Source: Saccharibacillus sacchari DSM 19268
GTDB lineage: Bacteria > Bacillota > Bacilli > Paenibacillales > Paenibacillaceae
Direction: 5' to 3'
Assembly (NCBI RefSeq): GCF_000585395.1
Contig: NZ_KK073875.1
Coordinates: 2,151,030-2,215,029 of the forward strand
DNA: 64,000 nt
In this document: positions 1-64,000 of the stretch, in pieces
How positions within the stretch are numbered: position 1 is the stretch's first letter
Layout of the letters: each line of letters starts with the position of its first letter
The notes under the pieces: generated by a model
What the model was told of the DNA's origin: nothing
Seen by the model: only the letters and a program-made list of their open reading frames with translations
Databases searched by the model: none
Program-made: the position numbers and the translations under genes

Positions 1-624
1 ATTGTGACGAAAGAAGCGCCTGAGCCTCAAAGAATCGAGAACCTCGATCGGCAGCAGATTGACAACCTGCCCGTAACCATGATCGTGTCAGCTCAAACGT
101 CTGTACCAGAAAGTCTCCCGACGCCGGTAATTCCGGCAAGAAAGCTGCCTGATGCTTCCGTCACTTCCGTCGCTTCCATCATCTCGGCTGATCCAGCAGC
201 TAAGGAAAGTGTTCCGACGGAATCAGAAGTATCCGCAATCACGACTCCAATTATCCCCAATCCGGTCCGGCCGGTCGGAATTACGGACCCTTACATGGTG
301 GCTTCTATCAAAACGGCGGTAAAATTTCCAGAAACTCCGGTTGCTCCGGTTGTCGAAATACCGCAAGCTTCAATTCCAAAAAAAGTTCTTATAAACGCAA
401 CTATCAAAAATCCTACGCCCAAACCGGTGCTTGCGACTATGGTACAGCACGTTCGACATAAACCTGCCATTTCGCCTCAAGGCTTTATGAGAGCGGCAGT
501 CCACCATTCTCTCCCCGATCGCCTACCCAAAACCAGCGAAGCTTCGCCAGCTTCTCTATATATGCTCGGCATACTGTTAATCGCGCTCGGGTCTAGAATA
601 GGTAAGTCGGTTAATATAAAATAA
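1..624 (+). CDS. Proline-rich surface protein with LPxT-type wall anchor, 5' partial
   Basis: The reading frame is open to the left edge, so the N-terminus lies outside the window; the GTG at 4 is only the first possible start seen. The visible 206 residues are rich in Pro, Thr, Val and Ile, typical of an extended wall-spanning stalk. The C-terminus looks like a sortase sorting signal: LPKTS (codons 174-178, bases 523-537), a hydrophobic stretch of about 17 residues, then Arg/Lys. The fifth position is Ser rather than the usual Gly, so a non-housekeeping sortase or weak recognition is possible. A perfect inverted repeat follows. The ligand or function cannot be told from the stalk. Alternative: a protein with a simple C-terminal membrane anchor. 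Confidence 0.55.
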   Translation: MVTKEAPEPQRIENLDRQQIDNLPVTMIVSAQTSVPESLPTPVIPARKLPDASVTSVASIISADPAAKESVPTESEVSAITTPIIPNPVRPVGITDPYMVASIKTAVKFPETPVAPVVEIPQASIPKKVLINATIKNPTPKPVLATMVQHVRHKPAISPQGFMRAAVHHSLPDRLPKTSEASPASLYMLGILLIALGSRIGKSVNIK

Positions 625-659
625 AAGTGAAATAGTGCATATTTCGCTTTTTTTCATAA

Positions 660-697
660 CAGTCTACACTCTCCTTATACAGGAAAAGTGTAGACTG
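660..697 (+). terminator. Inverted repeat after the wall-anchored protein gene
   Basis: Perfect 11-bp arms CAGTCTACACT and AGTGTAGACTG with a 16-nt loop, followed by only a short T run (TTTCGTT). It lies 36 bp past the stop codon, so it probably ends that transcript. Confidence 0.6.
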
Positions 698-764
698 TTT
701 CGTTAACCGATACTTTAATTAATTAGGGTCCATACATAAACTCATGCTTTTCTGCATACAAAAA

Positions 765-789
765 AGCACCCGGTTCATCACCGGGTGCT
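765..789 (-). terminator. Rho-independent terminator of the MMPL operon
   Basis: AGCACCCGG / CCGGGTGCT arms with a 7-nt loop. The A run on the left (760-765) gives a T tract on the minus strand, so it terminates the transporter transcript ending at 821. Confidence 0.8.
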
Positions 790-820
790 TTCGTTTGCGA
801 TTTTTTTACGTGAACAATGC

Positions 821-3370
821 TTAACGCCCTCTCGCAGCCTCGGCCGCTTCCTGCGCCTTCAACTCTTCGATCAGCTTATCCCCTTCGACATCCAGGTTCG
901 GCAAGATGCGATCCAGCCATTTCGGCAGCGACCAGGCTTTGTCGCCGAACAGCGACATAACGGCCGGAACAAGCGTCATGCGGATCACGAACGCGTCGAT
1001 CAGGATGCCGATCGCCAGCGCGAAGCCGATCTGCTTGATCATGATGTCGTGCGTGAAGATGAAGCCCGCGAATACGGCGACCATGATGACCGCCGCCGCC
1101 AGTACGACGCGGCTGGCTTGGCCGTACCCATGGATCACGCTGTCGTTGCCGCGGTGTCCGTGCACGTAGGATTCGCGCATGGACGATACAAGGAACACCT
1201 GATAGTCCATCGCCAGGCCGTACAGGATGCCCGTAACCATGATCGGCATGAAGCTCAGGATTGGACCCGCCGTATCGAACGCGAACAGGTCATGCAGCCA
1301 GCCCCATTGGAACACGGCCGTCGTCAGGCCGAACGTCGCCAGGATACTGAGCAGGAAGCCGACCGTCGCCTTGATCGGCACGACGATCGAGCGGAATACC
1401 AGCAGCAGGATGATCAGCGACAGCACCACGATGATGCCGACGTAGATCGGGAATACTTCCGCCAGCTTCGCCGACATGTCGATATTGACCGCCGTAACGC
1501 CGGTAACGCCCAACTTGACGCCGTTGTCGGCGGACAATGCGGCATTTTCGTCGCGCAGCGTCGTCACCAGATCTTTCGTCGCTTCGTCGTTCGGACCCGT
1601 TTTCGGAATGACGCTGAACAGCGCCAGCTTGCCGTTCTCGCTGATGCCCAGAGGAGAAGCGACGGAGACGTTATCCACCTGCTGGATACCCTGCGTCAGC
1701 GCGCCTAACGTCTGCGGCGTTACGTCCTCGCCGTTTGCCGATTCGGCGACGATCAGCAGCGTGCCGTTGAAGCCTTCGCCGAAGCTTTTCGAGATGGCAT
1801 CATAACTTTGACGCTTGGCGGTATCCAGATCGGCCGAAGCCGCCGAAGGAATCGCAAGATCCATTTTCAAAGCCGGAATTGCCGCGACGCCGAGCACGAC
1901 GACGATTAGCAGGATTACCGGCCAACGGAATTTGATCACGCCGTGAATCCAACGTGCTTTGGACTGTTTTTGCGCGCGGGAAGCTTGGTTTGCCGCTTCT
2001 TTGTCGCGTGCTTTGCGGGAGCAGATGCGCTCGCCGATCAGGCCGAGCAGCGCCGGCAGCAGCGTGAGCGCGATCAGCACGTTCAGCAGGACCGTCACCG
2101 AAGCGACCAGAGCCATCGTGCTGAGGAATCCGATTCCGATCACGAGCAGGCCGCATAGAGCGATAATCACGGTCAGACCCGCGAAGAACACGGCGCTGCC
2201 CGCGGTTCCGATCGAACGGCTGGCCGCTTCTTTGGCACTCAGTCCTTGATCGAAGATCAGGCGGCGTTGACGGTTGATAATGAACAGCGCGTAATCGATG
2301 CCGACCGCCAGGCCGACCATCAAGGCCAGTACCGGCGTGATCGAACTCATGCTTAAGTAAGTCGAGAGCGCGTACGCGCCGCCGACCCCGATGCCGACGC
2401 CGAACAGCGCGACAACCAGCGGCAGACCCGCGCTGACTACGGAGCCGAGCGTCATGATCAGAACGATCACGGCAACGACCAGGCCGTAGACTTCATTCGT
2501 GCCGATCGGAATATCGAGCGGCAGCAGCGATTCGCTCGGAAGCGCTTGAAGACCGGTTTCGTTTGCTACGCCTTCAACCGTGCTGATGACCGATTCTTTG
2601 ACTTCGTCGGAGATCGCGGATTGCTGTACGGTAAATTGGAATTGGAACAACGCCGCGCTGCCGTCGTTGGCGATCGTTACGCCGATCACCGGCATGCCGT
2701 CGACGACAAGCTGCGTGTAAGGCGGCAGTTCCATCGAACCCGCTGCACCCTGCTGAGCAGCAGCGTCCGCCCCTGCGGCCGGATCGGTTCCGGCTGCGCC
2801 TTCCTGTGCCGCGCCCGCTCCTTGCTGGGCATCGGCATCACTTCCGGTAGCGCCGGGCTGAGCCATCTCGGCTCCCTGCTGGGCGTCCGCGTCGGTTCCG
2901 GCCTGCGTATCGTTGCCGGCTGCGCCTTCGGCCCCCTGCTGCGTCGCGGCATCGGCTCCTTGAGCCGCTCCGGCGGACGTATCGCCCATGCCCGCTGCTC
3001 CTTGAGCAGCCTGTGCTTGAGCCATCGCCTGCGCGGCCAATTCAGGCGCATTCAACACTTGGTCGAGGCCGTATACTTCATTAACGGCTTCCTGAATCGC
3101 CGCGAGACGTTCGGGCGTATTCAGGCTTTCGCCCTCGGGGGCGACGAATACGACGCTGCCCTGTCCGCCGGAAGCTTCCGGCTGAACTTCGGCCAACTGG
3201 TCGAGCACCTTTTGCGACTCCGTGCCTTCCAGCTTCATTTCCGAGCTGACGCTGACTCCGTTAATGCCGAGCATCGAGATGACAAGCGCCAGAACGACAA
3301 TCCATCCCCCAATAAACAACCAAGGTTTGCTGTATGCCGACTTGCCTAATCTGTAGAGAAATTTAGACAC
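821..3370 (-). CDS. MMPL-family RND-like membrane exporter
   Basis: An 849-residue polytopic protein with two homologous halves, each a membrane segment, a large outer loop and a five- to six-helix bundle. Recognisable motifs are GLAVGIDYALFI (about residue 353) and GLAMDYQVFL (about 715), the duplicated MMPL/SSD signatures that carry proton-coupling Asp residues. The family exports lipids, drugs or other hydrophobic compounds using the proton gradient; the substrate here is unknown. Residues about 112-212 of the first outer loop are a Gln/Gly/Ala/Asp-rich low-complexity stretch with four AQQGA-type units, unusual for the family. The gene starts 13 bp after the TetR-type gene, so the two form an operon and the pump is probably controlled by that repressor. 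Confidence 0.88.
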   Translation of the reverse strand: MSKFLYRLGKSAYSKPWLFIGGWIVVLALVISMLGINGVSVSSEMKLEGTESQKVLDQLAEVQPEASGGQGSVVFVAPEGESLNTPERLAAIQEAVNEVYGLDQVLNAPELAAQAMAQAQAAQGAAGMGDTSAGAAQGADAATQQGAEGAAGNDTQAGTDADAQQGAEMAQPGATGSDADAQQGAGAAQEGAAGTDPAAGADAAAQQGAAGSMELPPYTQLVVDGMPVIGVTIANDGSAALFQFQFTVQQSAISDEVKESVISTVEGVANETGLQALPSESLLPLDIPIGTNEVYGLVVAVIVLIMTLGSVVSAGLPLVVALFGVGIGVGGAYALSTYLSMSSITPVLALMVGLAVGIDYALFIINRQRRLIFDQGLSAKEAASRSIGTAGSAVFFAGLTVIIALCGLLVIGIGFLSTMALVASVTVLLNVLIALTLLPALLGLIGERICSRKARDKEAANQASRAQKQSKARWIHGVIKFRWPVILLIVVVLGVAAIPALKMDLAIPSAASADLDTAKRQSYDAISKSFGEGFNGTLLIVAESANGEDVTPQTLGALTQGIQQVDNVSVASPLGISENGKLALFSVIPKTGPNDEATKDLVTTLRDENAALSADNGVKLGVTGVTAVNIDMSAKLAEVFPIYVGIIVVLSLIILLLVFRSIVVPIKATVGFLLSILATFGLTTAVFQWGWLHDLFAFDTAGPILSFMPIMVTGILYGLAMDYQVFLVSSMRESYVHGHRGNDSVIHGYGQASRVVLAAAVIMVAVFAGFIFTHDIMIKQIGFALAIGILIDAFVIRMTLVPAVMSLFGDKAWSLPKWLDRILPNLDVEGDKLIEELKAQEAAEAARGR

Positions 3371-3383
3371 TTATTTTCGCTCC

Positions 3384-4016
3384 TCAAAATCCGTTTTTCA
3401 AATATCCGAACGTCATATCCAAAAATTCATCGAACGTCATCGCATCCGCTTCTTTCCGAGGTTCTTCTCCCGGAAGCTGAACCTGAATCTCTCCTTCAAG
3501 CACCGACAAGACGGCTCCGAATACGGCTCCTGCCAAAATATGCGGATAACCTTGCGCGTAGCGATCGCCGCACACCCGCTGCAACTCGATCTGAGCCGCC
3601 GCTTGAAGACGATGCAGGACGTTCAGCACATAAGGTTCCAACGTCGGGTACGACTTGGAAAGCCCGACCAGCTCGCGCAGCTTGCGCAGCAAATTGGCCG
3701 TAAAGTTCATGCGCAGCCACTGATACAACGCTTCGACGGGCGAGCCTTCCGCCGGAAGCGAATCCACTTCGCGCAGAACTTCTTCCCGCTGCTGATCCCC
3801 ATTGACGCTGCTCAACGAAACGACCGCCATCGCGACCGCTTCTTCTTTGCATGAAAAATGGTTGGCGAACGTTCTCCGCGAATAATGCGCACGCTGCACT
3901 ACATCCTCGATCGTAAAGCCGTCCAATCCTTTTTCCAACGCCAGTTCAAAAGAAGTCCGCGCCAAAACGTGCCAGGTTTCTTCCTTTTTCAGATCCCGTA
4001 GGCTTTGCTTGGTCAT
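3384..4016 (-). CDS. TetR-family transcriptional regulator
   Basis: About 210 residues. The N-terminal helix-turn-helix reads GFTIEDVVQRAHYSRRTFANHF, with the KEEAVAM segment typical of TetR proteins following. The C-terminal ligand domain is not diagnostic. I prefer the ATG at 4016 because AAAGGAGGAGGAAG sits directly upstream; an ATG 33 bases further out has no such site and would put the ribosome site inside the gene. It is first in an operon with the MMPL exporter 13 bp downstream. By analogy with TetR/efflux pairs it probably represses this operon until a pump substrate binds; that is inference. Confidence 0.87.
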   Translation of the reverse strand: MTKQSLRDLKKEETWHVLARTSFELALEKGLDGFTIEDVVQRAHYSRRTFANHFSCKEEAVAMAVVSLSSVNGDQQREEVLREVDSLPAEGSPVEALYQWLRMNFTANLLRKLRELVGLSKSYPTLEPYVLNVLHRLQAAAQIELQRVCGDRYAQGYPHILAGAVFGAVLSVLEGEIQVQLPGEEPRKEADAMTFDEFLDMTFGYLKNGF

Positions 4017-4154
4017 CTTCCTCCTCCTTTCCCTATCAAGCTCTTTCATTCATTTACTGAAACATCTGAAAATGACTATAACACTTCATTGCCCATTGTG
4101 CAACGTTTCCCATTGGGAATGGATTGAATTTTATATTTTGCGCTTTAAATAACA

Positions 4155-4193
4155 CAAAAAAACCGGAATCCCGACAAATGTCGGTCCCGGTTT
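4155..4193 (-). terminator. Terminator downstream of brnQ
   Basis: Imperfect stem AAACCGG...CCCGAC / GTCGG..CCCGGTTT. The A7 run on its left side becomes a U tract in the minus-strand RNA. It lies just past the brnQ stop. Confidence 0.7.
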
Positions 4194-4219
4194 GATCGAT
4201 ATTCCAAGCATTTTTCGAG

Positions 4220-5632
4220 TCAGTCGCCAGCCGTCGATCCTTTATCCGCGTTGACCCGCGTCGTCGTTTTCGAAGCAGAGTCGGACGAGGTTTCGCGCGC
4301 GGTCAGTCCTTCCGGTTTACCGGTAAACTTGGCTACGAGCAATCCGCCGACCCCGCCGACAATCGCAGGAAGCAGCCAACCCAGACCTACGCTGTACAGC
4401 GGCAAAATTTCGGCAAACACATGCTCGACCGCCGTCAGTTCGATCCCCGCCGCTTTGATTCCGTCGAACAAACTCACCAGGAAGGTCAGCAGCATCACGC
4501 CTTGATACACTTCTTTTCTGCCTTTGAACAGCGGGTGCAGGAACGTCAGGATCACCAGCGCAATGACCAACGGATAGAGCATCATCAGGACGGGCACGGA
4601 GACTTTGATCAGCCCGTTCAGACCGATGTTGGCCACGAGCGCGCTGAACGCCGCCAATACGACCGCGATCTTTTTATAAGACAGCTTCGGGAACAGTCCG
4701 TGGAAAAAAGTCGAGCAAGACGTAATCAGTCCGACGCAGGTCGTCATGCAGGCTACCGTGATCATCAAGCCGAGCAACACGGAGCCGTAAGCGCCGAAGT
4801 AATGCGACGATACCGCGGCCAGCACGTCGGCGCCGTTGCCGAGCACGCCCAGCTTGCCGACGCTCGATGCGCCCATGTAGGCCAGCGACGTATAGATGAA
4901 GGCCAGCAGCACAGCGGCGATCAGAATCGCTTTGGCGCAGGCGCTCATCAGAGCCCCGCGTCCTTCTACGCCCCGGTCTTTCAACGCGCCGACGATGATG
5001 ATCCCGAAGATGACCGCAGCCAGCGCGTCCAGCGTAAGATATCCTTCCTGGAATCCTTTGAAAAAGGCGTTCGCCGCGTAGCTCGCATCCGGTGCTTCGA
5101 ATTTCGCGATCGGATAGATCAACGCAGCGGCGACAAGCACCCCGATAAAGGTCAGCTTAAGCGGCGTCAGCACCCGACCCACGACGTCGATGATCCGCGT
5201 CGGATTCAGCGACAGCAAGCAGGCGATGCCGAAAAAGATAATCGTGAAGATCGCCAGCGCCAGATGATGCGAATCGGCGGCGGGCAGCAGCGGCTTGACG
5301 CCGATCTCGAACGAGACGCTACCGGTTCTCGGCATGGCGAAGAACGGACCGATCGCCAGGTAAAGCACAACGGTGAAAATAAGTCCGAACGTCGGGTTGA
5401 CGCGATTGGACATCCCCCGCAGATCGCGTTCGCCCGAGAATACGAAGGAAGCGACGGCGATCAGCGGCAGACCGACCCCGGTTACGAGGAAGCCCGCGTT
5501 GGCGGACCAGACGTTCGATCCGGCCATCTGGCCGAGCATCGGCGGGAAGATCAGGTTGCCTGCTCCGAAGAACAGGGCGAACAGCATGGCACCGAGTATG
5601 ATGACGAACGACAAAGGCGCTTTTTTCGACAT
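4220..5632 (-). CDS. brnQ: Branched-chain amino acid carrier (LIVCS family)
   Basis: A 470-residue integral membrane protein with about 12 hydrophobic segments. The N-terminus contains the LIVCS signature FGAGNLIFPPMLGQ, and the LLSLNPTRIIDVVGRVLTPLKL segment is also characteristic. The family imports Leu, Ile and Val with Na+ or H+. The last 30 residues are a polar cytoplasmic tail rich in Ser/Thr. A ribosome site (GGAGG) precedes the ATG on the minus strand. The gene follows a GntR/FCD regulator on the same strand, 138 bp apart, which may regulate it. I looked for a T-box or other leader upstream and did not see one. Confidence 0.93.
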   Translation of the reverse strand: MSKKAPLSFVIILGAMLFALFFGAGNLIFPPMLGQMAGSNVWSANAGFLVTGVGLPLIAVASFVFSGERDLRGMSNRVNPTFGLIFTVVLYLAIGPFFAMPRTGSVSFEIGVKPLLPAADSHHLALAIFTIIFFGIACLLSLNPTRIIDVVGRVLTPLKLTFIGVLVAAALIYPIAKFEAPDASYAANAFFKGFQEGYLTLDALAAVIFGIIIVGALKDRGVEGRGALMSACAKAILIAAVLLAFIYTSLAYMGASSVGKLGVLGNGADVLAAVSSHYFGAYGSVLLGLMITVACMTTCVGLITSCSTFFHGLFPKLSYKKIAVVLAAFSALVANIGLNGLIKVSVPVLMMLYPLVIALVILTFLHPLFKGRKEVYQGVMLLTFLVSLFDGIKAAGIELTAVEHVFAEILPLYSVGLGWLLPAIVGGVGGLLVAKFTGKPEGLTARETSSDSASKTTTRVNADKGSTAGD

Positions 5633-5770
5633 AATGATAAATCCTCCAGTTGTAAAACCCGATGCGTAGGCTGAGTGCGATGAATGCAGTCGACATACCA
5701 GGGAATCTAAGTGTGGCGGGCGACGCCTTCGCGTACACGCCCTAATGCGATAAAGGTAACAGGCAAGCGA

Positions 5771-6439
5771 TTAACGAGTCGATTCGGACTTCGCATGATA
5801 AATGTCGACGGCGCGCAGCCAATTTCGACGGGAAATCAGTCTCGCTTCCTCGCTGTCGCCTCGTTCGAAAGCCTGAAGCAGCAATTCGTGATCCTCGATC
5901 GAATCCTGCGTCAGAATGATCGAGTTATGGAAAAACAAACGGCGAACATGCGCCTGGAACATGGAGAGGGTATTGGAAATGTACGAATTCTCCGTCAGTT
6001 CGACGATCGCGCCGTGAAATTCTTCATCAAGTTTCAGCGCATAGGCGGTGTCGCCTTTGCTTAATGCTTCGCCGAACTCGGCATTGAGCCGACGCAGCTC
6101 TTCGATCTGCTCGGGTACGATCGTCGTAGCCACAAGCTCGGAAGCCAATGATTGCAAAGCGGCAAGCGGCGGCAGAATCTTGGTGATGTCTTCTCCGTCC
6201 ACCTCGGTCACCTGCGTGGACACGCCCGGATTCATCTCGACGAAGCCTTCGGCGTTCAGGAGTTGAAGCGCTTCGCGGACCGGCGTACGGCTTACTCCGA
6301 GCGCGCCCGCAAGCTCCGCATCGTTTAACTTTTCCCCCGGCCTCAACGTTCCGTCGATGATCCATTCCTGCAATTGCTGGAAGGCGCGCTGTTTCGCCGA
6401 GAGTCGGTTGGGTGTGGAAAATCCTGCTGGAATCGGCAT
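5771..6439 (-). CDS. GntR-family regulator with FCD domain
   Basis: A 222-residue FadR-subfamily regulator. The winged-helix part spans about residues 10-75 (LRPGEKLNDAELAGALGVSR then TPVREALQLLNAEGFVE), followed by an all-helical FCD domain with Asp/His positions that usually bind a metal and a small carboxylate. I start at the ATG at 6439, preceded by AAGGAGGACGTT; the open frame runs further upstream but only into a repeat element. Its own upstream control region is interrupted by that 164-bp MITE-like repeat; two palindromes beyond it (6625-6636, 6670-6683) could be its original operators. It may control brnQ downstream; this is inference from position. Confidence 0.88.
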   Translation of the reverse strand: MPIPAGFSTPNRLSAKQRAFQQLQEWIIDGTLRPGEKLNDAELAGALGVSRTPVREALQLLNAEGFVEMNPGVSTQVTEVDGEDITKILPPLAALQSLASELVATTIVPEQIEELRRLNAEFGEALSKGDTAYALKLDEEFHGAIVELTENSYISNTLSMFQAHVRRLFFHNSIILTQDSIEDHELLLQAFERGDSEEARLISRRNWLRAVDIYHAKSESTR

Positions 6440-6457
6440 AACGTCCTCCTTCAAATC

Positions 6458-6621
6458 TAGGGCGTGTCTTAAAACTCCGATGAAAGCAGATTTTGCCGAA
6501 TTTTTGTGTTCAGCAAGGAACTTTTTCGAAGTCGTGCCGGGGCACGTCAAGAAACAGTGACGCCGCGGAGCGCGAAAAGGCGGTAAAATCTGTACATCGT
6601 TGAGTTTTAAGACACGACCTA
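6458..6621. mobile_element. MITE-like repeat with TAGGGCGTGTC ends (copy 1)
   Basis: A 164-bp element with near-perfect inverted ends of about 20 bp (TAGGGCGTGTCTTAAAACTC and its complement with one mismatch) and TA at each edge, as expected for a TA target duplication. The inner sequence aligns by eye with 47487-47688 over about 80 bp (shared features: GCAGATT, GGCAAGGAA-like, GTGCCGGGGCA, GTCAAG, TGACGC). It encodes nothing of its own. It lies immediately upstream of the GntR gene. Confidence 0.7.
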
Positions 6622-6624
6622 ACA

Positions 6625-6683
6625 TTGTCATGACAAGATTCGTTCATTATAGACCTTCAAAAACCTTCATGCAATATATTGCA
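6625..6683. promoter_or_regulatory. Two palindromes in the gntR/swim divergent region
   Basis: TTGTCATGACAA (6625-6636) and TGCAATATATTGCA (6670-6683) are both perfect dyads between the GntR/FCD gene and the divergent SWIM gene. FCD-type GntR proteins commonly bind short dyads of this kind, so either could be an operator. A TATAAT box lies at 6872-6877 ahead of the SWIM gene. Binding is inferred, not shown. Confidence 0.35.
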
Positions 6684-6932
6684 TACGTTTTCGGAAAAAT
6701 TTTATATCCGCGTCAGGCGTACATGGTGTTCGGAATCGTTTTCGAGAACCTTGATTCTACGTCCTCCGCTGGCAGAAGCGTCCGCGGTATAGCGCTTATA
6801 TTCCGGGATGCGCTTTTCGACGGCAAAAAATCGCGTGCGCTGGCCGGGTACAGACGTTCGCTTATGCGTGTTATAATAGGCGGACATTGCAATCACTGCC
6901 CTTACGGGAGAAGAACGGGAGACGATAACGGA

Positions 6933-8666
6933 ATGGACGGAAATATAGCATTCACCGACGAACAATGGAATACGCTCGTGCAGGGAGTCGCGGAAGCTTA
7001 TGACGACCTGACGTTGAAAAAAGGCTTTATGCTCGAACGGATCGGGAGCATTCAGCAGTTGTCCCTGACCGAAGAGCGGCGGCTCGAAGCCGAGGTCAAA
7101 GATAACGACGGCATCCGCCGTGTCGAGCTGGCGTTGGACTTTCCCGCCGGAGGCAGCTGCGACTGCACGGACCGGAAGCCCTGCCGCCACCAGGCCGCTG
7201 CCCTGATGAAGCTGGCCCGGCTGTACGGGCGCCCGGTCTCTGCGCTGGCCAATGCGAGCGCCGCGGCCGCCGCTTCCGCCAAAGCCGCTGATCCCTCGAA
7301 AGAAGGTTTACCCGCGTTGGGAAAAGCAGCACGCAGGCAGACCGATTCCGCCTCGCCGCCAAATTCGACCTCGGATTCCGCGGCGGGTTCCGATGCGGGA
7401 CACCCGACCGATCGCTCGGCAAGCCGCGCCGCCACCGAGGAAGAACAAGCCAAAGAAGCCAGCATCGAGCAAGCGTCGGTGCTCGCCGCTTCCGGCATTT
7501 CCGCTTGGCATCGTCGCTTCGAACAAGCGGCTGCGGCATTGGCCGGACGTACCCGCAATCCGAAGTTCGCGGAGCTGACACTAGCCAAAATTTTCGAAGA
7601 ACTGCCGCCTTTTCGCCCGGGAATCGAGCAGTTGTATCGCTTGAATGCGCATCTGTTCGTTTTAAAAACAATGATCGCGTCCTCGACCGGATATTACGCG
7701 CATCTGGCTGTATCCGACACGGCCGCCGCGATGAAGGAATGTCTCACCGCACCGCTGACCGATCGAGATGATGCCCAGGTCAAGGAACGCTTGAGCGAGA
7801 CGGTCGGGCTGACGCGGCGGCAGATGCTGACCGAAGACCGCGAACAAAGCGCTTTTTCGCAGGCTTATTATTCGCTGCTTCATCACTGGGCCGCTCCTTC
7901 GCAAGAAACAAGTCCGGCAGAACGCGACGACGTCTACGAGTCCGAGCTTCAATATTTAATGGATGAAGAGCGCGAGCTCGGACGTTCCTTGAACCGGCAG
8001 GCCTGGCTCGGAGCCAACGCCTGGAGCCGCTTCTGCCTGAAGCAGGACGAGAAAGCCGAAACCCTGCTGAACGAAGCGGCGGACAAACCTTATTTTTCGC
8101 TCAAAAAACTGCCCGACTTCCTTTCTACGCTCGAAGAAAACGGAGAATGGGATCGGCTGCTCGTCTGGTTGGAGACGTTCGGCCCTTTATTGGAACGCGC
8201 GCGTGCCGGCCTGACCGATTACGGACGATTATGGGACGAGATGCTGGCACAGCGGCCCGAGGCCGAAGAGATCATGTGGAAAACGCTCGGCGGCATGCTG
8301 CCGTACGCGTCGGACTTTTACGAAGCCAAGCTGCTGGAACGGGAACGTTGGGACGATTGGATGGACTTTCAACTGGCGACGGGCGCCGAGCCTTCCAACT
8401 TCAAAGTAACGGACCTCGCGCCGATCGAAAAAAACGCGCCCGAACTGCTGCTGCCTTTTTACCATCAGGCGGTCGAGCGGTTCGTGGAGCAGCGCAACCG
8501 CGACGGCTACAAGCGTGCGGCGAAACTGCTCAAGCGGCTGGAGAAATTATATAAAAAAACGAAGCGCGAAGAGCGTTGGGACGTGTTTATGGCGGGTTTT
8601 AACGCTAGGTACGGACGGCTGCGCGCGCTTCAAGAAGAATTGAAGAAAGGAAAGCTGATGCTATGA
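6933..8666 (+). CDS. SWIM zinc-finger protein (YwqB-like)
   Basis: A 577-residue protein carrying a SWIM finger near the N-terminus: CDCTDRKPCRH (about residues 76-90) gives the CxC...CxH zinc ligands. A linker of about 100 residues rich in Ala/Ser/Pro follows, then a helical region with no recognised domain. SWIM domains bind DNA or protein. In Bacillus, ywqB and the SNF2 helicase gene ywqA form the same pair. The ATG at 6933 is preferred; the upstream open frame runs into the MITE-like repeat. The stop codon overlaps the helicase start (ATGA at 8663-8666), so the two are translationally coupled and probably act together. Confidence 0.82.
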   Translation: MDGNIAFTDEQWNTLVQGVAEAYDDLTLKKGFMLERIGSIQQLSLTEERRLEAEVKDNDGIRRVELALDFPAGGSCDCTDRKPCRHQAAALMKLARLYGRPVSALANASAAAAASAKAADPSKEGLPALGKAARRQTDSASPPNSTSDSAAGSDAGHPTDRSASRAATEEEQAKEASIEQASVLAASGISAWHRRFEQAAAALAGRTRNPKFAELTLAKIFEELPPFRPGIEQLYRLNAHLFVLKTMIASSTGYYAHLAVSDTAAAMKECLTAPLTDRDDAQVKERLSETVGLTRRQMLTEDREQSAFSQAYYSLLHHWAAPSQETSPAERDDVYESELQYLMDEERELGRSLNRQAWLGANAWSRFCLKQDEKAETLLNEAADKPYFSLKKLPDFLSTLEENGEWDRLLVWLETFGPLLERARAGLTDYGRLWDEMLAQRPEAEEIMWKTLGGMLPYASDFYEAKLLERERWDDWMDFQLATGAEPSNFKVTDLAPIEKNAPELLLPFYHQAVERFVEQRNRDGYKRAAKLLKRLEKLYKKTKREERWDVFMAGFNARYGRLRALQEELKKGKLML

Positions 8667-11600
8667 ACGCAGTGATGGAGACCGTTACGGTGCATGCCGT
8701 GCTCAGCGAGTACGGCGACGCCCTGATTTACGGAACGAAGCCGACGTACGGCGCGGTGCCGGGATTGTATTTCAAGCAGTTGTTGTTCGCGCGGCACGAA
8801 GAGTCTTTTTACGGGACGGATCTTGAGATTCAAAACAGCGGCGATATGGAGCTTGTGCTGCTGCCCGCGGAAATGGTGCTGTCGTTTTTCGCGGATCAAC
8901 CGTTGTTGAAGTCGATCGACTGGAGCTTCGAGGGCGATGCCGAGCTGCTGGCGCGCCATGCTCCGGCACTCGCGGCCAGCATCGCCAAGCGGGCGTTCAA
9001 ACCGGACTTCGGCGCTTACCGCTCGGGCAAGCTGCAATGGAAATGGGATCGGCACGCGCTGAAAGAGCGTCAGTATGCTTCGGTGCTGGCGGCGCTGGAT
9101 CGCGGCAAGCTTCAAGCGGCGAACGCGGAAGCCGAAGCGCAGGATGCGCGTAAAAAGCAGAGCAACGAAGAAGCGTACGAGGAAGCCATGTTCGGCGGGC
9201 GGGAAGAAGACGAGGTTACGGCGGAAGAGACGTTTCTGACCGGGCTGCGCGCGGCGTATTCGGCAGCCGTGTTCCAGCGCCGTTACGGCACCGAACATGC
9301 GGCGCTCGACCTGCGGCGCGAGCATCCGCGACTGTTCGACCGCGGCGCGTCGGCGGCCGGTCTGGACGAGGACGCATGGCTGGTGGCGGTCGGCTGGCGC
9401 GAAGATTCCATGCCGTTCCGTCCGGTCGTGCGCTTCCTGGAGCCGGATGAGGACAGCGCGGATTGGCGGTTGGAACTGGCTTTGCAGGATAAAAAAGACG
9501 AGACGTCGCTGTCTCCGATCACGCTGTCGGATACGGGCGTCGCGGCGGGAAAATGGCCTGCGGCCTGGGAAAAGCATGTGCGCGAACGCAGCGCGGAATG
9601 GCTCAAAAGCCTGCGTACCGGACTGCCGACTTCGCGCGTGGCGGCGGGGACGGATATTTTGGGACGCGGCATGAGCGGACCTGCCGCTTGGCAATTTCTG
9701 ACGAAAGACAGCCCGAGGTTGTTGGATAACGGTTGGCGCGTGCTGCTGCCGGCTTGGTGGCAGGCCGCGAGCAAAAAGAAACCCAAGCTCAAAGCGCGGG
9801 TCAACGAAGAAGAAGGCGACGGCAAGAAGGGCGGCAAGTCCGTGTTCGGCCTCGATTCCGTGCTCAACTTCGATTGGCGCATCGCGATCGGCGACACGGA
9901 GTTCAGCGAAGAAGAATATATGGAGCTTGCGGCGCGCAACGAGCGGCTGGTGCAATTCCGCGGCGAATGGGTCGCGCTCGATCCGGCTTTGCTGACGCAG
10001 ATCAGCCGGGCGATGAACGGATTGGACAAACGCAGCGGCTTGTCGTTCCAGGACATTATTCAGCTTCAATTGTTGAAAAAAGAAGAACAGGAAGGCGAGG
10101 ACGAAGATCACGCCAAAGCAGAACTTCAGGCGCGGCTGGAGATCGAAGTGCAGCTCAGCGGCCATCTGTCCGCGCTGATCGACCAGCTCGGCCAAAAAGA
10201 AGCTTGGCCGGAGGTCAAGATCCCGCGCGGCCTGCGCGCCGATCTGCGCAATTACCAGCGCGAAGGCTTCGGCTGGCTGGCGTTCCTGCGCCGCTTGGGG
10301 CTTGGCGCCTGCCTGGCCGACGATATGGGCCTCGGCAAAACCGTGCAGCTCATCTCGTATCTGCTGCACGTCAAAGAAAGCCGCGCCGAAGCGTTCGCGG
10401 CCGGACAGCCGCTGCGCGGCGGCGATCCCGGCCGCTATGCTTCCGGCTCCGGCGGCGCGGCGAATCCCGCCGCGCCGGGCGGCTTGCCGGCCGCTCCCGC
10501 ATGGCTGCCCAAGGACGACGGCATCATCCGTCCCGGTTCCTATCCGCTGGAGGCTTCCCTGATCATCTGCCCGACTTCGTTGCTCGGCAACTGGCAGAAG
10601 GAAATCGCGCGCTTCGCGCCCGACCTCCGCGTCATGCTGCACTACGGCGGCAACCGGCGAACCGGCGAAGCGTTCGCCGCCGCGGCCTCGGACGCCGACG
10701 TCGTGCTGACGTCCTATGCCACGTCCGCACTCGACCAAGACCTGCTGCGCGGCTTCGACTGGCTGACCATCTGCCTCGACGAAGCGCAAACGATCAAAAA
10801 CGCGCAGACCAAGCAGTCCACCGCGATCCGCAGTTTCAAAGCGCTGCACAAGATCGCGCTGACCGGCACGCCGATCGAAAACCGCTTGGCCGAGCTGTGG
10901 TCGATCTACGACTTTATGGTCCCCGGCTATCTCGGCGGACCGAAGTCGTTCCAGGAACGCTTCGCGAACCCGATCGAAAAAGAACAAAGCGAAGACAAAA
11001 TCGTCGAGCTGCAAAAGCTGGTCAAACCGTTCATGCTGCGCCGCAAAAAGAAAGATCCGAACATCCAGCTGGACCTGCCGGAAAAGAACGAAATGAAAAC
11101 CTACATCCATCTCACGCCGGAACAAAGCGTCCTGTACGAACAGGTCGTCAAGCAGCTGCTCAAAGAAATGCCGCAGCTTGAAGGCATGAAGCGCAAAGGC
11201 GCGATCCTGTCGGCGCTGACGCAGCTCAAGCGGCTGTGCGACCATCCGGCGCTGACCGCCGGCGCCGACGGCGCGGTCGATCCGGACGAAGCGCCGGATC
11301 TCGATACGCTGATCGAGCAATCGGCCAAGCTGTCGCGGCTCGTCGCAATGGTCAAAGAGCTGCGCGCCGAAGGCGAGCGCTGCCTGATCTTCACCCAGTA
11401 CATCGGCATGGGCGAAATGATGCAGCGCGTGCTGAGCGAAGAACTCGGCGAGAACGTGCTGTACCTCAACGGCAGCACGCCGCGAACGGTGCGCGAGCGC
11501 ATGATCGAGCAGTTCCAGGAGAAAGAGCAGCCGGCCGGCGAGACGACCGCCGTGTTCATTCTCTCGCTCAAAGCAGGCGGCGTCGGCTTGAACCTGACGG

Positions 11601-11863
11601 CAGCCAACCACGTTTTCCACGTGGACCGCTGGTGGAACCCGGCCGTCGAGAACCAGGCGACCGACCGGGCGTACCGGATGGGTCAGACCAAAGACGTCCA
11701 GGTGCATAAATTCATCTCGATCGGCACGCTGGAAGAGCGGATCGACGATATGCTGGAAAGCAAACAGCAGCTCAGCGACAGCGTCATCGCGGGTTCGGAA
11801 GGCTGGATCACCGAGCTGTCGGACAGCGCGCTGCGCGATCTGTTTACGTTGCGGCAAGGCTGA
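8663..11863 (+). CDS. SNF2-family DNA-dependent ATPase/helicase (YwqA-like)
   Basis: A 1066-residue Swi2/Snf2 ATPase. The first half is the bacterial SNF2-associated region. The motor starts near residue 520: motif I DDMGLGKT (about 553), motif II LDEAQTIKN (about 703), motif III LTGTPIENR, motif V GGVGLNLT and motif VI QATDRAYRMGQ (about 1000). Between motifs I and Ia sits a Gly/Ala/Pro-rich insertion of about 50 residues, a likely flexible loop. Such enzymes translocate on duplex DNA and remodel protein-DNA complexes; a repair role with its SWIM partner is likely but unproven. The ATG overlaps the upstream stop. Confidence 0.93.
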   Translation: MNAVMETVTVHAVLSEYGDALIYGTKPTYGAVPGLYFKQLLFARHEESFYGTDLEIQNSGDMELVLLPAEMVLSFFADQPLLKSIDWSFEGDAELLARHAPALAASIAKRAFKPDFGAYRSGKLQWKWDRHALKERQYASVLAALDRGKLQAANAEAEAQDARKKQSNEEAYEEAMFGGREEDEVTAEETFLTGLRAAYSAAVFQRRYGTEHAALDLRREHPRLFDRGASAAGLDEDAWLVAVGWREDSMPFRPVVRFLEPDEDSADWRLELALQDKKDETSLSPITLSDTGVAAGKWPAAWEKHVRERSAEWLKSLRTGLPTSRVAAGTDILGRGMSGPAAWQFLTKDSPRLLDNGWRVLLPAWWQAASKKKPKLKARVNEEEGDGKKGGKSVFGLDSVLNFDWRIAIGDTEFSEEEYMELAARNERLVQFRGEWVALDPALLTQISRAMNGLDKRSGLSFQDIIQLQLLKKEEQEGEDEDHAKAELQARLEIEVQLSGHLSALIDQLGQKEAWPEVKIPRGLRADLRNYQREGFGWLAFLRRLGLGACLADDMGLGKTVQLISYLLHVKESRAEAFAAGQPLRGGDPGRYASGSGGAANPAAPGGLPAAPAWLPKDDGIIRPGSYPLEASLIICPTSLLGNWQKEIARFAPDLRVMLHYGGNRRTGEAFAAAASDADVVLTSYATSALDQDLLRGFDWLTICLDEAQTIKNAQTKQSTAIRSFKALHKIALTGTPIENRLAELWSIYDFMVPGYLGGPKSFQERFANPIEKEQSEDKIVELQKLVKPFMLRRKKKDPNIQLDLPEKNEMKTYIHLTPEQSVLYEQVVKQLLKEMPQLEGMKRKGAILSALTQLKRLCDHPALTAGADGAVDPDEAPDLDTLIEQSAKLSRLVAMVKELRAEGERCLIFTQYIGMGEMMQRVLSEELGENVLYLNGSTPRTVRERMIEQFQEKEQPAGETTAVFILSLKAGGVGLNLTAANHVFHVDRWWNPAVENQATDRAYRMGQTKDVQVHKFISIGTLEERIDDMLESKQQLSDSVIAGSEGWITELSDSALRDLFTLRQG

Positions 11864-11930
11864 TCGGAGCATCACGTACGCGGTACCGAGCGCAGCAGCG
11901 ACCTTTTCGACAACATCGGAGTTCACTCCC

Positions 11931-11979
11931 GTCGCTGTCCGTCGCTGTCCGTCGCTGTCCGTCGCTGTCCGTCGCTGTC
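11931..11979. repeat. 10-bp tandem repeat GTCGCTGTCC x 4.9
   Basis: Five head-to-tail copies of GTCGCTGTCC, the last lacking the final C. They lie 68 bp after the helicase stop. Perfect copies suggest recent expansion or slippage; useful as a variable-number marker. Confidence 0.95.
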
Positions 11980-12172
11980 GCAAATGTTGACGTTTTGATC
12001 ATATTTTTGCTATAAAAAGACGCCTTGGAGTAAAATGTGTGCATTTCGTCAAGATTTTCGCTCCAAATTCGCCCCGAATGCTGATTTCAGACAAAAATGT
12101 GTGCATTTCGTCAGCATTTTTTCGAAAGCGGCCAAAATCAAGCCAAAATGTGCGCATTCAGTCAACATTTTT
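11980..12172. repeat. Interspersed AAAATGTGYGCATT/TCAACATTTT repeat array
   Basis: Three direct units at 12032-12058, 12093-12120 and 12145-12172 share AAAATGTG(T/C)GCATT, then GTCAASATTTT, and an inverted relative lies at 11980-12010 (AAATGTTGACG). Spacers of about 25-35 bp differ. Similar units recur at 55580-55785, so this is a dispersed intergenic family. Too irregular for CRISPR. Confidence 0.6.
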
Positions 12173-12349
12173 TGCGCCTGCGTCATCGTTCTATGAGCAG
12201 AACTGTTTGCAGTCGATTCTGTATCTGCGCCAAGGGCCAAGTTGCTTGATGCCCGACTATCCCGTGCCGCAAGCGGCAAGGCAAAATCATGTATGCCGTT
12301 CCATTCTACTTTTTACACCAACATTACTGCACACGCGAAGGAGACCCAC

Positions 12350-12790
12350 ATGACCGATCACGCACAACGCTCCGAACCGATTCTTGCCCACGAAATCCCG
12401 CAGCCGGAGGAATATATCGAACTGCGCGTCGCGGCAGGCATGAGCCCGCGCACGCTCGAAGCCGCGCAAAATGGCCTGCCGAACTCGCTGTTTTGCGTGA
12501 CGTTGCGCGAAGAAGGCCGCCTCGTCGGCATGGGACGCGTGCTCGGAGACGGAGGCTGCGCCTACCTGATTTCCGATATCGTCGTCCATCCTTCGATGCA
12601 TCGTCGCGGTCTCGGCAAGCGAATCATGATCGAGATCGAAACGTACCTGGACGCCAACGTCCCTCCCCGCTCGTTCGTCAGCCTGATCGCCGATACTCCT
12701 GCGGACGCGCTGTATCGGCACTTCGGATTTATCGATACGGCTCCGGCTTCGATCGGCATGTATCGCCCGAGTCCTCCGCGCCAGTCTTGA
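12350..12790 (+). CDS. GNAT-family N-acetyltransferase
   Basis: A 146-residue acetyltransferase. The acetyl-CoA binding loop reads VHPSMHRRGLGKRIM, preceded by the beta-strand YLISDIVV and followed by ADALYRHFGF, the typical end of the GNAT fold. The substrate cannot be predicted. GAAGGAG lies 7 bases before the ATG at 12350, which decides the start over an in-frame upstream codon. It stands alone, convergent with the endonuclease-fold gene, with a shared bidirectional terminator between them. Confidence 0.87.
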   Translation: MTDHAQRSEPILAHEIPQPEEYIELRVAAGMSPRTLEAAQNGLPNSLFCVTLREEGRLVGMGRVLGDGGCAYLISDIVVHPSMHRRGLGKRIMIEIETYLDANVPPRSFVSLIADTPADALYRHFGFIDTAPASIGMYRPSPPRQS

Positions 12791-12855
12791 GCTTTTTTCA
12801 AAATCGGCCTGCAAAAAGCAATGCGCGCTTGAAGGCCAACGTTCGCCCAACGCCG

Positions 12856-12899
12856 AAAAGACCTCGTTCTCCGCTCTCCTGCGGATTTCGAGGTCTTTT
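12856..12899. terminator. Bidirectional terminator between convergent genes
   Basis: AAAAGACCTCG / CGAGGTCTTTT arms of 11 bp around a 22-nt loop, with A and T runs on the two sides. It serves the GNAT gene (+) and the endonuclease-fold gene (-). Confidence 0.8.
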
Positions 12900-12926
12900 T
12901 CATATTCAAATTCACTTGCTACCCGA

Positions 12927-13763
12927 CTACACTTCCGCCGCAACTCCGAAATGATCGGATACGACCGGGCCGTTTTTACCGTCCAATACGACCTCCGACT
13001 TCTTCGCCGTGATCGGGCTACCGGACAGAATATAGTCGATCCGCAGAGGCCGCTTGTTATCCTCCCAGCCGCCGATCGCTTTGAGCACCGTCGAGCCTTC
13101 ATCTTTTTCCAACGCGGACGTATACAGATCGCACCAACCATGCTCCATGACATAGTCATAGCCTTCGCCGCGAATCTGTGCCACATTGTTCAAATCGCCC
13201 AGCAGGAACAACTTCTCGCCTGCATCGCGCAGAGGCTTAAGCAGGGCTTCCGCCCGATCCCACTGCGGACGGAACGGCTCTTCCTCGTCATGCCACCAGC
13301 CGCAATGCGCGCTGCATAGCCAGATCGGCTCCGTATGAGGTCCGCCAAGGGTCGTCTTCACCCCGAGCAAACGTCGCGTCTTGTAGTTCAGGTAGTCGCG
13401 AAGACCCGAGACATAACCGTATACGGTATCCGTAATCGGCTCGCGCGTCAGCACGGCTACTCCTTCGTCGTAACGACCGTGGTAAGCGCCGTGCGTCGGC
13501 AGCCAGGTCCAATAATAAGGCGCGTCCAATTGTTCGAGCAGAAGCAGCGCGTAATTATCGGCACGAATGACGACGCCCGGCTCTGCCTCGACGTATTGCG
13601 TCAAACGTTCCGCTCCGGCCGCTTCGGCCGTCGCCAACTGATTCACTTCTTGCAGCGCAATGCCGTCGAAGCCTCTTTCGTTGATAAAGTCCGCCAATTG
13701 CGCGATCTTCTTCTCCTGCTCTTCTTCATGCCAAGCATGCGTGTTCAGTGTTAGCAACTTCAT
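12927..13763 (-). CDS. Endonuclease/exonuclease/phosphatase-fold hydrolase
   Basis: A 278-residue protein with the DNase I-like fold: LNTHAW near the N-terminus, IALQEVNQ (Mg2+-binding Glu), LCSAHCGWW, LFLLGDLNN (catalytic Asp/Asn) and VVSDHFGV (catalytic His) at the C-terminus. Members cleave phosphodiesters or phosphomonoesters. The MKLLTLNTHAW start is also typical of maltose-6'-phosphate phosphatases of Firmicutes, so a sugar-phosphate substrate is possible. An in-frame GTG at 13772 lies nearer to the AAGGA ribosome site and could be the true start (three extra residues). It is followed by the shared terminator. Confidence 0.8.
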   Translation of the reverse strand: MKLLTLNTHAWHEEEQEKKIAQLADFINERGFDGIALQEVNQLATAEAAGAERLTQYVEAEPGVVIRADNYALLLLEQLDAPYYWTWLPTHGAYHGRYDEGVAVLTREPITDTVYGYVSGLRDYLNYKTRRLLGVKTTLGGPHTEPIWLCSAHCGWWHDEEEPFRPQWDRAEALLKPLRDAGEKLFLLGDLNNVAQIRGEGYDYVMEHGWCDLYTSALEKDEGSTVLKAIGGWEDNKRPLRIDYILSGSPITAKKSEVVLDGKNGPVVSDHFGVAAEV

Positions 13764-13883
13764 GATGATCACCCGTATCCTTGAATTTCCGCTAGCGTTG
13801 ACCGTTGACAAGGTACCAGCGAATCGATAGCTTCAGTGTAACATACCCCCAAAAAACGACGCATGAAAGCAGGCAAAAGAAAA

Positions 13884-13914
13884 GCCGAAGCCGGCTCTTT
13901 CGAGCCAAGCTTCG
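13884..13914 (-). terminator. Probable terminator of the Lrp-type gene
   Basis: A CCGAAGC ... GCTTCG stem with a CGGCTC/GAGCC inner pair. The A-rich left flank (AAAAGAAAAG) gives a T-rich tract on the minus strand about 110 bp past the stop at 14027. Confidence 0.55.
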
Positions 13915-14026
13915 ACTTTCCGTTTCGTCCGCTCCGCCTGAAAACAGGCAAGCGACATAGCAAGCATGCTTTCGAGTTCTTCTTGTCGGTTGATCGAGGC
14001 TGTTCCCCGCAGATCCGGAGCGTCGT

Positions 14027-14476
14027 TTACTTCATCGCTTCTTCCGGCGGCAAAATCGGCCGATTCGCCACAGGCGAAGCTAACACGACAGACGTCTGCA
14101 CATTGCCAAAATCCATCAGGCGGTCGACCAGCTCCCGCAGTCCTTGAGTTCCCGCAACGGTCGCCTGCAAGAAGTGACTCGCAGTTCCCGTTACACGATG
14201 ACATTCAACGATATCGGATTCCCCCTGTGCCCATTCTTCGAACTGCTTCGGCGTGACCCGAAGATCCGAAACCTGGATGACAAGCCGGGTATCCCGCCCG
14301 ACCGCCTGTGGAGAGACGCGAGCCGTATAGCCCTCGATCACTCCCCGCTCTTCTAGCCGGTGAAGCCTTTCCGCTACGCTGGGACGGCTAAGCGCCAATT
14401 CCTGCGACAGCGAAGTAACATTCATACGAGCGTTTTGTTGCAGCAAACTGAGAATCTTTACATCCAAAGCGTCCAA
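14027..14476 (-). CDS. Lrp/AsnC-family transcriptional regulator
   Basis: About 149 residues. The N-terminal HTH reads LDVKILSLLQQNARMNVTSLSQELALSRPSVAERLHRLEERGVIEGYTA in outline (a classic AsnC winged helix), followed by an RAM/ligand-binding ferredoxin-like domain containing ECHRVTGTASHFLQ. The apparent start is TTG at 14476, because an in-frame stop lies just five codons upstream. Lrp proteins sense amino acids and form octamers. Nothing adjacent on its strand suggests a target. A palindrome (14506-14530) lies in its promoter region and may be an autoregulatory site. Confidence 0.85.
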   Translation of the reverse strand: MDALDVKILSLLQQNARMNVTSLSQELALSRPSVAERLHRLEERGVIEGYTARVSPQAVGRDTRLVIQVSDLRVTPKQFEEWAQGESDIVECHRVTGTASHFLQATVAGTQGLRELVDRLMDFGNVQTSVVLASPVANRPILPPEEAMK

Positions 14477-14505
14477 ATCCCCATCACCCTATTCCGCTTT
14501 GCCAT

Positions 14506-14530
14506 ATTAAACGTTGAAACGTTTCTTAAT
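14506..14530. promoter_or_regulatory. Palindrome upstream of the Lrp-type gene
   Basis: ATTAAACGTT ga AACGTTTcTTAAT: dyad arms around a 2-bp centre, one base bulged. It sits 30 bp upstream of the regulator start and only 5 bp from the kdpE stop. Candidate operator; no T run for termination. Confidence 0.4.
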
Positions 14531-14534
14531 TATA

Positions 14535-15239
14535 TCATTCTTGAGCAAGGAAGCGGTATCCGACTCCAGGTTCGGTTACGATCAGGCGCGGCTGGGAAGG
14601 ATCTTCCTCCAACTTTTTGCGCAGATGGCCGATGTAGATCCGCAAGTAATGGCTATCTCCTTCGTCATGCTGGTTTCCCCACACCTGCTGAAGCAGCTGG
14701 CGCTGCGTCACAACCTTACCCGCGTTGGACGCCAAAGCCTTGAGCAGATCGTATTCCGTCGGCGTCAGCTTGATCCGCTCCCCGCCGGATTCGACGATGC
14801 GCTGAGCGAGATCGATGGTCAGCGTTCCGCTGCGAATGACCGGCTCCTCTGCCGATTTGGCCGTATGGCGCAAAGCTACGCGGATACGCGCCACCAACTC
14901 CCCCATGCCAAACGGCTTGGTTACATAATCGTCCGCTCCTGCGTCCAGGGCAGCAATTTTGTCTTCTTCCCGATCCTTCGCCGTGAGCACAATGACAGGG
15001 ATGCCCGACCAGTCCCGAATACGCTCCAATACTTCCATCCCTGTCAGATCCGGCAGACCCAGGTCCAATACGATCAGATCGGGATGAACCATGGAAGCTT
15101 GCAGCACGCCTTCTTGTCCCGTCTCCGCCTCATGTACGGAATAGCCGTGCGCGGCCAGCGTGACTTTTAACAGCTTCCGAATTTGCGGTTCGTCATCCAC
15201 AACCAAAATCCGCGCTCCCGCCGTCGTTTCATTCGCCAT
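14535..15239 (-). CDS. kdpE: Potassium two-component response regulator
   Basis: A 234-residue OmpR-type regulator. The receiver domain has the acidic pair in VVDDEPQIRK, phospho-acceptor Asp in LIVLDLGLPD, and the Lys in VTKPFGMGEL; the C-terminal winged helix ends with GVGYRFL. It overlaps the 3' end of kdpD by 11 bases, so the two are translationally coupled. KdpE activates the kdpFABC operon, here divergent about 3 kb away. Phosphorylation comes from KdpD. A T-rich candidate KdpE site lies upstream of the kdp structural genes. Confidence 0.94.
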   Translation of the reverse strand: MANETTAGARILVVDDEPQIRKLLKVTLAAHGYSVHEAETGQEGVLQASMVHPDLIVLDLGLPDLTGMEVLERIRDWSGIPVIVLTAKDREEDKIAALDAGADDYVTKPFGMGELVARIRVALRHTAKSAEEPVIRSGTLTIDLAQRIVESGGERIKLTPTEYDLLKALASNAGKVVTQRQLLQQVWGNQHDEGDSHYLRIYIGHLRKKLEEDPSQPRLIVTEPGVGYRFLAQE

Positions 15240-17949
15240 CTGTTTTCCCCTTTTCCTCGTACGCTTCCTTTACGTCTTGCGACTTCCTGCTTGTATCGGA
15301 TACCGACAGCTCAGGAAGCGGCAACGAAATCAGGACGATCGCCCCATCTTTTCCGTCCGTTCGGGATGCGGCCGATATCTCTCCGCCATGCAGGTCCACG
15401 ATGCCTTTGCAGATCGCCAGACCCAGTCCCGTACCGGATACGTGCCGGGTCGAGTTGGATCGGTAGAACTTTTCGAATACGCGCTGCTCTTCGCCCGATG
15501 GCAGACCCGGCCCTTCATCCGAAATGCTCAGTACCAGCCGATTCCCGGTTGCCCGCGCTGCAATGCCGATCTCGCTGCCGTCCGGACTGTATTTGATCGC
15601 ATTGCCCAGCACATTGCCCAATACCTGCTCCAGCAGCACCTCGTCCCCGCGCACCATCGGCAGATCATCCGGCAGATCCACGGTAATCTTGCGGCGACCG
15701 CGAATATCCCGGATCTGCGCCAATGATACACCGATGAGATCCTGAATATCGCACCATTCCCGCCGCAATTGCAGCATGCCGCTCTCCAGCCTCACCATGC
15801 CGAGCAGATTCTGCACCAGGCGGCTCATGCGCATGGCCCCGCTGCGAATCGTCTCGAGCAACTCCATCCGGTCCTGCTTGGAAAAAAGTTCGTCATTCTC
15901 GATCAATCCGGTTGCCGATCCGATCACCGCAGCCAGCGGCGTGCGCAGCTCGTGCGACACCGAATCGAGAATGGCCGACCGCAGGCGTTCCGATTCGGCA
16001 GTCAGATGCGCCAGCTTGGCCTCCTCGGCCAGCTTGAAGCGCGCAATGGCCGCAGCAGCCAAGCCGCACAACGCCGCAAGCAGGCGCTGCTGTTCGTCCG
16101 TGAGCGTCTTTTTGGGCGGATGTTCGCCTTGAGCCAAACGAACCACCAATACTCCGTAAGTTCGATCTTCTGTCCGAAGCGGCAGATAACGTCCCGGCAG
16201 CTCGCGCAGCGTATGCGAACCTTGTCCGGCTTCCTCGCCTTCTTCGTAAACCATGCGCACCACAACTTCCTCTTCCCGCACGCGCTCGCCGCTGTCAATC
16301 GCTTCCGCCGAAGAGACATGCACGCGGCGAAGCGCACCGGATTCGTCCGGCAAATAGACCGCCGTCTCGGCACCGATCGTTTGCGACAATTGCTTGGTCA
16401 CGCCGTCGAGCAGGGAAGACACATCCGATACGGCGCCGATCTGCTGACTGAATGCGTACAGCGAGGCGGTATGAGCTTCGCGCTGATGCGCCTGTACGGC
16501 CTGACGCTTAAGCCTCTCGGCCATACTTGCGGTCAGACCCGCTACCGATAGATAAACGCCGAACGAAATGAGATAACGCAAATCCGAGACCGTGAAGCTC
16601 AACTGCGGTGCAACGAAGAAAAAGTCAAGCGCCAACACGCCGATCCCCGCCGCGAAAAGAGCCGGGCCGAGTCCGCCGTATACGGCGCTGAGCAGAACCG
16701 GGAACAAGTAGATCAACGCGATATTCACGATCTCCAGCTCGTCCGCGTACCGGCTCATGACAAGCGTCAACACGACGGTCAGCAGCGTGATGAGTCCATA
16801 CGCGGACCACCGCGGCAGCGCTCTCGACTTCAGGCTGGCGCTCGAATGATGCCGCACGCTCCGATCTGGCAGCGAATCCCGGGTCTGTCCGCTATTAGGC
16901 ACGACCCGTATATGAACGTCCCGACTCGCCCGGACTAACTTCTCGGCCAACGTGGCGCCCCGGCGCATACCGAAACGCGGACGAATACTTTCACCGACGA
17001 GAAGCTGCCTCACATGATGCTGCTCCGCGAAGCGCAATAGCTCGCCGGCCACATCCGTTCCCTCGATCACGCTGACCTGCGCGCCCAGTTCTTTGGCCAA
17101 TCGCAAATTCCGTTCGGGTTCTCCCTGCCTCTGAACGCCGGTGCCGATAGCGCCTTCCGGAACACGCACATAGACCGCGAACCAGCCTGTTTTAAGCGCC
17201 GCCGCCGTTCGTCTTCCGATCCGAAGCAGCTCCTCCGTGGAAGGCGCCGGCCCGATCGCCACCATGACCTTTTCCGCAACCGGCCAGGGACCGGCGATTC
17301 CTCCTCCTGCTGTGCGTCGGCCGTGCAAATAATCGTCGAGATGGCTGTCCGTGCGCTCGGCGGCATATCGGAACAGCATTTCACGCATCGCGGATAACGC
17401 GCCGACTTCCGACGGACTTTGTCCGCTGCGGCGGATCATCTCCTCCGGCGGGGCATCGGCGATGCGCAGCGTATCGGCTTGCTCGACGAAAGCATCCGGA
17501 ACGGTCTCCGGCAGCGCTTGCCCGAGTATCCGGCTTGCCAGTGCGTTCAAACTCTCCACATGTCCCACATTCAGCGCCGCATACACGTCGATTCCGTTCA
17601 ACAGCAACGCTTCGACATCCATATATCGTTTGCTGCGCAGCGTTTGCGGCGAATTCCGGGCTTCCAGCCGATCCACGACCACGAGTCCGGGCTTCGTCTC
17701 CATCAGCTGCTCGACGTCCAACTCGCCGCCGCGCTCCGGCGCTCCGGGAAGCCCCGAACCTTTGAGCAGTGCCAGCGTATCGGGATATCTAGCTTCTGCT
17801 CCGGATACCGCGCAGCACACCGCCGTCCCTGCCGCCGCCTCGCGAATCGCCGCGCGGAGCATGGCCTGAGTCTTGCCCGCGCCGGGCGCGGCTCCCATAA
17901 ACAACGTCAATTTGCCTTTACGCAGTCCGTTTCTCTCCAAGTCGCTCAC
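15229..17949 (-). CDS. kdpD: KdpD sensor histidine kinase with diverged N-terminal domain
   Basis: A 906-residue kinase with the full KdpD layout: N-terminal KdpD domain with Walker A GAAPGAGKT (about residue 19), Usp domain (VMVAIGPAPSTEELLR), four clustered membrane segments (about 385-475), GAF-like region, HisKA with SVSHELRTPL (His about 666), and HATPase with N-box NAIKYSPDG and GTGLGLAI. It starts at GTG behind CAGGAG. Oddity: the strongly conserved DELAHTN segment of KdpD is replaced by DRLEARN, so the N-terminal ATP-binding domain is probably altered. In Staphylococcus the Usp domain binds c-di-AMP. It is cotranscribed with kdpE and divergent from kdpFABC. Confidence 0.94.
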   Translation of the reverse strand: MSDLERNGLRKGKLTLFMGAAPGAGKTQAMLRAAIREAAAGTAVCCAVSGAEARYPDTLALLKGSGLPGAPERGGELDVEQLMETKPGLVVVDRLEARNSPQTLRSKRYMDVEALLLNGIDVYAALNVGHVESLNALASRILGQALPETVPDAFVEQADTLRIADAPPEEMIRRSGQSPSEVGALSAMREMLFRYAAERTDSHLDDYLHGRRTAGGGIAGPWPVAEKVMVAIGPAPSTEELLRIGRRTAAALKTGWFAVYVRVPEGAIGTGVQRQGEPERNLRLAKELGAQVSVIEGTDVAGELLRFAEQHHVRQLLVGESIRPRFGMRRGATLAEKLVRASRDVHIRVVPNSGQTRDSLPDRSVRHHSSASLKSRALPRWSAYGLITLLTVVLTLVMSRYADELEIVNIALIYLFPVLLSAVYGGLGPALFAAGIGVLALDFFFVAPQLSFTVSDLRYLISFGVYLSVAGLTASMAERLKRQAVQAHQREAHTASLYAFSQQIGAVSDVSSLLDGVTKQLSQTIGAETAVYLPDESGALRRVHVSSAEAIDSGERVREEEVVVRMVYEEGEEAGQGSHTLRELPGRYLPLRTEDRTYGVLVVRLAQGEHPPKKTLTDEQQRLLAALCGLAAAAIARFKLAEEAKLAHLTAESERLRSAILDSVSHELRTPLAAVIGSATGLIENDELFSKQDRMELLETIRSGAMRMSRLVQNLLGMVRLESGMLQLRREWCDIQDLIGVSLAQIRDIRGRRKITVDLPDDLPMVRGDEVLLEQVLGNVLGNAIKYSPDGSEIGIAARATGNRLVLSISDEGPGLPSGEEQRVFEKFYRSNSTRHVSGTGLGLAICKGIVDLHGGEISAASRTDGKDGAIVLISLPLPELSVSDTSRKSQDVKEAYEEKGKTDGE

Positions 17950-17999
17950 TTACGCTCTCCTGCCCGGCCGACGGCCCTGATTTCATTCCGTGTTTTCAG

Positions 18000-18100
18000 T
18001 ATAAATCACCAGGAGCGGCAATAGCTAAATCCACGCCTGCAAAACCGCATAAAAAAGGTATAAAGATCTGCTATAAAGGCGTAAAAATAGCGTAAAAATC
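18000..18100 (-). promoter_or_regulatory. Repeated T-rich boxes ahead of kdpD
   Basis: Read on the minus strand, this stretch has TTTTTACGC twice in tandem and then TTTATAGCAGATCTTTATACC-like repeats before the kdpD start. The pairing of TTTATA and TTTTTAC elements resembles KdpE-type sites, so autoregulation of kdpDE is possible. Inference only. Confidence 0.3.
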
Positions 18101-18202
18101 AATAAAATCGAGAGAAAAAGAGCGTATACGGGAATAAACGGAACAATATAGATCTCCAAATTTCAAAAACGATCAAAAAAGAACAAAAATCATCTTTTTT
18201 CG

Positions 18203-18228
18203 CATTTATCTTGTTTTACACCTTTCCG
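18203..18228 (+). promoter_or_regulatory. Candidate KdpE-binding site upstream of kdpFABC
   Basis: CATTTATCTTGTTTTACACC followed by TTTCCGC resembles the T-rich TTTATA...TTTACACC site I recall for Escherichia coli KdpE. It lies about 85 bp before the first small ORF of the kdp operon. No c-di-AMP riboswitch features were seen in this leader. Confidence 0.45.
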
Positions 18229-18310
18229 CTTCGGGACTAAGATACGTCACATGAATCGCGAAGCTTGGACATGTCGCGGTATCCCATCCCAAAGTCAAAG
18301 GAAGGTTAAC

Positions 18311-18418
18311 ATGACCGATATTTTAATGCTCGGCTTGATCGCATTGATGACGCTGGCGGTGCTGGGGCTGTCGCTTTGGTCCGGCAGCGTCGTCAAGGAA
18401 GGACGTGACGACCGATGA
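18311..18418 (+). CDS. 35-residue membrane peptide coupled to kdpF
   Basis: A short ORF with a good ribosome site (AAAGGAAGG, 6 bases before the ATG). Its product is a single hydrophobic helix (LMLGLIALMTLAVLGLSLW, about residues 5-23) followed by a charged tail VVKEGRDDR. The stop codon overlaps the kdpF start (ATGA at 18415-18418), a hallmark of real coupled genes. I do not recognise a family. It may be a second small subunit or stabiliser of the Kdp complex, or a leader peptide that couples translation to kdpF. The size is below the usual gene-calling limit. Confidence 0.7.
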   Translation: MTDILMLGLIALMTLAVLGLSLWSGSVVKEGRDDR

Positions 18419-18495
18419 TCGCAGTGCTTGCCGGCGTCGTCGCCTTATTGTTTTTGTATCTCTGCTACGCCCTGATCAACCCGGAAAAGTTCTAG
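18415..18495 (+). CDS. kdpF: KdpF, small subunit of the potassium ATPase
   Basis: A 26-residue peptide consisting of one membrane helix and ending in CYALINPEKF, matching the C-terminal signature of KdpF (YALINxExF). KdpF stabilises the KdpABC complex at the membrane. The ATG overlaps the stop of the preceding 35-residue ORF, and kdpA follows 19 bp later with its own GGAGGG site. Confidence 0.9.
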   Translation: MIAVLAGVVALLFLYLCYALINPEKF

Positions 18496-18514
18496 TACAA
18501 ATGGAGGGAATTTC

Positions 18515-20185
18515 GTGACCACAATCAGTATCCTCGCAATAGTCGTCACCCTGCTGATCGTCGTGCTTCTGGCGAAGCCGGTCGGCCTGTACCTGGCGGC
18601 GGCGTTCGATTACGCGCCGAACCGGCTGAACCGGATTTACGGTCCGGTCGAACGGATCATTTATAAAATCAGCGGCATCCGCGAAGACAATCAAAGTTGG
18701 AAAATGTACGCGGCGTCGCTGATCGGCAGTAACGCCGTCATGATCTTGATCGTGTACCTGGTGCTCCGTTTTCAAGGCATGCTGCCGCTCAATCCGGCGG
18801 GGATCGCCAACATGGAGCCGTCGCTCGCTTTTAACACCGCAATCAGCTTCATGGCCAACACCGACTTGCAGCATTACAGCGGCGAAAGCGGCGTCTCGTA
18901 CCTGTCGCAAGCCAGCGTGCTGGTGTTCGCGATGTTCGTGTCGCCCGCGACCGGCCTCGCGCTCGTCATGGCGTTCATTCGCGGCCTGACGGGCAAAGCG
19001 GCGGGCAACTTTTTCGTCGACCTGATCCGCGGCCTGACCCGCGTCCTGCTGCCGGTCGCGTTCGTCTCGGCGCTGCTGTTCGTGTTTATGGGCGTTCCGC
19101 AAACGTTCGAGCCGGCTGCGACCGCAACCACGCTAGAAGGCGCGCAGCAGACCATCGCCCGCGGACCGATCGCTTCGTTTCTTGCGATCAAAGAAGTCGG
19201 CAATAACGGCGGCGGCTTCCTCGGCGTCAACTCGGCGCATCCGTTCGAGAATCCGAGCGGCTTGAGCAATCTGCTGCAAATCCTGCTCATGATGTTAGTG
19301 ACCTCGGCGCTGCCTTTTGCTTACGGCAAAATGGCCGGTTCGATCAAGCAAGGCCGCGTGCTGTTCGTGTCCATGCTGATGATGCTCATCATCATGACGA
19401 CCCTCTCGCTCACTGCGGAAAGCGCGGGCAACCCGGCGCTGAACAATCTCGGCATCCAGCATGAGCAAGGTTCGATGGAAGGCAAGGAAGTCCGCTTTGG
19501 CGAAGCGCAGTCGGCCTTCTACTCCGTGATTACAACAGCCGCCGAGACGGGCGCGGTCAACACGATGCACGATACGCTGACCCCGATCGGCGGCATGGTC
19601 CCGCTGGCGAACATGATGCTCAATACCGTGTTTGGCGGCATGGGCGTAGGCTTTGTCAACGTTCTGATGTACGCGATCATCGCCGTGTTCCTGTCCGGTC
19701 TGATGGTCGGACGCACGCCGGAATTCCTCGGACGCAAGATCGAAGGCAAAGAAATGAAGCTGATCGCCGTCACGCTGCTTGTCCAGCCGTTCCTGATTCT
19801 CGTTCCGACCGCGATCGCGCTGGCGACGAATCCGGAAACGATCTCCAATCCCGGGTTTCACGGACTCACTCAAGCGCTGTACGAGTTCACGTCGGCCGCG
19901 GCCAACAACGGCTCCGGGTTCGAAGGGTTGGGCGACGCGACGACGTTCTGGAACGTCTCGACCGGCATCGTCATGTTCCTCGGCCGCTACATCTCGATGG
20001 TAACGCTGCTTGCCGTGGCCGGTTCGCTCGCCGCCAAAAAGCCGATCCCGGAATCGTCCGGCACGTTCCGCACCGATACGGCGATGTTCGGCGCGGTATT
20101 CGTCGGCATCGTGCTGATCGTCGGCGCGCTGACGTTCTTCCCGGCGCTGGTGCTGGGCCCGATCGCGGAACAACTGACCTTATAA
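18515..20185 (+). CDS. kdpA: Potassium-transporting ATPase, K+-selective subunit
   Basis: A 556-residue, about ten-helix channel-like subunit. Selectivity-loop signatures are visible: NTDLQHYSGE, NNGGGFLGVNSAHPFENP, TGAVNTMHDT and NNGSGFEGL. Start is GTG behind GGAGGG. KdpA takes K+ from outside and passes it through the tunnel to KdpB. Second structural gene of the operon after kdpF; 46 bp precede kdpB. Confidence 0.97.
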   Translation: MTTISILAIVVTLLIVVLLAKPVGLYLAAAFDYAPNRLNRIYGPVERIIYKISGIREDNQSWKMYAASLIGSNAVMILIVYLVLRFQGMLPLNPAGIANMEPSLAFNTAISFMANTDLQHYSGESGVSYLSQASVLVFAMFVSPATGLALVMAFIRGLTGKAAGNFFVDLIRGLTRVLLPVAFVSALLFVFMGVPQTFEPAATATTLEGAQQTIARGPIASFLAIKEVGNNGGGFLGVNSAHPFENPSGLSNLLQILLMMLVTSALPFAYGKMAGSIKQGRVLFVSMLMMLIIMTTLSLTAESAGNPALNNLGIQHEQGSMEGKEVRFGEAQSAFYSVITTAAETGAVNTMHDTLTPIGGMVPLANMMLNTVFGGMGVGFVNVLMYAIIAVFLSGLMVGRTPEFLGRKIEGKEMKLIAVTLLVQPFLILVPTAIALATNPETISNPGFHGLTQALYEFTSAAANNGSGFEGLGDATTFWNVSTGIVMFLGRYISMVTLLAVAGSLAAKKPIPESSGTFRTDTAMFGAVFVGIVLIVGALTFFPALVLGPIAEQLTL

Positions 20186-20231
20186 CCCGGAACGCTTATA
20201 CACCTCACACACGGAATGGAGACGCTGATTT

Positions 20232-22262
20232 ATGGATAAGAAAAAGACCATGCTGAGCGGCGAGATTGCGAGCGCCGCTTTGCGGGAGTCGTTCGTGAAA
20301 CTCGACCCGCGCATCATGATGCGCAACCCGGTCATGTTCGTCGTCGAGATCGGTTTTCTGGTCACCCTGCTGCTGTGCTTCGTGCCGGACGCGTTCGGCG
20401 GCACCGTGCCGCGTTGGTTCAACATCGTCACGACGGTCATCTTGCTGCTGACGCTGCTGTTCGCCAATTTTGCCGAAGCGCTGGCGGAAGGACGCGGCAA
20501 AGCGCAGGCCGATTCGCTCAAAAAAACCAAGCAGGACATCAGCGCCAATAAAGTCTCGAGCAGCGGCGCAATCAAAGTCGTACCCGCCTCCGAGCTGCGC
20601 AAAGGCGACTTCGTCGTCGTGGAAGCCGGCGAACTGATTCCCGGCGACGGCGAAGTGGTCGAAGGACTCGCTTCCGTCGATGAATCGGCGATCACGGGCG
20701 AATCCGCTCCGGTCATCAAAGAAGCCGGCGGCGACTTCAGCTCCGTTACGGGCGGCACGAAAGTCGTCAGCGACAAGATCAAGGTCCGCATTTCCGCAGA
20801 TCCCGGCGAATCGTTCCTGGATCGCATGATCTCGCTCGTCGAAGGCGCGAAGCGTCAAAAAACGCCGAACGAAATCGCGCTGAATACCGTGCTGGTCAGC
20901 CTGACCCTGATCTTCCTGATTGTCGTCGTCACCCTGCCGTTCCTGTCGGACTTCCTCGGCATCCAAATGGAAATCCCGATCTTGATCGCCCTGCTCGTCT
21001 GCCTGATTCCGACCACCATCGGCGGCCTGCTCTCCGCGATCGGCATCGCGGGCATGGACCGGGTCACGCAATTTAATGTACTCGCCATGTCCGGTAAAGC
21101 GGTCGAAGCGTCGGGCGACATCAACACGATCATTCTCGATAAAACAGGCACGATCACCTTCGGTAACCGGATGGCGAGCGAATTTGTTCCGGTCAAAGCA
21201 ATCCGCGAAGAAGAAACTGCCTATTGGGCGGCAATCAGCTCGCTCAAAGACGAGACGCCGGAAGGACGCTCCGTACTGGAATTGATGAAAAAGAACGGTT
21301 TTCCGTACGACGAAAAGCTCGGCGAAGGCGGCGAGTTTATCGAATTCCAAGCCGAGACCCGCATGAGCGGCATCGATCTGCCGGACGGACGCCAAGTGCG
21401 CAAAGGCGCGGTCGACTCGGTGAAGCAGTGGGTCCGCTCGCAAGGCGGTTCGGTGCCGGACGATCTGGACGACGGCAGCAGCGCGATCGCCACGGCAGGC
21501 GGCACGCCGCTGGCCGTGGCGGTAGACAACCGGATCTACGGATTGATCCATCTTAAAGACACCGTGAAGCCCGGCATGCGCGAACGGTTCGAACAGATGC
21601 GCCGCATGGGCATCAAGACGATCATGTGTACCGGCGACAATCCGCTGACGGCGGCGACCATCGCCCGCGAAGCGGGCGTGGACGACTTTATCGCCGAAAG
21701 CAAACCGGAAGACAAGATCGCCGTGATCCGCCGCGAGCAGGCCGAAGGCAAGCTTGTCGCCATGACCGGCGACGGCACGAACGACGCGCCCGCGTTGGCG
21801 CAGGCCGACGTCGGCATCGCCATGAACAGCGGCACCGTCGCCGCCAAAGAAGCGGCCAACATGGTCGATCTGGATTCCGACCCGTCGAAAATCATCGAAG
21901 TGGTCGCGATCGGCAAGCAGCTGCTCATGACGCGCGGCGCGCTGACCACGTTCAGTATCGCCAACGACGTCGCTAAATATTTCGCCATCATTCCGGCGAT
22001 GTTCATGGTCGCCATTCCGCAGATGCAGACGCTGAACATCATGCGGCTTGATTCGCCGCTGTCGGCGATCCTGTCCGCGTTGATCTTCAACGCGATCATT
22101 ATCCCGCTGCTGATTCCGCTCGCGATGAAAGGCGTCGCCTACAAGCCGATGAGCACCAGCCGCTTGCTCGGCAAAAATCTGCTGATTTACGGCTTCGGCG
22201 GTCTGGTCGCCCCGTTTATCGGGATCAAATTGATCGATCTTGCGGTGCAGGTATTTATCTGA
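20232..22262 (+). CDS. kdpB: Potassium-transporting P-type ATPase catalytic subunit
   Basis: A 676-residue P-type ATPase. Visible motifs: TGES of the actuator domain (about 155), phosphorylated Asp in DKTGT (about 303-307), and the hinge motif [12 protein letters not shown]. KdpB hydrolyses ATP to drive high-affinity K+ uptake through KdpA. The Ser of TGES, the known inhibitory phosphorylation site in Escherichia coli, is kept. A good ribosome site (ATGGAG) precedes the start and kdpC follows 49 bp downstream. Confidence 0.97.
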
Positions 22263-22311
22263 TCCGCCGTTTTTTACCAGTCGCTTCTTATTATAATGGA
22301 GGAATTTACTT

Positions 22312-22878
22312 ATGCGAATCATCTGGATGACGCTGCGCACGACCTTTTCCGTAGCCATCGTCTGCTGCATTATTTACAATATCGCCGTCTGGGCCGTCGC
22401 CCAGGCCGCCGCGCCGGACAAAGCGAACGGCAGCTTGATCGAAAACGCCGAAGGCCAAGTAGTCGGCTCGTCGCTGATCGGCCAAAGCTTCACCGATCCC
22501 GGTTATTTCCACGGCCGCGTGTCGAGCATCGACTATGACGCGAACGGCTCCGGCACGCCGAACTACGCTCCGTCCAATCCCGAGCTGCTGGCCCGGGCCG
22601 AGCAGTCGATTACCGATTGGCAGTCCCAAAACCCGGACGTTCCGGTCTCGGAGCTGCCCATCGATCTGATCACCAACTCCGGTTCCGGCCTCGATCCGCA
22701 TATCAGTCCGGCTTCCGCCGAAGCGCAGGTTCCTCGCGTTAGCGGAGCAACCGGCATCGCGGCCGAAAAGCTGGAGCAGATGATCGCGGAACATACGCAA
22801 GGACGCTCGCTGGGCTTATTCGGCGAACCGGCGGTCAACGTGCTGGAGCTGAATATGGCGGTGCAGGCGGCTCGATGA
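22312..22878 (+). CDS. kdpC: Potassium-transporting ATPase subunit C
   Basis: A 188-residue protein with one N-terminal membrane helix (about 7-28) and an extracytoplasmic domain holding VVGSSLIGQSF, GYFHGRVSS and SGSGLDPHISPASAEAQVPRV-like motifs, all KdpC hallmarks. It raises ATP affinity of the complex. Preceded by TGGAGG. A 484-bp repeat-rich gap separates it from the tandem KdpD gene. Confidence 0.96.
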   Translation: MRIIWMTLRTTFSVAIVCCIIYNIAVWAVAQAAAPDKANGSLIENAEGQVVGSSLIGQSFTDPGYFHGRVSSIDYDANGSGTPNYAPSNPELLARAEQSITDWQSQNPDVPVSELPIDLITNSGSGLDPHISPASAEAQVPRVSGATGIAAEKLEQMIAEHTQGRSLGLFGEPAVNVLELNMAVQAAR

Positions 22879-23362
22879 GCCGGCTCGTTTTGAACGAATC
22901 GGGACGAATATCGGGATCCGGACACGTCCACGCAAGCTGCGCGTGCAAAACGATGCCCTCTATAAGCTGACCGCCGACGCGGGCAGACGCACTTTCCGTT
23001 GCTCCGATAAAAGTCGCTCTGACCGTCGGAATACGCCGCTGCTGAATCTAACGGATTGACATGACGCTTAGCGTACGTACTTGACGCTTTCGAATTTTTA
23101 ACGGATCGAGGTGACGCTTAACCGGTAAAGCAGAGCGTTTTCACGCCTTTTTTCCTGCTTTTGCGCAGCTAAGCGCTTGTACGATCCGTTAAAATTCCAC
23201 GACCCGCCGGATGGGACTTCTAACGGACATGCGATCCTTTAGAGCATAGAGCAACCGCTGGCGGCAATTTCGCTATTTCACTATTTCACTATTTCGCCGT
23301 TTCCCGACATCCCCCGGCATGCCCCGGCACGCCGGACCGCTCAACCGAAAGGAAGAACGACC
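22879..23362. repeat. Gene-free stretch with TAACGGAT...TGACGCTTA repeats
   Basis: Two direct units TAACGGATnGAnnTGACGCTTA (23048-23069 and 23098-23119), one inverted unit (23170-23191) and one degenerate unit (23221-23241). Just upstream of the next gene is an 8-bp tandem repeat CTATTTCA x3 (23273-23296). No convincing gene or terminator. A transcript from kdpFABC may continue through it. Confidence 0.6.
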
Positions 23363-25708
23363 ATGCCCGACTTCAAACGCAAATCGCCGGAAGAAATCCT
23401 GCAATCGATCCACGCGCTCTACACCGGACGGCTCAAGATCATTATCGGAGCCATCTCCGGTTCCGGCAAAACGTACCATATGCTGCGCGACGGCCAAACT
23501 TTAAAAAGTCAAGGCGTCGACGTGGTGCTCTGCGCCGTATCCACCATGCAGCGCCCGGAAACGATGGAGCAGCTGCAAGGGTTGGAGCGCGTCCCGAGCA
23601 TCCATTGGCGGTACGGCGACGGCAGCGAACGCAAAGACCTGGATCTCGACGCCATCCTGGCGCGCAATCCCGAGGTGCTGCTAACCGACGGGCTGGCTCA
23701 TCGCAACCGCCCCGGCGCCGCGAACGCGAACAGACTCGACGACATTCGCTTTTTGCTGGAAAAAGGCATCAGCGTGATCGCCACCGTCAACGTGTACGAG
23801 CTTCAGGGGATCACGGAAATGGCTCGCAAGCTGATCGGCATCGAGGTGAAAGAAACCGTCCCTGCCGACACGCTGGAACTGGCGGACGAGGTGCGGCTGA
23901 TCGACGTCACGCCCGAAGCGCTGCTTGCGCGGATCGAAGACGGCCTGCTCAAAAACATGCCGGACAAAAGCCTGTTCAGCCGCGGCAATATCGGCGTGCT
24001 GCGCGAGCTGACGCTGCGGCTGGTCGCCGAAGGCGTTAACGGATCGCTGCTCAAATACCGCGACGAACAAGGCTACGTGGGCGCTTCCGGCACGGCCGAG
24101 CATATCCTCGTATCCGCGCAATACCATTGGAACGGCTCGATCCATATTCGCCGCGGCCAGCAGATCGCGCAGCGGCTCGGCGGCGAACTGTCGGTCGTCA
24201 CCTTCGTCAATCCAGGCGAAAAGCTCGGACCGGAACGCGAAGAGTTTCGGCGTTCGATCCGCAAGCTGTGCGAAAAAATCGGCGCGACGCTGCACGAAAT
24301 CCATATTCGTTCCAGACGCGACATTCCGCCTACGCTGGTCCGTTTGGCCCTGGAACAAAACGTGTCGCGGATCGTGATCGGACATTCGAACCAAACTCGG
24401 TCGCAGGAGTTTTTCAAAGGCTCGATCGTCGCGGAAATGGTCAAATGCATGCGCAACGTGGACATGTTCGTCGTCGCGGATCGTTCGGCAGGCGGCGGCG
24501 AGCGCATTCTGCCCACGAAACGCAAAGAGCCGCTGCAAGACCCGGCAGGCCCGTATCGGCGGTTGAGCGAAGAGCAGGCGGGACGCAAGATCGAGGAGAT
24601 TACGCGCGGACGGTTCAAAGTCTATATCGGAGCCGCTCCCGGCGTCGGCAAAACGTACACGATGCTGAGGGAAGGCAATATTTTGCGCAAAAAGAACATC
24701 GACGTCGTCATCGGACTGCTGGAAACGCACGGACGCAAAGAAACGCAGGAACAAGTGAGCGAACTGGAACTGGTGCCGCGCGCGGTCGTTCCGTACAAAG
24801 GCGCGCAGCTTCAGGAAATGGACACCGACGCCATCATCGCCCGCGATCCCGAAGTGGTGCTGGTCGACGAGTTGGCGCACACGAACGTGCCGGGCAGCGT
24901 CAATAAAAAGCGGTACGAAGACGTGATCCGTTTGCTGAACGCGGGCATTTCCGTCATTTCGACGCTCAACGTGCAGCATCTGGAAAGCCTGAACGATAAC
25001 GTGGAGCAGCTGACGGGCGTGAGAGTACGGGAAACCGTACCGGATTCGCTGCTGAGTCTCGCCGACGAGGTCGAACTGATCGACGTCACGCCCAAAGCCT
25101 TGCAGGAACGCATGCGGGCAGGACGGATTTACGCGCGGGAAAAGGTGGATCAGGCGCTCGGCAACTTTTTTAAAACGGGCAATCTGATCGCGCTGCGGGA
25201 ACTAGCGCTGCGCGAGATCGCGGACGACGTGGACGAGCGACTGGAGTCGTGGGAGCGGAAAACGTCGCTGCGCGGCCCGTGGCGGCGCGAAGAAGTCATT
25301 TTCGTCGCGGTAACGATGAGCGACAACGCCGAACGGTTGATCCGGCGCGGCTTCCGGATCGCGTACCGGCTTAAAGCCCCGTGGCATGTCTGCTATATCC
25401 CCGACGGCGCATGCGCGATCGAACAGGAACGGGAGCGAATCGAACAGCTTCGGCGCCTGACCCGACGGCTCGGCGGCAGCTTCGATCTCGGCGAACGCGT
25501 TCCCGCAAGAAGGCTGCACGAAGAGCTGCTGATACGAGCGGACGCCAGACGCTGCACGCAGCTGATCGTCGGCCAGTCGCGGCGATCCAGGCTGTACCGG
25601 CTGCTATTCGGTTCGCTTACCCGGAGGCTGCTGCGGACGGCGCGCCATATGGACCTGCTGGTGGTGGCGAGATTCGACCACGCGGCTCAGGTGAAAAAGG
25701 ATGAATAA
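23363..25708 (+). CDS. Tandem KdpD-sensor/Usp protein without histidine kinase
   Basis: A 781-residue soluble protein made of two copies of the KdpD N-terminal module. Module 1 (about 1-385): Walker A GAISGSGKTYH (about 30), the DELAHTN segment altered to DGLAHRN, then a Usp domain (HILVSAQYHWNGS...). Module 2 (about 395-781): canonical Walker A GAAPGVGKTYT (about 423), intact VLVDELAHTNVPGS, STLNVQHLESLND and ETVPDSLL, then a second Usp domain (VIFVAVTMSDNAERL). No membrane segment, HisKA or HATPase. Short kinase-less KdpD proteins occur in some bacteria, but a two-module version is unusual to me. It lies after kdpC and probably modulates KdpDE or the transporter, perhaps by sensing a nucleotide signal. 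Confidence 0.88.
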   Translation: MPDFKRKSPEEILQSIHALYTGRLKIIIGAISGSGKTYHMLRDGQTLKSQGVDVVLCAVSTMQRPETMEQLQGLERVPSIHWRYGDGSERKDLDLDAILARNPEVLLTDGLAHRNRPGAANANRLDDIRFLLEKGISVIATVNVYELQGITEMARKLIGIEVKETVPADTLELADEVRLIDVTPEALLARIEDGLLKNMPDKSLFSRGNIGVLRELTLRLVAEGVNGSLLKYRDEQGYVGASGTAEHILVSAQYHWNGSIHIRRGQQIAQRLGGELSVVTFVNPGEKLGPEREEFRRSIRKLCEKIGATLHEIHIRSRRDIPPTLVRLALEQNVSRIVIGHSNQTRSQEFFKGSIVAEMVKCMRNVDMFVVADRSAGGGERILPTKRKEPLQDPAGPYRRLSEEQAGRKIEEITRGRFKVYIGAAPGVGKTYTMLREGNILRKKNIDVVIGLLETHGRKETQEQVSELELVPRAVVPYKGAQLQEMDTDAIIARDPEVVLVDELAHTNVPGSVNKKRYEDVIRLLNAGISVISTLNVQHLESLNDNVEQLTGVRVRETVPDSLLSLADEVELIDVTPKALQERMRAGRIYAREKVDQALGNFFKTGNLIALRELALREIADDVDERLESWERKTSLRGPWRREEVIFVAVTMSDNAERLIRRGFRIAYRLKAPWHVCYIPDGACAIEQERERIEQLRRLTRRLGGSFDLGERVPARRLHEELLIRADARRCTQLIVGQSRRSRLYRLLFGSLTRRLLRTARHMDLLVVARFDHAAQVKKDE

Positions 25709-25790
25709 ACCGGCGCGCACAGACGCATAAAACTTTTTCATAAGCGGGGCTTTTTCTATTCAAATGGACGCACGAAATGCCGATCTATGT

Positions 25791-25860
25791 AGAGGGAACG
25801 CAATGGGCTGCCTGATGCCGACACTTCCGTCGGCTGGAGGAACGGCTGCATTGCGATGCA
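25791..25860 (+). promoter_or_regulatory. Structured leader of the following unknown gene
   Basis: CGCAATG (25799-25805) pairs with CATTGCG (25849-25855), enclosing a GCCGAC-ACTTCC-GTCGGC hairpin (25817-25834) and a purine-rich GGAGGAACGG strand. The shape is that of a small multi-stem RNA 40 bp ahead of the start codon. It does not match any riboswitch class I know. Confidence 0.4.
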
Positions 25861-25895
25861 AAATACAGGCTGAGCCAAGGAGGAGAACAGGCAGA

Positions 25896-26618
25896 ATGAA
25901 CGAAAGAAAGTTGTCGGGTATCGAGATGTTCGCGTTTGACGTAGTGGAGGAAGCACGGGAAAATGAGCCGCGCAAAACCGTGCGCCGCTACGGTCTGCTC
26001 AAGCTGTCTTGCGGGACCGCCGCCGGATACGGCGTCTGCCTGATCTCCGAAGGCTTTGCCCCGGCCGATCTGGTGCGCTGGAGCACCTGCTTCGGCCGGC
26101 TGCGCGGCCTGACACCGGAAGAAGCGTCGGCTGCTGTCGCGGCCGACCGCTGGGGCGCGCGCGAGCGGCATGCTGAGCAATACGCGCTGCTTCGCCGCGC
26201 GCTAGCCGATCTGCTCGTTGCGCTGGAAGCGCGCCGCGCCGGCGCGCGGCTGCTGCTCGGCCTCGGCGCGGCCGGCCTGCTGGGCGGCATGGCCGCCCGG
26301 GCGTCGGCGCACGGCCCCGACGCTCAGATCGTCTCGGCCGCAAGCAGCCGAGACCTCTCCGGCGGCTATGCGCCGCACCCGCCGGTCCGCTACGCGCCGG
26401 ACGCGGTGCTCCGCGCGGTGCGCGGCGCGGCGGCGACCATGGTCGCCGAACGCGAAGAAGCGCCGACCTCGTTCGTCGGCGCTTCAAGCCCGTCCGGCGG
26501 CAATCCGCAGCCGGACGACAACGACATGCTGCGGCAGCTCTACATCGCTGCCGCGATCGAACGCCCTTCGTCCGATGCGCTCATGGATCGCGCGGACTCG
26601 TATTGCGCGTTTTTCTAA
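25896..26618 (+). CDS. Uncharacterised 240-residue protein downstream of the kdp island
   Basis: I do not recognise the family. The ATG at 25896 follows AAGGAGGAG. The first 80 residues look globular (IEMFAFDVVEEARE, GYGVCLISEGFAPADLVRW). The centre (about 85-135) is extremely Ala/Arg/Leu-rich and locally very high in GC, suggesting a long helix. The C-terminus is polar and ends in YCAFF. No signal peptide. The start of the protein faintly resembles the N-terminal capping strand of enolase-superfamily proteins, which I would not rely on. It is a single gene with its own structured leader and terminator. Confidence 0.65.
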   Translation: MNERKLSGIEMFAFDVVEEARENEPRKTVRRYGLLKLSCGTAAGYGVCLISEGFAPADLVRWSTCFGRLRGLTPEEASAAVAADRWGARERHAEQYALLRRALADLLVALEARRAGARLLLGLGAAGLLGGMAARASAHGPDAQIVSAASSRDLSGGYAPHPPVRYAPDAVLRAVRGAAATMVAEREEAPTSFVGASSPSGGNPQPDDNDMLRQLYIAAAIERPSSDALMDRADSYCAFF

Positions 26619-26693
26619 ACGCCGCAAACCGTTCGAACAAAGGCAAAGTGCTTGGTTTATGCGGCTTCCGACGCATGCGCTGTTTATCCATAC

Positions 26694-26726
26694 AAAACGC
26701 TCCGGCATCTGCCGGAGCGTTTTTTT
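26694..26726 (+). terminator. Strong Rho-independent terminator
   Basis: AAAACGCTCCGGC / GCCGGAGCGTTTT arms around a 3-4-nt loop, followed by T7. Ends the unknown gene; its A run also allows use on the minus strand for the propeller genes. Confidence 0.85.
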
Positions 26727-26785
26727 GATTCGCCATCCGTTTTGCATTGCATGATTGGTTGAAGTTTAAGACGGGATTCGAAACG

Positions 26786-28057
26786 TTACTTCAACGTATA
26801 CGCAGACACGACGTTACTGTCTTCGGCTTCGGCATCATGGACGTACAGCTTGCCTTGTCCCGCATACAGGAACCCGTATTTGTCTTTCCCGTCAGCCGAA
26901 GGCTCCAATTCGACATGATGATTCACGCTCAGGGTTTCCGCGTCCAGCGCGTAAAATTCTCCGCTCGCCGCATTGGACATGACGATTTCTTCATTTGGTG
27001 CTTTGTAAAGGTTGAAATCTGCCTCTTCGAAAGTCTTGCTCGTTTTCAGTTTGTTGTCCGGACCGTAAAGTTCCAACTTCAGGCCGTTTTTAACCAGCAG
27101 GTTCTTGCCTGCTTGAATCGCTACTGCGCCTTTCGGAAGCTTGCGTTCCCAGACCTTTTTGCCTTTGCTGTCGAAGAAGACGAACGTGGTCGATTTTTGG
27201 TGATCGGCAGGGTCGAGGATTTCGACGCCCGGACCTTTGCTTTTCGTTTGCTCGTTCCATTCGAACCCGACCAGCTTGCCCCCGTTGAAGGGGTATACCG
27301 CAGGTCTTGACGCGTTATCCCACGATCGGAAATCGCTCGCTACGGCGGTTTGCTTCAGCAGCGAATACGAGAATGTCGGTTTGCTCAGATTGTTGATGCT
27401 CGGGTACAGTTCCAACTTTTGGCCCATCGTGTCGGCGACTTGACCGTTCGGCAGAACCGCCAGGTTCTTGCTTCCCTTCACCGTGCTCTTTTTCTTTAAT
27501 TTGCCGTCTTTCGCGAAATTATAGACGGTGGTCGTTTTTCCGTCCATCGCTCCCGTGGCCAGCATGATATCTTCGTTAGGCTGGATTTGCAGCGTGCCTA
27601 TAATTTCGACGTCGACGGGCTTGCTCCATTTCAGTTTGCCTTGCGAACTTATCGCATACAGTTTGTACGATTTTTCGTTGTCCTTTTTGGCTGCATAATA
27701 AACGTCTCCGCTGGTCGGGGAAATGATCGGCTGTCCGAACATGCTGATACTTTCCGAATCGCCTTTAAGGTCGTAAATCCAGTTTTTCTTTCCGTCTTTG
27801 CGGTCGAACGACTGAAGCTGCGTGCCGCCGCCTTCCGGCGTATACAGCGTAACGTACAAGCGGTCTTTGGTCGCCTTGCCGAAATCGAACACCCATCCCA
27901 GATCGTGGCCGGAAGGAACGTCGTACGTCCAATCCGCGCTCGGCAATTTGCTTGTCGGTTGCGCCGCTGCGGCAACCGCGCCTCCCGCGTTCAGACTCGC
28001 GCCTACGCCTACCGCCATCGCCATGCCGAGCATCAAAGGTTTGAATCGAAATTTCAT
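26786..28057 (-). CDS. Secreted PQQ-like beta-propeller protein (paralogue 1)
   Basis: A 423-residue exported protein. Signal peptide about 1-30 (KFRFKP, hydrophobic core, AxA before AAQPTSK). The mature part repeats blades of the form LYVxLYT...xLQSFDRKDGKKNWIYDL, LYAISSQGKLKWSK, VFFDSKGKKVWERKL, typical of PQQ_2/WD40-like propellers. No PQQ-binding residues can be judged. The neighbouring gene upstream is a clear paralogue; 31 bp separate them, so this is a tandem duplication in one operon. The start follows AAAGGAGGAGTAACTT. Likely a cell-surface or wall-associated protein; ligand unknown. Confidence 0.78.
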   Translation of the reverse strand: MKFRFKPLMLGMAMAVGVGASLNAGGAVAAAAQPTSKLPSADWTYDVPSGHDLGWVFDFGKATKDRLYVTLYTPEGGGTQLQSFDRKDGKKNWIYDLKGDSESISMFGQPIISPTSGDVYYAAKKDNEKSYKLYAISSQGKLKWSKPVDVEIIGTLQIQPNEDIMLATGAMDGKTTTVYNFAKDGKLKKKSTVKGSKNLAVLPNGQVADTMGQKLELYPSINNLSKPTFSYSLLKQTAVASDFRSWDNASRPAVYPFNGGKLVGFEWNEQTKSKGPGVEILDPADHQKSTTFVFFDSKGKKVWERKLPKGAVAIQAGKNLLVKNGLKLELYGPDNKLKTSKTFEEADFNLYKAPNEEIVMSNAASGEFYALDAETLSVNHHVELEPSADGKDKYGFLYAGQGKLYVHDAEAEDSNVVSAYTLK

Positions 28058-28088
28058 AAGTTACTCCTCCTTTTGGTTGTTTGTCGGA

Positions 28089-29369
28089 TTATTTCAAACT
28101 GTAGTGCGAGATCGATTTGTTCACGTTCCAGTCCATCGTGTGCACGTACAATTCGCCGTCGCCTTCGTAAAGGAACGAATAGTCGGCTTTTTCCCCGGCC
28201 GTTTTCTTCATGTCGATCTCGTATTTGACGCTCAGGTCTTTCGGATCCAGCGCTTTGAACGTGCCGGCTTTTTTGCTGGTCAGCACGATTTCGTCCGTCG
28301 TTTTGGCTTTGGCCAGCCAGAGATCGTCGCCTTCGAACGTTTTGCTCGTTTTGAGCTTGTTGTCTTTGCCGTACAGTTCAAGCTTATTGTCTTTTTGCAG
28401 CACGAATCCGTTTGCGGTCGGCACGGCAGCCGCGTCTTTCCACAGCTCGCGTTCCCATTTCTTTTTGCCTTTCGCGTCGAACAGCACCAGCGACCTGCTT
28501 TGTTTGACGATGTCCAAGTCGATCTCCTGGAAGCCTTCCTTGAATTCCACCGCGCTGTAATCTTCTTCGCGAAGCGCAAGGAGGATATCGCCTCCGGCGA
28601 GGGAATAGACGGCATCGCTGAAGTTGCCGCCGCGCACGTCGAAATCGAGCGAATTCCATTCCGGCAGCTCGTATTCGAGAATCGGCTTTTTCAAATCGTT
28701 CAGGCTTTTGAAAAGCTGAAGTTTCGGCGCCATCGCCAACACTTTTCCGTCGGGAAGAATTTTCACGTACGCGCCTTTGTTTTTGATGTCCGCGTCCCCG
28801 ATTTTCTTCGTGTTTTTCAGCTTGCCTTCTTTTCCGAAAACATAAAAGATCTGATGGCCTTCAGTCTTCTTGGTCGGAGCGATGCTGCCGCTGGCGATCA
28901 CATCCCCGCTATCAAGCACCTGCAGCCGTTCGATCGCTTTGCTGCCGGTATCTTTCGACCACTTCAATTTGCCGTTCGCGTCGACGGCTTCCAGCTTGTA
29001 CGTTTTGTCTCCGTCTTTTTTGCGGACGAAATACGAATTTCCGTCTTTGTCCTGAATCGCGTACCCGCTGCTCGTCAGCTGCTTGGTATCGCCTCGGAAA
29101 TCATAGATCCAATTGTCTTTGCCGCCGTTTTCTTGATCGAATGCCTGCACCATGCTCGAGTTCCGTCCTTCGACCGCCCAGAGATACAGATTGTCGCCCG
29201 CGAACGTACCGAATCTCAGACCGCTGTCGAGATCCAAAGCGGCCGGAACGTCGTACGTCCATTCCAACTTACTTGTCGACTGTGCCGCAAAAGCACCTCC
29301 TGCACCAATGCCGGTAATTCCTACTACGATCGCCATACCGAGTACGGTAGGCTTGAATTTAAATTTCAT
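28089..29369 (-). CDS. Secreted PQQ-like beta-propeller protein (paralogue 2)
   Basis: A 426-residue paralogue of the downstream gene. It shares the KFKFKP signal start, AFAAQSTSKLEWTYDVPA mature start, and blades ending in DGNSYFVRKKDGDKTYKLEA / GKLKWSKD and LFDAKGKKKWEREL. I place the start at the ATG at 29369 (AGGAGG 8 bases upstream), not the GTG three codons earlier that overlaps the ribosome site. First gene of the pair. Upstream is a long gene-free region with a structured repeat. Confidence 0.78.
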   Translation of the reverse strand: MKFKFKPTVLGMAIVVGITGIGAGGAFAAQSTSKLEWTYDVPAALDLDSGLRFGTFAGDNLYLWAVEGRNSSMVQAFDQENGGKDNWIYDFRGDTKQLTSSGYAIQDKDGNSYFVRKKDGDKTYKLEAVDANGKLKWSKDTGSKAIERLQVLDSGDVIASGSIAPTKKTEGHQIFYVFGKEGKLKNTKKIGDADIKNKGAYVKILPDGKVLAMAPKLQLFKSLNDLKKPILEYELPEWNSLDFDVRGGNFSDAVYSLAGGDILLALREEDYSAVEFKEGFQEIDLDIVKQSRSLVLFDAKGKKKWERELWKDAAAVPTANGFVLQKDNKLELYGKDNKLKTSKTFEGDDLWLAKAKTTDEIVLTSKKAGTFKALDPKDLSVKYEIDMKKTAGEKADYSFLYEGDGELYVHTMDWNVNKSISHYSLK

Positions 29370-29936
29370 GGGTAGCACCTCCTGAAAAGTGAATAATGCG
29401 CGGAATGGGTTAAGTTATTCGCAGCGCGCGCTTGCCTCGCATTCTGTACAAGGGACGATTTACTCTTGAATACGGTTCGCAAAAAAGAATATTTTTCTTC
29501 AAATTCTTTTTTTTGCATAAAAAAAGGCCACCTGATTGAAGGCGGCTGGATTATGGAGAAAGTCACTTTGGCGGGGGAAGCGAGAAGACTGCGAGAGAAA
29601 TTGCCAGCATAGGCTTCCGAAGTGCATTTCTTCGAAATGCTTCACAAAACGTTGTCTCACTCGGAAAATGGATGGGATTTGAATAAGGAATTTTCCTCAA
29701 AGGCTTCAACATGGTGCTGAATGTTACCGCAGGTTTTCTTCGAAAACCTGTATTTCACTGAATTTCTCTCTCCGTCTTCTCGCTTCTAGCTACGTTGGAT
29801 TTTCTTGATAAGTAACCGATAGATCAAAGGCGGCTTGTTTGCTGCGAACTTGCGCATATTCGCTTTTGCTTTTGGTCTCTTTCTTTTTGACGGTCAAGGT
29901 GGACGAACGGTTTGCGTCATCGCGATTTTTATTTAT
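29370..29936. other. Gene-free region between the propeller pair and the AraC gene
   Basis: Holds an A-run plus weak GGCC/GGCGGC hairpin (29519-29550; possible terminator for the araC-type gene on the minus strand) and structured repeat copy A (29553-29811). No other coding signal seen. Confidence 0.5.
29553..29811. repeat. Structured dispersed repeat, copy A
   Basis: About 260 bp. Inverted ends GAAGCGAGAAGACTGCGAG... (29577-29602) and its near-complement (29761-29786; two mismatches in 26). Inside: GCATTTC-TTC-GAAATGC hairpin, GGAAAAT (29663-29669) pairing with ATTTTCC (29690-29696), and CAGGTTTTC-TTCGAAAACCTG hairpin. Matches copies B (40987-41249), C (49714-49933) and D (34210-34335). No ORF. 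Confidence 0.8.
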
Positions 29937-30779
29937 TTAACGCAGCTCCGACGGCGTGCAGCCTCGAAGTTGTCTGAATACTCGGTTGAATGTGCGCACG
30001 TTGCCGAATCCGCATTCTAAAGCAATATCGATTAATTTTGTATGGCTTTCGGCGATCATGCGCTCCGCGCGACCGATCCGCAGTTCGTTGACGTAGGTGT
30101 TGTAATTCATTCCGGTCACGTTTTTGAAAAAGCGGGAGAAGTGGAAGACGCTCATCCGCGCGCGGTCCGCTCCGTCTTGAAGCGTCAGCGGCAGCTCGCA
30201 GTGATGTTCCAGATACTCCAGCAGTTCCTGCATCGTTTTGAGGTGGGAGGCCGAACGGGCGCTGCGCTTGGGTTCGGATGCGCCGATAGGCACGTAACGC
30301 AGCGTCAGGCCGCATAGCATATGCAAAAGCCCGGTGATCACCGTATCCGATTGCTCCGACTGTCGCTCGTTTTCGTCCATAATCCGCTGCATGACCGATG
30401 CCAGATCCGCCAGTGCTTGCTTTTCGAATTCCGAAGCGGCCGCGCCTTTGGCATAGGGGATAAACGAAGACAATACGCCCCGCTCCTCGGGCCAACCGGC
30501 CGGACTGCCGACCAATCTCGGGTTGAAAATAATCATCAGCACTTCGGAGTCCGTCTTCCCGCTATCGTAATAATGGATATCCCCGCTGCCGCTGAACGCG
30601 AATTCGCCTTTTTGCAGCAGTCTCGTTTCCGAGTTGATGCCGATCTGAATCGCGCCTTCGCGTACATAAATAAATTCCAGATCATGATGCCAATGCGCCA
30701 AAAAGTTCATGTTGCGCACGCAGGAGATTTGTACGGGCAGTCCGCTGCCGTAGATTCGGTTTTCATGAAAAGCACGCAT
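29937..30779 (-). CDS. AraC-family transcriptional regulator
   Basis: About 280 residues. N-terminal cupin-like sensing domain (HWHHDLEFIYVREGAIQIGIN) and a C-terminal pair of helix-turn-helix motifs (LTLQDGADRARMSVFHFSRFFK and IDIALECGFGNVRTFNRVFRQLRGCTPSELR in outline). Such regulators bind sugars or derivatives. An in-frame GTG lies three codons upstream at 30788 and cannot be excluded. It is divergent from the ThuA/oxidoreductase genes, which it probably activates; the 160-bp gap should hold the shared control region. Confidence 0.86.
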   Translation of the reverse strand: MRAFHENRIYGSGLPVQISCVRNMNFLAHWHHDLEFIYVREGAIQIGINSETRLLQKGEFAFSGSGDIHYYDSGKTDSEVLMIIFNPRLVGSPAGWPEERGVLSSFIPYAKGAAASEFEKQALADLASVMQRIMDENERQSEQSDTVITGLLHMLCGLTLRYVPIGASEPKRSARSASHLKTMQELLEYLEHHCELPLTLQDGADRARMSVFHFSRFFKNVTGMNYNTYVNELRIGRAERMIAESHTKLIDIALECGFGNVRTFNRVFRQLRGCTPSELR

Positions 30780-30939
30780 CTCCCTCACTCCGATTCCTTT
30801 TCGTCATGGCTAGACTTTAGCAAAAATTGTCCACTTGTACAATGAAAATGACGCGAAAAAGAGAACGCTTTCCTTTACAATGTGGCTGTAAGCGTCAAAC
30901 GCAACCTCAACTAACTTATTCAGATAGGAGTTTGATGTC

Positions 30940-31599
30940 ATGAGCAAGCAAGCCTTGATCGTAAGCGGCGGATGGGACGGCCACCAGCCGAAGGAAGTCG
31001 CCGATATTTTCGCTGACGTTCTGCGCCAAGAGGGCTTCGAGGCGGAGATTGCCTATACACTGGATGCCTTTTTGGATGAAGAACGCCTGATGAAGCTCGA
31101 TCTGATCGTGCCGGTATGGACGATGGGCGAGATCAGTAACGAGCAGCTTCAACCCGTGCTCAAAGCGGTCGAATCGGGCGTCGGCATGGCGGGCTGCCAC
31201 GGCGGGATGTGCGACTCGTTCCGCAACAGCGTCGAGTGGCAATTTTTGACCGGATCGCAGTGGGTGGCGCATCCGTTCAACGACGGCGTGGAATATGAAG
31301 TCCGCATGACTCGTTCTTCGTCCAGCCCTCTGATCGAAGGCATTCCGGACTTCACCGTGAAGTCGGAGCAGTATTACCTGCATGTCGATCCCGTCGTGGA
31401 CGTGCTCGCCACGACGACGTTCCGCATCAGCGAAGGCCCGCACTCCGCCAACGGCGAGATCGTCATGCCCGTCGTATACACGAAGCGTTGGGGCGCCGGC
31501 AAAGTGTTCTACAATTCGCTCGGCCATCAGGCCAACATTTTCGATATTCCGGAAGCCAAGGAATTGATGCGTCGCGGAATGCTGTGGGCGGCGAAGTAA
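30940..31599 (+). CDS. ThuA-like domain protein
   Basis: A 219-residue class I glutamine amidotransferase-like fold. ThuA features: VSGGWDGHQPKEVADIFA at the start, LIVPVWTMGEIS, GVGMAGCHGGMCDSF (nucleophile-elbow-like Cys/His) and WGAGKVFYNSLGH near the end. ThuA proteins act in disaccharide (for example trehalose) catabolism in rhizobia; many are linked to Gfo/Idh/MocA dehydrogenases as here. The start follows AGGAGTTTGATGTC. First gene of a two-gene operon, 44 bp before the oxidoreductase. Confidence 0.86.
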   Translation: MSKQALIVSGGWDGHQPKEVADIFADVLRQEGFEAEIAYTLDAFLDEERLMKLDLIVPVWTMGEISNEQLQPVLKAVESGVGMAGCHGGMCDSFRNSVEWQFLTGSQWVAHPFNDGVEYEVRMTRSSSSPLIEGIPDFTVKSEQYYLHVDPVVDVLATTTFRISEGPHSANGEIVMPVVYTKRWGAGKVFYNSLGHQANIFDIPEAKELMRRGMLWAAK

Positions 31600-31643
31600 G
31601 ACTTACTTGCAGACGAAACCAGGTCAGAGAGGCGGAAATATAG

Positions 31644-32747
31644 ATGCGTAAAGTGAAGATCGGTATCATCGGATGCGGCAATATCAGCGGAATCTATCTG
31701 GAGAACCTGACTCATACCTTCACCAATACGGAAGTATTCGCGGTGTCCGACATCAGCGCAGAACGGATGCAGGCGGCAGCAGAAAAGTACGGCGTGCCTA
31801 ATCAATGGACTTCAGAACAAGTGTTGAACAGTCCGGACGTCGAAATCATCGTGAACCTGACGACGCCAGGCGATCACTTTAAGTTTTGCAAATTGGCGTT
31901 GGAACACGGCAAACACGTCTATGTGGAAAAACCGCTATCCCTGCTGCCCGAGCAAGGTCACGAGCTGGTGGAACTGGCGCGTGAAAAAGGATTGCTGCTC
32001 GGCGGCGCGCCGGACACGTTCCTCGGCGCGGGCCTGCAAACGTGCCGCAAGCTGATCGACGACGGCTACATCGGCCAGCCTGTCGCCGCAACGGCATTCA
32101 TGCTGGGGCACGGCCACGAAAACTGGCATCCGAACCCGGCCTTTTATTATCAGGCAGGCGGCGGCCCGATGTTCGATATGGGACCGTATTACCTGACGGC
32201 GCTCGTCTCGCTGCTCGGTCCCGCGCAGACCGTGGCCGGCATGACCGCCAAGTCTTTCGAGCAGCGCACGATCACCAGCCAACCGCATTTCGGCGAAAAA
32301 ATCGATGTTGAAGTGCCGACGCATATCGCAGGCACGCTGCGGTTCCAAAGCGGCGCGATCGCAACCATGATCACCAGCTTCGACGTCTGGAGCAGCACGC
32401 TGCCGCCGATCGAAATCTACGGCACGCAAGGCACGCTGTTGGTTCCCGACCCGAATAACTTCGGCGGTCCGATCTCGCTTCGCCCTGCCGGAGCGACGGA
32501 GTTCAAAGAAATTCCGGTCGTCCACCAATATGCGGAAAACAGCCGGGGCATCGGCGTGTCGGATATGGCGAACTGCGTGCTGAACGGCGGCACTCCGCGC
32601 GCAAACGGCGAGTTGACGAACCACGTGCTGGAGATCATGCATGCGTTCCATGAAAGTTCGGACAGCGGCAGCTATGTGGAGTTGAAGTCGAACTGCGAGC
32701 AGCCGAGACCGCTGAAGACGGGCTTGGTGAAGGGGTATTTGGAGTAA
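31644..32747 (+). CDS. Gfo/Idh/MocA-family sugar dehydrogenase
   Basis: A 367-residue NAD(P)-dependent oxidoreductase. Rossmann motif IGIIGCGNISGIY near the N-terminus, conserved EKPLSL (about 95), and C-terminal alpha/beta domain with GGGPMFDMGPYYL, which includes the Asp typical of the active site. Probably oxidises a sugar or inositol derivative; with ThuA and AraC partners it forms a small sugar-use cluster. A bidirectional terminator follows. Confidence 0.9.
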   Translation: MRKVKIGIIGCGNISGIYLENLTHTFTNTEVFAVSDISAERMQAAAEKYGVPNQWTSEQVLNSPDVEIIVNLTTPGDHFKFCKLALEHGKHVYVEKPLSLLPEQGHELVELAREKGLLLGGAPDTFLGAGLQTCRKLIDDGYIGQPVAATAFMLGHGHENWHPNPAFYYQAGGGPMFDMGPYYLTALVSLLGPAQTVAGMTAKSFEQRTITSQPHFGEKIDVEVPTHIAGTLRFQSGAIATMITSFDVWSSTLPPIEIYGTQGTLLVPDPNNFGGPISLRPAGATEFKEIPVVHQYAENSRGIGVSDMANCVLNGGTPRANGELTNHVLEIMHAFHESSDSGSYVELKSNCEQPRPLKTGLVKGYLE

Positions 32748-32800
32748 ATCGGCTTGCGGCGGGCGAGATCAGGTATTCGTTAAGTTCGAAGCATGAAAAA

Positions 32801-32874
32801 AGGCAAAGATTCGTACGCCGGAGCGTCGAGGTCTGCATATGCTGCGGACCCGGCGCTCCTTTGTCTTCTTTGCC
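32801..32874. terminator. Bidirectional terminator between convergent genes
   Basis: AGGCAAAGA / TCTTTGCCT arms with an inner GGAGCG / CGCTCC stem; A run at left, T-rich at right. Ends the Gfo/Idh/MocA gene (+) and the GNAT gene (-). Confidence 0.7.
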
Positions 32875-32878
32875 TTCC

Positions 32879-33388
32879 TCACTTTAACTTTTTTCTCATC
32901 ACGTAATGCGGAATTCCCATCTCTTCGAACAGTTCGCCTTCGCGAGTATACCCCAGCTTTTCGTAAAAGATCACCGCGACTTCACGGGCATGCAGCATGA
33001 TCTCCCTGCAGCCTTGCCGCGCCGCAAGCTCTTCCGCGTATTTGACGAGTTTGCGCCCCACATTCATGCCGCGCAACGATTCGTCTACCGCCACCTGCTT
33101 CATCTGAAGCAGGCCCTCGCTTTTGGGCTTCAGCAGCAGGATGCCGACCAGACACTCCTCCGCAAACGCGCCTACATGCAGCGCTTCGACGTCTCCCGAC
33201 AGATCGTCGTCCGCGATGCTGCGCCCGAGAGGGCGGCGCAATACAGCGTCTCGCAATTGCAGCGAGCGCCGGTAATCGTCGCCTCCGTAATCGATCCGGC
33301 GCGCTGCGACCTCGCTCGATGCCGGAACATTAGAGTTTGCTCGAAGCATCGTATCGGGCCGAGGCCGGATTTGTTTTTGATCGCTCAT
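32879..33388 (-). CDS. GNAT-family N-acetyltransferase
   Basis: A 169-residue acetyltransferase. The fold is shown by LLQMKQVAVDESLRGMNVGRKLVKYAEE (acetyl-CoA loop) and EIMLHAREVAVIFYEKLGY (strand 5 and Tyr). The first 30 residues are an extra polar region. This close resemblance to ElaA/YitI-type small GNAT proteins gives no specific substrate. Preceded by GAAAGGGG on the minus strand. Located 32 bp downstream of the TPR gene stop's mirrored strand position, so the two may be cotranscribed. Confidence 0.86.
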   Translation of the reverse strand: MSDQKQIRPRPDTMLRANSNVPASSEVAARRIDYGGDDYRRSLQLRDAVLRRPLGRSIADDDLSGDVEALHVGAFAEECLVGILLLKPKSEGLLQMKQVAVDESLRGMNVGRKLVKYAEELAARQGCREIMLHAREVAVIFYEKLGYTREGELFEEMGIPHYVMRKKLK

Positions 33389-33420
33389 TGATCGGCCCCT
33401 TTCTCAACCATTGATCGGAA

Positions 33421-34158
33421 TTACGTCTGGCTTCCGTCGCGCCCGTCATATAATTTTCGCTTACGGGCACGATCCAGACATTGTTCCGCCTTGCTGTACT
33501 GACGATCCCTTTTATATAGCTCCGCTAATTCCAGATTCGCTTCCCGGTCCTGCGGATTGATCGCCAGCAGCTTTTCAAAAGCCGTCTTGCTTGCGCCGTA
33601 ACGACGTAAATCCTTATAAATCAACCCTTTGTTGAATAACGCATCGGTCGAGTGAGGATTGAGGACAAGCGCCCGATCCAACTGCTCCAGACACTTCGAG
33701 TACGGTTCCCACATTTCGTAATACACGACGGCGAGATGAACATGGGCTTCTTCCAATGTCGCATCGAGTTCAAGCGCGCGCAGATAGCAGGATTTGGCTT
33801 CCTTGAGCCGCAGCGTTCGTTCGCAGACATACGCCAGAATCGCCCAGCTTTCCGCGGATTCGGCATTGAGCATTAGAGCGCGACGCGCCAAGGCTTCCGC
33901 TTCTTCGTATTCCTCCCGATTGGCATGCAGTCTGGCTTTGCCCTCGTAGGGACTTTCCCAAGTCGGCGTGATTTTTATCGTCTGATTGAACAGCTCCAGC
34001 GCTCCGCGCGAGTCGCCCAGCATTAAACGGCAGCGGGCCAGGTAGTCCAGGGTCTCCGCCTGTAATCCTTTTTCCACCAATGCTTTTTTAAAATGAAAAT
34101 CGGCGTTCAGAAAATCTTTCCGTTGATAGCAGTCGATGCCTTTGTCGAAATGATTCAT
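33421..34158 (-). CDS. Tetratricopeptide repeat protein
   Basis: A 245-residue protein built of about six TPR units, recognisable by spaced W/L/G/Y/A/P positions: FNQTIKITPTWESPYEGKAR, ALMLNAESAESWAILAYV, ALELDATLEEAHVHLAVVYYE, ALVLNPHSTDALFNKGLIY, LLAINPQDREANLELAEL. No signal peptide; cytoplasmic protein-binding scaffold. The partner is unknown. Ribosome site GGAGAGGAGGG before the ATG. The GNAT gene lies 33 bp downstream on the same strand. Confidence 0.85.
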   Translation of the reverse strand: MNHFDKGIDCYQRKDFLNADFHFKKALVEKGLQAETLDYLARCRLMLGDSRGALELFNQTIKITPTWESPYEGKARLHANREEYEEAEALARRALMLNAESAESWAILAYVCERTLRLKEAKSCYLRALELDATLEEAHVHLAVVYYEMWEPYSKCLEQLDRALVLNPHSTDALFNKGLIYKDLRRYGASKTAFEKLLAINPQDREANLELAELYKRDRQYSKAEQCLDRARKRKLYDGRDGSQT

Positions 34159-34209
34159 GCGGATTCACCCTCCTCTCCTTATGCTCGATTGTACCTTAAA
34201 TATGGGGGA

Positions 34210-34335
34210 GTGGGGAGCGAGTGGCGCTGGCTACGGGAGAAATTCGTTCAAGACGCTGTCTCACTCCTAAAGCTTTCAGCTTTACGAGTTCAAAGGCGTC
34301 TTTCACTGAATTTCTCCCTCCGCTTGGTCAGTCGC
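34210..34335. repeat. Structured dispersed repeat, copy D (degenerate)
   Basis: About 126 bp. GGGAGAAATTC (34234-34244) pairs with GAATTTCTCCC (34308-34318), and the shared CTGTCTCACT...AGTTCAAAGGCGTCTTTCACTG core is present. The internal stem is CTCcTAAAGC (34264-34273) with GCTTTAcGAG (34279-34288): same position as in other copies but different sequence. Left hairpin deleted. Confidence 0.65.
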
Positions 34336-34407
34336 CGCGAAGTGGAATTATTAAAAACCTAATATGTTCAGTGCATGATCAGCCTGCAAAGGCTGTTTAT
34401 AGAGTAA

Positions 34408-34431
34408 ATACTAGCTTGATCAAGCTAGTAT
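34408..34431. other. Perfect 24-bp palindrome overlapping the msrA stop
   Basis: Arms ATACTAGCTTGA meet without a loop. The msrA stop codon lies inside it. The centre resembles the outer ends of the 98-bp element at 58466-58563 (TTGGTCAAGCTACTAG). No T run; could be a site-specific target, an excision scar or a processing signal. Confidence 0.5.
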
Positions 34432-34931
34432 GACTTAGAGTCGTTTAGTTTTTGGCGCTTTTTCTTTTCGTAATGTTGGTGCTTTTCTTCTGCGGGGTAA
34501 AATGGTTGAATGGCCCGTAGGCCGGTTGCTTGGCTGGAGAAGCCTTGGTCGGTCATTTTTTGCTTCATGCGTTCCATCGTGGCTTGCTGCTCCTCGTTTC
34601 GGTAGAACAGAAGAGAGCGGTAGCGGGAGTCTTCGGGCTTGTAGCCTTCGATTGCCGACGGATTATGGGTGTTCCAAAAATGTTCCAGCAGCTCTTCCAG
34701 CGTGACTTGGCCTGGATCGAATTCGATCTCGACGACTTCGGAGTGGCCGTTCAAGCGGCGATGGGTCGGTGGCATATCAGTATGTCCCTCTTCAGCTTCT
34801 CCACCGCTGCCGCTATCGTTGTCGCCGCCCGAATAACCAACCCTCGTTCCGGTTACGCCGGGAATACGGGAAAAGCGATCCTGCGGTCCCCAAAAGCAGC
34901 CCATGGCAAAGGTCAATTTTTCGCAGTTCAT
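34425..34931 (-). CDS. msrA: Peptide methionine sulfoxide reductase A
   Basis: A 168-residue MsrA. Catalytic motif MGCFWG near residues 10-15 and FYPAEEKHQHY near the C-terminus fit the family. It reduces Met-S-sulfoxide in proteins using thioredoxin. Oddity: after VGYSGG the protein has about 12 extra residues (DNDSGSGGEAEEGHTD) before the NGHSEVVEIEFDP segment, a Gly/Asp/Glu-rich loop not usual there. Only the first Cys is visible; no resolving Cys near the C-terminus. Its last codons and stop lie in a 24-bp palindrome. Confidence 0.88.
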   Translation of the reverse strand: MNCEKLTFAMGCFWGPQDRFSRIPGVTGTRVGYSGGDNDSGSGGEAEEGHTDMPPTHRRLNGHSEVVEIEFDPGQVTLEELLEHFWNTHNPSAIEGYKPEDSRYRSLLFYRNEEQQATMERMKQKMTDQGFSSQATGLRAIQPFYPAEEKHQHYEKKKRQKLNDSKSY

Positions 34932-35362
34932 GTGATCGTTCCTTTCGGGTTGCTGCTTTTTCAGCAGTATGCGGGTTTAACTGCCGACGGTAGAGTCCGG
35001 TGCATAAGCGAAAAAGAGCGAAATAAGCAGTTTAGGCATACATGCAGAGCGTTTAGGAGTCTGCCTAGGGCGTGTCTTCAAACCTGCCAACGTGCATCTT
35101 TTACCGCCTTTTCGCCCTGCCCAGCGTCTCATCTTGCAAAAATCACAACATTTTCAGCAATAAAAGTCGGTTTCTCAGCTTCAAGTTGCAGGATTTACAA
35201 CATTTTAGCTCCCATCAGGCTATTTGATTCCGGATTTTATGTAAAATGCTGCATTTTCTGCAACTCGACTTCGAAAATAGGGCCTTTCGCACTTATTATC
35301 TTGCATATTTTACAACTTGCTTCCTATCCAACATCGGCTGGTATCTAAGACGTGCACGCATT
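34932..35362. other. Gene-free region with MITE half-copy and TTTACAACATTTT repeats
   Basis: Holds a partial TAGGGCGTGTC-end element (35066-35132) and an array of related short motifs: TTGCAAAAATCACAACATTTT (around 35134-35154), TTGCAGGATTTACAACATTTT (around 35185-35206), an inverted TAAAATGCTGCATTTTCTGCAA (around 35241-35262) and TTGCATATTTTACAA (around 35301-35315). No gene seen. Confidence 0.5.
35066..35132. mobile_element. Half-copy of the TAGGGCGTGTC MITE-like element
   Basis: TAGGGCGTGTCTTcAAACcTGCC...CATCTTTTACCGCCTTTTCGC matches the reverse complement of the right end of copy 1 (6560-6621). The other end is missing, so it is a truncated relic. Confidence 0.55.
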
Positions 35363-37690
35363 TCACCGATACTTCCGTACCCGCTCGTCGTCGATCACGC
35401 CGCCGAAGTTCAACCCGTAGGCGAAGTCGTACGTGTTTCCTTCCGTATCGACGTGGCATCTCATATCCCTCGGCACGTCCTCTAGCTGTTCTTCGACCGT
35501 GCGCATGTCCGCAGGCATCTGCATCGGCAGCAGGCCGGACGGTTCGGCTTTGCCGCACAAAATCTCCAAAAGCGCCTGATCCTGCAAACCGAAATTGACC
35601 AGAATGACATCCGCCGCCTGCTCGAACTCCGCGACGATTGCCGGATTCGACAACAGCATGGACACGATGACCGGCTTGTCGCCCATTTGCGCACGGGTAT
35701 CCAGCACCAAATCCAGATCCGACTCGTTGCGCGTACGCACCGACTTGCCCAGATGCGATCGGTTGAGCACATCGCTGGAGCGCGGGTCGCCCGCCAGACT
35801 GACTTCGCGTCCGAACTCTGCCATATAAGGGCGATACTGCAAGCTGATCGGCACGTATCCGCTGCCTCCGGCTTCCGCGTCTTCGCGGCTGTAGCCCATG
35901 CCCGAATCCGGGTTTTCGATGCACACGAGCGCAAAATCGGCCTGCGACGGATCGTCGACCGCATCGAAGTATTTGGCGGCGATGTTCCGGTTCAGCGGAT
36001 CGACCGTTTTCTCCGGCGTCGGATTCCCGAACCAGTCGCGGCCGGGAGCGATGTAGCGGCGCGGGATATAGATCTTTTTACGCGAAAAGGAAGACGGTTC
36101 GACTGCGGAAGATTCGCCCCGGGAGTCTTGGAGCGAAGAGCCAGCCCCCAACGGAAGCACGCCGCCTTTGTTTTTCAACAATACGACCGACTTCAACTGC
36201 GCCTCGTAACCTGCCTGCATATAATCCGGTTGCCCGACGATCCGCTCGCTCTCCTCCGGGTCGACGTAAGGATTCTCGAACAGGCCCAGCCGGAAAAAGT
36301 TCTTCAGCAAACGCACGGCGGAACGTTCGAAACGCGCACGCATCCATTCTTCGCCGTATTCTTGCACGCCCATCTCGTACGCTTCCATTACCGGACCCGC
36401 TTCGTTGTTGCCGCCGAACTGGTCCACGCCCGCCAGCAGCAGCTTGTAATGACGTTCCGCGACGCTTAATCCTTCTACGCCCCACGGCTTGCCGCTGAGA
36501 AACGAATCTTTTTCCCCGTTCTCGTCTGCGGTAATGAGCCAATCGGTGCAAACGACGCCGTCGTAACCGTACTTTTCGCGCAGCAGATCGGTGATGAGAT
36601 ATTTGCTGTAAGAGTTGCCGACGTTCTCGCCGCCTACGGTATCCTGCTCCCACGACACCGTATAGTACGGCATGACCGCCGAAGCTTGCCCGGTCGCGCC
36701 GTCCAGCTTGAACGCCCCTTCGGTGAACGGCTTCAAATGCTCGTCGAACCGTCCGCCCGGATATACCGCGTATTTGCCGCTTGCATAATGCGCGTCGCGG
36801 CCGCCTTCGCCCGAACCGCCGCCCGGCCAGTGCTTAACCATCGCATTGACGCTGGCGCGTCCCCAGCCGTTTGCGATCTCGTCTTCGCCTTCGGAAGTCT
36901 GGAACCCGTCGATATAGGCGCGTCCAAGATCTGTCGACAGCTGCGGATCTTCGCCGAACGTCCCGTTAAAACGGAACCATCTCGGATCGGTCGCGATGTC
37001 CACCTGCGGCGACAGCGCCGTCGTCAGGCCAAGCGCCCGATATTCCCTTGCCGCAATTTCGCCAAAACGGCGGACGAGCTGCGGATCGAAGGTAGCGGCA
37101 AGTCCCAGCGTTTCCGGCCACATCGAGATTTTGCCGCCGGAACCCGCATTGAACTCCGAGCTGGAATCCGAGCCGTGGCGCGGGTCCGAGCTGTTATTCG
37201 CCGGAATGCCCAGGCCGACCGATTCCGCGTACGCCTGCACGAGATTGTTCCAACGCGCGGCAACGCCCGGACTCTCCACCGTCGTCACGAGGATGTGGCG
37301 CAGGTGGTCGTTTTCCAAAAAGTTTCGCTGCTCGTCGGTCAGATCCCACGCGTTCGCGCCGCTCTCCTCGTAAGGCTTACCATTGTAGGTAGAAGACATC
37401 CAATTGGTGCTGCCGGCCGGGATCGATTGGTGACGGCTGTACAGCATCAAGCCCGCGATCTGTTCCGGCGTCATGCGGGAAGCGAGGTCTTGGGCACGCT
37501 CTTCGGCCGGAAGCCGCCAGTCTTTGTAAGGCTCCAACGCTCCGCTGCGGTTCAAGTCTTTGAAAAACAAACCGCCCTGCTCGATCACATTCACGCCGGA
37601 TAAAGCGGACAGGCCGATCGTCGGCCCTCCTTCGTTATGTACGTAGCGGATTTCCCCCGATGCTTGGTCTTGCCGGGTATCGTTGCTCAT
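35363..37690 (-). CDS. Glycoside hydrolase family 3 (beta-glucosidase-type)
   Basis: A 775-residue GH3 enzyme. The N-terminal TIM barrel contains DPRWFRFNGTFGEDPQL, VNAMVKHWPGGGSGEGGRDAHY and the nucleophile segment YDGVVCTDWL (Asp about residue 380). The C-terminal (alpha/beta)6 sandwich follows with QLKSVVLLKNKGGVLPL. No signal peptide or fibronectin-III domain, so probably cytoplasmic, hydrolysing short oligosaccharides with retention. I start at the ATG at 37690, preceded by GGGAGGCGATGGC; an in-frame ATG 24 bases upstream is less likely. Divergent from an aldose epimerase-like gene. Confidence 0.88.
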   Translation of the reverse strand: MSNDTRQDQASGEIRYVHNEGGPTIGLSALSGVNVIEQGGLFFKDLNRSGALEPYKDWRLPAEERAQDLASRMTPEQIAGLMLYSRHQSIPAGSTNWMSSTYNGKPYEESGANAWDLTDEQRNFLENDHLRHILVTTVESPGVAARWNNLVQAYAESVGLGIPANNSSDPRHGSDSSSEFNAGSGGKISMWPETLGLAATFDPQLVRRFGEIAAREYRALGLTTALSPQVDIATDPRWFRFNGTFGEDPQLSTDLGRAYIDGFQTSEGEDEIANGWGRASVNAMVKHWPGGGSGEGGRDAHYASGKYAVYPGGRFDEHLKPFTEGAFKLDGATGQASAVMPYYTVSWEQDTVGGENVGNSYSKYLITDLLREKYGYDGVVCTDWLITADENGEKDSFLSGKPWGVEGLSVAERHYKLLLAGVDQFGGNNEAGPVMEAYEMGVQEYGEEWMRARFERSAVRLLKNFFRLGLFENPYVDPEESERIVGQPDYMQAGYEAQLKSVVLLKNKGGVLPLGAGSSLQDSRGESSAVEPSSFSRKKIYIPRRYIAPGRDWFGNPTPEKTVDPLNRNIAAKYFDAVDDPSQADFALVCIENPDSGMGYSREDAEAGGSGYVPISLQYRPYMAEFGREVSLAGDPRSSDVLNRSHLGKSVRTRNESDLDLVLDTRAQMGDKPVIVSMLLSNPAIVAEFEQAADVILVNFGLQDQALLEILCGKAEPSGLLPMQMPADMRTVEEQLEDVPRDMRCHVDTEGNTYDFAYGLNFGGVIDDERVRKYR

Positions 37691-37827
37691 GCCATCGCCT
37701 CCCTTTTTCTTCATTATAGCTAATCTGCTCCGCTCTCGCCTGTGGCAACCTTTCTCCGGCGGGTGCTTTTTTGCTACACTAAAGGCAGATTCAGATCGAC
37801 AATCCATTCGCCCGGAGGGAAAAGCCC

Positions 37828-38703
37828 ATGAATGCCATCTTGAAAAGCGAGTCCGCCACGGTCGAAATCCGGCCGCTCGGCGCTGAATTGATCAGCTTCA
37901 AAGACAACGAAAGCGGACGCGAATACATGTGGAGCGGCGATGCGGAGTTTTGGACAGGACGCTCGCCGGTGCTGTTTCCGATCGTCGGATCGGTGTACGA
38001 CGGCGTGATGCGCGCTGAAGGCGGCGAATATGCGCTGAAAAACCACGGCTTCGCGCGCAATCGCGAATTCCGGCTGGTCGAGTCGGAAGAGACGCGCGCG
38101 GTGTTCCATCTGTCCGCGGACGAGGAGACGCTGGCGATCTACCCGTACAATTTCGCGCTGACGCTCACCTATACGCTGGAAGGCTCAAGCCTGCGCATCC
38201 AGTACCGGGTAGACAACGACGACGATAAAAACATCTACTTCCAGCTCGGCACGCATCCGGCCTTCAACTGCCCGATCGGCGGCGACGGCGAGTTCGAAGA
38301 TTACGTGTTGGAATTTAATCAGGAAGAAACGCTGGAGCGCTTTTACGTAACAGGCGGCAACATCCAAATTCCGGACAAATCGGAGATCGTGTTGGAAAAA
38401 GGAACCGTATTGCCGCTGACGCGCGCGCAGTTCGAAGAAGGTGCCATGATCTTCCGCGACGTGAAATCGGACCGCGTGACGCTAAAAAGCGAAAAAAGCG
38501 AGCACAGCGTCAGCGTGTCGTCCGAAAACTTTCCGTACCTGGGCGTCTGGCAGCCGAAAAACGCGCCGTTTCTCTGCATCGAGCCGTGGCACGGATTGGC
38601 GGACGCGGATCAGTTCGACGGTGAGCTGAAGGATAAAGAATTGGCTGTGGAGCTTGCTCCGGGGGAGTATTTCGAGGCGGCTTTGGTGATTGAAGTGAAA
38701 TAA
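37828..38703 (+). CDS. Aldose 1-epimerase (LacX/YeaD-like) family protein
   Basis: A 291-residue galactose-mutarotase-fold protein. Diagnostic segments: FWTGRSPVLFPIVGSV, KNHGFARNREF (His-containing active site) and QLGTHPAFNCPIGG, with the last Glu region IEPWHGLAD. Enzymes of this group interconvert alpha and beta anomers of sugars or sugar phosphates. Ribosome site GGAGGGAAAAGCCC. Divergent from a GH3 glycosidase, 137 bp apart, which suggests shared use in carbohydrate metabolism. Confidence 0.88.
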   Translation: MNAILKSESATVEIRPLGAELISFKDNESGREYMWSGDAEFWTGRSPVLFPIVGSVYDGVMRAEGGEYALKNHGFARNREFRLVESEETRAVFHLSADEETLAIYPYNFALTLTYTLEGSSLRIQYRVDNDDDKNIYFQLGTHPAFNCPIGGDGEFEDYVLEFNQEETLERFYVTGGNIQIPDKSEIVLEKGTVLPLTRAQFEEGAMIFRDVKSDRVTLKSEKSEHSVSVSSENFPYLGVWQPKNAPFLCIEPWHGLADADQFDGELKDKELAVELAPGEYFEAALVIEVK

Positions 38704-38711
38704 ATGCAATA

Positions 38712-38755
38712 AAAAGAAGCTGCGGTTCCCATCATCGGGATCCCGCGCTTCTTTT
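38712..38755. terminator. Bidirectional terminator
   Basis: AAAAGAAGC / GCTTCTTTT arms plus inner GCGG..CCCGC pairing. Serves the epimerase gene (+) and the membrane-anchored hypothetical gene (-). Confidence 0.75.
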
Positions 38756-38760
38756 GCGTT

Positions 38761-39306
38761 TCAAGGAATGAATTCTTCGATTTTTCGCATAAAGCGCTTG
38801 GTATCCTGCTCAGACAGCTCTACGTTTTCGTTGAACCCTTCTTCCAAATAAAAAGCATGAACCCGGTTCACGAACTCGATAAGCCGATTCATTTGCGTCA
38901 AAGACTCGTCGTTCAATTGGATTTTCTTCGCGGCGGCATCCGGTGAATCCCGATCCTGCACGTCCGCATTCAGATAAATCGCATAGAAGTCCACGAATTC
39001 CATTTTTGTCGCATTAACAAAAGACTCGTCTTGAAACAAAAGGAACAAATCCTGATAATGCAGCATAAGACCGCTTTGCTCCTGCTCGATGTCTTTCAAC
39101 TGTTGAACGGTATATTGTCGTCGATCGGGTTCGGCCAAATCATGGATTTGAACCGCGCCGGATACGATATCGGACACCGCTTCTCGATAAAAGTATTGGC
39201 TTGTTGCTTTGTAATGAGAATAAGATCGGAAGAACAAAACGGCTACGACAACAAGCGCCAGCATACAGAATAAAGCAGCGTACATGATCTTTTTGGAATG
39301 CTTCAT
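38761..39306 (-). CDS. Membrane-anchored hypothetical protein
   Basis: A 181-residue protein of unknown family. One N-terminal helix (about 8-27) anchors it; the remainder is hydrophilic, acidic and mostly helical (EQEQSGLMLHYQDLFLLFQDE, LNDESLTQMNRLIEFVNRVHAF), probably facing outside the cell. AAGGAGGGG precedes the ATG. The MerR-type gene lies 86 bp upstream on the same strand and might be in the same transcript. I cannot assign a function. Confidence 0.7.
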   Translation of the reverse strand: MKHSKKIMYAALFCMLALVVVAVLFFRSYSHYKATSQYFYREAVSDIVSGAVQIHDLAEPDRRQYTVQQLKDIEQEQSGLMLHYQDLFLLFQDESFVNATKMEFVDFYAIYLNADVQDRDSPDAAAKKIQLNDESLTQMNRLIEFVNRVHAFYLEEGFNENVELSEQDTKRFMRKIEEFIP

Positions 39307-39392
39307 AACCCCTCCTTAAGACTGATCGGCCTTTCTTTTTATGAACGTGCATTATCCGTATTTGGTTTGACTTCCGCGCGATCGAAACACAA

Positions 39393-39887
39393 TCAGCGGA
39401 ACTTGCTGTCCCGCTTCGCAGGCAGCCCCGGCCCTTCCTGGGGATCGGCGCCGCAATCCTGCTTGTTCATCAGCGTCCCCTGCGCGAGCTTGAGGTCGAT
39501 AAAATCGACGATCGTTTGCAGCGAGGAGATCTGCTCCAGCACATTTGCGCGATACTGCCGGATGCGTTCGAACGCTTCGGGCGTTTCCGACAGGTCTCCG
39601 GTGCGGGACATATCCAGATACGGCTTCATTTCATCCAGCGGCATCCCCGTTTTTTTCAGGCACAGAATCAACTTCATGGTCTCGACGTCGCTCTCCGCGT
39701 AGATCCGATGACTGTTCGCGCGCCGCTTCGCTCTCGGCAGCAGGCCGATCTTCTCGTAATATCGAATCGTGTCCTCGGGCAGTCCGGTCAACTCCGAGGT
39801 TTGCTTGATCGTATATCCCGTCGGTTCGGCTTCGGCCGTATCGGTTCTCGGCATAACTTCCGTATATTCAAGTGCCTGCTTTGCCAT
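39393..39887 (-). CDS. MerR-family transcriptional regulator
   Basis: About 164 residues. The winged helix begins YTIKQTSELTGLPEDTIRYYEKIGLLPRAKR in outline, followed by NSHRIYAESDVETMKLI and a coiled-coil dimer helix; no cysteine metal-binding loop is evident, as in the redox/aldehyde-responding group. I choose the second ATG at 39887, 8 bases from AGGAG. Divergent from an SDR gene, with a perfect 18-bp dyad between them. By analogy with AdhR/NmlR-type systems, it probably activates the SDR gene in response to reactive carbonyls; this is inference. Confidence 0.87.
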   Translation of the reverse strand: MAKQALEYTEVMPRTDTAEAEPTGYTIKQTSELTGLPEDTIRYYEKIGLLPRAKRRANSHRIYAESDVETMKLILCLKKTGMPLDEMKPYLDMSRTGDLSETPEAFERIRQYRANVLEQISSLQTIVDFIDLKLAQGTLMNKQDCGADPQEGPGLPAKRDSKFR

Positions 39888-39944
39888 GATCATCTCTCCT
39901 TTGCTGACGGCTCATCGTTCGTGTGGGTTGAACCGAGTATACCG

Positions 39945-39962
39945 CTTGGAGCCGGCTCCAAG
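39945..39962. promoter_or_regulatory. MerR operator: perfect 18-bp dyad
   Basis: CTTGGAGCCGGCTCCAAG is fully palindromic and has the CTTGGAG...CTCCAAG form recalled for AdhR/NmlR-type MerR operators. It lies between the divergent merR and SDR genes with TATACA right after it, suiting a long-spacer MerR promoter. Confidence 0.7.
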
Positions 39963-40032
39963 TTATACACTGTCTCCAATCCGCGAGAATACTCGCAATT
40001 CCGACTACGTTGACCACATTGGAGGCTTTTCC

Positions 40033-40896
40033 ATGAATACTTTAACTCTCGCTCGTCCGGCTGCACGAACAGCCTTAATTACCGGCGCCAACAACGGCAT
40101 CGGCTTGGAATTGACGCGCCGTCTGTTGACGGAAGGCTGGCATGTCGCGGCGCTGATCCGCTCTTCTTTTGCCGCAGACGACGAAGTGACGGCCTGCGCA
40201 ATCCGCGACGGCCGAGTTCGAATCTACGCGGCGGAACTGACCGACTTTTCGCAACTGGCTGCCGCGCTTCAAAAGATTCAAACCAACGAAACGGCAATCG
40301 ACGTCCTGTTCAACAATGCGGGCGGAAGCCTGCCGGAACTCCGTTTCTCTCCGCAAGGACGCGAGATGCACTACGAATTGCAAACGGTCGTGCCGTATAT
40401 CATCTACCGCGAGCTAAAAGATTTACTGCTGCGCGGTTCGCTCAAGACCGTCATCGGCACCTCGTCGAACGCGTTCAACTACACGAAAATATTCGATGCC
40501 GACAACCTGGCTCAACCCCAACGTTTCAAGCAATTGACCGGCGCTTACGCCGACACCAAACTCGCCATGTCCCTCTGGACGCAAGCACTCGCTCCACGCG
40601 AAGCGAAAGACGGCATCTTTCTGCGCAGCGCCGATCCCGGACCGAACAACACGATCCGCAAAGGCAAAAAGTCCGGCCTGCCGTTCCCTGTCAATTACTT
40701 GATGCGATTCTTCTTCGCGCCGCCAACGCAAGGAGCAGGACGCTTGCACGATGCGGCTTTCGGCTCCCATAAAAGCGACGTCGGCGCATTGATCGACAAG
40801 AAAGGCATCGTAACCTTAAAATTCGCCGACCAGGCAGAACGCATACTGGAGAACGTGGACCGAATTTACCAAGAAGAGTTTCGAGTTTTGATGTAA
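40033..40896 (+). CDS. Short-chain dehydrogenase/reductase
   Basis: A 287-residue SDR. Cofactor motif TGANNGIG near residue 18, NNAGG motif (about 95), and catalytic YADTK (about 178). The start at 40033 follows TTGGAGG. Members reduce carbonyls with NAD(P)H. The divergent MerR gene and its dyad operator suggest induction by an electrophile or aldehyde. Some similarity to retinol-dehydrogenase/WWOX-like SDRs by the LKTVIGTSSNAF segment. Confidence 0.87.
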   Translation: MNTLTLARPAARTALITGANNGIGLELTRRLLTEGWHVAALIRSSFAADDEVTACAIRDGRVRIYAAELTDFSQLAAALQKIQTNETAIDVLFNNAGGSLPELRFSPQGREMHYELQTVVPYIIYRELKDLLLRGSLKTVIGTSSNAFNYTKIFDADNLAQPQRFKQLTGAYADTKLAMSLWTQALAPREAKDGIFLRSADPGPNNTIRKGKKSGLPFPVNYLMRFFFAPPTQGAGRLHDAAFGSHKSDVGALIDKKGIVTLKFADQAERILENVDRIYQEEFRVLM

Positions 40897-40986
40897 AAAA
40901 TACTACTGATCATAGAGTTGATAGAGCATAGTAGCCAACTCGCCTAGGGCGTGTCGCATAAAGGTATTTCAAACAAAGCCACATCG

Positions 40987-41249
40987 TGTCGAAAAAGTCC
41001 AACGCAGCTGGAAGCGAGAAGACGGAGAGAGAAATTCAGTGAAATACAGGATTTCGAAGAAAACCTGCGGTAACATTCAGTTCTATGTTGACGCCTTTGA
41101 ACTTGGAAAACTTCAACTCAAACTTTCAATCGACTTTTCCAAGTGAGACAGCGAATTGTGAAGCATTTCGAAGAAATGCACTTCGGGAGCCTATGCTGGC
41201 AATTTCTCTCGCAGTCTTCTCGCTCCCCCCCACCAAAGTAACTTTCAAG
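40987..41249. repeat. Structured dispersed repeat, copy B (inverted)
   Basis: About 260 bp, opposite orientation to copies A and C. GGAAGCGAGAAGACGGAGAG at the left end complements CTCTCGCAGTCTTCTCGCTC at the right. Stem ACTTGGAAAA (41101-41110) / TTTTCCAAGT (41135-41144) has an unrelated loop sequence compared with A and C. The GCATTTC-GAA-GAAATGC hairpin is kept. A TAGGGCGTGTC end lies 31 bp to its left at 40945. Confidence 0.8.
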
Positions 41250-41335
41250 AGCAGCCTGACTACTGACACTAAGATGTCAGCAGCAGTTGTCTATACTATG
41301 GAGGAAACCATCTCGCATCCACAGGAGGATTCTCC

Positions 41336-41875
41336 ATGACACACACAAGTTCCGCCATCTCGCTTTCACCTTCAGCTGATCTCATGCTGCCCGGACTTCG
41401 CTATTGGGTCGGCGTCGTCTCCGCGTCCCATGTCGATCACGCGATCGAGCAAGGAATTGCGCAGACCTGCCACGGCAAAGCCCACGCGCTTAACCGGATG
41501 CAACCCGGTGACTGGCTGATCTACTATTCGCCGCGTACGGATATGAACGGCGGCGCGCCGCTGCAAGCTTTTACGGCCATTGGGCAGGTTGCCGACGATC
41601 GGGTGTACCGCCATAAGGTGAGCGATGCGTTTATTCCATATCGGAGAGATATGCAGTATCTGCCTGCGAAACCGGTGCGGATTGCGGGCTTGCTGGAGCA
41701 GTTGTCTTTTACGAAGGGCCGACGCAGTTGGGGGCAGGCTTTTCGCTTCGGGCAGTTCGAGATCACGCCGGAGGACTTTCGGCTGATCGCGGATTTGATG
41801 CTGGAAGACGCGGATGAGCAAGAAATAAAGCCCGAAGCTCCTTTACGCGAGTCTCAGCTCGAATTCGAGTGGTAA
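41336..41875 (+). CDS. EVE-domain protein (UPF0310-like)
   Basis: A 179-residue protein. The EVE/PUA-like fold is indicated by YWVGVVSASHVDHAIEQG, GKAHALNRMQPGDWLIYYSP, FTAIGQVADDRVY and WGQAFRFGQFEI. EVE domains bind modified bases in nucleic acids; in bacteria many act in RNA-modification or defence contexts. The first 20 residues are variable. ACAGGAGGATTCTCC precedes the ATG. No defence partner lies beside it, so a housekeeping role is as likely. Confidence 0.85.
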   Translation: MTHTSSAISLSPSADLMLPGLRYWVGVVSASHVDHAIEQGIAQTCHGKAHALNRMQPGDWLIYYSPRTDMNGGAPLQAFTAIGQVADDRVYRHKVSDAFIPYRRDMQYLPAKPVRIAGLLEQLSFTKGRRSWGQAFRFGQFEITPEDFRLIADLMLEDADEQEIKPEAPLRESQLEFEW

Positions 41876-41965
41876 TGTCGGCGCGTTCGGGAATGCCGGA
41901 TCGTGATCGCCGTAAAACATGCGAACGCGAACAAGCAATAAAAAGCTTTGTGAAACAACCGCGCA

Positions 41966-42014
41966 AAAAGCCGCCGCGATCAGGCATCCACCTGACTGCG
42001 ACGGCTTTCTTTTC
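41966..42014. terminator. Bidirectional terminator
   Basis: AAAGCCG(C)CGC..CAGG / CCTG..GCG(A)CGGCTTT stem with A and T runs. Serves the EVE gene (+) and the interrupted threonine aldolase gene (-). Confidence 0.7.
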
Positions 42015-42034
42015 GAATGACCGGATGGTTGATT

Positions 42035-43135
42035 CTATTTTTGCGCGTCCGAAATTCTTTTGCCCAGCAGTTCGATCGCCTCGCGCAGTTTATCCTTCGG
42101 CACCGCCTCGTACAGATCGCCGATCGCAATCTCCGTCGCGCAAGCCGTATCGCTGATCTCCTTCAGATAAGCAACCAACGCAATGCCCGTCTCTGCCTGC
42201 ACGCCTGCAATGATCGGTCCGGCCGCTTCGGCCGACAGGCCGTTCACATGCAAATGGAACATATTCGACACCGGCACTTCCGGCCGCGTTCGAATATTCG
42301 GCTGCTAGTTGTACCACGCCGCCAGTTCCTTGGCCTCCTCGTAATACTGTTCCATCTTCGGCAAACGAAGATCCAGATAATACTCCGAACTGAGAATGTA
42401 CGGATACAAGCTGATCAGATCGCCGCCGTGGCGTCTTTTCCAGACTTTCGATTGCTGCGCCAGATCGGCGTCGCCCAGCAGCATCGCACCCGCAATTCCG
42501 CCGACTCCTTTATAAAACGATACATAGATGCTGTCGAATAACGCACTGACTTGCTCGGCCGTTCTCCCGTAGTACGGCAGGATCTCGAACAGTCTGGCTC
42601 CGTCGAGATGCAGCGCGATGCCCTTTTCCCGGCAATAGGCCGAAATGGCTTCGATCTCCGCGTAATCCGGCAGTTCGCCGCCGATCTCGCGCTGAGGCAG
42701 CTCCAGCAGCAGGCAGGCGACGTTTTCCGGCAGCTTTTTCACATCGTCCAACGTGATCAACCGTTCCTCGTCCGCAAGCAGGATCGGTTCCAGATGATGC
42801 AACTCCTTCAAGCCGTCCTGCTCGTGAATTTCCAAATGGCAGAGCGGGTGGTAAGCGACGGTCTTGCTGCCTTTGCGATCGCTCCAGATGCGCAGGGCGA
42901 TCTGTTGGGCCATCGTGCCGCTCGGGAAAAAGACCGCCGATTCCTTGCCCAGCATCTCCGCCAGCTTGCGCTCGAACTTCTCGATCGTCTCGCCGCGCCC
43001 GTACATATCGCTCGGCGTATCGCCGTCCGCGCCTTGCAGCGCCTGAAGCAGCACGTTTACGTCGCGCGGGCCGTTTCCGACCGTGCGGTATTCGGCTTGC
43101 TTGAACGTATCTGCCAAAGTTAAAGCTTGATTCAT
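42035..43135 (-). pseudogene. Low-specificity threonine aldolase interrupted by in-frame amber codon
   Basis: One continuous frame of 366 codons (ATG at 43135, AAAGGAGGC site) broken once by TAG at 42305-42307. Before it: a fold-type I PLP aldolase with FFPSGTMAQQIAL, LHLDGARLFEI and FYKGVGGIAGAMLLG (the expected PLP-binding Lys). After it, QPNIRTRPEVPVSNMFHLHV...AIGDLYEAVPKDKLREAIELL is plainly the missing C-terminal domain. Reading CAG or similar in place of TAG would restore a normal length. The upstream part may be made as a truncated protein, or the amber codon may be a sequencing error. A normal enzyme cleaves threonine to glycine and acetaldehyde. Confidence 0.85.
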
Positions 43136-43277
43136 AGGGAAATGCCTCCTTTTGCCCGAACGGCTTGGTTTAATCCGTCCGATTCGCATACGAATATTGT
43201 AACGCTCTTGCCCCGGATCGACCATGCTTTCATAATAAAGGATGTACTTCCATTCCAATCCGAAAGGTTCTGCTTCC

Positions 43278-44132
43278 ATGCAAAAATCGAAATCCGGCAT
43301 CTATGATCGTTACACGCCCGCTCTGAACGCGGAGCCTACGGATACTCCTGCTTACTGGTTCGTCTTTCTCGCGGATACCGGACGGCTGCTGCTGAACGAA
43401 CAAGAAGGCCTGGCGGCGCTGGCGACAGCGACCGACGCAGACCAACTCGGCTTCCGGTCCGTTCGCTCGCTCTATCTCGGCACGCTGGACGGCGCGCCGT
43501 GTTATGCCGCCGAAGCGCCGGAAGGAACCGAGCCTCCGGTCGGATCGGACTTTCTGCCGCTGCGAGCGCTGTACGACCGAATGGACGAGGACTTGTTCCA
43601 TCTGGCCGGACGCGCGCTTCAGATTCTGAATTGGGACGACACCCACCGATTCTGCGGGCGCTGCGGCAGCACTTTGACACTGGCCGCTCGGGACCGCGCC
43701 AAGGTCTGCCCGAACTGCGGCCTCAGCCATTACCCTCGTCTCTCGCCTGCCGTCATCACCGCAATTTTGAAGGACGGGAAAATTTTGCTTGCGCATGCGC
43801 CGCATTTCCCGGACAATATGTACGGTCTGATCGCGGGCTTCGCGGAGCCGGGCGAGACGCTGGAAGATTGCGTGCGGCGCGAAACGATGGAAGAAGTCGG
43901 CATCGAATTGGGCGAAATCCGCTACTTCGGAAGCCAACAGTGGCCTTTTCCCAACTCGCTGATGATCGGATTCGTCGCGGAATACGCAGGCGGCGAGATC
44001 GCGGTGGACGGCGAAGAGATCGAGCATGCGGACTGGTTCGCTCCGAACGAGCTGCCGAATATCCCGCCGAAGGTCAGCATCGCGCGCAAAATCATCGACT
44101 GGTATACGGAAGAATACGGCGGCAAAGCGTGA
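43278..44132 (+). CDS. nudC: NADH pyrophosphatase (Nudix)
   Basis: A 284-residue Nudix hydrolase. Zinc ribbon FCGRCGSTL...VCPNCGLSHYPR (about 120-145), Nudix box GFAEPGETLEDCVRRETMEEVGIE in outline (about 180), and the NudC-specific SQQWPFPNSLM motif downstream. It splits NAD(H) to NMN(H) and AMP and can remove NAD caps from RNA. I place the start at 43278 (AAAGG 10 bases upstream); an in-frame ATG 36 bases upstream overlaps its own ribosome site. Divergent from the interrupted threonine aldolase. Confidence 0.92.
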   Translation: MQKSKSGIYDRYTPALNAEPTDTPAYWFVFLADTGRLLLNEQEGLAALATATDADQLGFRSVRSLYLGTLDGAPCYAAEAPEGTEPPVGSDFLPLRALYDRMDEDLFHLAGRALQILNWDDTHRFCGRCGSTLTLAARDRAKVCPNCGLSHYPRLSPAVITAILKDGKILLAHAPHFPDNMYGLIAGFAEPGETLEDCVRRETMEEVGIELGEIRYFGSQQWPFPNSLMIGFVAEYAGGEIAVDGEEIEHADWFAPNELPNIPPKVSIARKIIDWYTEEYGGKA

Positions 44133-44414
44133 GTTTTCCCGCGAATCTTCACTCGGTTTTAAAAATGCCGTCCGCGATTTTCCGGATGCGAGGCTGACCG
44201 GACGCGGACAGCCGTACCGTCACCCGATGCGGAAGCAGGCAATCCGCGATCGCGCCGGAATCGATGCAGCGATTTGTTCCAGCTCGCCGATTCCGGGTAC
44301 ATATGCTATACCGTCGTACCCTTTCAACTCTTAATCAGAGGATTACGTTTAACGTTGACAAGGTAGCCGTGCACTAAAGTAACTTTCACACCCAACTTGA
44401 AGGAGGCGTCGTTC
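44133..44414. other. Short gene-free stretch before the CDF gene
   Basis: No gene seen. A possible -35 TTGACA lies at 44355. CTTAATCAGAGG at about 44331-44342 is shared exactly with the 98-bp insertion in the relE-like gene, and CTAAAGTAACTTTC at 44374-44387 recalls the outer end of structured repeat copy B. Both may be chance or small relics. Confidence 0.35.
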
Positions 44415-45434
44415 GTGGCTGAAGCCAATCCGTCCGATATCGGACAGAAAGAAACACTAGGTTCGCTGATCAAAAAAGGAAATACGTCTTCGGCCGTCGC
44501 CATGGCGGGCAACGCGGTACTCGCAGCCGCCAAAGGCGGAGCCGCTTTATTCACCGGAAGCGGCGCCATGTTCGCTTCGGCGATGCACTCGCTGGCGGAT
44601 GCCGTGAACCAAGGCTTTGTCTTCGTCGGCAGCGTATTATCCGAAAAGCGGCCAAGCCGCCGGTTCCCGGTAGGATTCGGACGCGTCATCAACATTTTCT
44701 GCATGATCGCCGTGATTGTCGTCACGATCATGGCTTACGAGACGATCCACGAAGGCATTCATCTGCTTCAGCATCCCGGGGAAGCATCCGGGGGCTTTTG
44801 GATCAACGTCGGCGTGCTCCTGCTGAACATTTTGGTCGACGGCGCGATCCTGATCAAAGCGTCCAAGGAAATCCTGAAGGAAGCCCGTGCGCCCAAGGCA
44901 AGCGGATTCGCGCTTCTGCCGGCCGCTTTCAAAAACGTCGGCCGTGCCGCGCCTCCGACTCGCCTGGTCTTCTATGAAGACATCGTAGCCGTGCTCGGTG
45001 CCTTTTTCGCCCTGATTGCCGTCGTGGTCGTATCGTTTACGAACTTCGCCCTGATCGACGGCATCGCGACGACGCTGATCGGCTTCCTCATGATCGCGGT
45101 CGCGTTCCGCGTCGGCTACGACAATATGATCGGCCTCATCGGCGTATCCGCTCCGCAGGACGTCGAAGACAAAGTCTCCGCCGCCATTCTCGGAGACGCG
45201 GACGTTCGGGATATCGAAAGCATGCGGATCATTCAAGAAGGGCGTTACTACCATGTCGATGCAGTCGTGGAGCTGCGTACCGGACTGACGCTCGGCGATG
45301 CGGACGATATCAAGATCCGTATCCAGCAGCATCTCACGACGGACCCGGACATCGCGGACGCCGCGATTTCGATCGTCGAAGACGACGGGAAAACAAGCTG
45401 GAAGCGGCGGGAAGCGGAAGTAGAGAAAAACTAG
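44415..45434 (+). CDS. Cation diffusion facilitator transporter
   Basis: A 339-residue CDF protein. Helices TM1-TM6 include FASAMHSLADAVNQG (metal-site His/Asp of TM2) and FYEDIVAVLGAFFALI (TM5 site EDxxAVLG), followed by a cytoplasmic ferredoxin-like domain. CDF proteins export Zn2+, Mn2+ or Fe2+ in exchange for protons; the N-terminal FTGSGAMFASAMHSLAD form is of the Bacillus YdbO/YeaB group with unclear metal. GTG at 44415 is preferred (GGAGG 8 bases upstream) over a TTG overlapping the ribosome site. Confidence 0.88.
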   Translation: MAEANPSDIGQKETLGSLIKKGNTSSAVAMAGNAVLAAAKGGAALFTGSGAMFASAMHSLADAVNQGFVFVGSVLSEKRPSRRFPVGFGRVINIFCMIAVIVVTIMAYETIHEGIHLLQHPGEASGGFWINVGVLLLNILVDGAILIKASKEILKEARAPKASGFALLPAAFKNVGRAAPPTRLVFYEDIVAVLGAFFALIAVVVVSFTNFALIDGIATTLIGFLMIAVAFRVGYDNMIGLIGVSAPQDVEDKVSAAILGDADVRDIESMRIIQEGRYYHVDAVVELRTGLTLGDADDIKIRIQQHLTTDPDIADAAISIVEDDGKTSWKRREAEVEKN

Positions 45435-45474
45435 GCGCTCCAAGTCGCTTGTCTCGAATATATAAAAAAACGTC

Positions 45475-45512
45475 AAAAAACCGGCTCTCCATTCGGAGAA
45501 GCCGGTTTTTTA
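45475..45512. terminator. Bidirectional terminator between CDF and ribD genes
   Basis: AAAAAACCGGCT / AGCCGGTTTTTT arms of 12 bp around a 14-nt loop: near-ideal on both strands. Confidence 0.9.
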
Positions 45513-45562
45513 TATCGAATCCAGTTAAGACTTGTCATACGGACGGAGTCTCGCAGCTTAGC

Positions 45563-46663
45563 TCAACCTTTCGGAAAATACGCCTCGAACTTCAAATCCG
45601 GTCCCAATTGCTCGACGGTAAGCCCGGTCAATCCGACCGCCTCGTTCATATTCGCGATCCCCAAGCCTTCGATAAAGGTCGGAGCATCCTTGCCGCCCAC
45701 GAGCTTCGGCGCCATGTACAGCACCAGCTTGTCCGCAAGACCCTGCTCCACGAACGAAGCGATGACCTGTCCGCCGCCTTCGACCAGCAGCGAGGAGATT
45801 TCGCTTTCCCCGAGCGCGTCCAGCACTTGTTCCAGTTTCACTCGCTCGCCTGACGTCTCGATCACGCGCACGCCTGCCGCTTCCAGCCTTTCCCGCTTGG
45901 CGGCGTCGGCGTTCGAGCCGGTAAAAATCCAGGTCGGCGCTTCGCCGTCCGTAACCACGCGCGCATCTTCCGGAATGCGAAGCGTGCTGTCCAGCACGAC
46001 GCGCAGCGGATTGCGGCCGTTCGGCAGACGGGTGTTGAGCTGCGAATCGTCATGCAGAATCGTCTGCACGCCGACCAGAATCGCCCCGCTCTCATGACGC
46101 AGCTTATGTACGTCTTCGCGAGCTTCGGCCGACGTGATCCAACGGCTGCTGTTCGTGCGCGTCGCGATTTTCCCGTCCAGCGTCGTAGCCGATTTCACCG
46201 TGACAAAAGGGCGCTTGCTGACGATATAGCGGTTGAATACTTCATTCAACTGCTCGGACTCCTCGCGCAGCACGCCTTCGATCACTTCGATTCCCGCATC
46301 GCGCAGAATCTTGATCCCGCGTCCCGCAACGAGCGGGTTTGGATCGGGTGCGGCAACCACGACGCGAGACAGACCGGCCTTCACGACGGCCTCCGCGCAC
46401 GGACCTGTACGGCCATGGTGCGAGCAAGGCTCCAGCGTGACGTAGATCGTGCCGCCTTTTGCATGCTCCCCGGCCATACGCAGCGCATGAATCTCCGCGT
46501 GCGGCTCGCCCGGCTTCAGATGCGCGCCGATGCCGACGATCCGACCGTCATTGACGATGACCGAGCCGACCAGCGGGTTAGGCGCGGTTTGACCTTTTGC
46601 GGCACGCGCATTTTCCAACGCGAGCCGCATATATTTTTCATGGATAGACTGTTCGTCGCTCAT
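45563..46663 (-). CDS. ribD: Riboflavin deaminase/reductase
   Basis: A 366-residue bifunctional enzyme. The N-terminal deaminase has the zinc site HAEIHAL and EPCSHHGRTGPC; the C-terminal reductase has VTVKSATTLDGKIA, SSLLVEGGGQVIASF and LYMAPKLVGG. It converts 2,5-diamino-6-ribosylamino-pyrimidinone 5'-phosphate to the reduced uracil ribityl intermediate. It starts 6 bp after the ribA stop, so the two genes form an operon. The other riboflavin genes (ribE, ribH) are absent from the window. Confidence 0.95.
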   Translation of the reverse strand: MSDEQSIHEKYMRLALENARAAKGQTAPNPLVGSVIVNDGRIVGIGAHLKPGEPHAEIHALRMAGEHAKGGTIYVTLEPCSHHGRTGPCAEAVVKAGLSRVVVAAPDPNPLVAGRGIKILRDAGIEVIEGVLREESEQLNEVFNRYIVSKRPFVTVKSATTLDGKIATRTNSSRWITSAEAREDVHKLRHESGAILVGVQTILHDDSQLNTRLPNGRNPLRVVLDSTLRIPEDARVVTDGEAPTWIFTGSNADAAKRERLEAAGVRVIETSGERVKLEQVLDALGESEISSLLVEGGGQVIASFVEQGLADKLVLYMAPKLVGGKDAPTFIEGLGIANMNEAVGLTGLTVEQLGPDLKFEAYFPKG

Positions 46664-46669
46664 GCTTGT

Positions 46670-47458
46670 TCAGTCTCCTCCTTCGGCAGTCGGCAGTTGC
46701 GTCAAGCCTTCGATCGGATTTTGCGTCGCGAAGTGACCCGACCGATTGACTTTGGTACGCAGGTATTTCTCGTTAAACTCGGAGACGTCGCCCCACAGCG
46801 GCGTACGCCCGGATACGTTCATGCCCGACGCTCTCAAAGCCTCCAGTTTGCGCGGATTATTCGTAATCAACGTGACCGGCTGCTCGCGCAGGAACTTCAA
46901 CACGCCGATCGCGCCGTCATAGTCGCGGGTATCGTCTTCGAAGCCGAGAGCCAAGTTGGCTTCGACGGTGTCCATGCCTTGCTCTTGCAGGATGTACGCC
47001 ATGGCTTTGCTGAACAGGCCGATGCCGCGTCCTTCGTGATTCGCCAGGTAAAAGAGCGCACCCGAACCATGTTCCGAGATCATTTTCATCGATTGGTGCA
47101 GCTGGTAGCCGCAATCGCATCGTCTGCTGCCGAAAATATCGCCGGTATGGCAGATGCTGTGCATGCGGATCAGCGCGTCAGGCGAATTTTCGAAGTCGCC
47201 GTACACGAGCACGCTGGATTGTTGGCCTTCGGCCAGATTCATCGTCGGCAGGCTGCGGATCAATTCCTCAGGCGACATGTTCTCTCCGCCTTCGGGCTGC
47301 TTCATCCAGCTGTACCAGCGGAACACGATCGTTTCGCCTTCCAGATTGACAGGCAGCTTGATCGGACCGACCAGGACATAGCCTTCGTTGGAATTTTTCG
47401 GGGAAGGGATATTATGAATGCTATCTTTGAGCAAAAAAGCCGCATTGTTGTTCACCAT
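46670..47458 (-). CDS. ribA: GTP cyclohydrolase II
   Basis: A 262-residue RibA. Zinc ligands in HSICHTGDIFGSRRCDCG, catalytic region FYLANHEGRGIGLF and GTP-binding LITNNPRKLEAL are all present. It opens GTP to 2,5-diamino-6-ribosylamino-4(3H)-pyrimidinone 5'-phosphate, the first riboflavin step. It is free-standing, not fused to RibB as in many Firmicutes, and starts with about 45 extra residues. AAGGATG-type ribosome site. A MITE-like element ends 28 bp upstream; no FMN riboswitch was seen. Confidence 0.93.
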   Translation of the reverse strand: MVNNNAAFLLKDSIHNIPSPKNSNEGYVLVGPIKLPVNLEGETIVFRWYSWMKQPEGGENMSPEELIRSLPTMNLAEGQQSSVLVYGDFENSPDALIRMHSICHTGDIFGSRRCDCGYQLHQSMKMISEHGSGALFYLANHEGRGIGLFSKAMAYILQEQGMDTVEANLALGFEDDTRDYDGAIGVLKFLREQPVTLITNNPRKLEALRASGMNVSGRTPLWGDVSEFNEKYLRTKVNRSGHFATQNPIEGLTQLPTAEGGD

Positions 47459-47932
47459 GATGGCACATCCTTATTTTCGTATTGGTTAGGGCTTGTACGC
47501 AGACTCTGCCGAGAGCAGATTGGGCTGAATTTTCGTTCTCGGCAAGGAATTTTTCCGCAGGCGTGCCGGGGCATGTCAAGGGGAAATGACGCGGCCATTG
47601 GTGGATGACTATACGCTTCAAGTAGACATCCGCCGAGGACGAAAAGGCAGGTCAAGATGCACGGCATTGAGTTTGCGTACATGCCCTAAGTCGGGTAAGC
47701 CGCCAAGCAGGCATTCGGGCAGCCGGCAGGTTTTCTTCCTACAGCAAGCTGCTCTCCTGTCGCGGACCGTGTATGGTTCCTCGATAAAATGGACACGGCA
47801 CCTGTCGGTTCCGCATCCTCGTTACTTATACGTTCGCAGCCCAAGCAAATTCGGATCACTTTTCAGCCTGCATTTATTTGAGCAGTGCTTTTCATTGTAG
47901 CGTCTGTCTGTATATTATCGTCGCTTTGAATG
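47459..47932. other. Gene-free region upstream of ribA
   Basis: Holds MITE-like copy 2 (47487-47688) and, further upstream, a sequence with a CCGTGT / ACACGG stem around 47768-47801 (read on either strand). I searched for the conserved FMN-riboswitch core and did not find it. No gene seen. Confidence 0.45.
47487..47688. mobile_element. MITE-like repeat with TAGGGCTTGTACGC ends (copy 2)
   Basis: A 202-bp element with inverted ends TAGGGCTTGTACGCAGACTC and GAGTTTGCGTACATGCCCTA (18 of 20 complementary) and TA at both edges. Shares an internal block with copy 1, including GTGCCGGGGCA, GTCAAG and TGACGC. Lies directly upstream of ribA and may carry or displace its promoter. Confidence 0.7.
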
Positions 47933-49024
47933 TTAAATATTAAAATTTTGAGCATAAGTCAATTCCATATCGACCTGCTCGCGCTGTCTGCGCTCTACAT
48001 CGCCGCGACGGCGTTGTTCCAATCGATCCAACGGCTCGCTGGTATCCTGCCTGCGTTCCAGACAAGTCAGAAGCTCCTCATGCAATACGTCCGCGTCGCG
48101 CAAAGCTTCGTTCAGTCCAAAGGCGCCTGTAGGCGTCATCGTATGCGCGGCATCGCCAATCAATACCAGACCGGGCTGCGCCCAACGTTCCGACTTACTG
48201 CTAAAAATATCAAGCAGCACGAAGTCCTGCCAGGACGTGATATGCTCCCGCACGCTAGGTTCAAGCTTCGGAAAAGCATCGATCAGCGTCTGCGTCAATT
48301 CTTCGAACGGCCGCTTGCGCAGCTCCTTGTACGAGTCTTCTTCGATATTCCAGCCGACCTGCACATAGCCGCGGGCCTGCGTGAACAGATGAAGCTGCTG
48401 GCCGTTCTGGATGGTGGAGCACATCACCGGCTCCCAGCCTTCCGGCGCAGGAATTCTCGCCCACAGCAGATCGTATCCGTGTCCTTCGGCGCTCACCGGG
48501 ATTCCCGCATATTTGCGCACCGACGAATATCGGCCGTCCGCTCCGACGACCACATTACTGTGAATCTCCAAGTCATGGCCTTCCGCAGTGCGGACTTTCA
48601 CGCCTGTATACCGTCCATCCTCGCTTTGCAACAAACCGCGTACCATCGTGCCGGGCATATACGTGAAGTTGGGATATTGCTTGGCTTCGTCCAGCAGGGC
48701 ATGGAGCAGATCAGCTTGCGGGATATGAATCCCTACATTACCGTCCAGCGTATCCGGCAGGATCGTCTTGACGACCTGGCGGTGATCCCAATATTCAAGC
48801 CGAACGAGCGGCAGTACGGCTTCCGGGTTAATTTTGTCCAAAATGCCGTGCTTGTTCAATACGCGTTCGCCGTCACCGTTTATGATTTCTCCGCGGAACG
48901 ACGGTCCGGGTACCGGTTGCTTTTCGACCAGCACAACGTCCGCTCCGCGACGGGCCAGCAGGCACGCCAGCAACGTGCCGGCCGGGCCTCCACCCGCGAT
49001 ACAAATCTCCGTATGTCGTTCCAT
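47933..49024 (-). CDS. FAD-dependent monooxygenase (PHBH family)
   Basis: A 363-residue flavoprotein. GxGxxG motif IAGGGPAGTLLACLLARRG at the start, the DG motif VVGADGRYSSVRK (about 155) and the FAD-binding LIGDAAHTMTPTGAFGLNEAL (about 290) define the class A hydroxylase family, which oxygenates aromatic or other ring compounds using NAD(P)H. The ATG at 49024 follows GGAGGACAGAAAG; an in-frame upstream ATG lacks such a site. Divergent from a HxlR regulator, about 325 bp away, that may respond to the substrate. Confidence 0.88.
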   Translation of the reverse strand: MERHTEICIAGGGPAGTLLACLLARRGADVVLVEKQPVPGPSFRGEIINGDGERVLNKHGILDKINPEAVLPLVRLEYWDHRQVVKTILPDTLDGNVGIHIPQADLLHALLDEAKQYPNFTYMPGTMVRGLLQSEDGRYTGVKVRTAEGHDLEIHSNVVVGADGRYSSVRKYAGIPVSAEGHGYDLLWARIPAPEGWEPVMCSTIQNGQQLHLFTQARGYVQVGWNIEEDSYKELRKRPFEELTQTLIDAFPKLEPSVREHITSWQDFVLLDIFSSKSERWAQPGLVLIGDAAHTMTPTGAFGLNEALRDADVLHEELLTCLERRQDTSEPLDRLEQRRRGDVERRQREQVDMELTYAQNFNI

Positions 49025-49350
49025 CTTTCTGTCCTCCGATTTCGCTTGCATTTAAACCAACGAATATGATTGGTTTCTTTATTAGGGATAGACGCTTATA
49101 CATTGTTCGTATAAGCGATACGAGTCATAGAATTACTTTATGTAACCAAGTATATTTATTTAACACATCATAGTCAAGTATTAATTATTACGAAATGTAA
49201 GCTTGTTTATTTTAATCACCACATGTATAATAAAGAAGCAACAACGCAAATGTAACCCTCTCAGTGCCTGGAACTTCGGGCTTATCTTTTATAGATTTTT
49301 TTAACGCATGAGCAAGATAACAACCAATCATATACTGGAGAGTGATACCA
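49025..49350. promoter_or_regulatory. Divergent AT-rich control region of monooxygenase and HxlR genes
   Basis: A 326-bp AT-rich stretch (around 49050-49330), with several TATA-like blocks and ATAGTC/AAGTATTAATTATTACG segments. It should hold both promoters and HxlR operators, but I could not fix exact sites. Confidence 0.35.
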
Positions 49351-49686
49351 TTGGCCGCAGAGTTGACCCAACTGTGCCCGAGATTTGAGAAAGCGATTGA
49401 AGTTCTGAGCAAACGCTGGACGACCTTAATCATTTATCGGCTAATGGACGGCCCCCGCCGCTTCGTGGACATCGAAAGCTCGTTGTCCAACCTGAGCGGC
49501 AAGGTGCTGTCGGAACGACTGAAGGAACTTGAAGAAGAAGGCATCGTCCTTCGCACGGTATACCCGGAGAAGCCGGTACGGATCGAATATTCGTTGACGG
49601 ATATGGGACGGGACTTGGCTCCGGTGATGGACGATATTCAAGGATGGGCGACGCGGTGGATTAAGGTGAAGCAGGAGCAGGTTTAA
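49351..49686 (+). CDS. HxlR-family transcriptional regulator
   Basis: A 111-residue winged-helix protein: CPRFEKAIEVLSKRWTTLIIYRLMDGPRRFVDIE and LSGKVLSERLKELEEEGIV, VRIEYSLTDMGRDL are characteristic of HxlR proteins. HxlR members often respond to aldehydes, quinones or other electrophiles. Start is probably TTG at 49351 because GGAGAG lies 8 bases upstream; the GTG at 49342 is too close to it. Divergent from the FAD monooxygenase. Confidence 0.87.
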   Translation: MAAELTQLCPRFEKAIEVLSKRWTTLIIYRLMDGPRRFVDIESSLSNLSGKVLSERLKELEEEGIVLRTVYPEKPVRIEYSLTDMGRDLAPVMDDIQGWATRWIKVKQEQV

Positions 49687-49690
49687 AAAA

Positions 49691-49708
49691 GACACCCGCA
49701 GGGGTGTC
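49691..49708 (-). terminator. Terminator hairpin, left of structured repeat C
   Basis: GACACCCGCAGGGGTGTC preceded by A6 (T6 on the minus strand). Nearly identical to the hairpin at 49940-49957, so the pair flanks the repeat. Would end the SMR transcript on the minus strand. Confidence 0.65.
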
Positions 49709-49713
49709 CGCAT

Positions 49714-49933
49714 TGTCGAGAAAGTCACTCCGGCGTGGGAAGCGAGAAGACTGCGAGAGAAATTGCCAGCATAGGCTCCCGAAGTGCATTTCTTCGAAAT
49801 GCTTCACAATCCGCTGTCTCACTTGGAAAACCTGATTAGAATTTAAGGTGTAGTTTTCCAAGTTCAAAGGCGTCTTTCACTGAATTTCTCTCTCCGTCTT
49901 CTCGCTTCCAGCTACGTTGGACTTTCTTGACAC
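49714..49933. repeat. Structured dispersed repeat, copy C
   Basis: About 220 bp. Outer ends TGTCGAGAAAGTC and GACTTTCTTGACA are inverted; inner ends GAAGCGAGAAGACTGCGAG and CTCCGTCTTCTCGCTTC also pair. Stem CTTGGAAAAC (49822-49831) / GTTTTCCAAG (49853-49862) plus GCATTTC-TTC-GAAATGC hairpin. Lacks the third hairpin seen in A and B. Flanked by duplicate terminator hairpins. Confidence 0.85.
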
Positions 49934-49939
49934 ATCGAG

Positions 49940-49964
49940 ACACCCGCAAGGGTGTCTTTTTTTC
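49940..49964 (+). terminator. Terminator hairpin, right of structured repeat C
   Basis: GACACCCGCAAGGGTGTC followed by T7. Would end the HxlR transcript on the plus strand. Confidence 0.8.
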
Positions 49965-50026
49965 ATGCTCCGGCTATTTTAAAATAGATTTGGAATAGGA
50001 TCTTCATGTTGGAGATTATTCATTTA

Positions 50027-50341
50027 TCAGCTCACCAACTTCAACCCCACCGCAGAACCGAGCACCAACGCGATGCAGAGAACCCGCATGACGTTCTTCG
50101 ATTCCCCGTAGAAAATCATCCCGAGAATCGCGCCGCCGGAGGCGCCGATGCCGGTCCAGACGGCGTATGCGGTGCCCATCGGCAATGTCTCCATCGCGAG
50201 CGACAGGAAAATAAAGCTTAAGCCGAAACTGCCTGCCATCATCATGAAAGCTTTGATATTTTTATCTTGGTGCAGTTTGTTGATCATCAGTACGCCGACC
50301 ATCTCGAAAATTCCTGCCAGAATCAAAAATGTCCAGTTCAT
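50027..50341 (-). CDS. SMR-family exporter subunit, guanidinium-type (second)
   Basis: A 104-residue four-helix protein of the small multidrug resistance family, with the essential membrane Glu in LAGIFEMVGVLM, then GTAYAVWTGIGASGG and a C-terminal VGLKLVS. I choose ATG at 50341 (GGAGG 9 bases upstream) over a TTG that overlaps the preceding stop. It is paired with the next SMR gene, as YkkC/YkkD or Gdx pairs are, and lies behind a guanidine-I riboswitch, so guanidinium export is likely. Confidence 0.88.
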   Translation of the reverse strand: MNWTFLILAGIFEMVGVLMINKLHQDKNIKAFMMMAGSFGLSFIFLSLAMETLPMGTAYAVWTGIGASGGAILGMIFYGESKNVMRVLCIALVLGSAVGLKLVS

Positions 50342-50343
50342 CG

Positions 50344-50685
50344 TCAAGCCCCTCCTTTTTCTTCGGTTTTACCGTGACTCAGCAGTTTCAAGCCGATGAC
50401 GCCCAGCAGCAGCGTGCCGATCATCACCAGCTTCGCCAATTGAATCTCGGCTCCGAACAACACGATCTCCGCAATGACCGTACCCGCCGTACCCAAGCCC
50501 ACGAACACCGCATATACCGTACCGACAGGCAGCGTTCGCGAAGCGGCGATCATCAGGTAAAAGCTGACCACGATCGCAATGAACGTTCCGGCCCATTCCC
50601 AGACTCCCGATGCGTGTTTCAACCCGATCACCCAACCTACCTCGAACAGCGCGGCAATTACGACGGACATCCAAATTTTATTCAT
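50344..50685 (-). CDS. SMR-family exporter subunit, guanidinium-type (first)
   Basis: A 113-residue four-helix SMR protein: Glu of [32 protein letters not shown] and C-terminal [11 protein letters not shown]. The start at 50685 follows AGGAGGAAATGAAATC. It is the first gene of the two-gene operon with the riboswitch 43 bp upstream. In vivo such pairs usually form heterodimers; the guanidine riboswitch points to guanidinium as substrate. Confidence 0.9.
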
Positions 50686-50728
50686 GATTTCATTTCCTCC
50701 TCTTTTCACTCAATCGACATGAACGCAA

Positions 50729-50778
50729 AAAAGCCCGGGAGAATAAACCGCTCTTCGCAGTTCATCTCCCGGGCTTTT
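50729..50778 (-). terminator. Riboswitch expression-platform terminator
   Basis: AAAAGCCCGGGAGA / TCTCCCGGGCTTTT arms of 14 bp; U tract in the minus-strand RNA. Its 5' arm is the 3' edge of the guanidine-I aptamer, so ligand binding should open it. Confidence 0.9.
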
Positions 50779-50866
50779 GTCCCTCCGTGGCACGGCATGC
50801 GCCGTGAGTTTTCTCTCGGACCTGTCCGACCTTATAGCCGCGGAACCCTAGAAAACATTCGCTCAT
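50765..50866 (-). promoter_or_regulatory. Guanidine-I (ykkC) riboswitch
   Basis: The minus-strand RNA contains the conserved ykkC elements in order: CUAGGGUUCCG, GGUC..ACAGGUCCGAGAG, a CACGGC/GCCGUG pair, CCACGGAGGGACAAAAGCCCGGGAGA (here in parts). This matches the guanidine-I consensus I know. It lies ahead of two SMR genes and ends in a terminator (50729-50778), so guanidinium should switch transcription on. Confidence 0.93.
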
Positions 50867-50881
50867 GTAATTGTTCCCTTC

Positions 50882-50909
50882 ATTATACACACCGGGTCTC
50901 CCGGGTCAA
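50882..50909 (-). promoter_or_regulatory. Sigma-A promoter of the riboswitch operon
   Basis: On the minus strand TTGACC, a 16-bp spacer containing CCGGGAGACCCGG, then TATAAT: close to consensus. Transcription should start near 50875, just before the aptamer. Confidence 0.75.
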
Positions 50910-50934
50910 GCCTTATGCATCATTGAAACAACGA

Positions 50935-51630
50935 TTATTCCGCAGCTTCCGGGTGGAATCCGCGATTGTCCGCGTACCCCTCAATGCTCCATACGCCCAG
51001 TTTCTTCTGCTTGGCCTGGTCTTGAATCTTCCGGAACTCGTCGATATATTTGTCGTTCGGTTGATACACCACGACGCGCGCCAAGCCTTGTTCCAACAGC
51101 TGCTCATTGACCATGTGGCCGTCCAGATAAACGTAAGCCAACATCCGGTCGTACTGATCGCGCTGCTCCTCGTCGAACTCCAGCTCAACCTGTTTCCCGC
51201 CCAGCAGCTTTTTCGCATACTCGCTCGCTTCCGGGCCGAACGGCTGTACCGGGGTTCCTTCCTTCTTCGTCTCCGGCGTGTCCAGCAGCAGCATGCGCAC
51301 GCGCTCGCGGCTGCCGTCCTCAAGAATCGCGATAAACGTATCCCCGTCGACGGTGCGCTCTACGGTAGCCGATACGCGCCCGTCAGCCGAAACAGCGTCT
51401 TCCGAAGTCTGGTCGCCACTTGCCGCGCTTCCTTGCGTATCCGTTTGCGGACTGTTGTCCGTCGATGCGGTTCCGCCCTGATCCAGCAGATTGCCCAACA
51501 TCTCCCGACCCGGCCCCGTAAAAAGAAGCAGTCCCAATACAACGACGGTCGCGATGATCGAGAGCAGACTCCGCTTCGGCCCTCCGCCGGGATTTCCGTT
51601 TTGCGGATTGCGATGTTCTGGTGATGTCAT
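50935..51630 (-). CDS. Membrane-anchored thermonuclease-like nuclease (SNase fold)
   Basis: A 231-residue protein. One N-terminal helix (about 21-39) followed by a Thr/Ser/Asp/Gln-rich linker (to about 85), then the SNase domain: VDGDTF, RVRMLLLDTPE (catalytic Arg), FGPEASEY (catalytic Glu), YDRMLAYVYLDG (second Arg). Ca2+-dependent extracytoplasmic DNase/RNase. Downstream lies the guanidine operon promoter. Confidence 0.9.
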   Translation of the reverse strand: MTSPEHRNPQNGNPGGGPKRSLLSIIATVVVLGLLLFTGPGREMLGNLLDQGGTASTDNSPQTDTQGSAASGDQTSEDAVSADGRVSATVERTVDGDTFIAILEDGSRERVRMLLLDTPETKKEGTPVQPFGPEASEYAKKLLGGKQVELEFDEEQRDQYDRMLAYVYLDGHMVNEQLLEQGLARVVVYQPNDKYIDEFRKIQDQAKQKKLGVWSIEGYADNRGFHPEAAE

Positions 51631-51830
51631 GTCCGTTCCTCCGATTCCTCATACTGCGTATTCCTTTGTCTTGCGCTTCATTGTTCATACCCGTTTTTCT
51701 TGTAAAAAGCAAGCCGTTCCTGCCGCCTTATCCCGATTTCTTTGCCATTGCGCGTCAAGTTCGTTACAATGCAGATATCCGCGTTTTCAGGAAATCAACA
51801 ACGCTTTTTCAAGCAATAGGAGAGATTGTC

Positions 51831-52403
51831 ATGAGCAAAAAAATCGTAGCCATCGACATGGACGACACGATCTGTCATCTGGTGCCGAAAGCCATCCACT
51901 ACCACAACGCCGCGTACCCGGACCTTCAGTTGAGCATCGATCAGGTAAGCAGCTTCGATCTGAGCACCATCTGGCATCCGGATTGCAACGAGGAGATTTT
52001 CTTCGGACGGCCGAAGTTATATGAAGAACTCGAAATTTTCGACGAGCATACGATCGAGGAGGTGCGCCGCATCAGCGAAGAGCACGACGTCATCATTGTC
52101 ACGGCGGCCCGCCCTTCGGCGGTACCGGAGAAATGGAATTGGCTTCAGCAGCATATGCCGTTTATCCCGTTCGAAAACTTCTTCGTCGCCAAGCGCAAAT
52201 ACCTGCTGGAATTCGATCTGCTGATCGACGACGGTCCGCATAATCTGCTGGCCGCGCGCGACGCCGGCAAACGCACCATCGGCATCCCGCGTCCGTGGAA
52301 CCTTCCGCTGCAAAGCGAGTTCCTCATGAAGGATTCGTGGGACGGCATGGGCGAACTGGTGAATCGGGTACTGTCCGGACCAGGTTTTCCTGTAAAAGGG
52401 TAA
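51831..52403 (+). CDS. 5'-nucleotidase-type HAD phosphatase (deoxyribonucleotidase-like)
   Basis: A 190-residue HAD protein. Motif I DMDDT (about 9-13), motif II VTAARPS, motif III near KRKYLLEF and DLLIDDGPHNL (metal-binding Asp pair). Similar to 5'(3')-deoxyribonucleotidases and phage/host NT5C proteins, so it likely dephosphorylates nucleoside monophosphates. ATAGGAGAGATTGTC precedes the ATG. Single gene with its own terminator. Confidence 0.87.
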   Translation: MSKKIVAIDMDDTICHLVPKAIHYHNAAYPDLQLSIDQVSSFDLSTIWHPDCNEEIFFGRPKLYEELEIFDEHTIEEVRRISEEHDVIIVTAARPSAVPEKWNWLQQHMPFIPFENFFVAKRKYLLEFDLLIDDGPHNLLAARDAGKRTIGIPRPWNLPLQSEFLMKDSWDGMGELVNRVLSGPGFPVKG

Positions 52404-52427
52404 CGGCAAAGCCGGACGATTCTATGC

Positions 52428-52476
52428 AAAACTCCCGCAGCAGCGAACGCTCAGGCGCCGTTGTTCCGGGAGTTTT
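52428..52476 (+). terminator. Terminator of the HAD phosphatase gene
   Basis: AAAACTCCCG / CGGGAGTTTT arms with a 29-nt loop and a T run. Confidence 0.75.
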
Positions 52477-52495
52477 TTTAATAAGCATTTGAAAA

Positions 52496-52630
52496 TTAAG
52501 CCTCGTCTTTGTACACGGTATTTTCAAGCTTTTTGAGTCGTTTGGAAAAGGAAATCACACCGAACGCGATTGCCGCGATCCCGACCAAGCCCAGAATTTG
52601 CGAAGCTACGGTTTGCCATACGATATGCAT
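52496..52630 (-). CDS. 44-residue single-helix membrane peptide
   Basis: A small ORF below usual length limits but with a very strong ribosome site (CCTAAGGAGGTTTTTTG before ATG). Product: MHIVWQ..., a helix SQILGLVGIAAIAFGVISF (about 10-28), then a basic to polar tail (SKRLKKLENTVYKDEA). Likely inserted with the tail inside. I do not recognise the family. It sits between the convergent nucleotidase gene and the upstream soluble chemoreceptor gene on the same strand, 107 bp after the latter, so it may be cotranscribed with it. Confidence 0.7.
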   Translation of the reverse strand: MHIVWQTVASQILGLVGIAAIAFGVISFSKRLKKLENTVYKDEA

Positions 52631-52737
52631 CAAAAAACCTCCTTAGGCCCGGAAAATAAAGAAAAACCCTGCCTCGCTTGCCAGCGTACCATAACTTCCA
52701 ATTATCATCAAATGAAGATAAAGATTTCCTGAGTGAA

Positions 52738-53559
52738 TTATAACTGCTTCGCGAACTCGTTCAACTTCAGCGCCATCTCGCGAATTTCTTCGATCATCGA
52801 AGACAACTGCTCCGTCGACTGCGCCTGATCTTGTCCGGTGTCGGCGATGCGTTCGATCGAACCGCTCATCTGCGCCGTCAGCTTTTTAAACGTCCCCAAT
52901 GTCTCGCGAATGCTGTTCGTCGACGTCACGGTCTGACCGGACAGCTTGCGAATTTCCGAAGCCACGATGCCGAAGCCCGCGCCTTTTTCGCCCGCATGCG
53001 CCGCTTCGATCGCCGCATTGATCCCCAGCATATGGGTCTGATCCGCCACTTCCTTGATCATCCGCACAACGCCGTCCGCGCCGTAGGCATTTTGCTCGGC
53101 TTGCTTGGACAGCTCCAGCAGCTCGCCCGACGCGTTCGCCAATCCGCCCGAGCCTTCCGCGATATGCGAAATACGCTCATTGGCGTTCGACAAAGCCCCC
53201 GCGATGCGATCGGCAATATCGATCAACTCGCTATGCCTGCGCACCTGCACCGCAATGCCGCCAATAACACGACCGCTGGCATCTTTCACAGGGGTTGCCG
53301 TTCCGGTAAAAGCAAATCCGTAAAATTCCGCAGGAACTTCGGCGCGCAGCGGCTCGTCGTTGCGAATCGCCATGAGCAGAGGTTCGCCTTCTTGCAGACG
53401 CTGTCCGGTTTTGATTTTCAAATCGATATGCTTGCCCGGCCAATAAGCCGTAAATTGCTCCATGTCGCAGAGCGCAATAGAGACTTCGACCGGGAGCGCC
53501 GCTTTGAGCAAGGGGATGACTGTTGCCAGCGTATCGAGAGAGTCAATTCCTTTTGTCAT
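52738..53559 (-). CDS. Soluble methyl-accepting chemotaxis-type receptor
   Basis: A 273-residue cytoplasmic protein. The N-terminal part (about 1-110) looks like a PAS/GAF-like sensor ([33 protein letters not shown]); the C-terminal part is a short MCP signalling coiled coil with the hairpin tip [38 protein letters not shown] in outline. No membrane helix. Resembles Bacillus YfmS-type soluble receptors that act through CheA/CheW. Good ribosome site GGAGGAACAG. No chemotaxis genes nearby. Confidence 0.85.
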
Positions 53560-53672
53560 GATCTGTTCCTCCAGGGGTCTTTTTGGTCATTGTCTGTTAT
53601 ATCGGTCAGGCGGCAAAGACGAATAAGCAAGACAGTCAGAGGACGAAAAGATCAAGTCGGCGCATCAAGCAT

Positions 53673-55391
53673 TTATTCGTAGGCGCCTCGACTAGGTTTG
53701 CCGTTGGCGGAATTTCCGCGGGGCTTTCCCTCCAGATCCGGCGCAGCGGATAAGACCTTGTCGGGCATGCCGGATGCGGAAGCCGTAGAGCCGGATTTTA
53801 GGCGATAATTGCTTTTTGCATCAACGAATTCGGGATTGGCGAAGATGGAGTCGGCGTCATTCCCGCTGCCTTTGCGATAAGCGGCGAAGCTGGTATAGGT
53901 TTTGCCTTTCCAAGTCCAGGCGGCTTCTTTTTTGTCGGGAGCAAAGTACAGGTTACCGTCGACTTGGTTGCGCGCGTTCTCGGCGTATTCGTTATGGATC
54001 AGTACATTAGAGCCGGAAGCCGCAAAAATATTATTGCGGATCGCGTTATCGCGGGTGTCGAACTGGATATAGAGCTGTCCGGTTCCCCACTCCAGCGTAT
54101 CGTTATAGGCTACCGTGTTCCCGGTGATCGTGCTGCCTGTCGTCGAGCCGCGCTCGTCGTCATAGCCGCCCATCGCGATTCCGGTCAAGGCGTTGCGAAC
54201 GACCAGATTGCTGCGGACGATGATGCCGGAGGTGGAGCGTCCGCTATGCTCGGATGCGATCTCGATGCCGATATCGTTGCTTTCGCTTACATTGCGTTCC
54301 ACTATGATGTCCCGTCCTCCGTCGATATAAATGCCGCCGGCGGAATAGCTGCCGTTCGGAATTTTTCGGCCGTAAGACGGATTGCGGGAGGACGTGCTCC
54401 CCGTAATCCGATTGCTGCGGATCACGCCGTTACGCGCCTGATCGTATTCGGCATTCGGCGACGTGCCTTCAAAGCCAATCGCGTCGATCCCGATATTGTC
54501 GTTGTCATGGACGTCATTGTTCTCCACGATGAACTTCTCGACGTTGCCGTTCAAGACCAACGCTTCGCTCGACCCGAGGATCAGATTGTACACTTCATTG
54601 CCCGATACGGTCAGATCGGAGATCGAAGCCGGGGCTTCGGTGCCGTAAACGGCGATGCCGTGCGCATCCCGGCCCGTAAGATCGCTGCCTTTCGGCGAAG
54701 ACGTGTTGCCGATATCATGGACTTTGTTGTCCAGGATCCGGATATCCGATCCCGCGCCGTGGACATAAATGCCGATCGGCACGCTGCCGGAGGCCGAGGT
54801 CTTGAAGTTGCGCAGTTCCAGGCCGCGGACGGTGACGCGGCTGGCGTCATGCAGTTCGATCAGGCTGCCGGTTTCTTGTACGGACAGGCCTTTGCCGTCG
54901 AGCACCGCCGTCTCCGACGGATAGCTCGCGACGGTCAGGCGCGCCGCGGAACCTGCGGCGCCCGGGGTTCCGGCCAGCTTCAATTGCTGGCTGTAAACGC
55001 CGCCGCGCAGGTAGACGGTGCCGCCGGTCTTCATGGCGGCATCGGCTGCGCGCTGCACGGTCTTCCACGGGCTGCTTTCGGAGCCCGTGCCGGTGGTGTC
55101 GCTGCCGCTCGGAGCGACGTAGTAGTACGGCTTGGCGTCCGCCTGCGCAGCGGCGGGCGACGAAGTGCCCGCGTTCGAGGCAGGGGAAGCCGGAGAAGCC
55201 GATGCGGCGGAGGCGGCTGAAGGCTTGGACGGCTTGGCAGCGGACAAAGCCGGAAGCGCGACTTCGGCCGCAGCTTCGGCTGCGGTCGCAGCAGCGTCGT
55301 TCGCCCGGATCGGCGAAGCGCAAGCGGATAAAGTCGATACGGACAGAACAAGTGCCGTTAAGGCAGTGAAGGATTTCAGGATGCTGGACAG
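53673..55391 (-). CDS. Lipoprotein with right-handed parallel beta-helix (apparent CTG start)
   Basis: About 572 residues. After the strongest ribosome site AAAGGAGGAATCCCC the first codon at the right distance is CTG (55391), giving a clean lipoprotein signal SILKSFTALTALVLSVSTLSAC with Cys lipobox. Then a Ser/Ala-rich linker (about 25-90), and a beta-helix beginning YYYVAPSGSDTTGTGSES...PWKTVQRAADAA, with GLELRNFK, ILDNKVHDIG, IVENNDVHDNDNIGI repeats. The form is like pectate lyase family 9 / DUF1565 proteins, so a cell-surface polysaccharide lyase is plausible. An ATG 90 bases upstream has no ribosome site and would add about 30 residues. Confidence 0.82.
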   Translation of the reverse strand: MSSILKSFTALTALVLSVSTLSACASPIRANDAAATAAEAAAEVALPALSAAKPSKPSAASAASASPASPASNAGTSSPAAAQADAKPYYYVAPSGSDTTGTGSESSPWKTVQRAADAAMKTGGTVYLRGGVYSQQLKLAGTPGAAGSAARLTVASYPSETAVLDGKGLSVQETGSLIELHDASRVTVRGLELRNFKTSASGSVPIGIYVHGAGSDIRILDNKVHDIGNTSSPKGSDLTGRDAHGIAVYGTEAPASISDLTVSGNEVYNLILGSSEALVLNGNVEKFIVENNDVHDNDNIGIDAIGFEGTSPNAEYDQARNGVIRSNRITGSTSSRNPSYGRKIPNGSYSAGGIYIDGGRDIIVERNVSESNDIGIEIASEHSGRSTSGIIVRSNLVVRNALTGIAMGGYDDERGSTTGSTITGNTVAYNDTLEWGTGQLYIQFDTRDNAIRNNIFAASGSNVLIHNEYAENARNQVDGNLYFAPDKKEAAWTWKGKTYTSFAAYRKGSGNDADSIFANPEFVDAKSNYRLKSGSTASASGMPDKVLSAAPDLEGKPRGNSANGKPSRGAYE

Positions 55392-55516
55392 GGGGATTCC
55401 TCCTTTATTTAAGCAATATCGTACTCGCAGGCCGGCTGGCGTGACGATATTTATAGGCGATTTTCTATAGTATATCGGCATAATGCATGTTGCGGCTTTA
55501 TTTTCCGGCATTCGTA

Positions 55517-55548
55517 GCAAAAAACGACCCGGATCAAAATCCGGGCCG
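55517..55548 (-). terminator. Minus-strand terminator
   Basis: CG-CCCGGAT-caaa-ATCCGGG-CG hairpin with an A run at left that gives a T tract on the minus strand. Could end the malic enzyme transcript before the lipoprotein gene. Confidence 0.6.
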
Positions 55549-55579
55549 TTCGCTTTGTACGTGTGCAGTATCCGCAAAA

Positions 55580-55785
55580 TCTATGAAATGTGCGCAAAAA
55601 GTCAACAATTCCGAAAGATTCGGCTTCTTTTTCGAGAAATGCTGACGTCTCGTCAACATTTGGAGCAGATTTGGCCCGAAGTCGAACAATAACGTTGGAA
55701 TTGTTGACGTTTGGTCAGCATTTCGCAAAAAAGTTGATTAAAATCAATAAAATGTATGCAAAAGGTCAACATTGGATTGAGCGAA
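55580..55785. repeat. Interspersed AAATGTGCGCA/TCAACATT repeat array
   Basis: Units near 55583-55608 (GAAATGTGCGCAAAAAGTCAAC), 55636-55662 (AAATGCTGACGTCTCGTCAACATTT), 55697-55730 inverted (TTGTTGACGTTTGGTCAGCATTT) and 55750-55776 (AAAATGTATGCAAAAGGTCAACATT). Same family as 11980-12172. Confidence 0.55.
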
Positions 55786-55958
55786 AACCATGAATGATAT
55801 ATGCAGGCGAAACGATTGACGGCGAAATAAGCGTAATCGAATCCCCGAACGTCCATGCTTCATTCAATCCAATCAAAGCCCTCCTCAATACATACGGCTG
55901 CGATTAGCGCAAAACGTCAGTCTTCTTATGCGTGATCCGCTCTTTGTATAACAGCCTT

Positions 55959-57758
55959 TTACGCCAAAGCGGCCTCGCGCGCATCCAGTCGAATTGGCTT
56001 ATACGCACAATCCCACATCGCGTCTTGCACAGCGGCGCGGACGTCTTCCGGATAGAAGCGTGCCGCTCCGTCTTCCATCGCCGCTTCCGCGACCGCGATC
56101 GCGACTTCTTGCGAGACGCGGCGCAGATCGCGCACGCCCGGTAATAGTGCGGCGCCCGGGCGCGACAAGTCGGACAAGCCGGCAACAGCATCTGCTGCGG
56201 CCGCAAACATCCGCTCCGTGATCCGTGCCGAGCGGGTCACGATCGAACCCAAACCCAGTCCCGGGAATACCAGCGCGTTGTTGGATTGGCCGATCTCTAC
56301 CATAACTCCGTCATGCACGACGGGCTCGAACGGACTGCCCGTCGCGATCAGCGCACGCCCATCCGTCCAGTTCAACAGATCGGCCGGAACAGCTTCCGCA
56401 AGCTGCGTCGGATTGGACATCGGCATGATGACCGGACGCTCTACATGGCTCGCCATCTCCCGCACGATCTCCTCGGTAAACGCTCCGGCAACGCCGGACG
56501 TGCCGATCAGGATCGTCGGCTTGACGCGCCGCACGACTTCAAGCAGCGGAATACGGCCGACGGCCGATTCCCCGGCTGCGCTCGATTCGCCAACGCCGAT
56601 ATCGACGCTGGCCGTGCCGCTTTCTTTTTCCTTTTTCCCAACCTCTTCTCGTTCCCAGTCCGCGCATTCTGTTGCCGTTCGCAGATAAGGCCGCTGGAAC
56701 TCCAACACGCCTTCCGTTTCCTCGGTCAACAATCCCCGGTAATCGTACGCCCAGAAGCGGCCGCGCGCCTCCTGCTCGCTCAATCCCGCCAGTTCCATCG
56801 CCGCCGCGATCTGATCCGCATTGCCGATACCTGCCGCGCCCGGCCCGAATACCAGCACGCGCTGCTCGGCGAGCGGGATGCCCGACAGCTCAACGCCGGA
56901 CAACACAGCCGCCAGCGTCACCGCGCCCGTTCCCTGAATATCGTCGTTGAAAGTCAGAATTTCGCTGCCGTATTTGTCGATAATCCGGCGCGCGTTCACG
57001 TTGCCGAAATCCTCCCAGTGCAATAGCGCATTCGGGAAAAAGTCCAGCGCCGTGCGCACGTAGCTGTCGATGAACGCGTCATATCGCTCGCCGCGCACGC
57101 GCTCATGCCTACAGCCCATATACAACGGATCGGCCAGCAGCTCTCCGTTGTTCGTTCCGGCATCCAGCACGACCGCCAGCACCCGGCTCGGGTCGATTCC
57201 GGCCGCCGCCGTGTATACGGCAAGCTTGCCGATCGCGATATTGATCCCGCCAACGCCCCAATCTCCGATACCGAGAATGCTTTCCGAGTCGGTCGCGACG
57301 ATCAGGTCGATGTCTCCCGGCTCTAAGCCGAGATTGCGGAACGCCTGCTCAATCCCGCCGACATGATCGATAGACAGATAAATCCCGCCCGGCTTGTGGT
57401 ACGCGTGGCTGTATTCCTGAATCGCCCGTCCGACCGTCGGCGTGTAGACGATCGGCAGCATCTCGCTCAAGTGCTCGGTCAGCAGTCGGTAAAAAAGAAC
57501 CGTATTGCGGTGCATCAGATCGCTAAGCGCGATATTTTTATGTAGATCATCAGGCTGCTTCAAAAACTGCTCGTACACCCGCTGCACCTGTTCTTCGATC
57601 GTCAGCACGCCCGGCGGCAGCAAGCCCTCCAGCCCAAGCTCTTTCCGTTCTTCCGGCGTAAACGCCACACCCTTGTTCAGCATCGGTTCGGCCAATAAGG
57701 CTCTGCCGCATAATCCCGTCTCGATCTCTCCGTCTTTCGTGAGCTTGTAAGCCCGCAT
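55959..57758 (-). CDS. NAD-dependent malic enzyme
   Basis: A 599-residue malic enzyme. Signatures: [60 protein letters not shown] (catalytic Lys region), [18 protein letters not shown] and [10 protein letters not shown] (NAD site). It decarboxylates malate to pyruvate. About residues 375-405 hold a Lys/Glu/Gly/Ser-rich insertion absent from typical enzymes. Start at 57758 with AAGGA about 10 bases upstream. Type is the MaeA/SfcA group. Confidence 0.93.
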
Positions 57759-57925
57759 GTCCGTTCATTCCTTCTTTCTGTTTGGCCGGTTTGGAAAGGA
57801 CGGATGACTGCTCTCGTCCCTCATCCGGCTCTTTATCGGCTTCTCTCCGCTTACCATTCTATAAGAATACAAACATTTTGACGAAGGCAAAACGAAGAAC
57901 AATGGTTGATTGGATCTCAAAAACC

Positions 57926-57979
57926 TTCACACAACTTCCAATTTGTTGTAGAATGAAGAAAATCAAAGATTCTTTGATT
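57926..57979 (+). promoter_or_regulatory. Promoter and operator of the toxin-antitoxin locus
   Basis: TTCACA (57926), 17-bp spacer, TAGAAT (57949-57954), followed by the perfect dyad AATCAAAG-ATT-CTTTGATT (57961-57979) just before the antitoxin ribosome site. This fits autorepression by the AbrB-type antitoxin. Confidence 0.65.
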
Positions 57980-58001
57980 CCAGGAAAAAGGAGGGTATAT
58001 G

Positions 58002-58379
58002 ATGAGTATAAATCGTCAAGAATTAATAGGCGCGGAATGGAAGCGGGGTCGCGTATCGGGAAAAAGACAAATTACCATCCCACAAAAGTTCTTCGAGCAA
58101 CTTCAAATTAAAGACGAAGTCGAATTTTCCGTACAGGATAATGTTATTGTCATTCGCCCGGTACGAGAACAAGCAGGAAATGATCAATTTGCGGATTTGA
58201 TTCTGGCTGATCTGATTAAAGAAGGCTTTGCCGGTGAAAAGTTGCTTGCCGAGTTCCGTAAAAGACAAGCTGCGTTGCCCAAAGCCGTTCAACGTATCAT
58301 AGCGGACTCCAAGCAAGCTGCTCTCGACCACAAAAAAGACCAAACCGAAGAATTATTCGGTGACGTGATGGAGGACTAA
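58002..58379 (+). CDS. AbrB/MazE-type antitoxin
   Basis: A 125-residue protein. The N-terminal swapped-hairpin DNA-binding region reads GRVSGKRQITIPQKFFEQLQIKDEVEFSVQDNVIVIRP, and the C-terminal helical tail (EKLLAEFRKRQAALPKAVQRI) would wrap the toxin. The ATG at 58002 (GGAGGG 6 bases away) is better spaced than the adjacent one at 57999. GGAGGACTAAATG links it to the toxin gene. The region is AT-richer than its neighbours, suggesting transfer. Confidence 0.8.
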   Translation: MSINRQELIGAEWKRGRVSGKRQITIPQKFFEQLQIKDEVEFSVQDNVIVIRPVREQAGNDQFADLILADLIKEGFAGEKLLAEFRKRQAALPKAVQRIIADSKQAALDHKKDQTEELFGDVMED

Positions 58380-58782
58380 ATGCTACCTGTTGCCTATCTG
58401 CCTCCTGCTTCACGTTATTTTAAAAAATTAGTCGAGAAACCTTTGAAAGTTTTATACCTAGAAGCTTGACCGATCTTAATCAGAGGTTTATGTTCGGTTG
58501 AAACGCACACGCTTTAGGTGCGATTCAGACGGGCGTAACCTTACAGTTAACTTGGTCAAGCTACTAGAAGCGATCACGGCCATTCGAACAGATCCCTTTT
58601 GCGGCTCACCAAAAAGTGGCGATCTGAAAGGCATTTACGGATATGATGTCTTTTATAAAGGCACGAATTATGAATTAGCTTATCGTCTTGAAGAAAATGA
58701 AGAAGGCGAAATCGTGGTTGTTATTCTAGCCGGGACCCGAGAGAATTTTTATGACGAATTGAAGCGATATTTGAATATGTGA
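58380..58782 (+). pseudogene. RelE-like toxin gene disrupted by a 98-bp insertion
   Basis: Starts at ATG 58380, one base before the antitoxin stop ends. N-terminal part YLPPASRYFKKLVEKPLKVLYLEA stops early at TGA within the insertion. The frame resumes as AITAIRTDPFCGSPKSGDLKGIYGYDVFYKGTNYELAY... to ...GTRENFYDELKRYLNM, the rest of a RelE/ParE-superfamily toxin. The insertion (58466-58563) is flanked by CTAGAAGC (58458-58465 and 58564-58571). Removing insertion and one repeat exactly restores L-E-A-I-T-A. Without the toxin the antitoxin is an orphan. Confidence 0.8.
58466..58563. mobile_element. 98-bp insertion with 8-bp target duplication in relE-like gene
   Basis: TTGACCGATCTTAATC ... TTGGTCAAGCTA between direct repeats CTAGAAGC. 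TTGACC/GGTCAA outer pairing, GGTT/AACC and CGCAC/GTGCG inner pairing make nested hairpins. No ORF. CTTAATCAGAGG is shared with 44331-44342. A MITE of an 8-bp-duplicating transposase family is likeliest. Confidence 0.75.
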
Positions 58783-58833
58783 TCGAGCTGCGCCTATTCA
58801 GGTAGCAGTTTTTATTTGTAAGAAAACAAAAAA

Positions 58834-58866
58834 GTGCTTCTCCCGTCTCAATGACCGAAGAAGCAC
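58834..58866 (-). terminator. Terminator of the following minus-strand gene
   Basis: GTGCTTCT / AGAAGCAC arms; A run at left gives U tract on the minus strand. 32 bp past the stop at 58898. Confidence 0.8.
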
Positions 58867-58897
58867 CTTATCCCAAACTCTTGCACCTTTCAGAGCA

Positions 58898-59392
58898 TCA
58901 ATCCCTAAACTTCAACCTCACCCGATACGTCCCCGGCTTCGCGCTTTCGCCCTGCTCCGGTTCCACTGCCCACTGCCGCACGATCGTCGCTTGAAGCTCT
59001 TCCGCTTCTTGCGCTGTCAGCGGCACCCCGCGCAGATCCAGCTCGTCTTGCACATAATCCCGCTCTACAGCCAGGCCATGCCGGAAATACAGCAGACGCC
59101 GCAGCGCGCCGACATGCAGGAACTTGAACGTGTAGCCTTCGCGCAGTGCTTTTTCCCAATCTTCGCCCATCTCTTCCACCGTCGCGAAACGCTCCGCAAA
59201 CTCCATCTCCGGCTCGCGCACGCGTTCCGGCAGCTTCGTATAATCGCGTACGTTCAGCATATTCACGATCTCGTCATCGGAAAAACCGCCGCTGCGGCAG
59301 TTTTCCAGCAGCATTCCGACGGGAATCGATAAACGGATACGCTCGTCAGCGGACGCAGCTTCGTTAGGCTGACTATTCAGACTTTCGCTCAT
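58898..59392 (-). CDS. Uncharacterised 164-residue protein
   Basis: Unknown family. Mostly hydrophilic, mixed alpha/beta by appearance: SIPVGMLLENCRSGGFSDDEIVNMLNV suggests helices, then DWEKALREGYTFKFLHVGALRRLLYFRHGLAVERDYVQDELDL and a C-terminal TYRVRLKFRD strand. No signal peptide or membrane helix; cytoplasmic. Good ribosome site (AAAAGGAGAGATCAGG). Lies downstream of the peptide ABC operon on the same strand but beyond a terminator-like stem, so it is probably separate. Confidence 0.65.
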   Translation of the reverse strand: MSESLNSQPNEAASADERIRLSIPVGMLLENCRSGGFSDDEIVNMLNVRDYTKLPERVREPEMEFAERFATVEEMGEDWEKALREGYTFKFLHVGALRRLLYFRHGLAVERDYVQDELDLRGVPLTAQEAEELQATIVRQWAVEPEQGESAKPGTYRVRLKFRD

Positions 59393-59430
59393 CCTGATCT
59401 CTCCTTTTCAAAAAAAGATACGGCTTCGGC

Positions 59431-59488
59431 AGCTTAAGCTTAACCAGTACCCCGTCAACACTACAGGTACTGGATCGAGCTAAGCTCC
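59431..59488 (-). terminator. Stem-loop terminator of the peptide ABC operon
   Basis: CCAGTACC / GGTACTGG arms extended by AGCTTAAG / TAAGCT pairing, with an A7 run at left (T7 on minus strand). 37 bp past the last ATPase gene's stop. Confidence 0.65.
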
Positions 59489-59524
59489 GCAATCGAAATC
59501 CGGAAGCTTTGCACTGTTATTCGA

Positions 59525-60595
59525 TCAAATCGTCACGCCCGCCTCATCCATATTTCTCGGAAAATGACACGCCGCCGATTGTCCGTCCGCTTTCGGCTCC
59601 AATACTGGCGTTTGCTGACGGCAGATATCCTGCGCATACGGACAACGCGGGTGAAACGCGCAGCCGGACGGAGGGTTCACCGGACTCGGCAGTTCGCCCG
59701 GCAGCGGTTCGCGTTTGCGGCGCAGGCGCGGGTCCGGTACCGGAACGGCATCGAGCAGCGCTTCCGTGTACGGATGCTTCGGCGAGGCGAACAATTCTTC
59801 GCGCGTGCCGATCTCCACGATCTTGCCGAGATACATGACCGCGATGCGGTCGCTGATATGCTTGACCGACGGCAGACCGTGCGCGATGAAGATGTAGGTG
59901 AGGTCGAACTGCTCCTGCAAATCTTTGAGCAAGTTCAGCACTTGCGCCTGGATCGATACGTCGAGCGCGGAGACCGGCTCGTCGCAGACGATCATCTTCG
60001 GCTTGAGCGCCAGCGCCCGGGCGATTCCGATCCGCTGGCGCTGGCCGCCGCTGAATTCGTGCGGATAACGGTCCGCGTGCTGAGGGCCGAGACCGACCGC
60101 TTCCAGCAGGCTCATCACTTCGGTTTTAAGCGCTTTGCCCGAAGCCAGTCCGTGCACGATCAGCGGTTCGGCGACCAGATCGTACACGGTCATGCGCGGA
60201 TTCAGCGACGAGTACGGGTCTTGGAAAACGAGTTGCAGGTCCCGACGCGCCCGCCGAACCTGTTCTCCGCTGAGCGAAGCCAGATCCGTCCCGTCAAACA
60301 CGATATTACCCTCGGTCGGCTCCAACAGTTGGACGATCATCTGTCCCGCCGTCGATTTGCCGCAGCCGGATTCGCCCACGATGCCCAGCGTCTCGCCCGG
60401 CATAACGTCAAAATCGAGTCCGTCGACGGCGCGAACGTATTCGTTTTTGCGGGAAAACCAACCTTTTGCCACGGGAAAATGTTTTTTAAGACCGCGTACT
60501 TGCAGCAAAGGAGCCGTCTCTTCCCGATTCACGGACGCAACTTCGGCATTACGTTCAATCGGCAACGATATTTCGTCCCTAACAGGATCGCTCAT
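59525..60595 (-). CDS. Oligopeptide-type ABC transporter ATP-binding protein (OppF/DppF class)
   Basis: A 356-residue ATPase. Walker [11 protein letters not shown]-loop LVFQDPYSSLNPR, signature FSGGQRQRIGIARAL, Walker B MIVCDEPVSALD and a C-terminal oligopeptide extension with CAFHPRCPYAQDIC (Fe-S/metal-type cysteines). H-loop reads IAHGLPSVKH: His kept, the following Asp is Gly, mildly unusual. ATG at 60595 is preceded by GGGAGGTGGGGTAAG and overlaps the end of the upstream ATPase gene. Last gene of the operon; powers import of peptides or a related solute. Confidence 0.93.
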   Translation of the reverse strand: MSDPVRDEISLPIERNAEVASVNREETAPLLQVRGLKKHFPVAKGWFSRKNEYVRAVDGLDFDVMPGETLGIVGESGCGKSTAGQMIVQLLEPTEGNIVFDGTDLASLSGEQVRRARRDLQLVFQDPYSSLNPRMTVYDLVAEPLIVHGLASGKALKTEVMSLLEAVGLGPQHADRYPHEFSGGQRQRIGIARALALKPKMIVCDEPVSALDVSIQAQVLNLLKDLQEQFDLTYIFIAHGLPSVKHISDRIAVMYLGKIVEIGTREELFASPKHPYTEALLDAVPVPDPRLRRKREPLPGELPSPVNPPSGCAFHPRCPYAQDICRQQTPVLEPKADGQSAACHFPRNMDEAGVTI

Positions 60596-60596
60596 C

Positions 60597-61565
60597 TTAC
60601 CCCACCTCCCCGGCACGCAGACAGCGCACGTAATGGCCCGGTTGTTGTTCCTCAAGCGCAGGCTTGGTTTGCGTGCACGCTTCGATCGCGAACGGACAGC
60701 GCGGGTGGAACGGGCAGCCGGGCGGCATATCCAGCAGATTCGGCACCGCGCCGGGGATCGAGTCCAATCGGTCGCGCTGCTCGTTCATTTTCGGAAGAGA
60801 GCCCATCAGGCCGATCGTATACGGATGGCCGGGGCGCTCGAACAGCTCGTATACCGGCGCTTCCTCCACCACCTCGCCCGCGTACATCACGACGACGCGG
60901 TCGGCCATCTCGGCGACGACGCCCAGATCGTGCGTGATGAGAATAACGCCCGTGTTTTCTTCTTCGCTCAGTTTGCCGATCAGATCCAAAATCTGCGCCT
61001 GGATCGTCACGTCGAGCGCGGTGGTCGGCTCGTCGGCGATCAGCAGCTTAGGCCGGCAGGCCAGCGCGATCGCGATCATGACGCGCTGACGCATACCGCC
61101 GGAGAGCTGATGCGGGAAGTTATTCGCAATCTGCTCCGCGCGCGGGATGCCGACTCTTTTCAGCATCTCGATGGCTTGCTGCTTCGCTTCACCGCGGCTC
61201 AAACCTTTATGACGTCGCAGCACCTCGCCCACTTGGTTGCCGATCGTGAACACCGGATTGAGGGAACTCATCGGCTCCTGAAAAATCATCGAAATCTCGT
61301 TGCCTCTATATTTGCGCATTTCTTTTTTCGGCAGCTTCAGCAAGTCTTTGCCTTCGAAGCGTACCTCGCCGCCCACGATCTCGCCCGGGTCGGACACCAA
61401 CTGCATGATCGACAGCGACGTTACGCTTTTGCCGCAGCCGGACTCGCCGACGATCGCCAACGTTTCCCCGGCTTCGACCGAGAAACTGACGCCGTTGACG
61501 GAAGGAACCGTGCCTTCGGCCGTTTTGAAATACGTTTTCAGTTCATTCACTTCAAGCAAGCTCAT
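60597..61565 (-). CDS. Oligopeptide-type ABC transporter ATP-binding protein (OppD/DppD class)
   Basis: A 322-residue ATPase: Walker [11 protein letters not shown]-loop [12 protein letters not shown], signature [15 protein letters not shown], Walker [15 protein letters not shown]-loop [16 protein letters not shown], and C-terminal [14 protein letters not shown] cluster. I start at ATG 61565 behind GAAGGCGGTGAAGG. It overlaps the next gene's ribosome site by a few bases. Pairs with the OppF-class ATPase as a heterodimer under the two permeases. Confidence 0.93.
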
Positions 61566-61626
61566 ACCTTCACCGCCTTCTGTAATGAGCACTCTTTTGT
61601 TCGAAAAATGTTCTTGCTATGCGCAT

Positions 61627-62556
61627 TCATCCGTTCTTGAGCTTCATGCGAGGGTCCAGCACGTCGCGCAGCCAGTCGCCGAGGAAAATAACGCCCAATA
61701 CCGTGATCGTGATCGCCATGCCCGGGAACGTCGCGACCCACCAGCTTGTCGCTACGTACTGCCGTCCATCGCTCAGCATGCCGCCCCACGAGACGTCCGG
61801 CGTCGTAATGCCGAGTCCGAGGAAGCTCAGTGACGCCTCCATGATGATCGTGGTCGCTACGTTCATGCCGGACAAGACGATAAACGACGACATCACGTTA
61901 GGCAAAATATGCCGGAAAATGATCCGTCCGCTGCGTGCGCCGATCATACGGGCCGATTTGACGAAATCGCGTTCTTTCAAGCTGAGTACTTCGCCGCGTA
62001 CAACGCGCGCATACGAAACCCAGTTGGTGGCGCCGATAACGAAGATCAGCGTCCACATGCCAGGCCCCACGACCGCCAGCACGACCAACATGAGCAAAAT
62101 AGTCGGAATCGCCAGCAGCGAGTCGGCCAGCCGCATGATGATCGCGTCTACCCAGCGTCCGTAGTACGCCGCCGTTACGCCGAGCACCGCGCCGATCGCG
62201 CCGGACACGAGCACGGCTCCGATACCGACGATCAGTGAGACTTGCGAACCGTACACGATCCGGCTCCAAATATCGCGTCCCAAGTTGTCGGTGCCGAGCA
62301 GGTAATCGCTGCTGCCGCCTTCCAGCCAAGCCGGAGGCTTCAGCCGATCGATCGGAGCCACGGCGTTAGGGTCGTGCGTCGCAAGCAGCGGGGCGAAGAT
62401 CGCGATCAGACAAACGATCAGCACGATGACCGCGCCGAGCGTTCCGGTCTTGCTGCGGAGCAGCTGCCGGAGTCCTTTTTTCAACCCCCGTGCTTCACTG
62501 CGTTTCTTCGGCGGCACCGGGAGCGTTCCCGCGCCGCTTTCTGTAGGAATCGCCAC
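61627..62556 (-). CDS. Oligopeptide-type ABC permease (OppC/DppC class)
   Basis: A 309-residue inner-membrane permease with six helices. N-terminal OppC_N region (RQLLRSKTGTLGAVIVLIVCLIAIFAPLLA in outline), periplasmic loop, then EAA motif VRGEVLSLKERDFVKSARMIGA and FRHILPNV. GTG start behind AAAGGAGGAGACGCT. Second permease of the operon, 22 bp after the OppB-class gene. Confidence 0.93.
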   Translation of the reverse strand: MAIPTESGAGTLPVPPKKRSEARGLKKGLRQLLRSKTGTLGAVIVLIVCLIAIFAPLLATHDPNAVAPIDRLKPPAWLEGGSSDYLLGTDNLGRDIWSRIVYGSQVSLIVGIGAVLVSGAIGAVLGVTAAYYGRWVDAIIMRLADSLLAIPTILLMLVVLAVVGPGMWTLIFVIGATNWVSYARVVRGEVLSLKERDFVKSARMIGARSGRIIFRHILPNVMSSFIVLSGMNVATTIIMEASLSFLGLGITTPDVSWGGMLSDGRQYVATSWWVATFPGMAITITVLGVIFLGDWLRDVLDPRMKLKNG

Positions 62557-62578
62557 AGCGTCTCCTCCTTTCCTCTCA

Positions 62579-63496
62579 TTAACTGTATTTGATGCGCGGA
62601 TCGAGCAGTCGATAGACCAGATCCGTCAAAATGTTCATTAAAATGACGAAAATCGCGATCACGAACACGGCCGCTTGCACGATCGCCATATCATGCGTGT
62701 TGACCGCCGATACGAGCAACTGTCCCAGTCCCGGCCAGGCGAATACGGTCTCGGTAATCAGCGTGCCGCCGATCAGGCTGGTGAATTGCAGGCTCATGAT
62801 CGTCACGACCGGAATGAGTCCGTTGCGGAACGCATGCTTGCCGATGACGAACAATTCGAAAATGCCTTTGCTGCGGGCCGTGCGGATGTAGTCCTGGTTG
62901 AGAATCTCCAGCATATTGGAGCGGATCAAACGGGTCATTTGCGCCGCCAGGCTGACGCCGAGCGTGATCGCGGGCAGAATCAAGTGCGTAAGACCGCCTC
63001 GCCCCGATACCGGGAACCAGCCCAACATGACGGAAAACAGCAAGATTAGCATGATCCCCATCCAGAAGTTCGGCATGGCTTTGCCCAATACCGAGATCCC
63101 GGAGATAAAAATATCGATAAACGTGTTGCGCTTGACCGCCGACCAGATGCCGAGCGGAATCGCGATAATCACAGCCAACGCCATCGCGGCGAACGCCAGC
63201 TCAAAGCTTGCCGGAAGACGTTCCAGCACCAGCGGCAGCGCCGATTCGCCGTAACGGAACGATGTGCCGAAGTCGCCTTGGATCGCATTGGTCAAAAAGA
63301 TGCCGTACTGCTGGTAAAGCGGAAGATCCAATCCCAGTTCCCGCGTCAGCGTCGCACGGTCAGCTTCCGTTGCCGACTCCGGCAGCATCAGCGCGACCGG
63401 GTCGCCCGTTACGCGGACGAGCACGAACACGATCAGCGAGATCAGCAGCAGCACCGGAATCATTTGCAGCAGCGATTTGACGAGATATTTGCCCAC
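62579..63496 (-). CDS. Oligopeptide-type ABC permease (OppB/DppB class)
   Basis: A 305-residue permease. N-terminal helix LLQMIPVLLLISLIVFVLVR, GDFGTSFRYGES loop, IPLGIWSAVKRNTFID and EAA-type TARSKGIFELFVIGKHAFRNGLIPVV. Six helices. First permease of the operon; upstream is the binding-protein gene separated by a strong hairpin. Substrates of the class include peptides, nickel and glutathione; not decidable here. Confidence 0.93.
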   Translation of the reverse strand: MGKYLVKSLLQMIPVLLLISLIVFVLVRVTGDPVALMLPESATEADRATLTRELGLDLPLYQQYGIFLTNAIQGDFGTSFRYGESALPLVLERLPASFELAFAAMALAVIIAIPLGIWSAVKRNTFIDIFISGISVLGKAMPNFWMGIMLILLFSVMLGWFPVSGRGGLTHLILPAITLGVSLAAQMTRLIRSNMLEILNQDYIRTARSKGIFELFVIGKHAFRNGLIPVVTIMSLQFTSLIGGTLITETVFAWPGLGQLLVSAVNTHDMAIVQAAVFVIAIFVILMNILTDLVYRLLDPRIKYS

Positions 63497-63854
63497 GGCT
63501 TATCCCTCCTTGCCAAAGTAGAATCAAAAGTCGTCTGAAAAGCATCATCGAAATTCGCAAGCAAGCGGCCGGAGATAAAGCAGCCGGCCGCCTGGGAACC
63601 CAATTTGCTACATGCTCACGTTACGCCTGCGGCTACGAGAGCATTACTCATCATGCGCGAAACGTTCACCGAGCAACAAAGAAGTAACTGCAATCGCCCG
63701 ATCACCTCTAACGGATCGATACGTGCAGAAACGCAAGGGTCCTTTGCGGATTCGGCCGTTTTGCATCGGCCGAGCGCAAAGGACAGACTTGCTTGCTCTC
63801 ATAAAAGGAATAGCGGAGCGGTCTTCGTGAAGTCCACCGCCTCCGCTTCTTTTT
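63497..63854. other. Intercistronic region of the peptide transporter operon
   Basis: A 358-bp gap between the binding-protein gene and the OppB-class gene, with a perfect hairpin at 63739-63784 and a GC-rich GCGGAGCGG / CCGCCTCCGC stem near 63810-63842. No gene supported. Such spacers often lower expression of permeases relative to the binding protein. Confidence 0.55.
63739..63784 (-). promoter_or_regulatory. Strong intercistronic hairpin in the peptide transporter operon
   Basis: GTCCTTTGCG / CGCAAAGGAC 10-bp arms with an inner CGGCCG / CGGCCG stem and short loop. No T run, so likely an mRNA-stabilising or attenuating structure downstream of the binding-protein gene. Confidence 0.55.
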
Positions 63855-64000
63855 TTACTGGGCAGGCGTGATTTCTTGGGCGTAGAACATTTCGTCCTGA
63901 CGCGGCGAGAAGTCCACGCTTGCGTTGACGCCATAGACGCCTTTCATTTGGAACAGATAGATCGCCGGGCGTTCTTCAGCCAGAATCTGTTGAACTTGTT
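63855..64000 (-). CDS. Peptide ABC transporter substrate-binding protein, C-terminal fragment
   Basis: The gene enters from the right edge; only the last 47 codons and stop are in the window. The visible tail (QILAEERPAIYLFQMKGVYGVN then VDFSPRQDEMFYAQEITPAQ) looks like the C-terminus of a SBP_bac_5-type peptide-binding lipoprotein, where YLFQ and a final Tyr/Asp-rich region are common. It is first in the operon with OppB, OppC, OppD and OppF-class genes. Confidence 0.75.
   Translation of the reverse strand, partial: QVQQILAEERPAIYLFQMKGVYGVNASVDFSPRQDEMFYAQEITPAQ

Follow-up and report, generated by a model that had tools for sequence, protein, structure and literature searches.

The kdp locus of Saccharibacillus sacchari raises the question of what is achieved by a protein that carries the N-terminal region of KdpD twice and lacks the histidine kinase. 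Our answer, to which we assign a probability of roughly 0.6, is that this tandem protein is a cytoplasmic single-chain serine kinase which switches off the KdpFABC pump, with an active module 2, a pseudokinase module 1 and a pair of sensing Usp domains. The serine-kinase role of KdpD was published in 2024. According to the available sections of that report (PMC11018627), the KdpD_N domains of E. coli and Deinococcus act as serine kinases, and KdpD_N phosphorylates S162 of KdpB, within the TGES motif, which shuts the pump; Walker A, W39/R190, D109 and E110 are required.

The tandem gene and its surroundings

The window is the whole stretch of 64,000 nucleotides that was analysed. Within it, the tandem gene occupies positions 23363-25708 of the forward strand (ATG at 23363, stop codon at 25706-25708) and codes for 781 residues. 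Pfam KdpD (PF02702) matches two stretches of the protein with a total of 521.5 bits. Two stretches are also matched by NCBIfam KdpD_non_kinase (NF038185), with 740.6 bits against a curated cut-off of 550, which is exceeded only by the sum, as the single modules score 442 and 304 bits in the genome search. Module 1 consists of KdpD_N (aa 21-225, 23423-24037) and Usp domain 1 (about aa 244-373, 24092-24481), module 2 of KdpD_N (aa 415-623, 24605-25231) and Usp domain 2 (about aa 643-771, 25289-25675), all on the forward strand. Pfam Usp matches in the second module only (646-767); the first Usp domain lies inside the NF038185 match and shows a Usp fold in the structure model. The domain scan of the tandem protein gave no match to HisKA, HATPase, GAF or DUF4118, and there is no membrane part. 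The Pfam and NCBIfam matches thus bear out the sequence-only reading, which had described two KdpD_N-Usp modules in one chain without membrane, HisKA and HATPase parts, and which had quoted the motifs correctly (GAISGSGKTYH and DGLAHRN in module 1, GAAPGVGKTYT and DELAHTN in module 2).

A fusion or annotation artefact could be ruled out because both domains are found in a single open frame in 15 of the 16 genomes of the genus; dN/dS values of 0.03-0.17 across the four domains, calculated against four close relatives, also oppose it. Expression of module 2 alone from an internal start is unlikely. From codon 371 to codon 433, a single codon of the start type is present, a TTG (codon 401), with a Shine-Dalgarno match of 3/6 versus 5/6 at the ATG of the tandem gene.

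The tandem protein belongs with the known KdpD/Usp proteins that lack a histidine kinase, among which it is a duplicated and asymmetric form. With the short KdpD/Usp serine kinase of the D. geothermalis type (NF038185, 'KdpD-like non-kinase potassium sensor') it shares KdpD_N and Usp without transmembrane, GAF and histidine-kinase parts, the position adjoining kdpABC and the catalytic residues, which are found in module 2. It differs from that type by having two modules, the first with the catalytic Glu replaced, and by a predicted intrachain pairing of its Usp domains. E. coli KdpD, a tandem serine-histidine kinase, has KdpD_N and Usp, the Walker A/B serine-kinase site and the TGES motif of KdpB in common with the system described here. 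However, its one module is fused to membrane, GAF and histidine-kinase domains, whereas here the histidine kinase is separate and has an altered serine-kinase site. No description of a double KdpD_N-Usp protein was found in the literature searched, in which subscription journals are mostly not covered; the terms 'two copies' and 'duplicat' are absent from the main text of PMC11018627, and a mention in its supplements is possible. Among the matches listed, the nearest named proteins are from S. endophyticus (96% identity) and S. alkalitolerans (94%), and relatives are mostly named 'histidine kinase' or 'universal stress protein'. Such labels hide what is likely a post-translational brake on potassium uptake.

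The pump genes kdpA (18515-20185), kdpB (20232-22262) and kdpC (22312-22878) precede the tandem gene on the same strand. A 26-residue ORF (18415-18495, forward strand) is presumably kdpF, judging by resemblance. Its start is overlapped (ATGA) by a hydrophobic ORF of 35 residues ahead of kdpA (18311-18418, forward strand). The tandem had been reported to follow kdpC directly; it is indeed the next gene, but a gap of 484 nt lies in between. A full-length KdpD histidine kinase of 906 aa with DHp and CA domains (15229-17949) and the response regulator KdpE (14535-15239), the latter identified by its sequence and by its position next to kdpD, are encoded divergently on the reverse strand of the same locus and had gone unmentioned. 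Genome-wide, PF02702 has three matches, which are the two tandem modules and this histidine kinase. A 222-residue frame elsewhere (G000:C1:5777137-5777535) is similar to the Usp part of KdpD_non_kinase, with 85.8 bits. Right behind the tandem, a gene for 240 aa (25896-26618, forward strand) has a good ribosome-binding site and no Pfam match. Similar sequences occur behind the tandem in all eight other KdpE-bearing loci fetched from the Saccharibacillus clade (some of them partial), and a small ORF that lies upstream of kdpA in locus L148 is weakly similar.

Active sites of the two modules and of co-resident KdpDs

Module 2 has a Walker A motif (GAAPGVGKT, 24629-24655, forward strand) of the form G-X5-GKT, an aromatic residue at position 39 (Tyr; W39 in E. 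coli, whose KdpD numbering is used throughout), R190, and D109-E110 in Walker B (Asp502-Glu503, 24866-24871, forward strand). In module 1, Walker A (GAISGSGKT, 23447-23473, forward strand) keeps G-X5-GKT and Walker B (23687-23692, forward strand) keeps the Asp, but Gly replaces the catalytic Glu, so that E110 is absent. This asymmetry is general among the relatives, for which we used the best 120 of 3231 matches to the tandem protein. In module 2, K, T, D109, E110 and R190 are present in 120/120 and the P-loop is kept; position 39 is Tyr in 117 and Phe in 3 cases. In module 1, K, T, Y39, D109 and R190 are equally invariant (120/120), but Glu110 is replaced in 117 of the 120. In the loci that were fetched, where Walker-B residues were called by alignment, the residue at this position of module 1 is Gly, His, Asn, Asp, Gln, Ala or Ser. 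In L196, which is from outside the class, this position is occupied by Asp in module 1 and by Glu in module 2.

By the published mutants (available sections of PMC11018627), replacement of Glu110 should abolish phosphate transfer while ATP binding would still be possible. Module 1 is thus apparently a conserved pseudokinase. Not every tandem has a dead module 1: Glu110 is kept in 3/120 of the relatives and in 3 of the 65 distinct tandems of the window's group (L050-L052, from one subclade), and both sites are intact in a second lineage of tandems. Module 2 is predicted to be an active serine kinase with KdpB as its probable target. KdpB of the window contains, in a stretch of ten residues, the TGES serine that is the presumed target, together with the preceding Glu. 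Among relatives, SA[IVL]TGE was found in 79 of 85 aligned KdpB pieces, which include a few duplicate loci; five of the other six do not span the motif and the sixth (L086) reads SVITGES.

We thus envisage that, when potassium is ample, module 2 would bind ATP and phosphorylate the TGES serine of KdpB, by which the finished KdpFABC would be switched off. Module 1 would bind nucleotide, would not transfer phosphate, and may be an allosteric or docking half. Usp1 and Usp2 would fold together as a pseudo-dimer which senses a nucleotide, most likely c-di-AMP and mainly via Usp1, and relays the signal to module 2. A separate device would be in charge of kdp transcription, namely the divergent KdpD/KdpE in this genome and c-di-AMP riboswitches in relatives. 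The earlier suggestion of a sensor 'freed from the kinase' is misleading in this respect, as KdpD_N is itself a serine kinase (PMC11018627) and module 2 keeps the catalytic residues.

The full-length KdpD of the window reads K-T-Q-D-R-R where E. coli has K37-T38-W39-D109-E110-R190. Fifteen full KdpDs that reside in a genome together with a tandem could be compared, seven from Saccharibacillus and eight others; fourteen stem from our genus and family samples and one (L081) from a motif scan, and histidine kinases without detectable KdpD_N (e.g. L148, L178) were excluded. All fifteen are altered at position 39 or 110, a count that is uncorrected for kinship and includes seven proteins from one genus. 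The aromatic residue at 39 is lacking in 14 and Glu110 in 11, and none has both; in four cases (L163, L165, L166, L170) Glu110 is kept and only position 39 differs. In five further genomes of the family, the extra PF02702 match is a 269-residue frame (G016) or is below the cut-off. As a control, full KdpDs from tandem-less genomes were taken by profile, and those from a scan for [VI]DELAHTN and NVQHLESL were not used; both aromatic 39 and Glu110 are present in 14 of these 16, the altered ones being L193 and L194. The pattern fits one serine kinase per pump. Near the tandems of L148, L150, L152, L159, L161, L178 and L053-L058, a histidine-kinase core and KdpE are encoded and no KdpD_N was detected, so the serine-kinase part seems to be absent from these histidine kinases.

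These data also bear on the possibility that both halves are non-enzymatic and that the protein is a nucleotide or c-di-AMP binder which clamps the pump without phosphorylating it. The ATP-binding residues are common to both halves, and the kinase activity of tandems is a prediction, which leaves some room for such a clamp. However, Asp, Glu and P-loop of module 2 are invariant in the best 120 of 3231 relatives and the co-resident KdpDs have lost residues of exactly this site. For these two reasons we favour catalysis and regard a clamp as rather improbable, though it fares best among the alternatives. Nature provides point variants here: one chain combines a copy that looks active with one that looks dead, and KdpDs have lost the site where a tandem is present. 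The tandem architecture cleanly separates the serine-kinase role from the histidine kinase, and offers a system for studying the control that a pseudokinase half and paired Usp domains exert on a kinase of this type.

Transcriptional control of kdp and the putative ligand

The 15 tandem-bearing Saccharibacillus genomes show three arrangements for the control of kdp, and the tandem is retained throughout. Six (L034, L036, L039, L040, L041, L046) have two RF00379 riboswitches and no other PF02702 protein genome-wide, and no KdpE was found in the fetched 13-kb locus. Their aptamers are paired, the nearer one ending 348-525 nt upstream of kdpA, and no more than about 20 nt separate the tandem from the end of the kdpC match. 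Seven, including the genome of the window, have full KdpD and KdpE and no riboswitch in the stretch searched. The other two (G013, G014) have KdpE and a shortened KdpD, with similarity from residue 378 so that the KdpD_N-Usp part is gone, and again no riboswitch. In the window, Rfam gave no c-di-AMP riboswitch match at the gathering threshold in the kdp leader region (17500-26800), and none of the four RF00379 matches of the genome is within the 64 kb.

The sequence-only reading had considered a dedicated sensor that controls KdpD/KdpE or the pump. A dedicated pump regulator apart from the histidine kinase fits our results. The six genomes with no other PF02702 protein and no KdpE in the fetched locus speak against control of KdpD/KdpE being its main role. 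We therefore consider it improbable that the tandem is a sensor or scaffold acting through the KdpD histidine kinase and KdpE, even though both are encoded beside it in this genome and the Usp protein UspC binds E. coli KdpD (PMC11018627). In B. thuringiensis, deletion of a truncated single-module kdpD left kdp transcription unchanged, as stated in the available sections of PMC6488665. Action through KdpD/KdpE would also leave the invariant kinase residues of module 2 unexplained. The B. thuringiensis kdpFABC locus likewise combines the pump with a histidine-kinase-less KdpD, and has a riboswitch as in the six Saccharibacillus relatives. Its KdpD is a single module of 365 residues and, by the same sections of PMC6488665, there is no KdpE, whereas the window has KdpD/KdpE and no riboswitch. 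Riboswitch and KdpDE are stated to be mutually exclusive (PMC6488665). We do not use this exclusion as an argument: the Saccharibacillus loci conform to it, but both elements are present in L148 and L070, with the riboswitch 852 and 1437 nt upstream of kdpA, other ORFs in between, and a histidine-kinase core and KdpE downstream.

For the serine kinase that we propose, the signal would be received by the Usp domains. Usp1, with its nearly invariant QYHWNGS loop, is better conserved than Usp2, and Usp2 alone gave only weak Usp matches in a sequence search of solved structures. For the window protein the structure model reaches modest scores (pLDDT 68, pTM 0.42); a better one (pLDDT 78, pTM 0.67) was obtained for a distant relative from an alignment with mostly the same rows, so that the two are not independent. 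In both of these non-independent models Usp1 and Usp2 are packed together as within the chain of tandem-type Usp proteins (UspE, TTHA0350; also Rv2623). Unlike in the latter, each Usp domain is preceded by a kinase-type KdpD_N domain.

The c-di-AMP motif of the S. aureus-type KdpD Usp domain is (A/G/C)XSXSX2N(Y/F) in the available sections of PMC8214093, which describes S. aureus KdpD Usp with c-di-AMP (7ji4). This motif is in neither Usp domain of the tandem, and the strict form, searched without its last position, occurs in 0 of 175 modules, a set that includes duplicates and single-module types. As the single-module types lack it too, its absence cannot decide on c-di-AMP binding. It is plausible that c-di-AMP is the ligand: it stimulates the short Deinococcus KdpD (PMC11018627), this genome has two matches to diadenylate cyclase, and c-di-AMP riboswitches are found around relatives. 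The kinase might work as proposed with another ligand, such as ATP/AMP, K+ or a protein, for which the lack of the strict motif and the ATP, AMP or cAMP named in the titles of several matched Usp structures would speak. Given the Deinococcus precedent and the c-di-AMP riboswitches before kdp in many relatives, and before every tandem found apart from kdpABC (see below), we hold this to be no more probable than action through KdpD/KdpE.

Distribution, duplication and orphan copies

In a sample of 98 genomes from the family, PF02702 exceeds the cut-off in 66, and all 66 have two matches in one frame. Thus, the tandem had wrongly been called unusual as far as this family is concerned. The class-wide sample comprises 151 genomes, of which 53 exceed the cut-off; judged by frame length and match number, a tandem is present in 24 of these, a single-module protein in 21, a full-length KdpD only in 7 and a partial one in 1. 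The tandem is a regular form in this part of Bacillota. Duplicate loci were dropped (L067, L084 and L074 equal L033, L059 and L047), and the tandem counts do not include L060, whose matches are very weak, or L080, whose frames are broken. One genome (G092) has two kdpABC clusters, each with its own tandem (L175, L176). In Bacillus methanolicus PB1 (L047/L074) a partial kdpA (4-130) and kdpB (228-675) lie beside the tandem, with further kdp fragments beyond, and the pump operon looks broken or rearranged. A conserved ORF of about 139 aa, with only a sub-threshold match to TrkA_N, is found upstream of kdpA in many Paenibacillus-type kdp loci (L160:2972-3388).

A quick tree of 80 modules with SH-aLRT support places all 19 module-1 rows of the window's group in a single clade (100), and likewise its 19 module-2 rows in a clade of their own (100). 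A second tandem group (f6, f15 and a MAG; 5 rows per module), in which both active sites are intact, has two module clades of its own that are nearest kin of each other (97), so, if gene conversion has not distorted the picture, the duplication would have happened at least twice. A third instance may be represented by the cyanobacterial tandem L083. Two adjacent single-module genes behind kdpC in an Acidobacteria MAG (L086, 7968-10235) are a parallel pairing, with DGLAYDN in the first, where Gly again replaces the catalytic Glu, and DEFAHTN in the second.

Conservation was also compared by domain. Against the four close relatives, dN/dS is 0.06-0.11 for KdpD_N1, 0.03-0.10 for Usp1, 0.04-0.11 for KdpD_N2 and 0.11-0.17 for Usp2. 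In the best 120 of 3231 relatives, the mean conservation of the majority residue is 0.79, 0.755, 0.856 and 0.63, respectively, and KdpD_N1 and Usp1 have 46 and 20 invariant columns. In the consensus, the module 1 half has conserved motifs of its own (STMQR, NVYELEG, QYHWNGS). The functions seem to be divided, with catalysis in module 2 and the best-kept Usp domain in module 1. That module 1 is a mere leftover of the duplication which still folds, as its stem branch of 1.07 versus 0.35 for module 2 (about three times longer) might suggest, is very improbable in view of its low dN/dS, its invariant columns and its own motifs.

Seven of the 98 family genomes (G016, G034, G058, G068, G077, G087, G096) contain a further tandem away from kdpABC, and an eighth such orphan was found in Paenibacillus lignilyticus (L082). 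At all eight loci (L147, L149, L151, L171, L172, L173, L174, L082) a DUF445 gene, an RF00379 riboswitch, the tandem, a solute-binding protein, a permease and an ABC ATPase follow each other on one strand, and the first in-frame Met codon of the tandem is 143-282 nt behind the aptamer. Families were assigned by Pfam scan in L147, L149 and L082 and by similarity to these in the rest. According to the alignment, the catalytic residues of module 2 are kept in L147, L149, L151 and L082, and the other four orphans keep Asp-Glu in its Walker-B motif. Of the columns that are at least 95% conserved in 57 other tandems of the group, module 2 has 118 and module 1 has 86; six or more of the eight orphans deviate at 7 of the former and at 1 of the latter. 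This suggests that the orphan tandems have a different substrate.

To our knowledge, KdpB is the only known target of KdpD-type serine kinases. Tentatively, a KdpD_N-derived kinase-pseudokinase could in the Paenibacillus group be a general c-di-AMP-linked uptake switch, the kdp copy acting on KdpB and a retargeted copy, behind a c-di-AMP riboswitch of its own, on a polar amino-acid ABC transporter, a generalization that we find possible and clearly less probable than the serine-kinase reading of the kdp copy itself. If true, the orphan copy would be the first such kinase with a non-KdpB target, and its position beside an amino-acid transporter makes the new target directly testable. The transporter subunits that were scanned resemble glutamine and cystine systems, with scores below the cut-offs of the named families.
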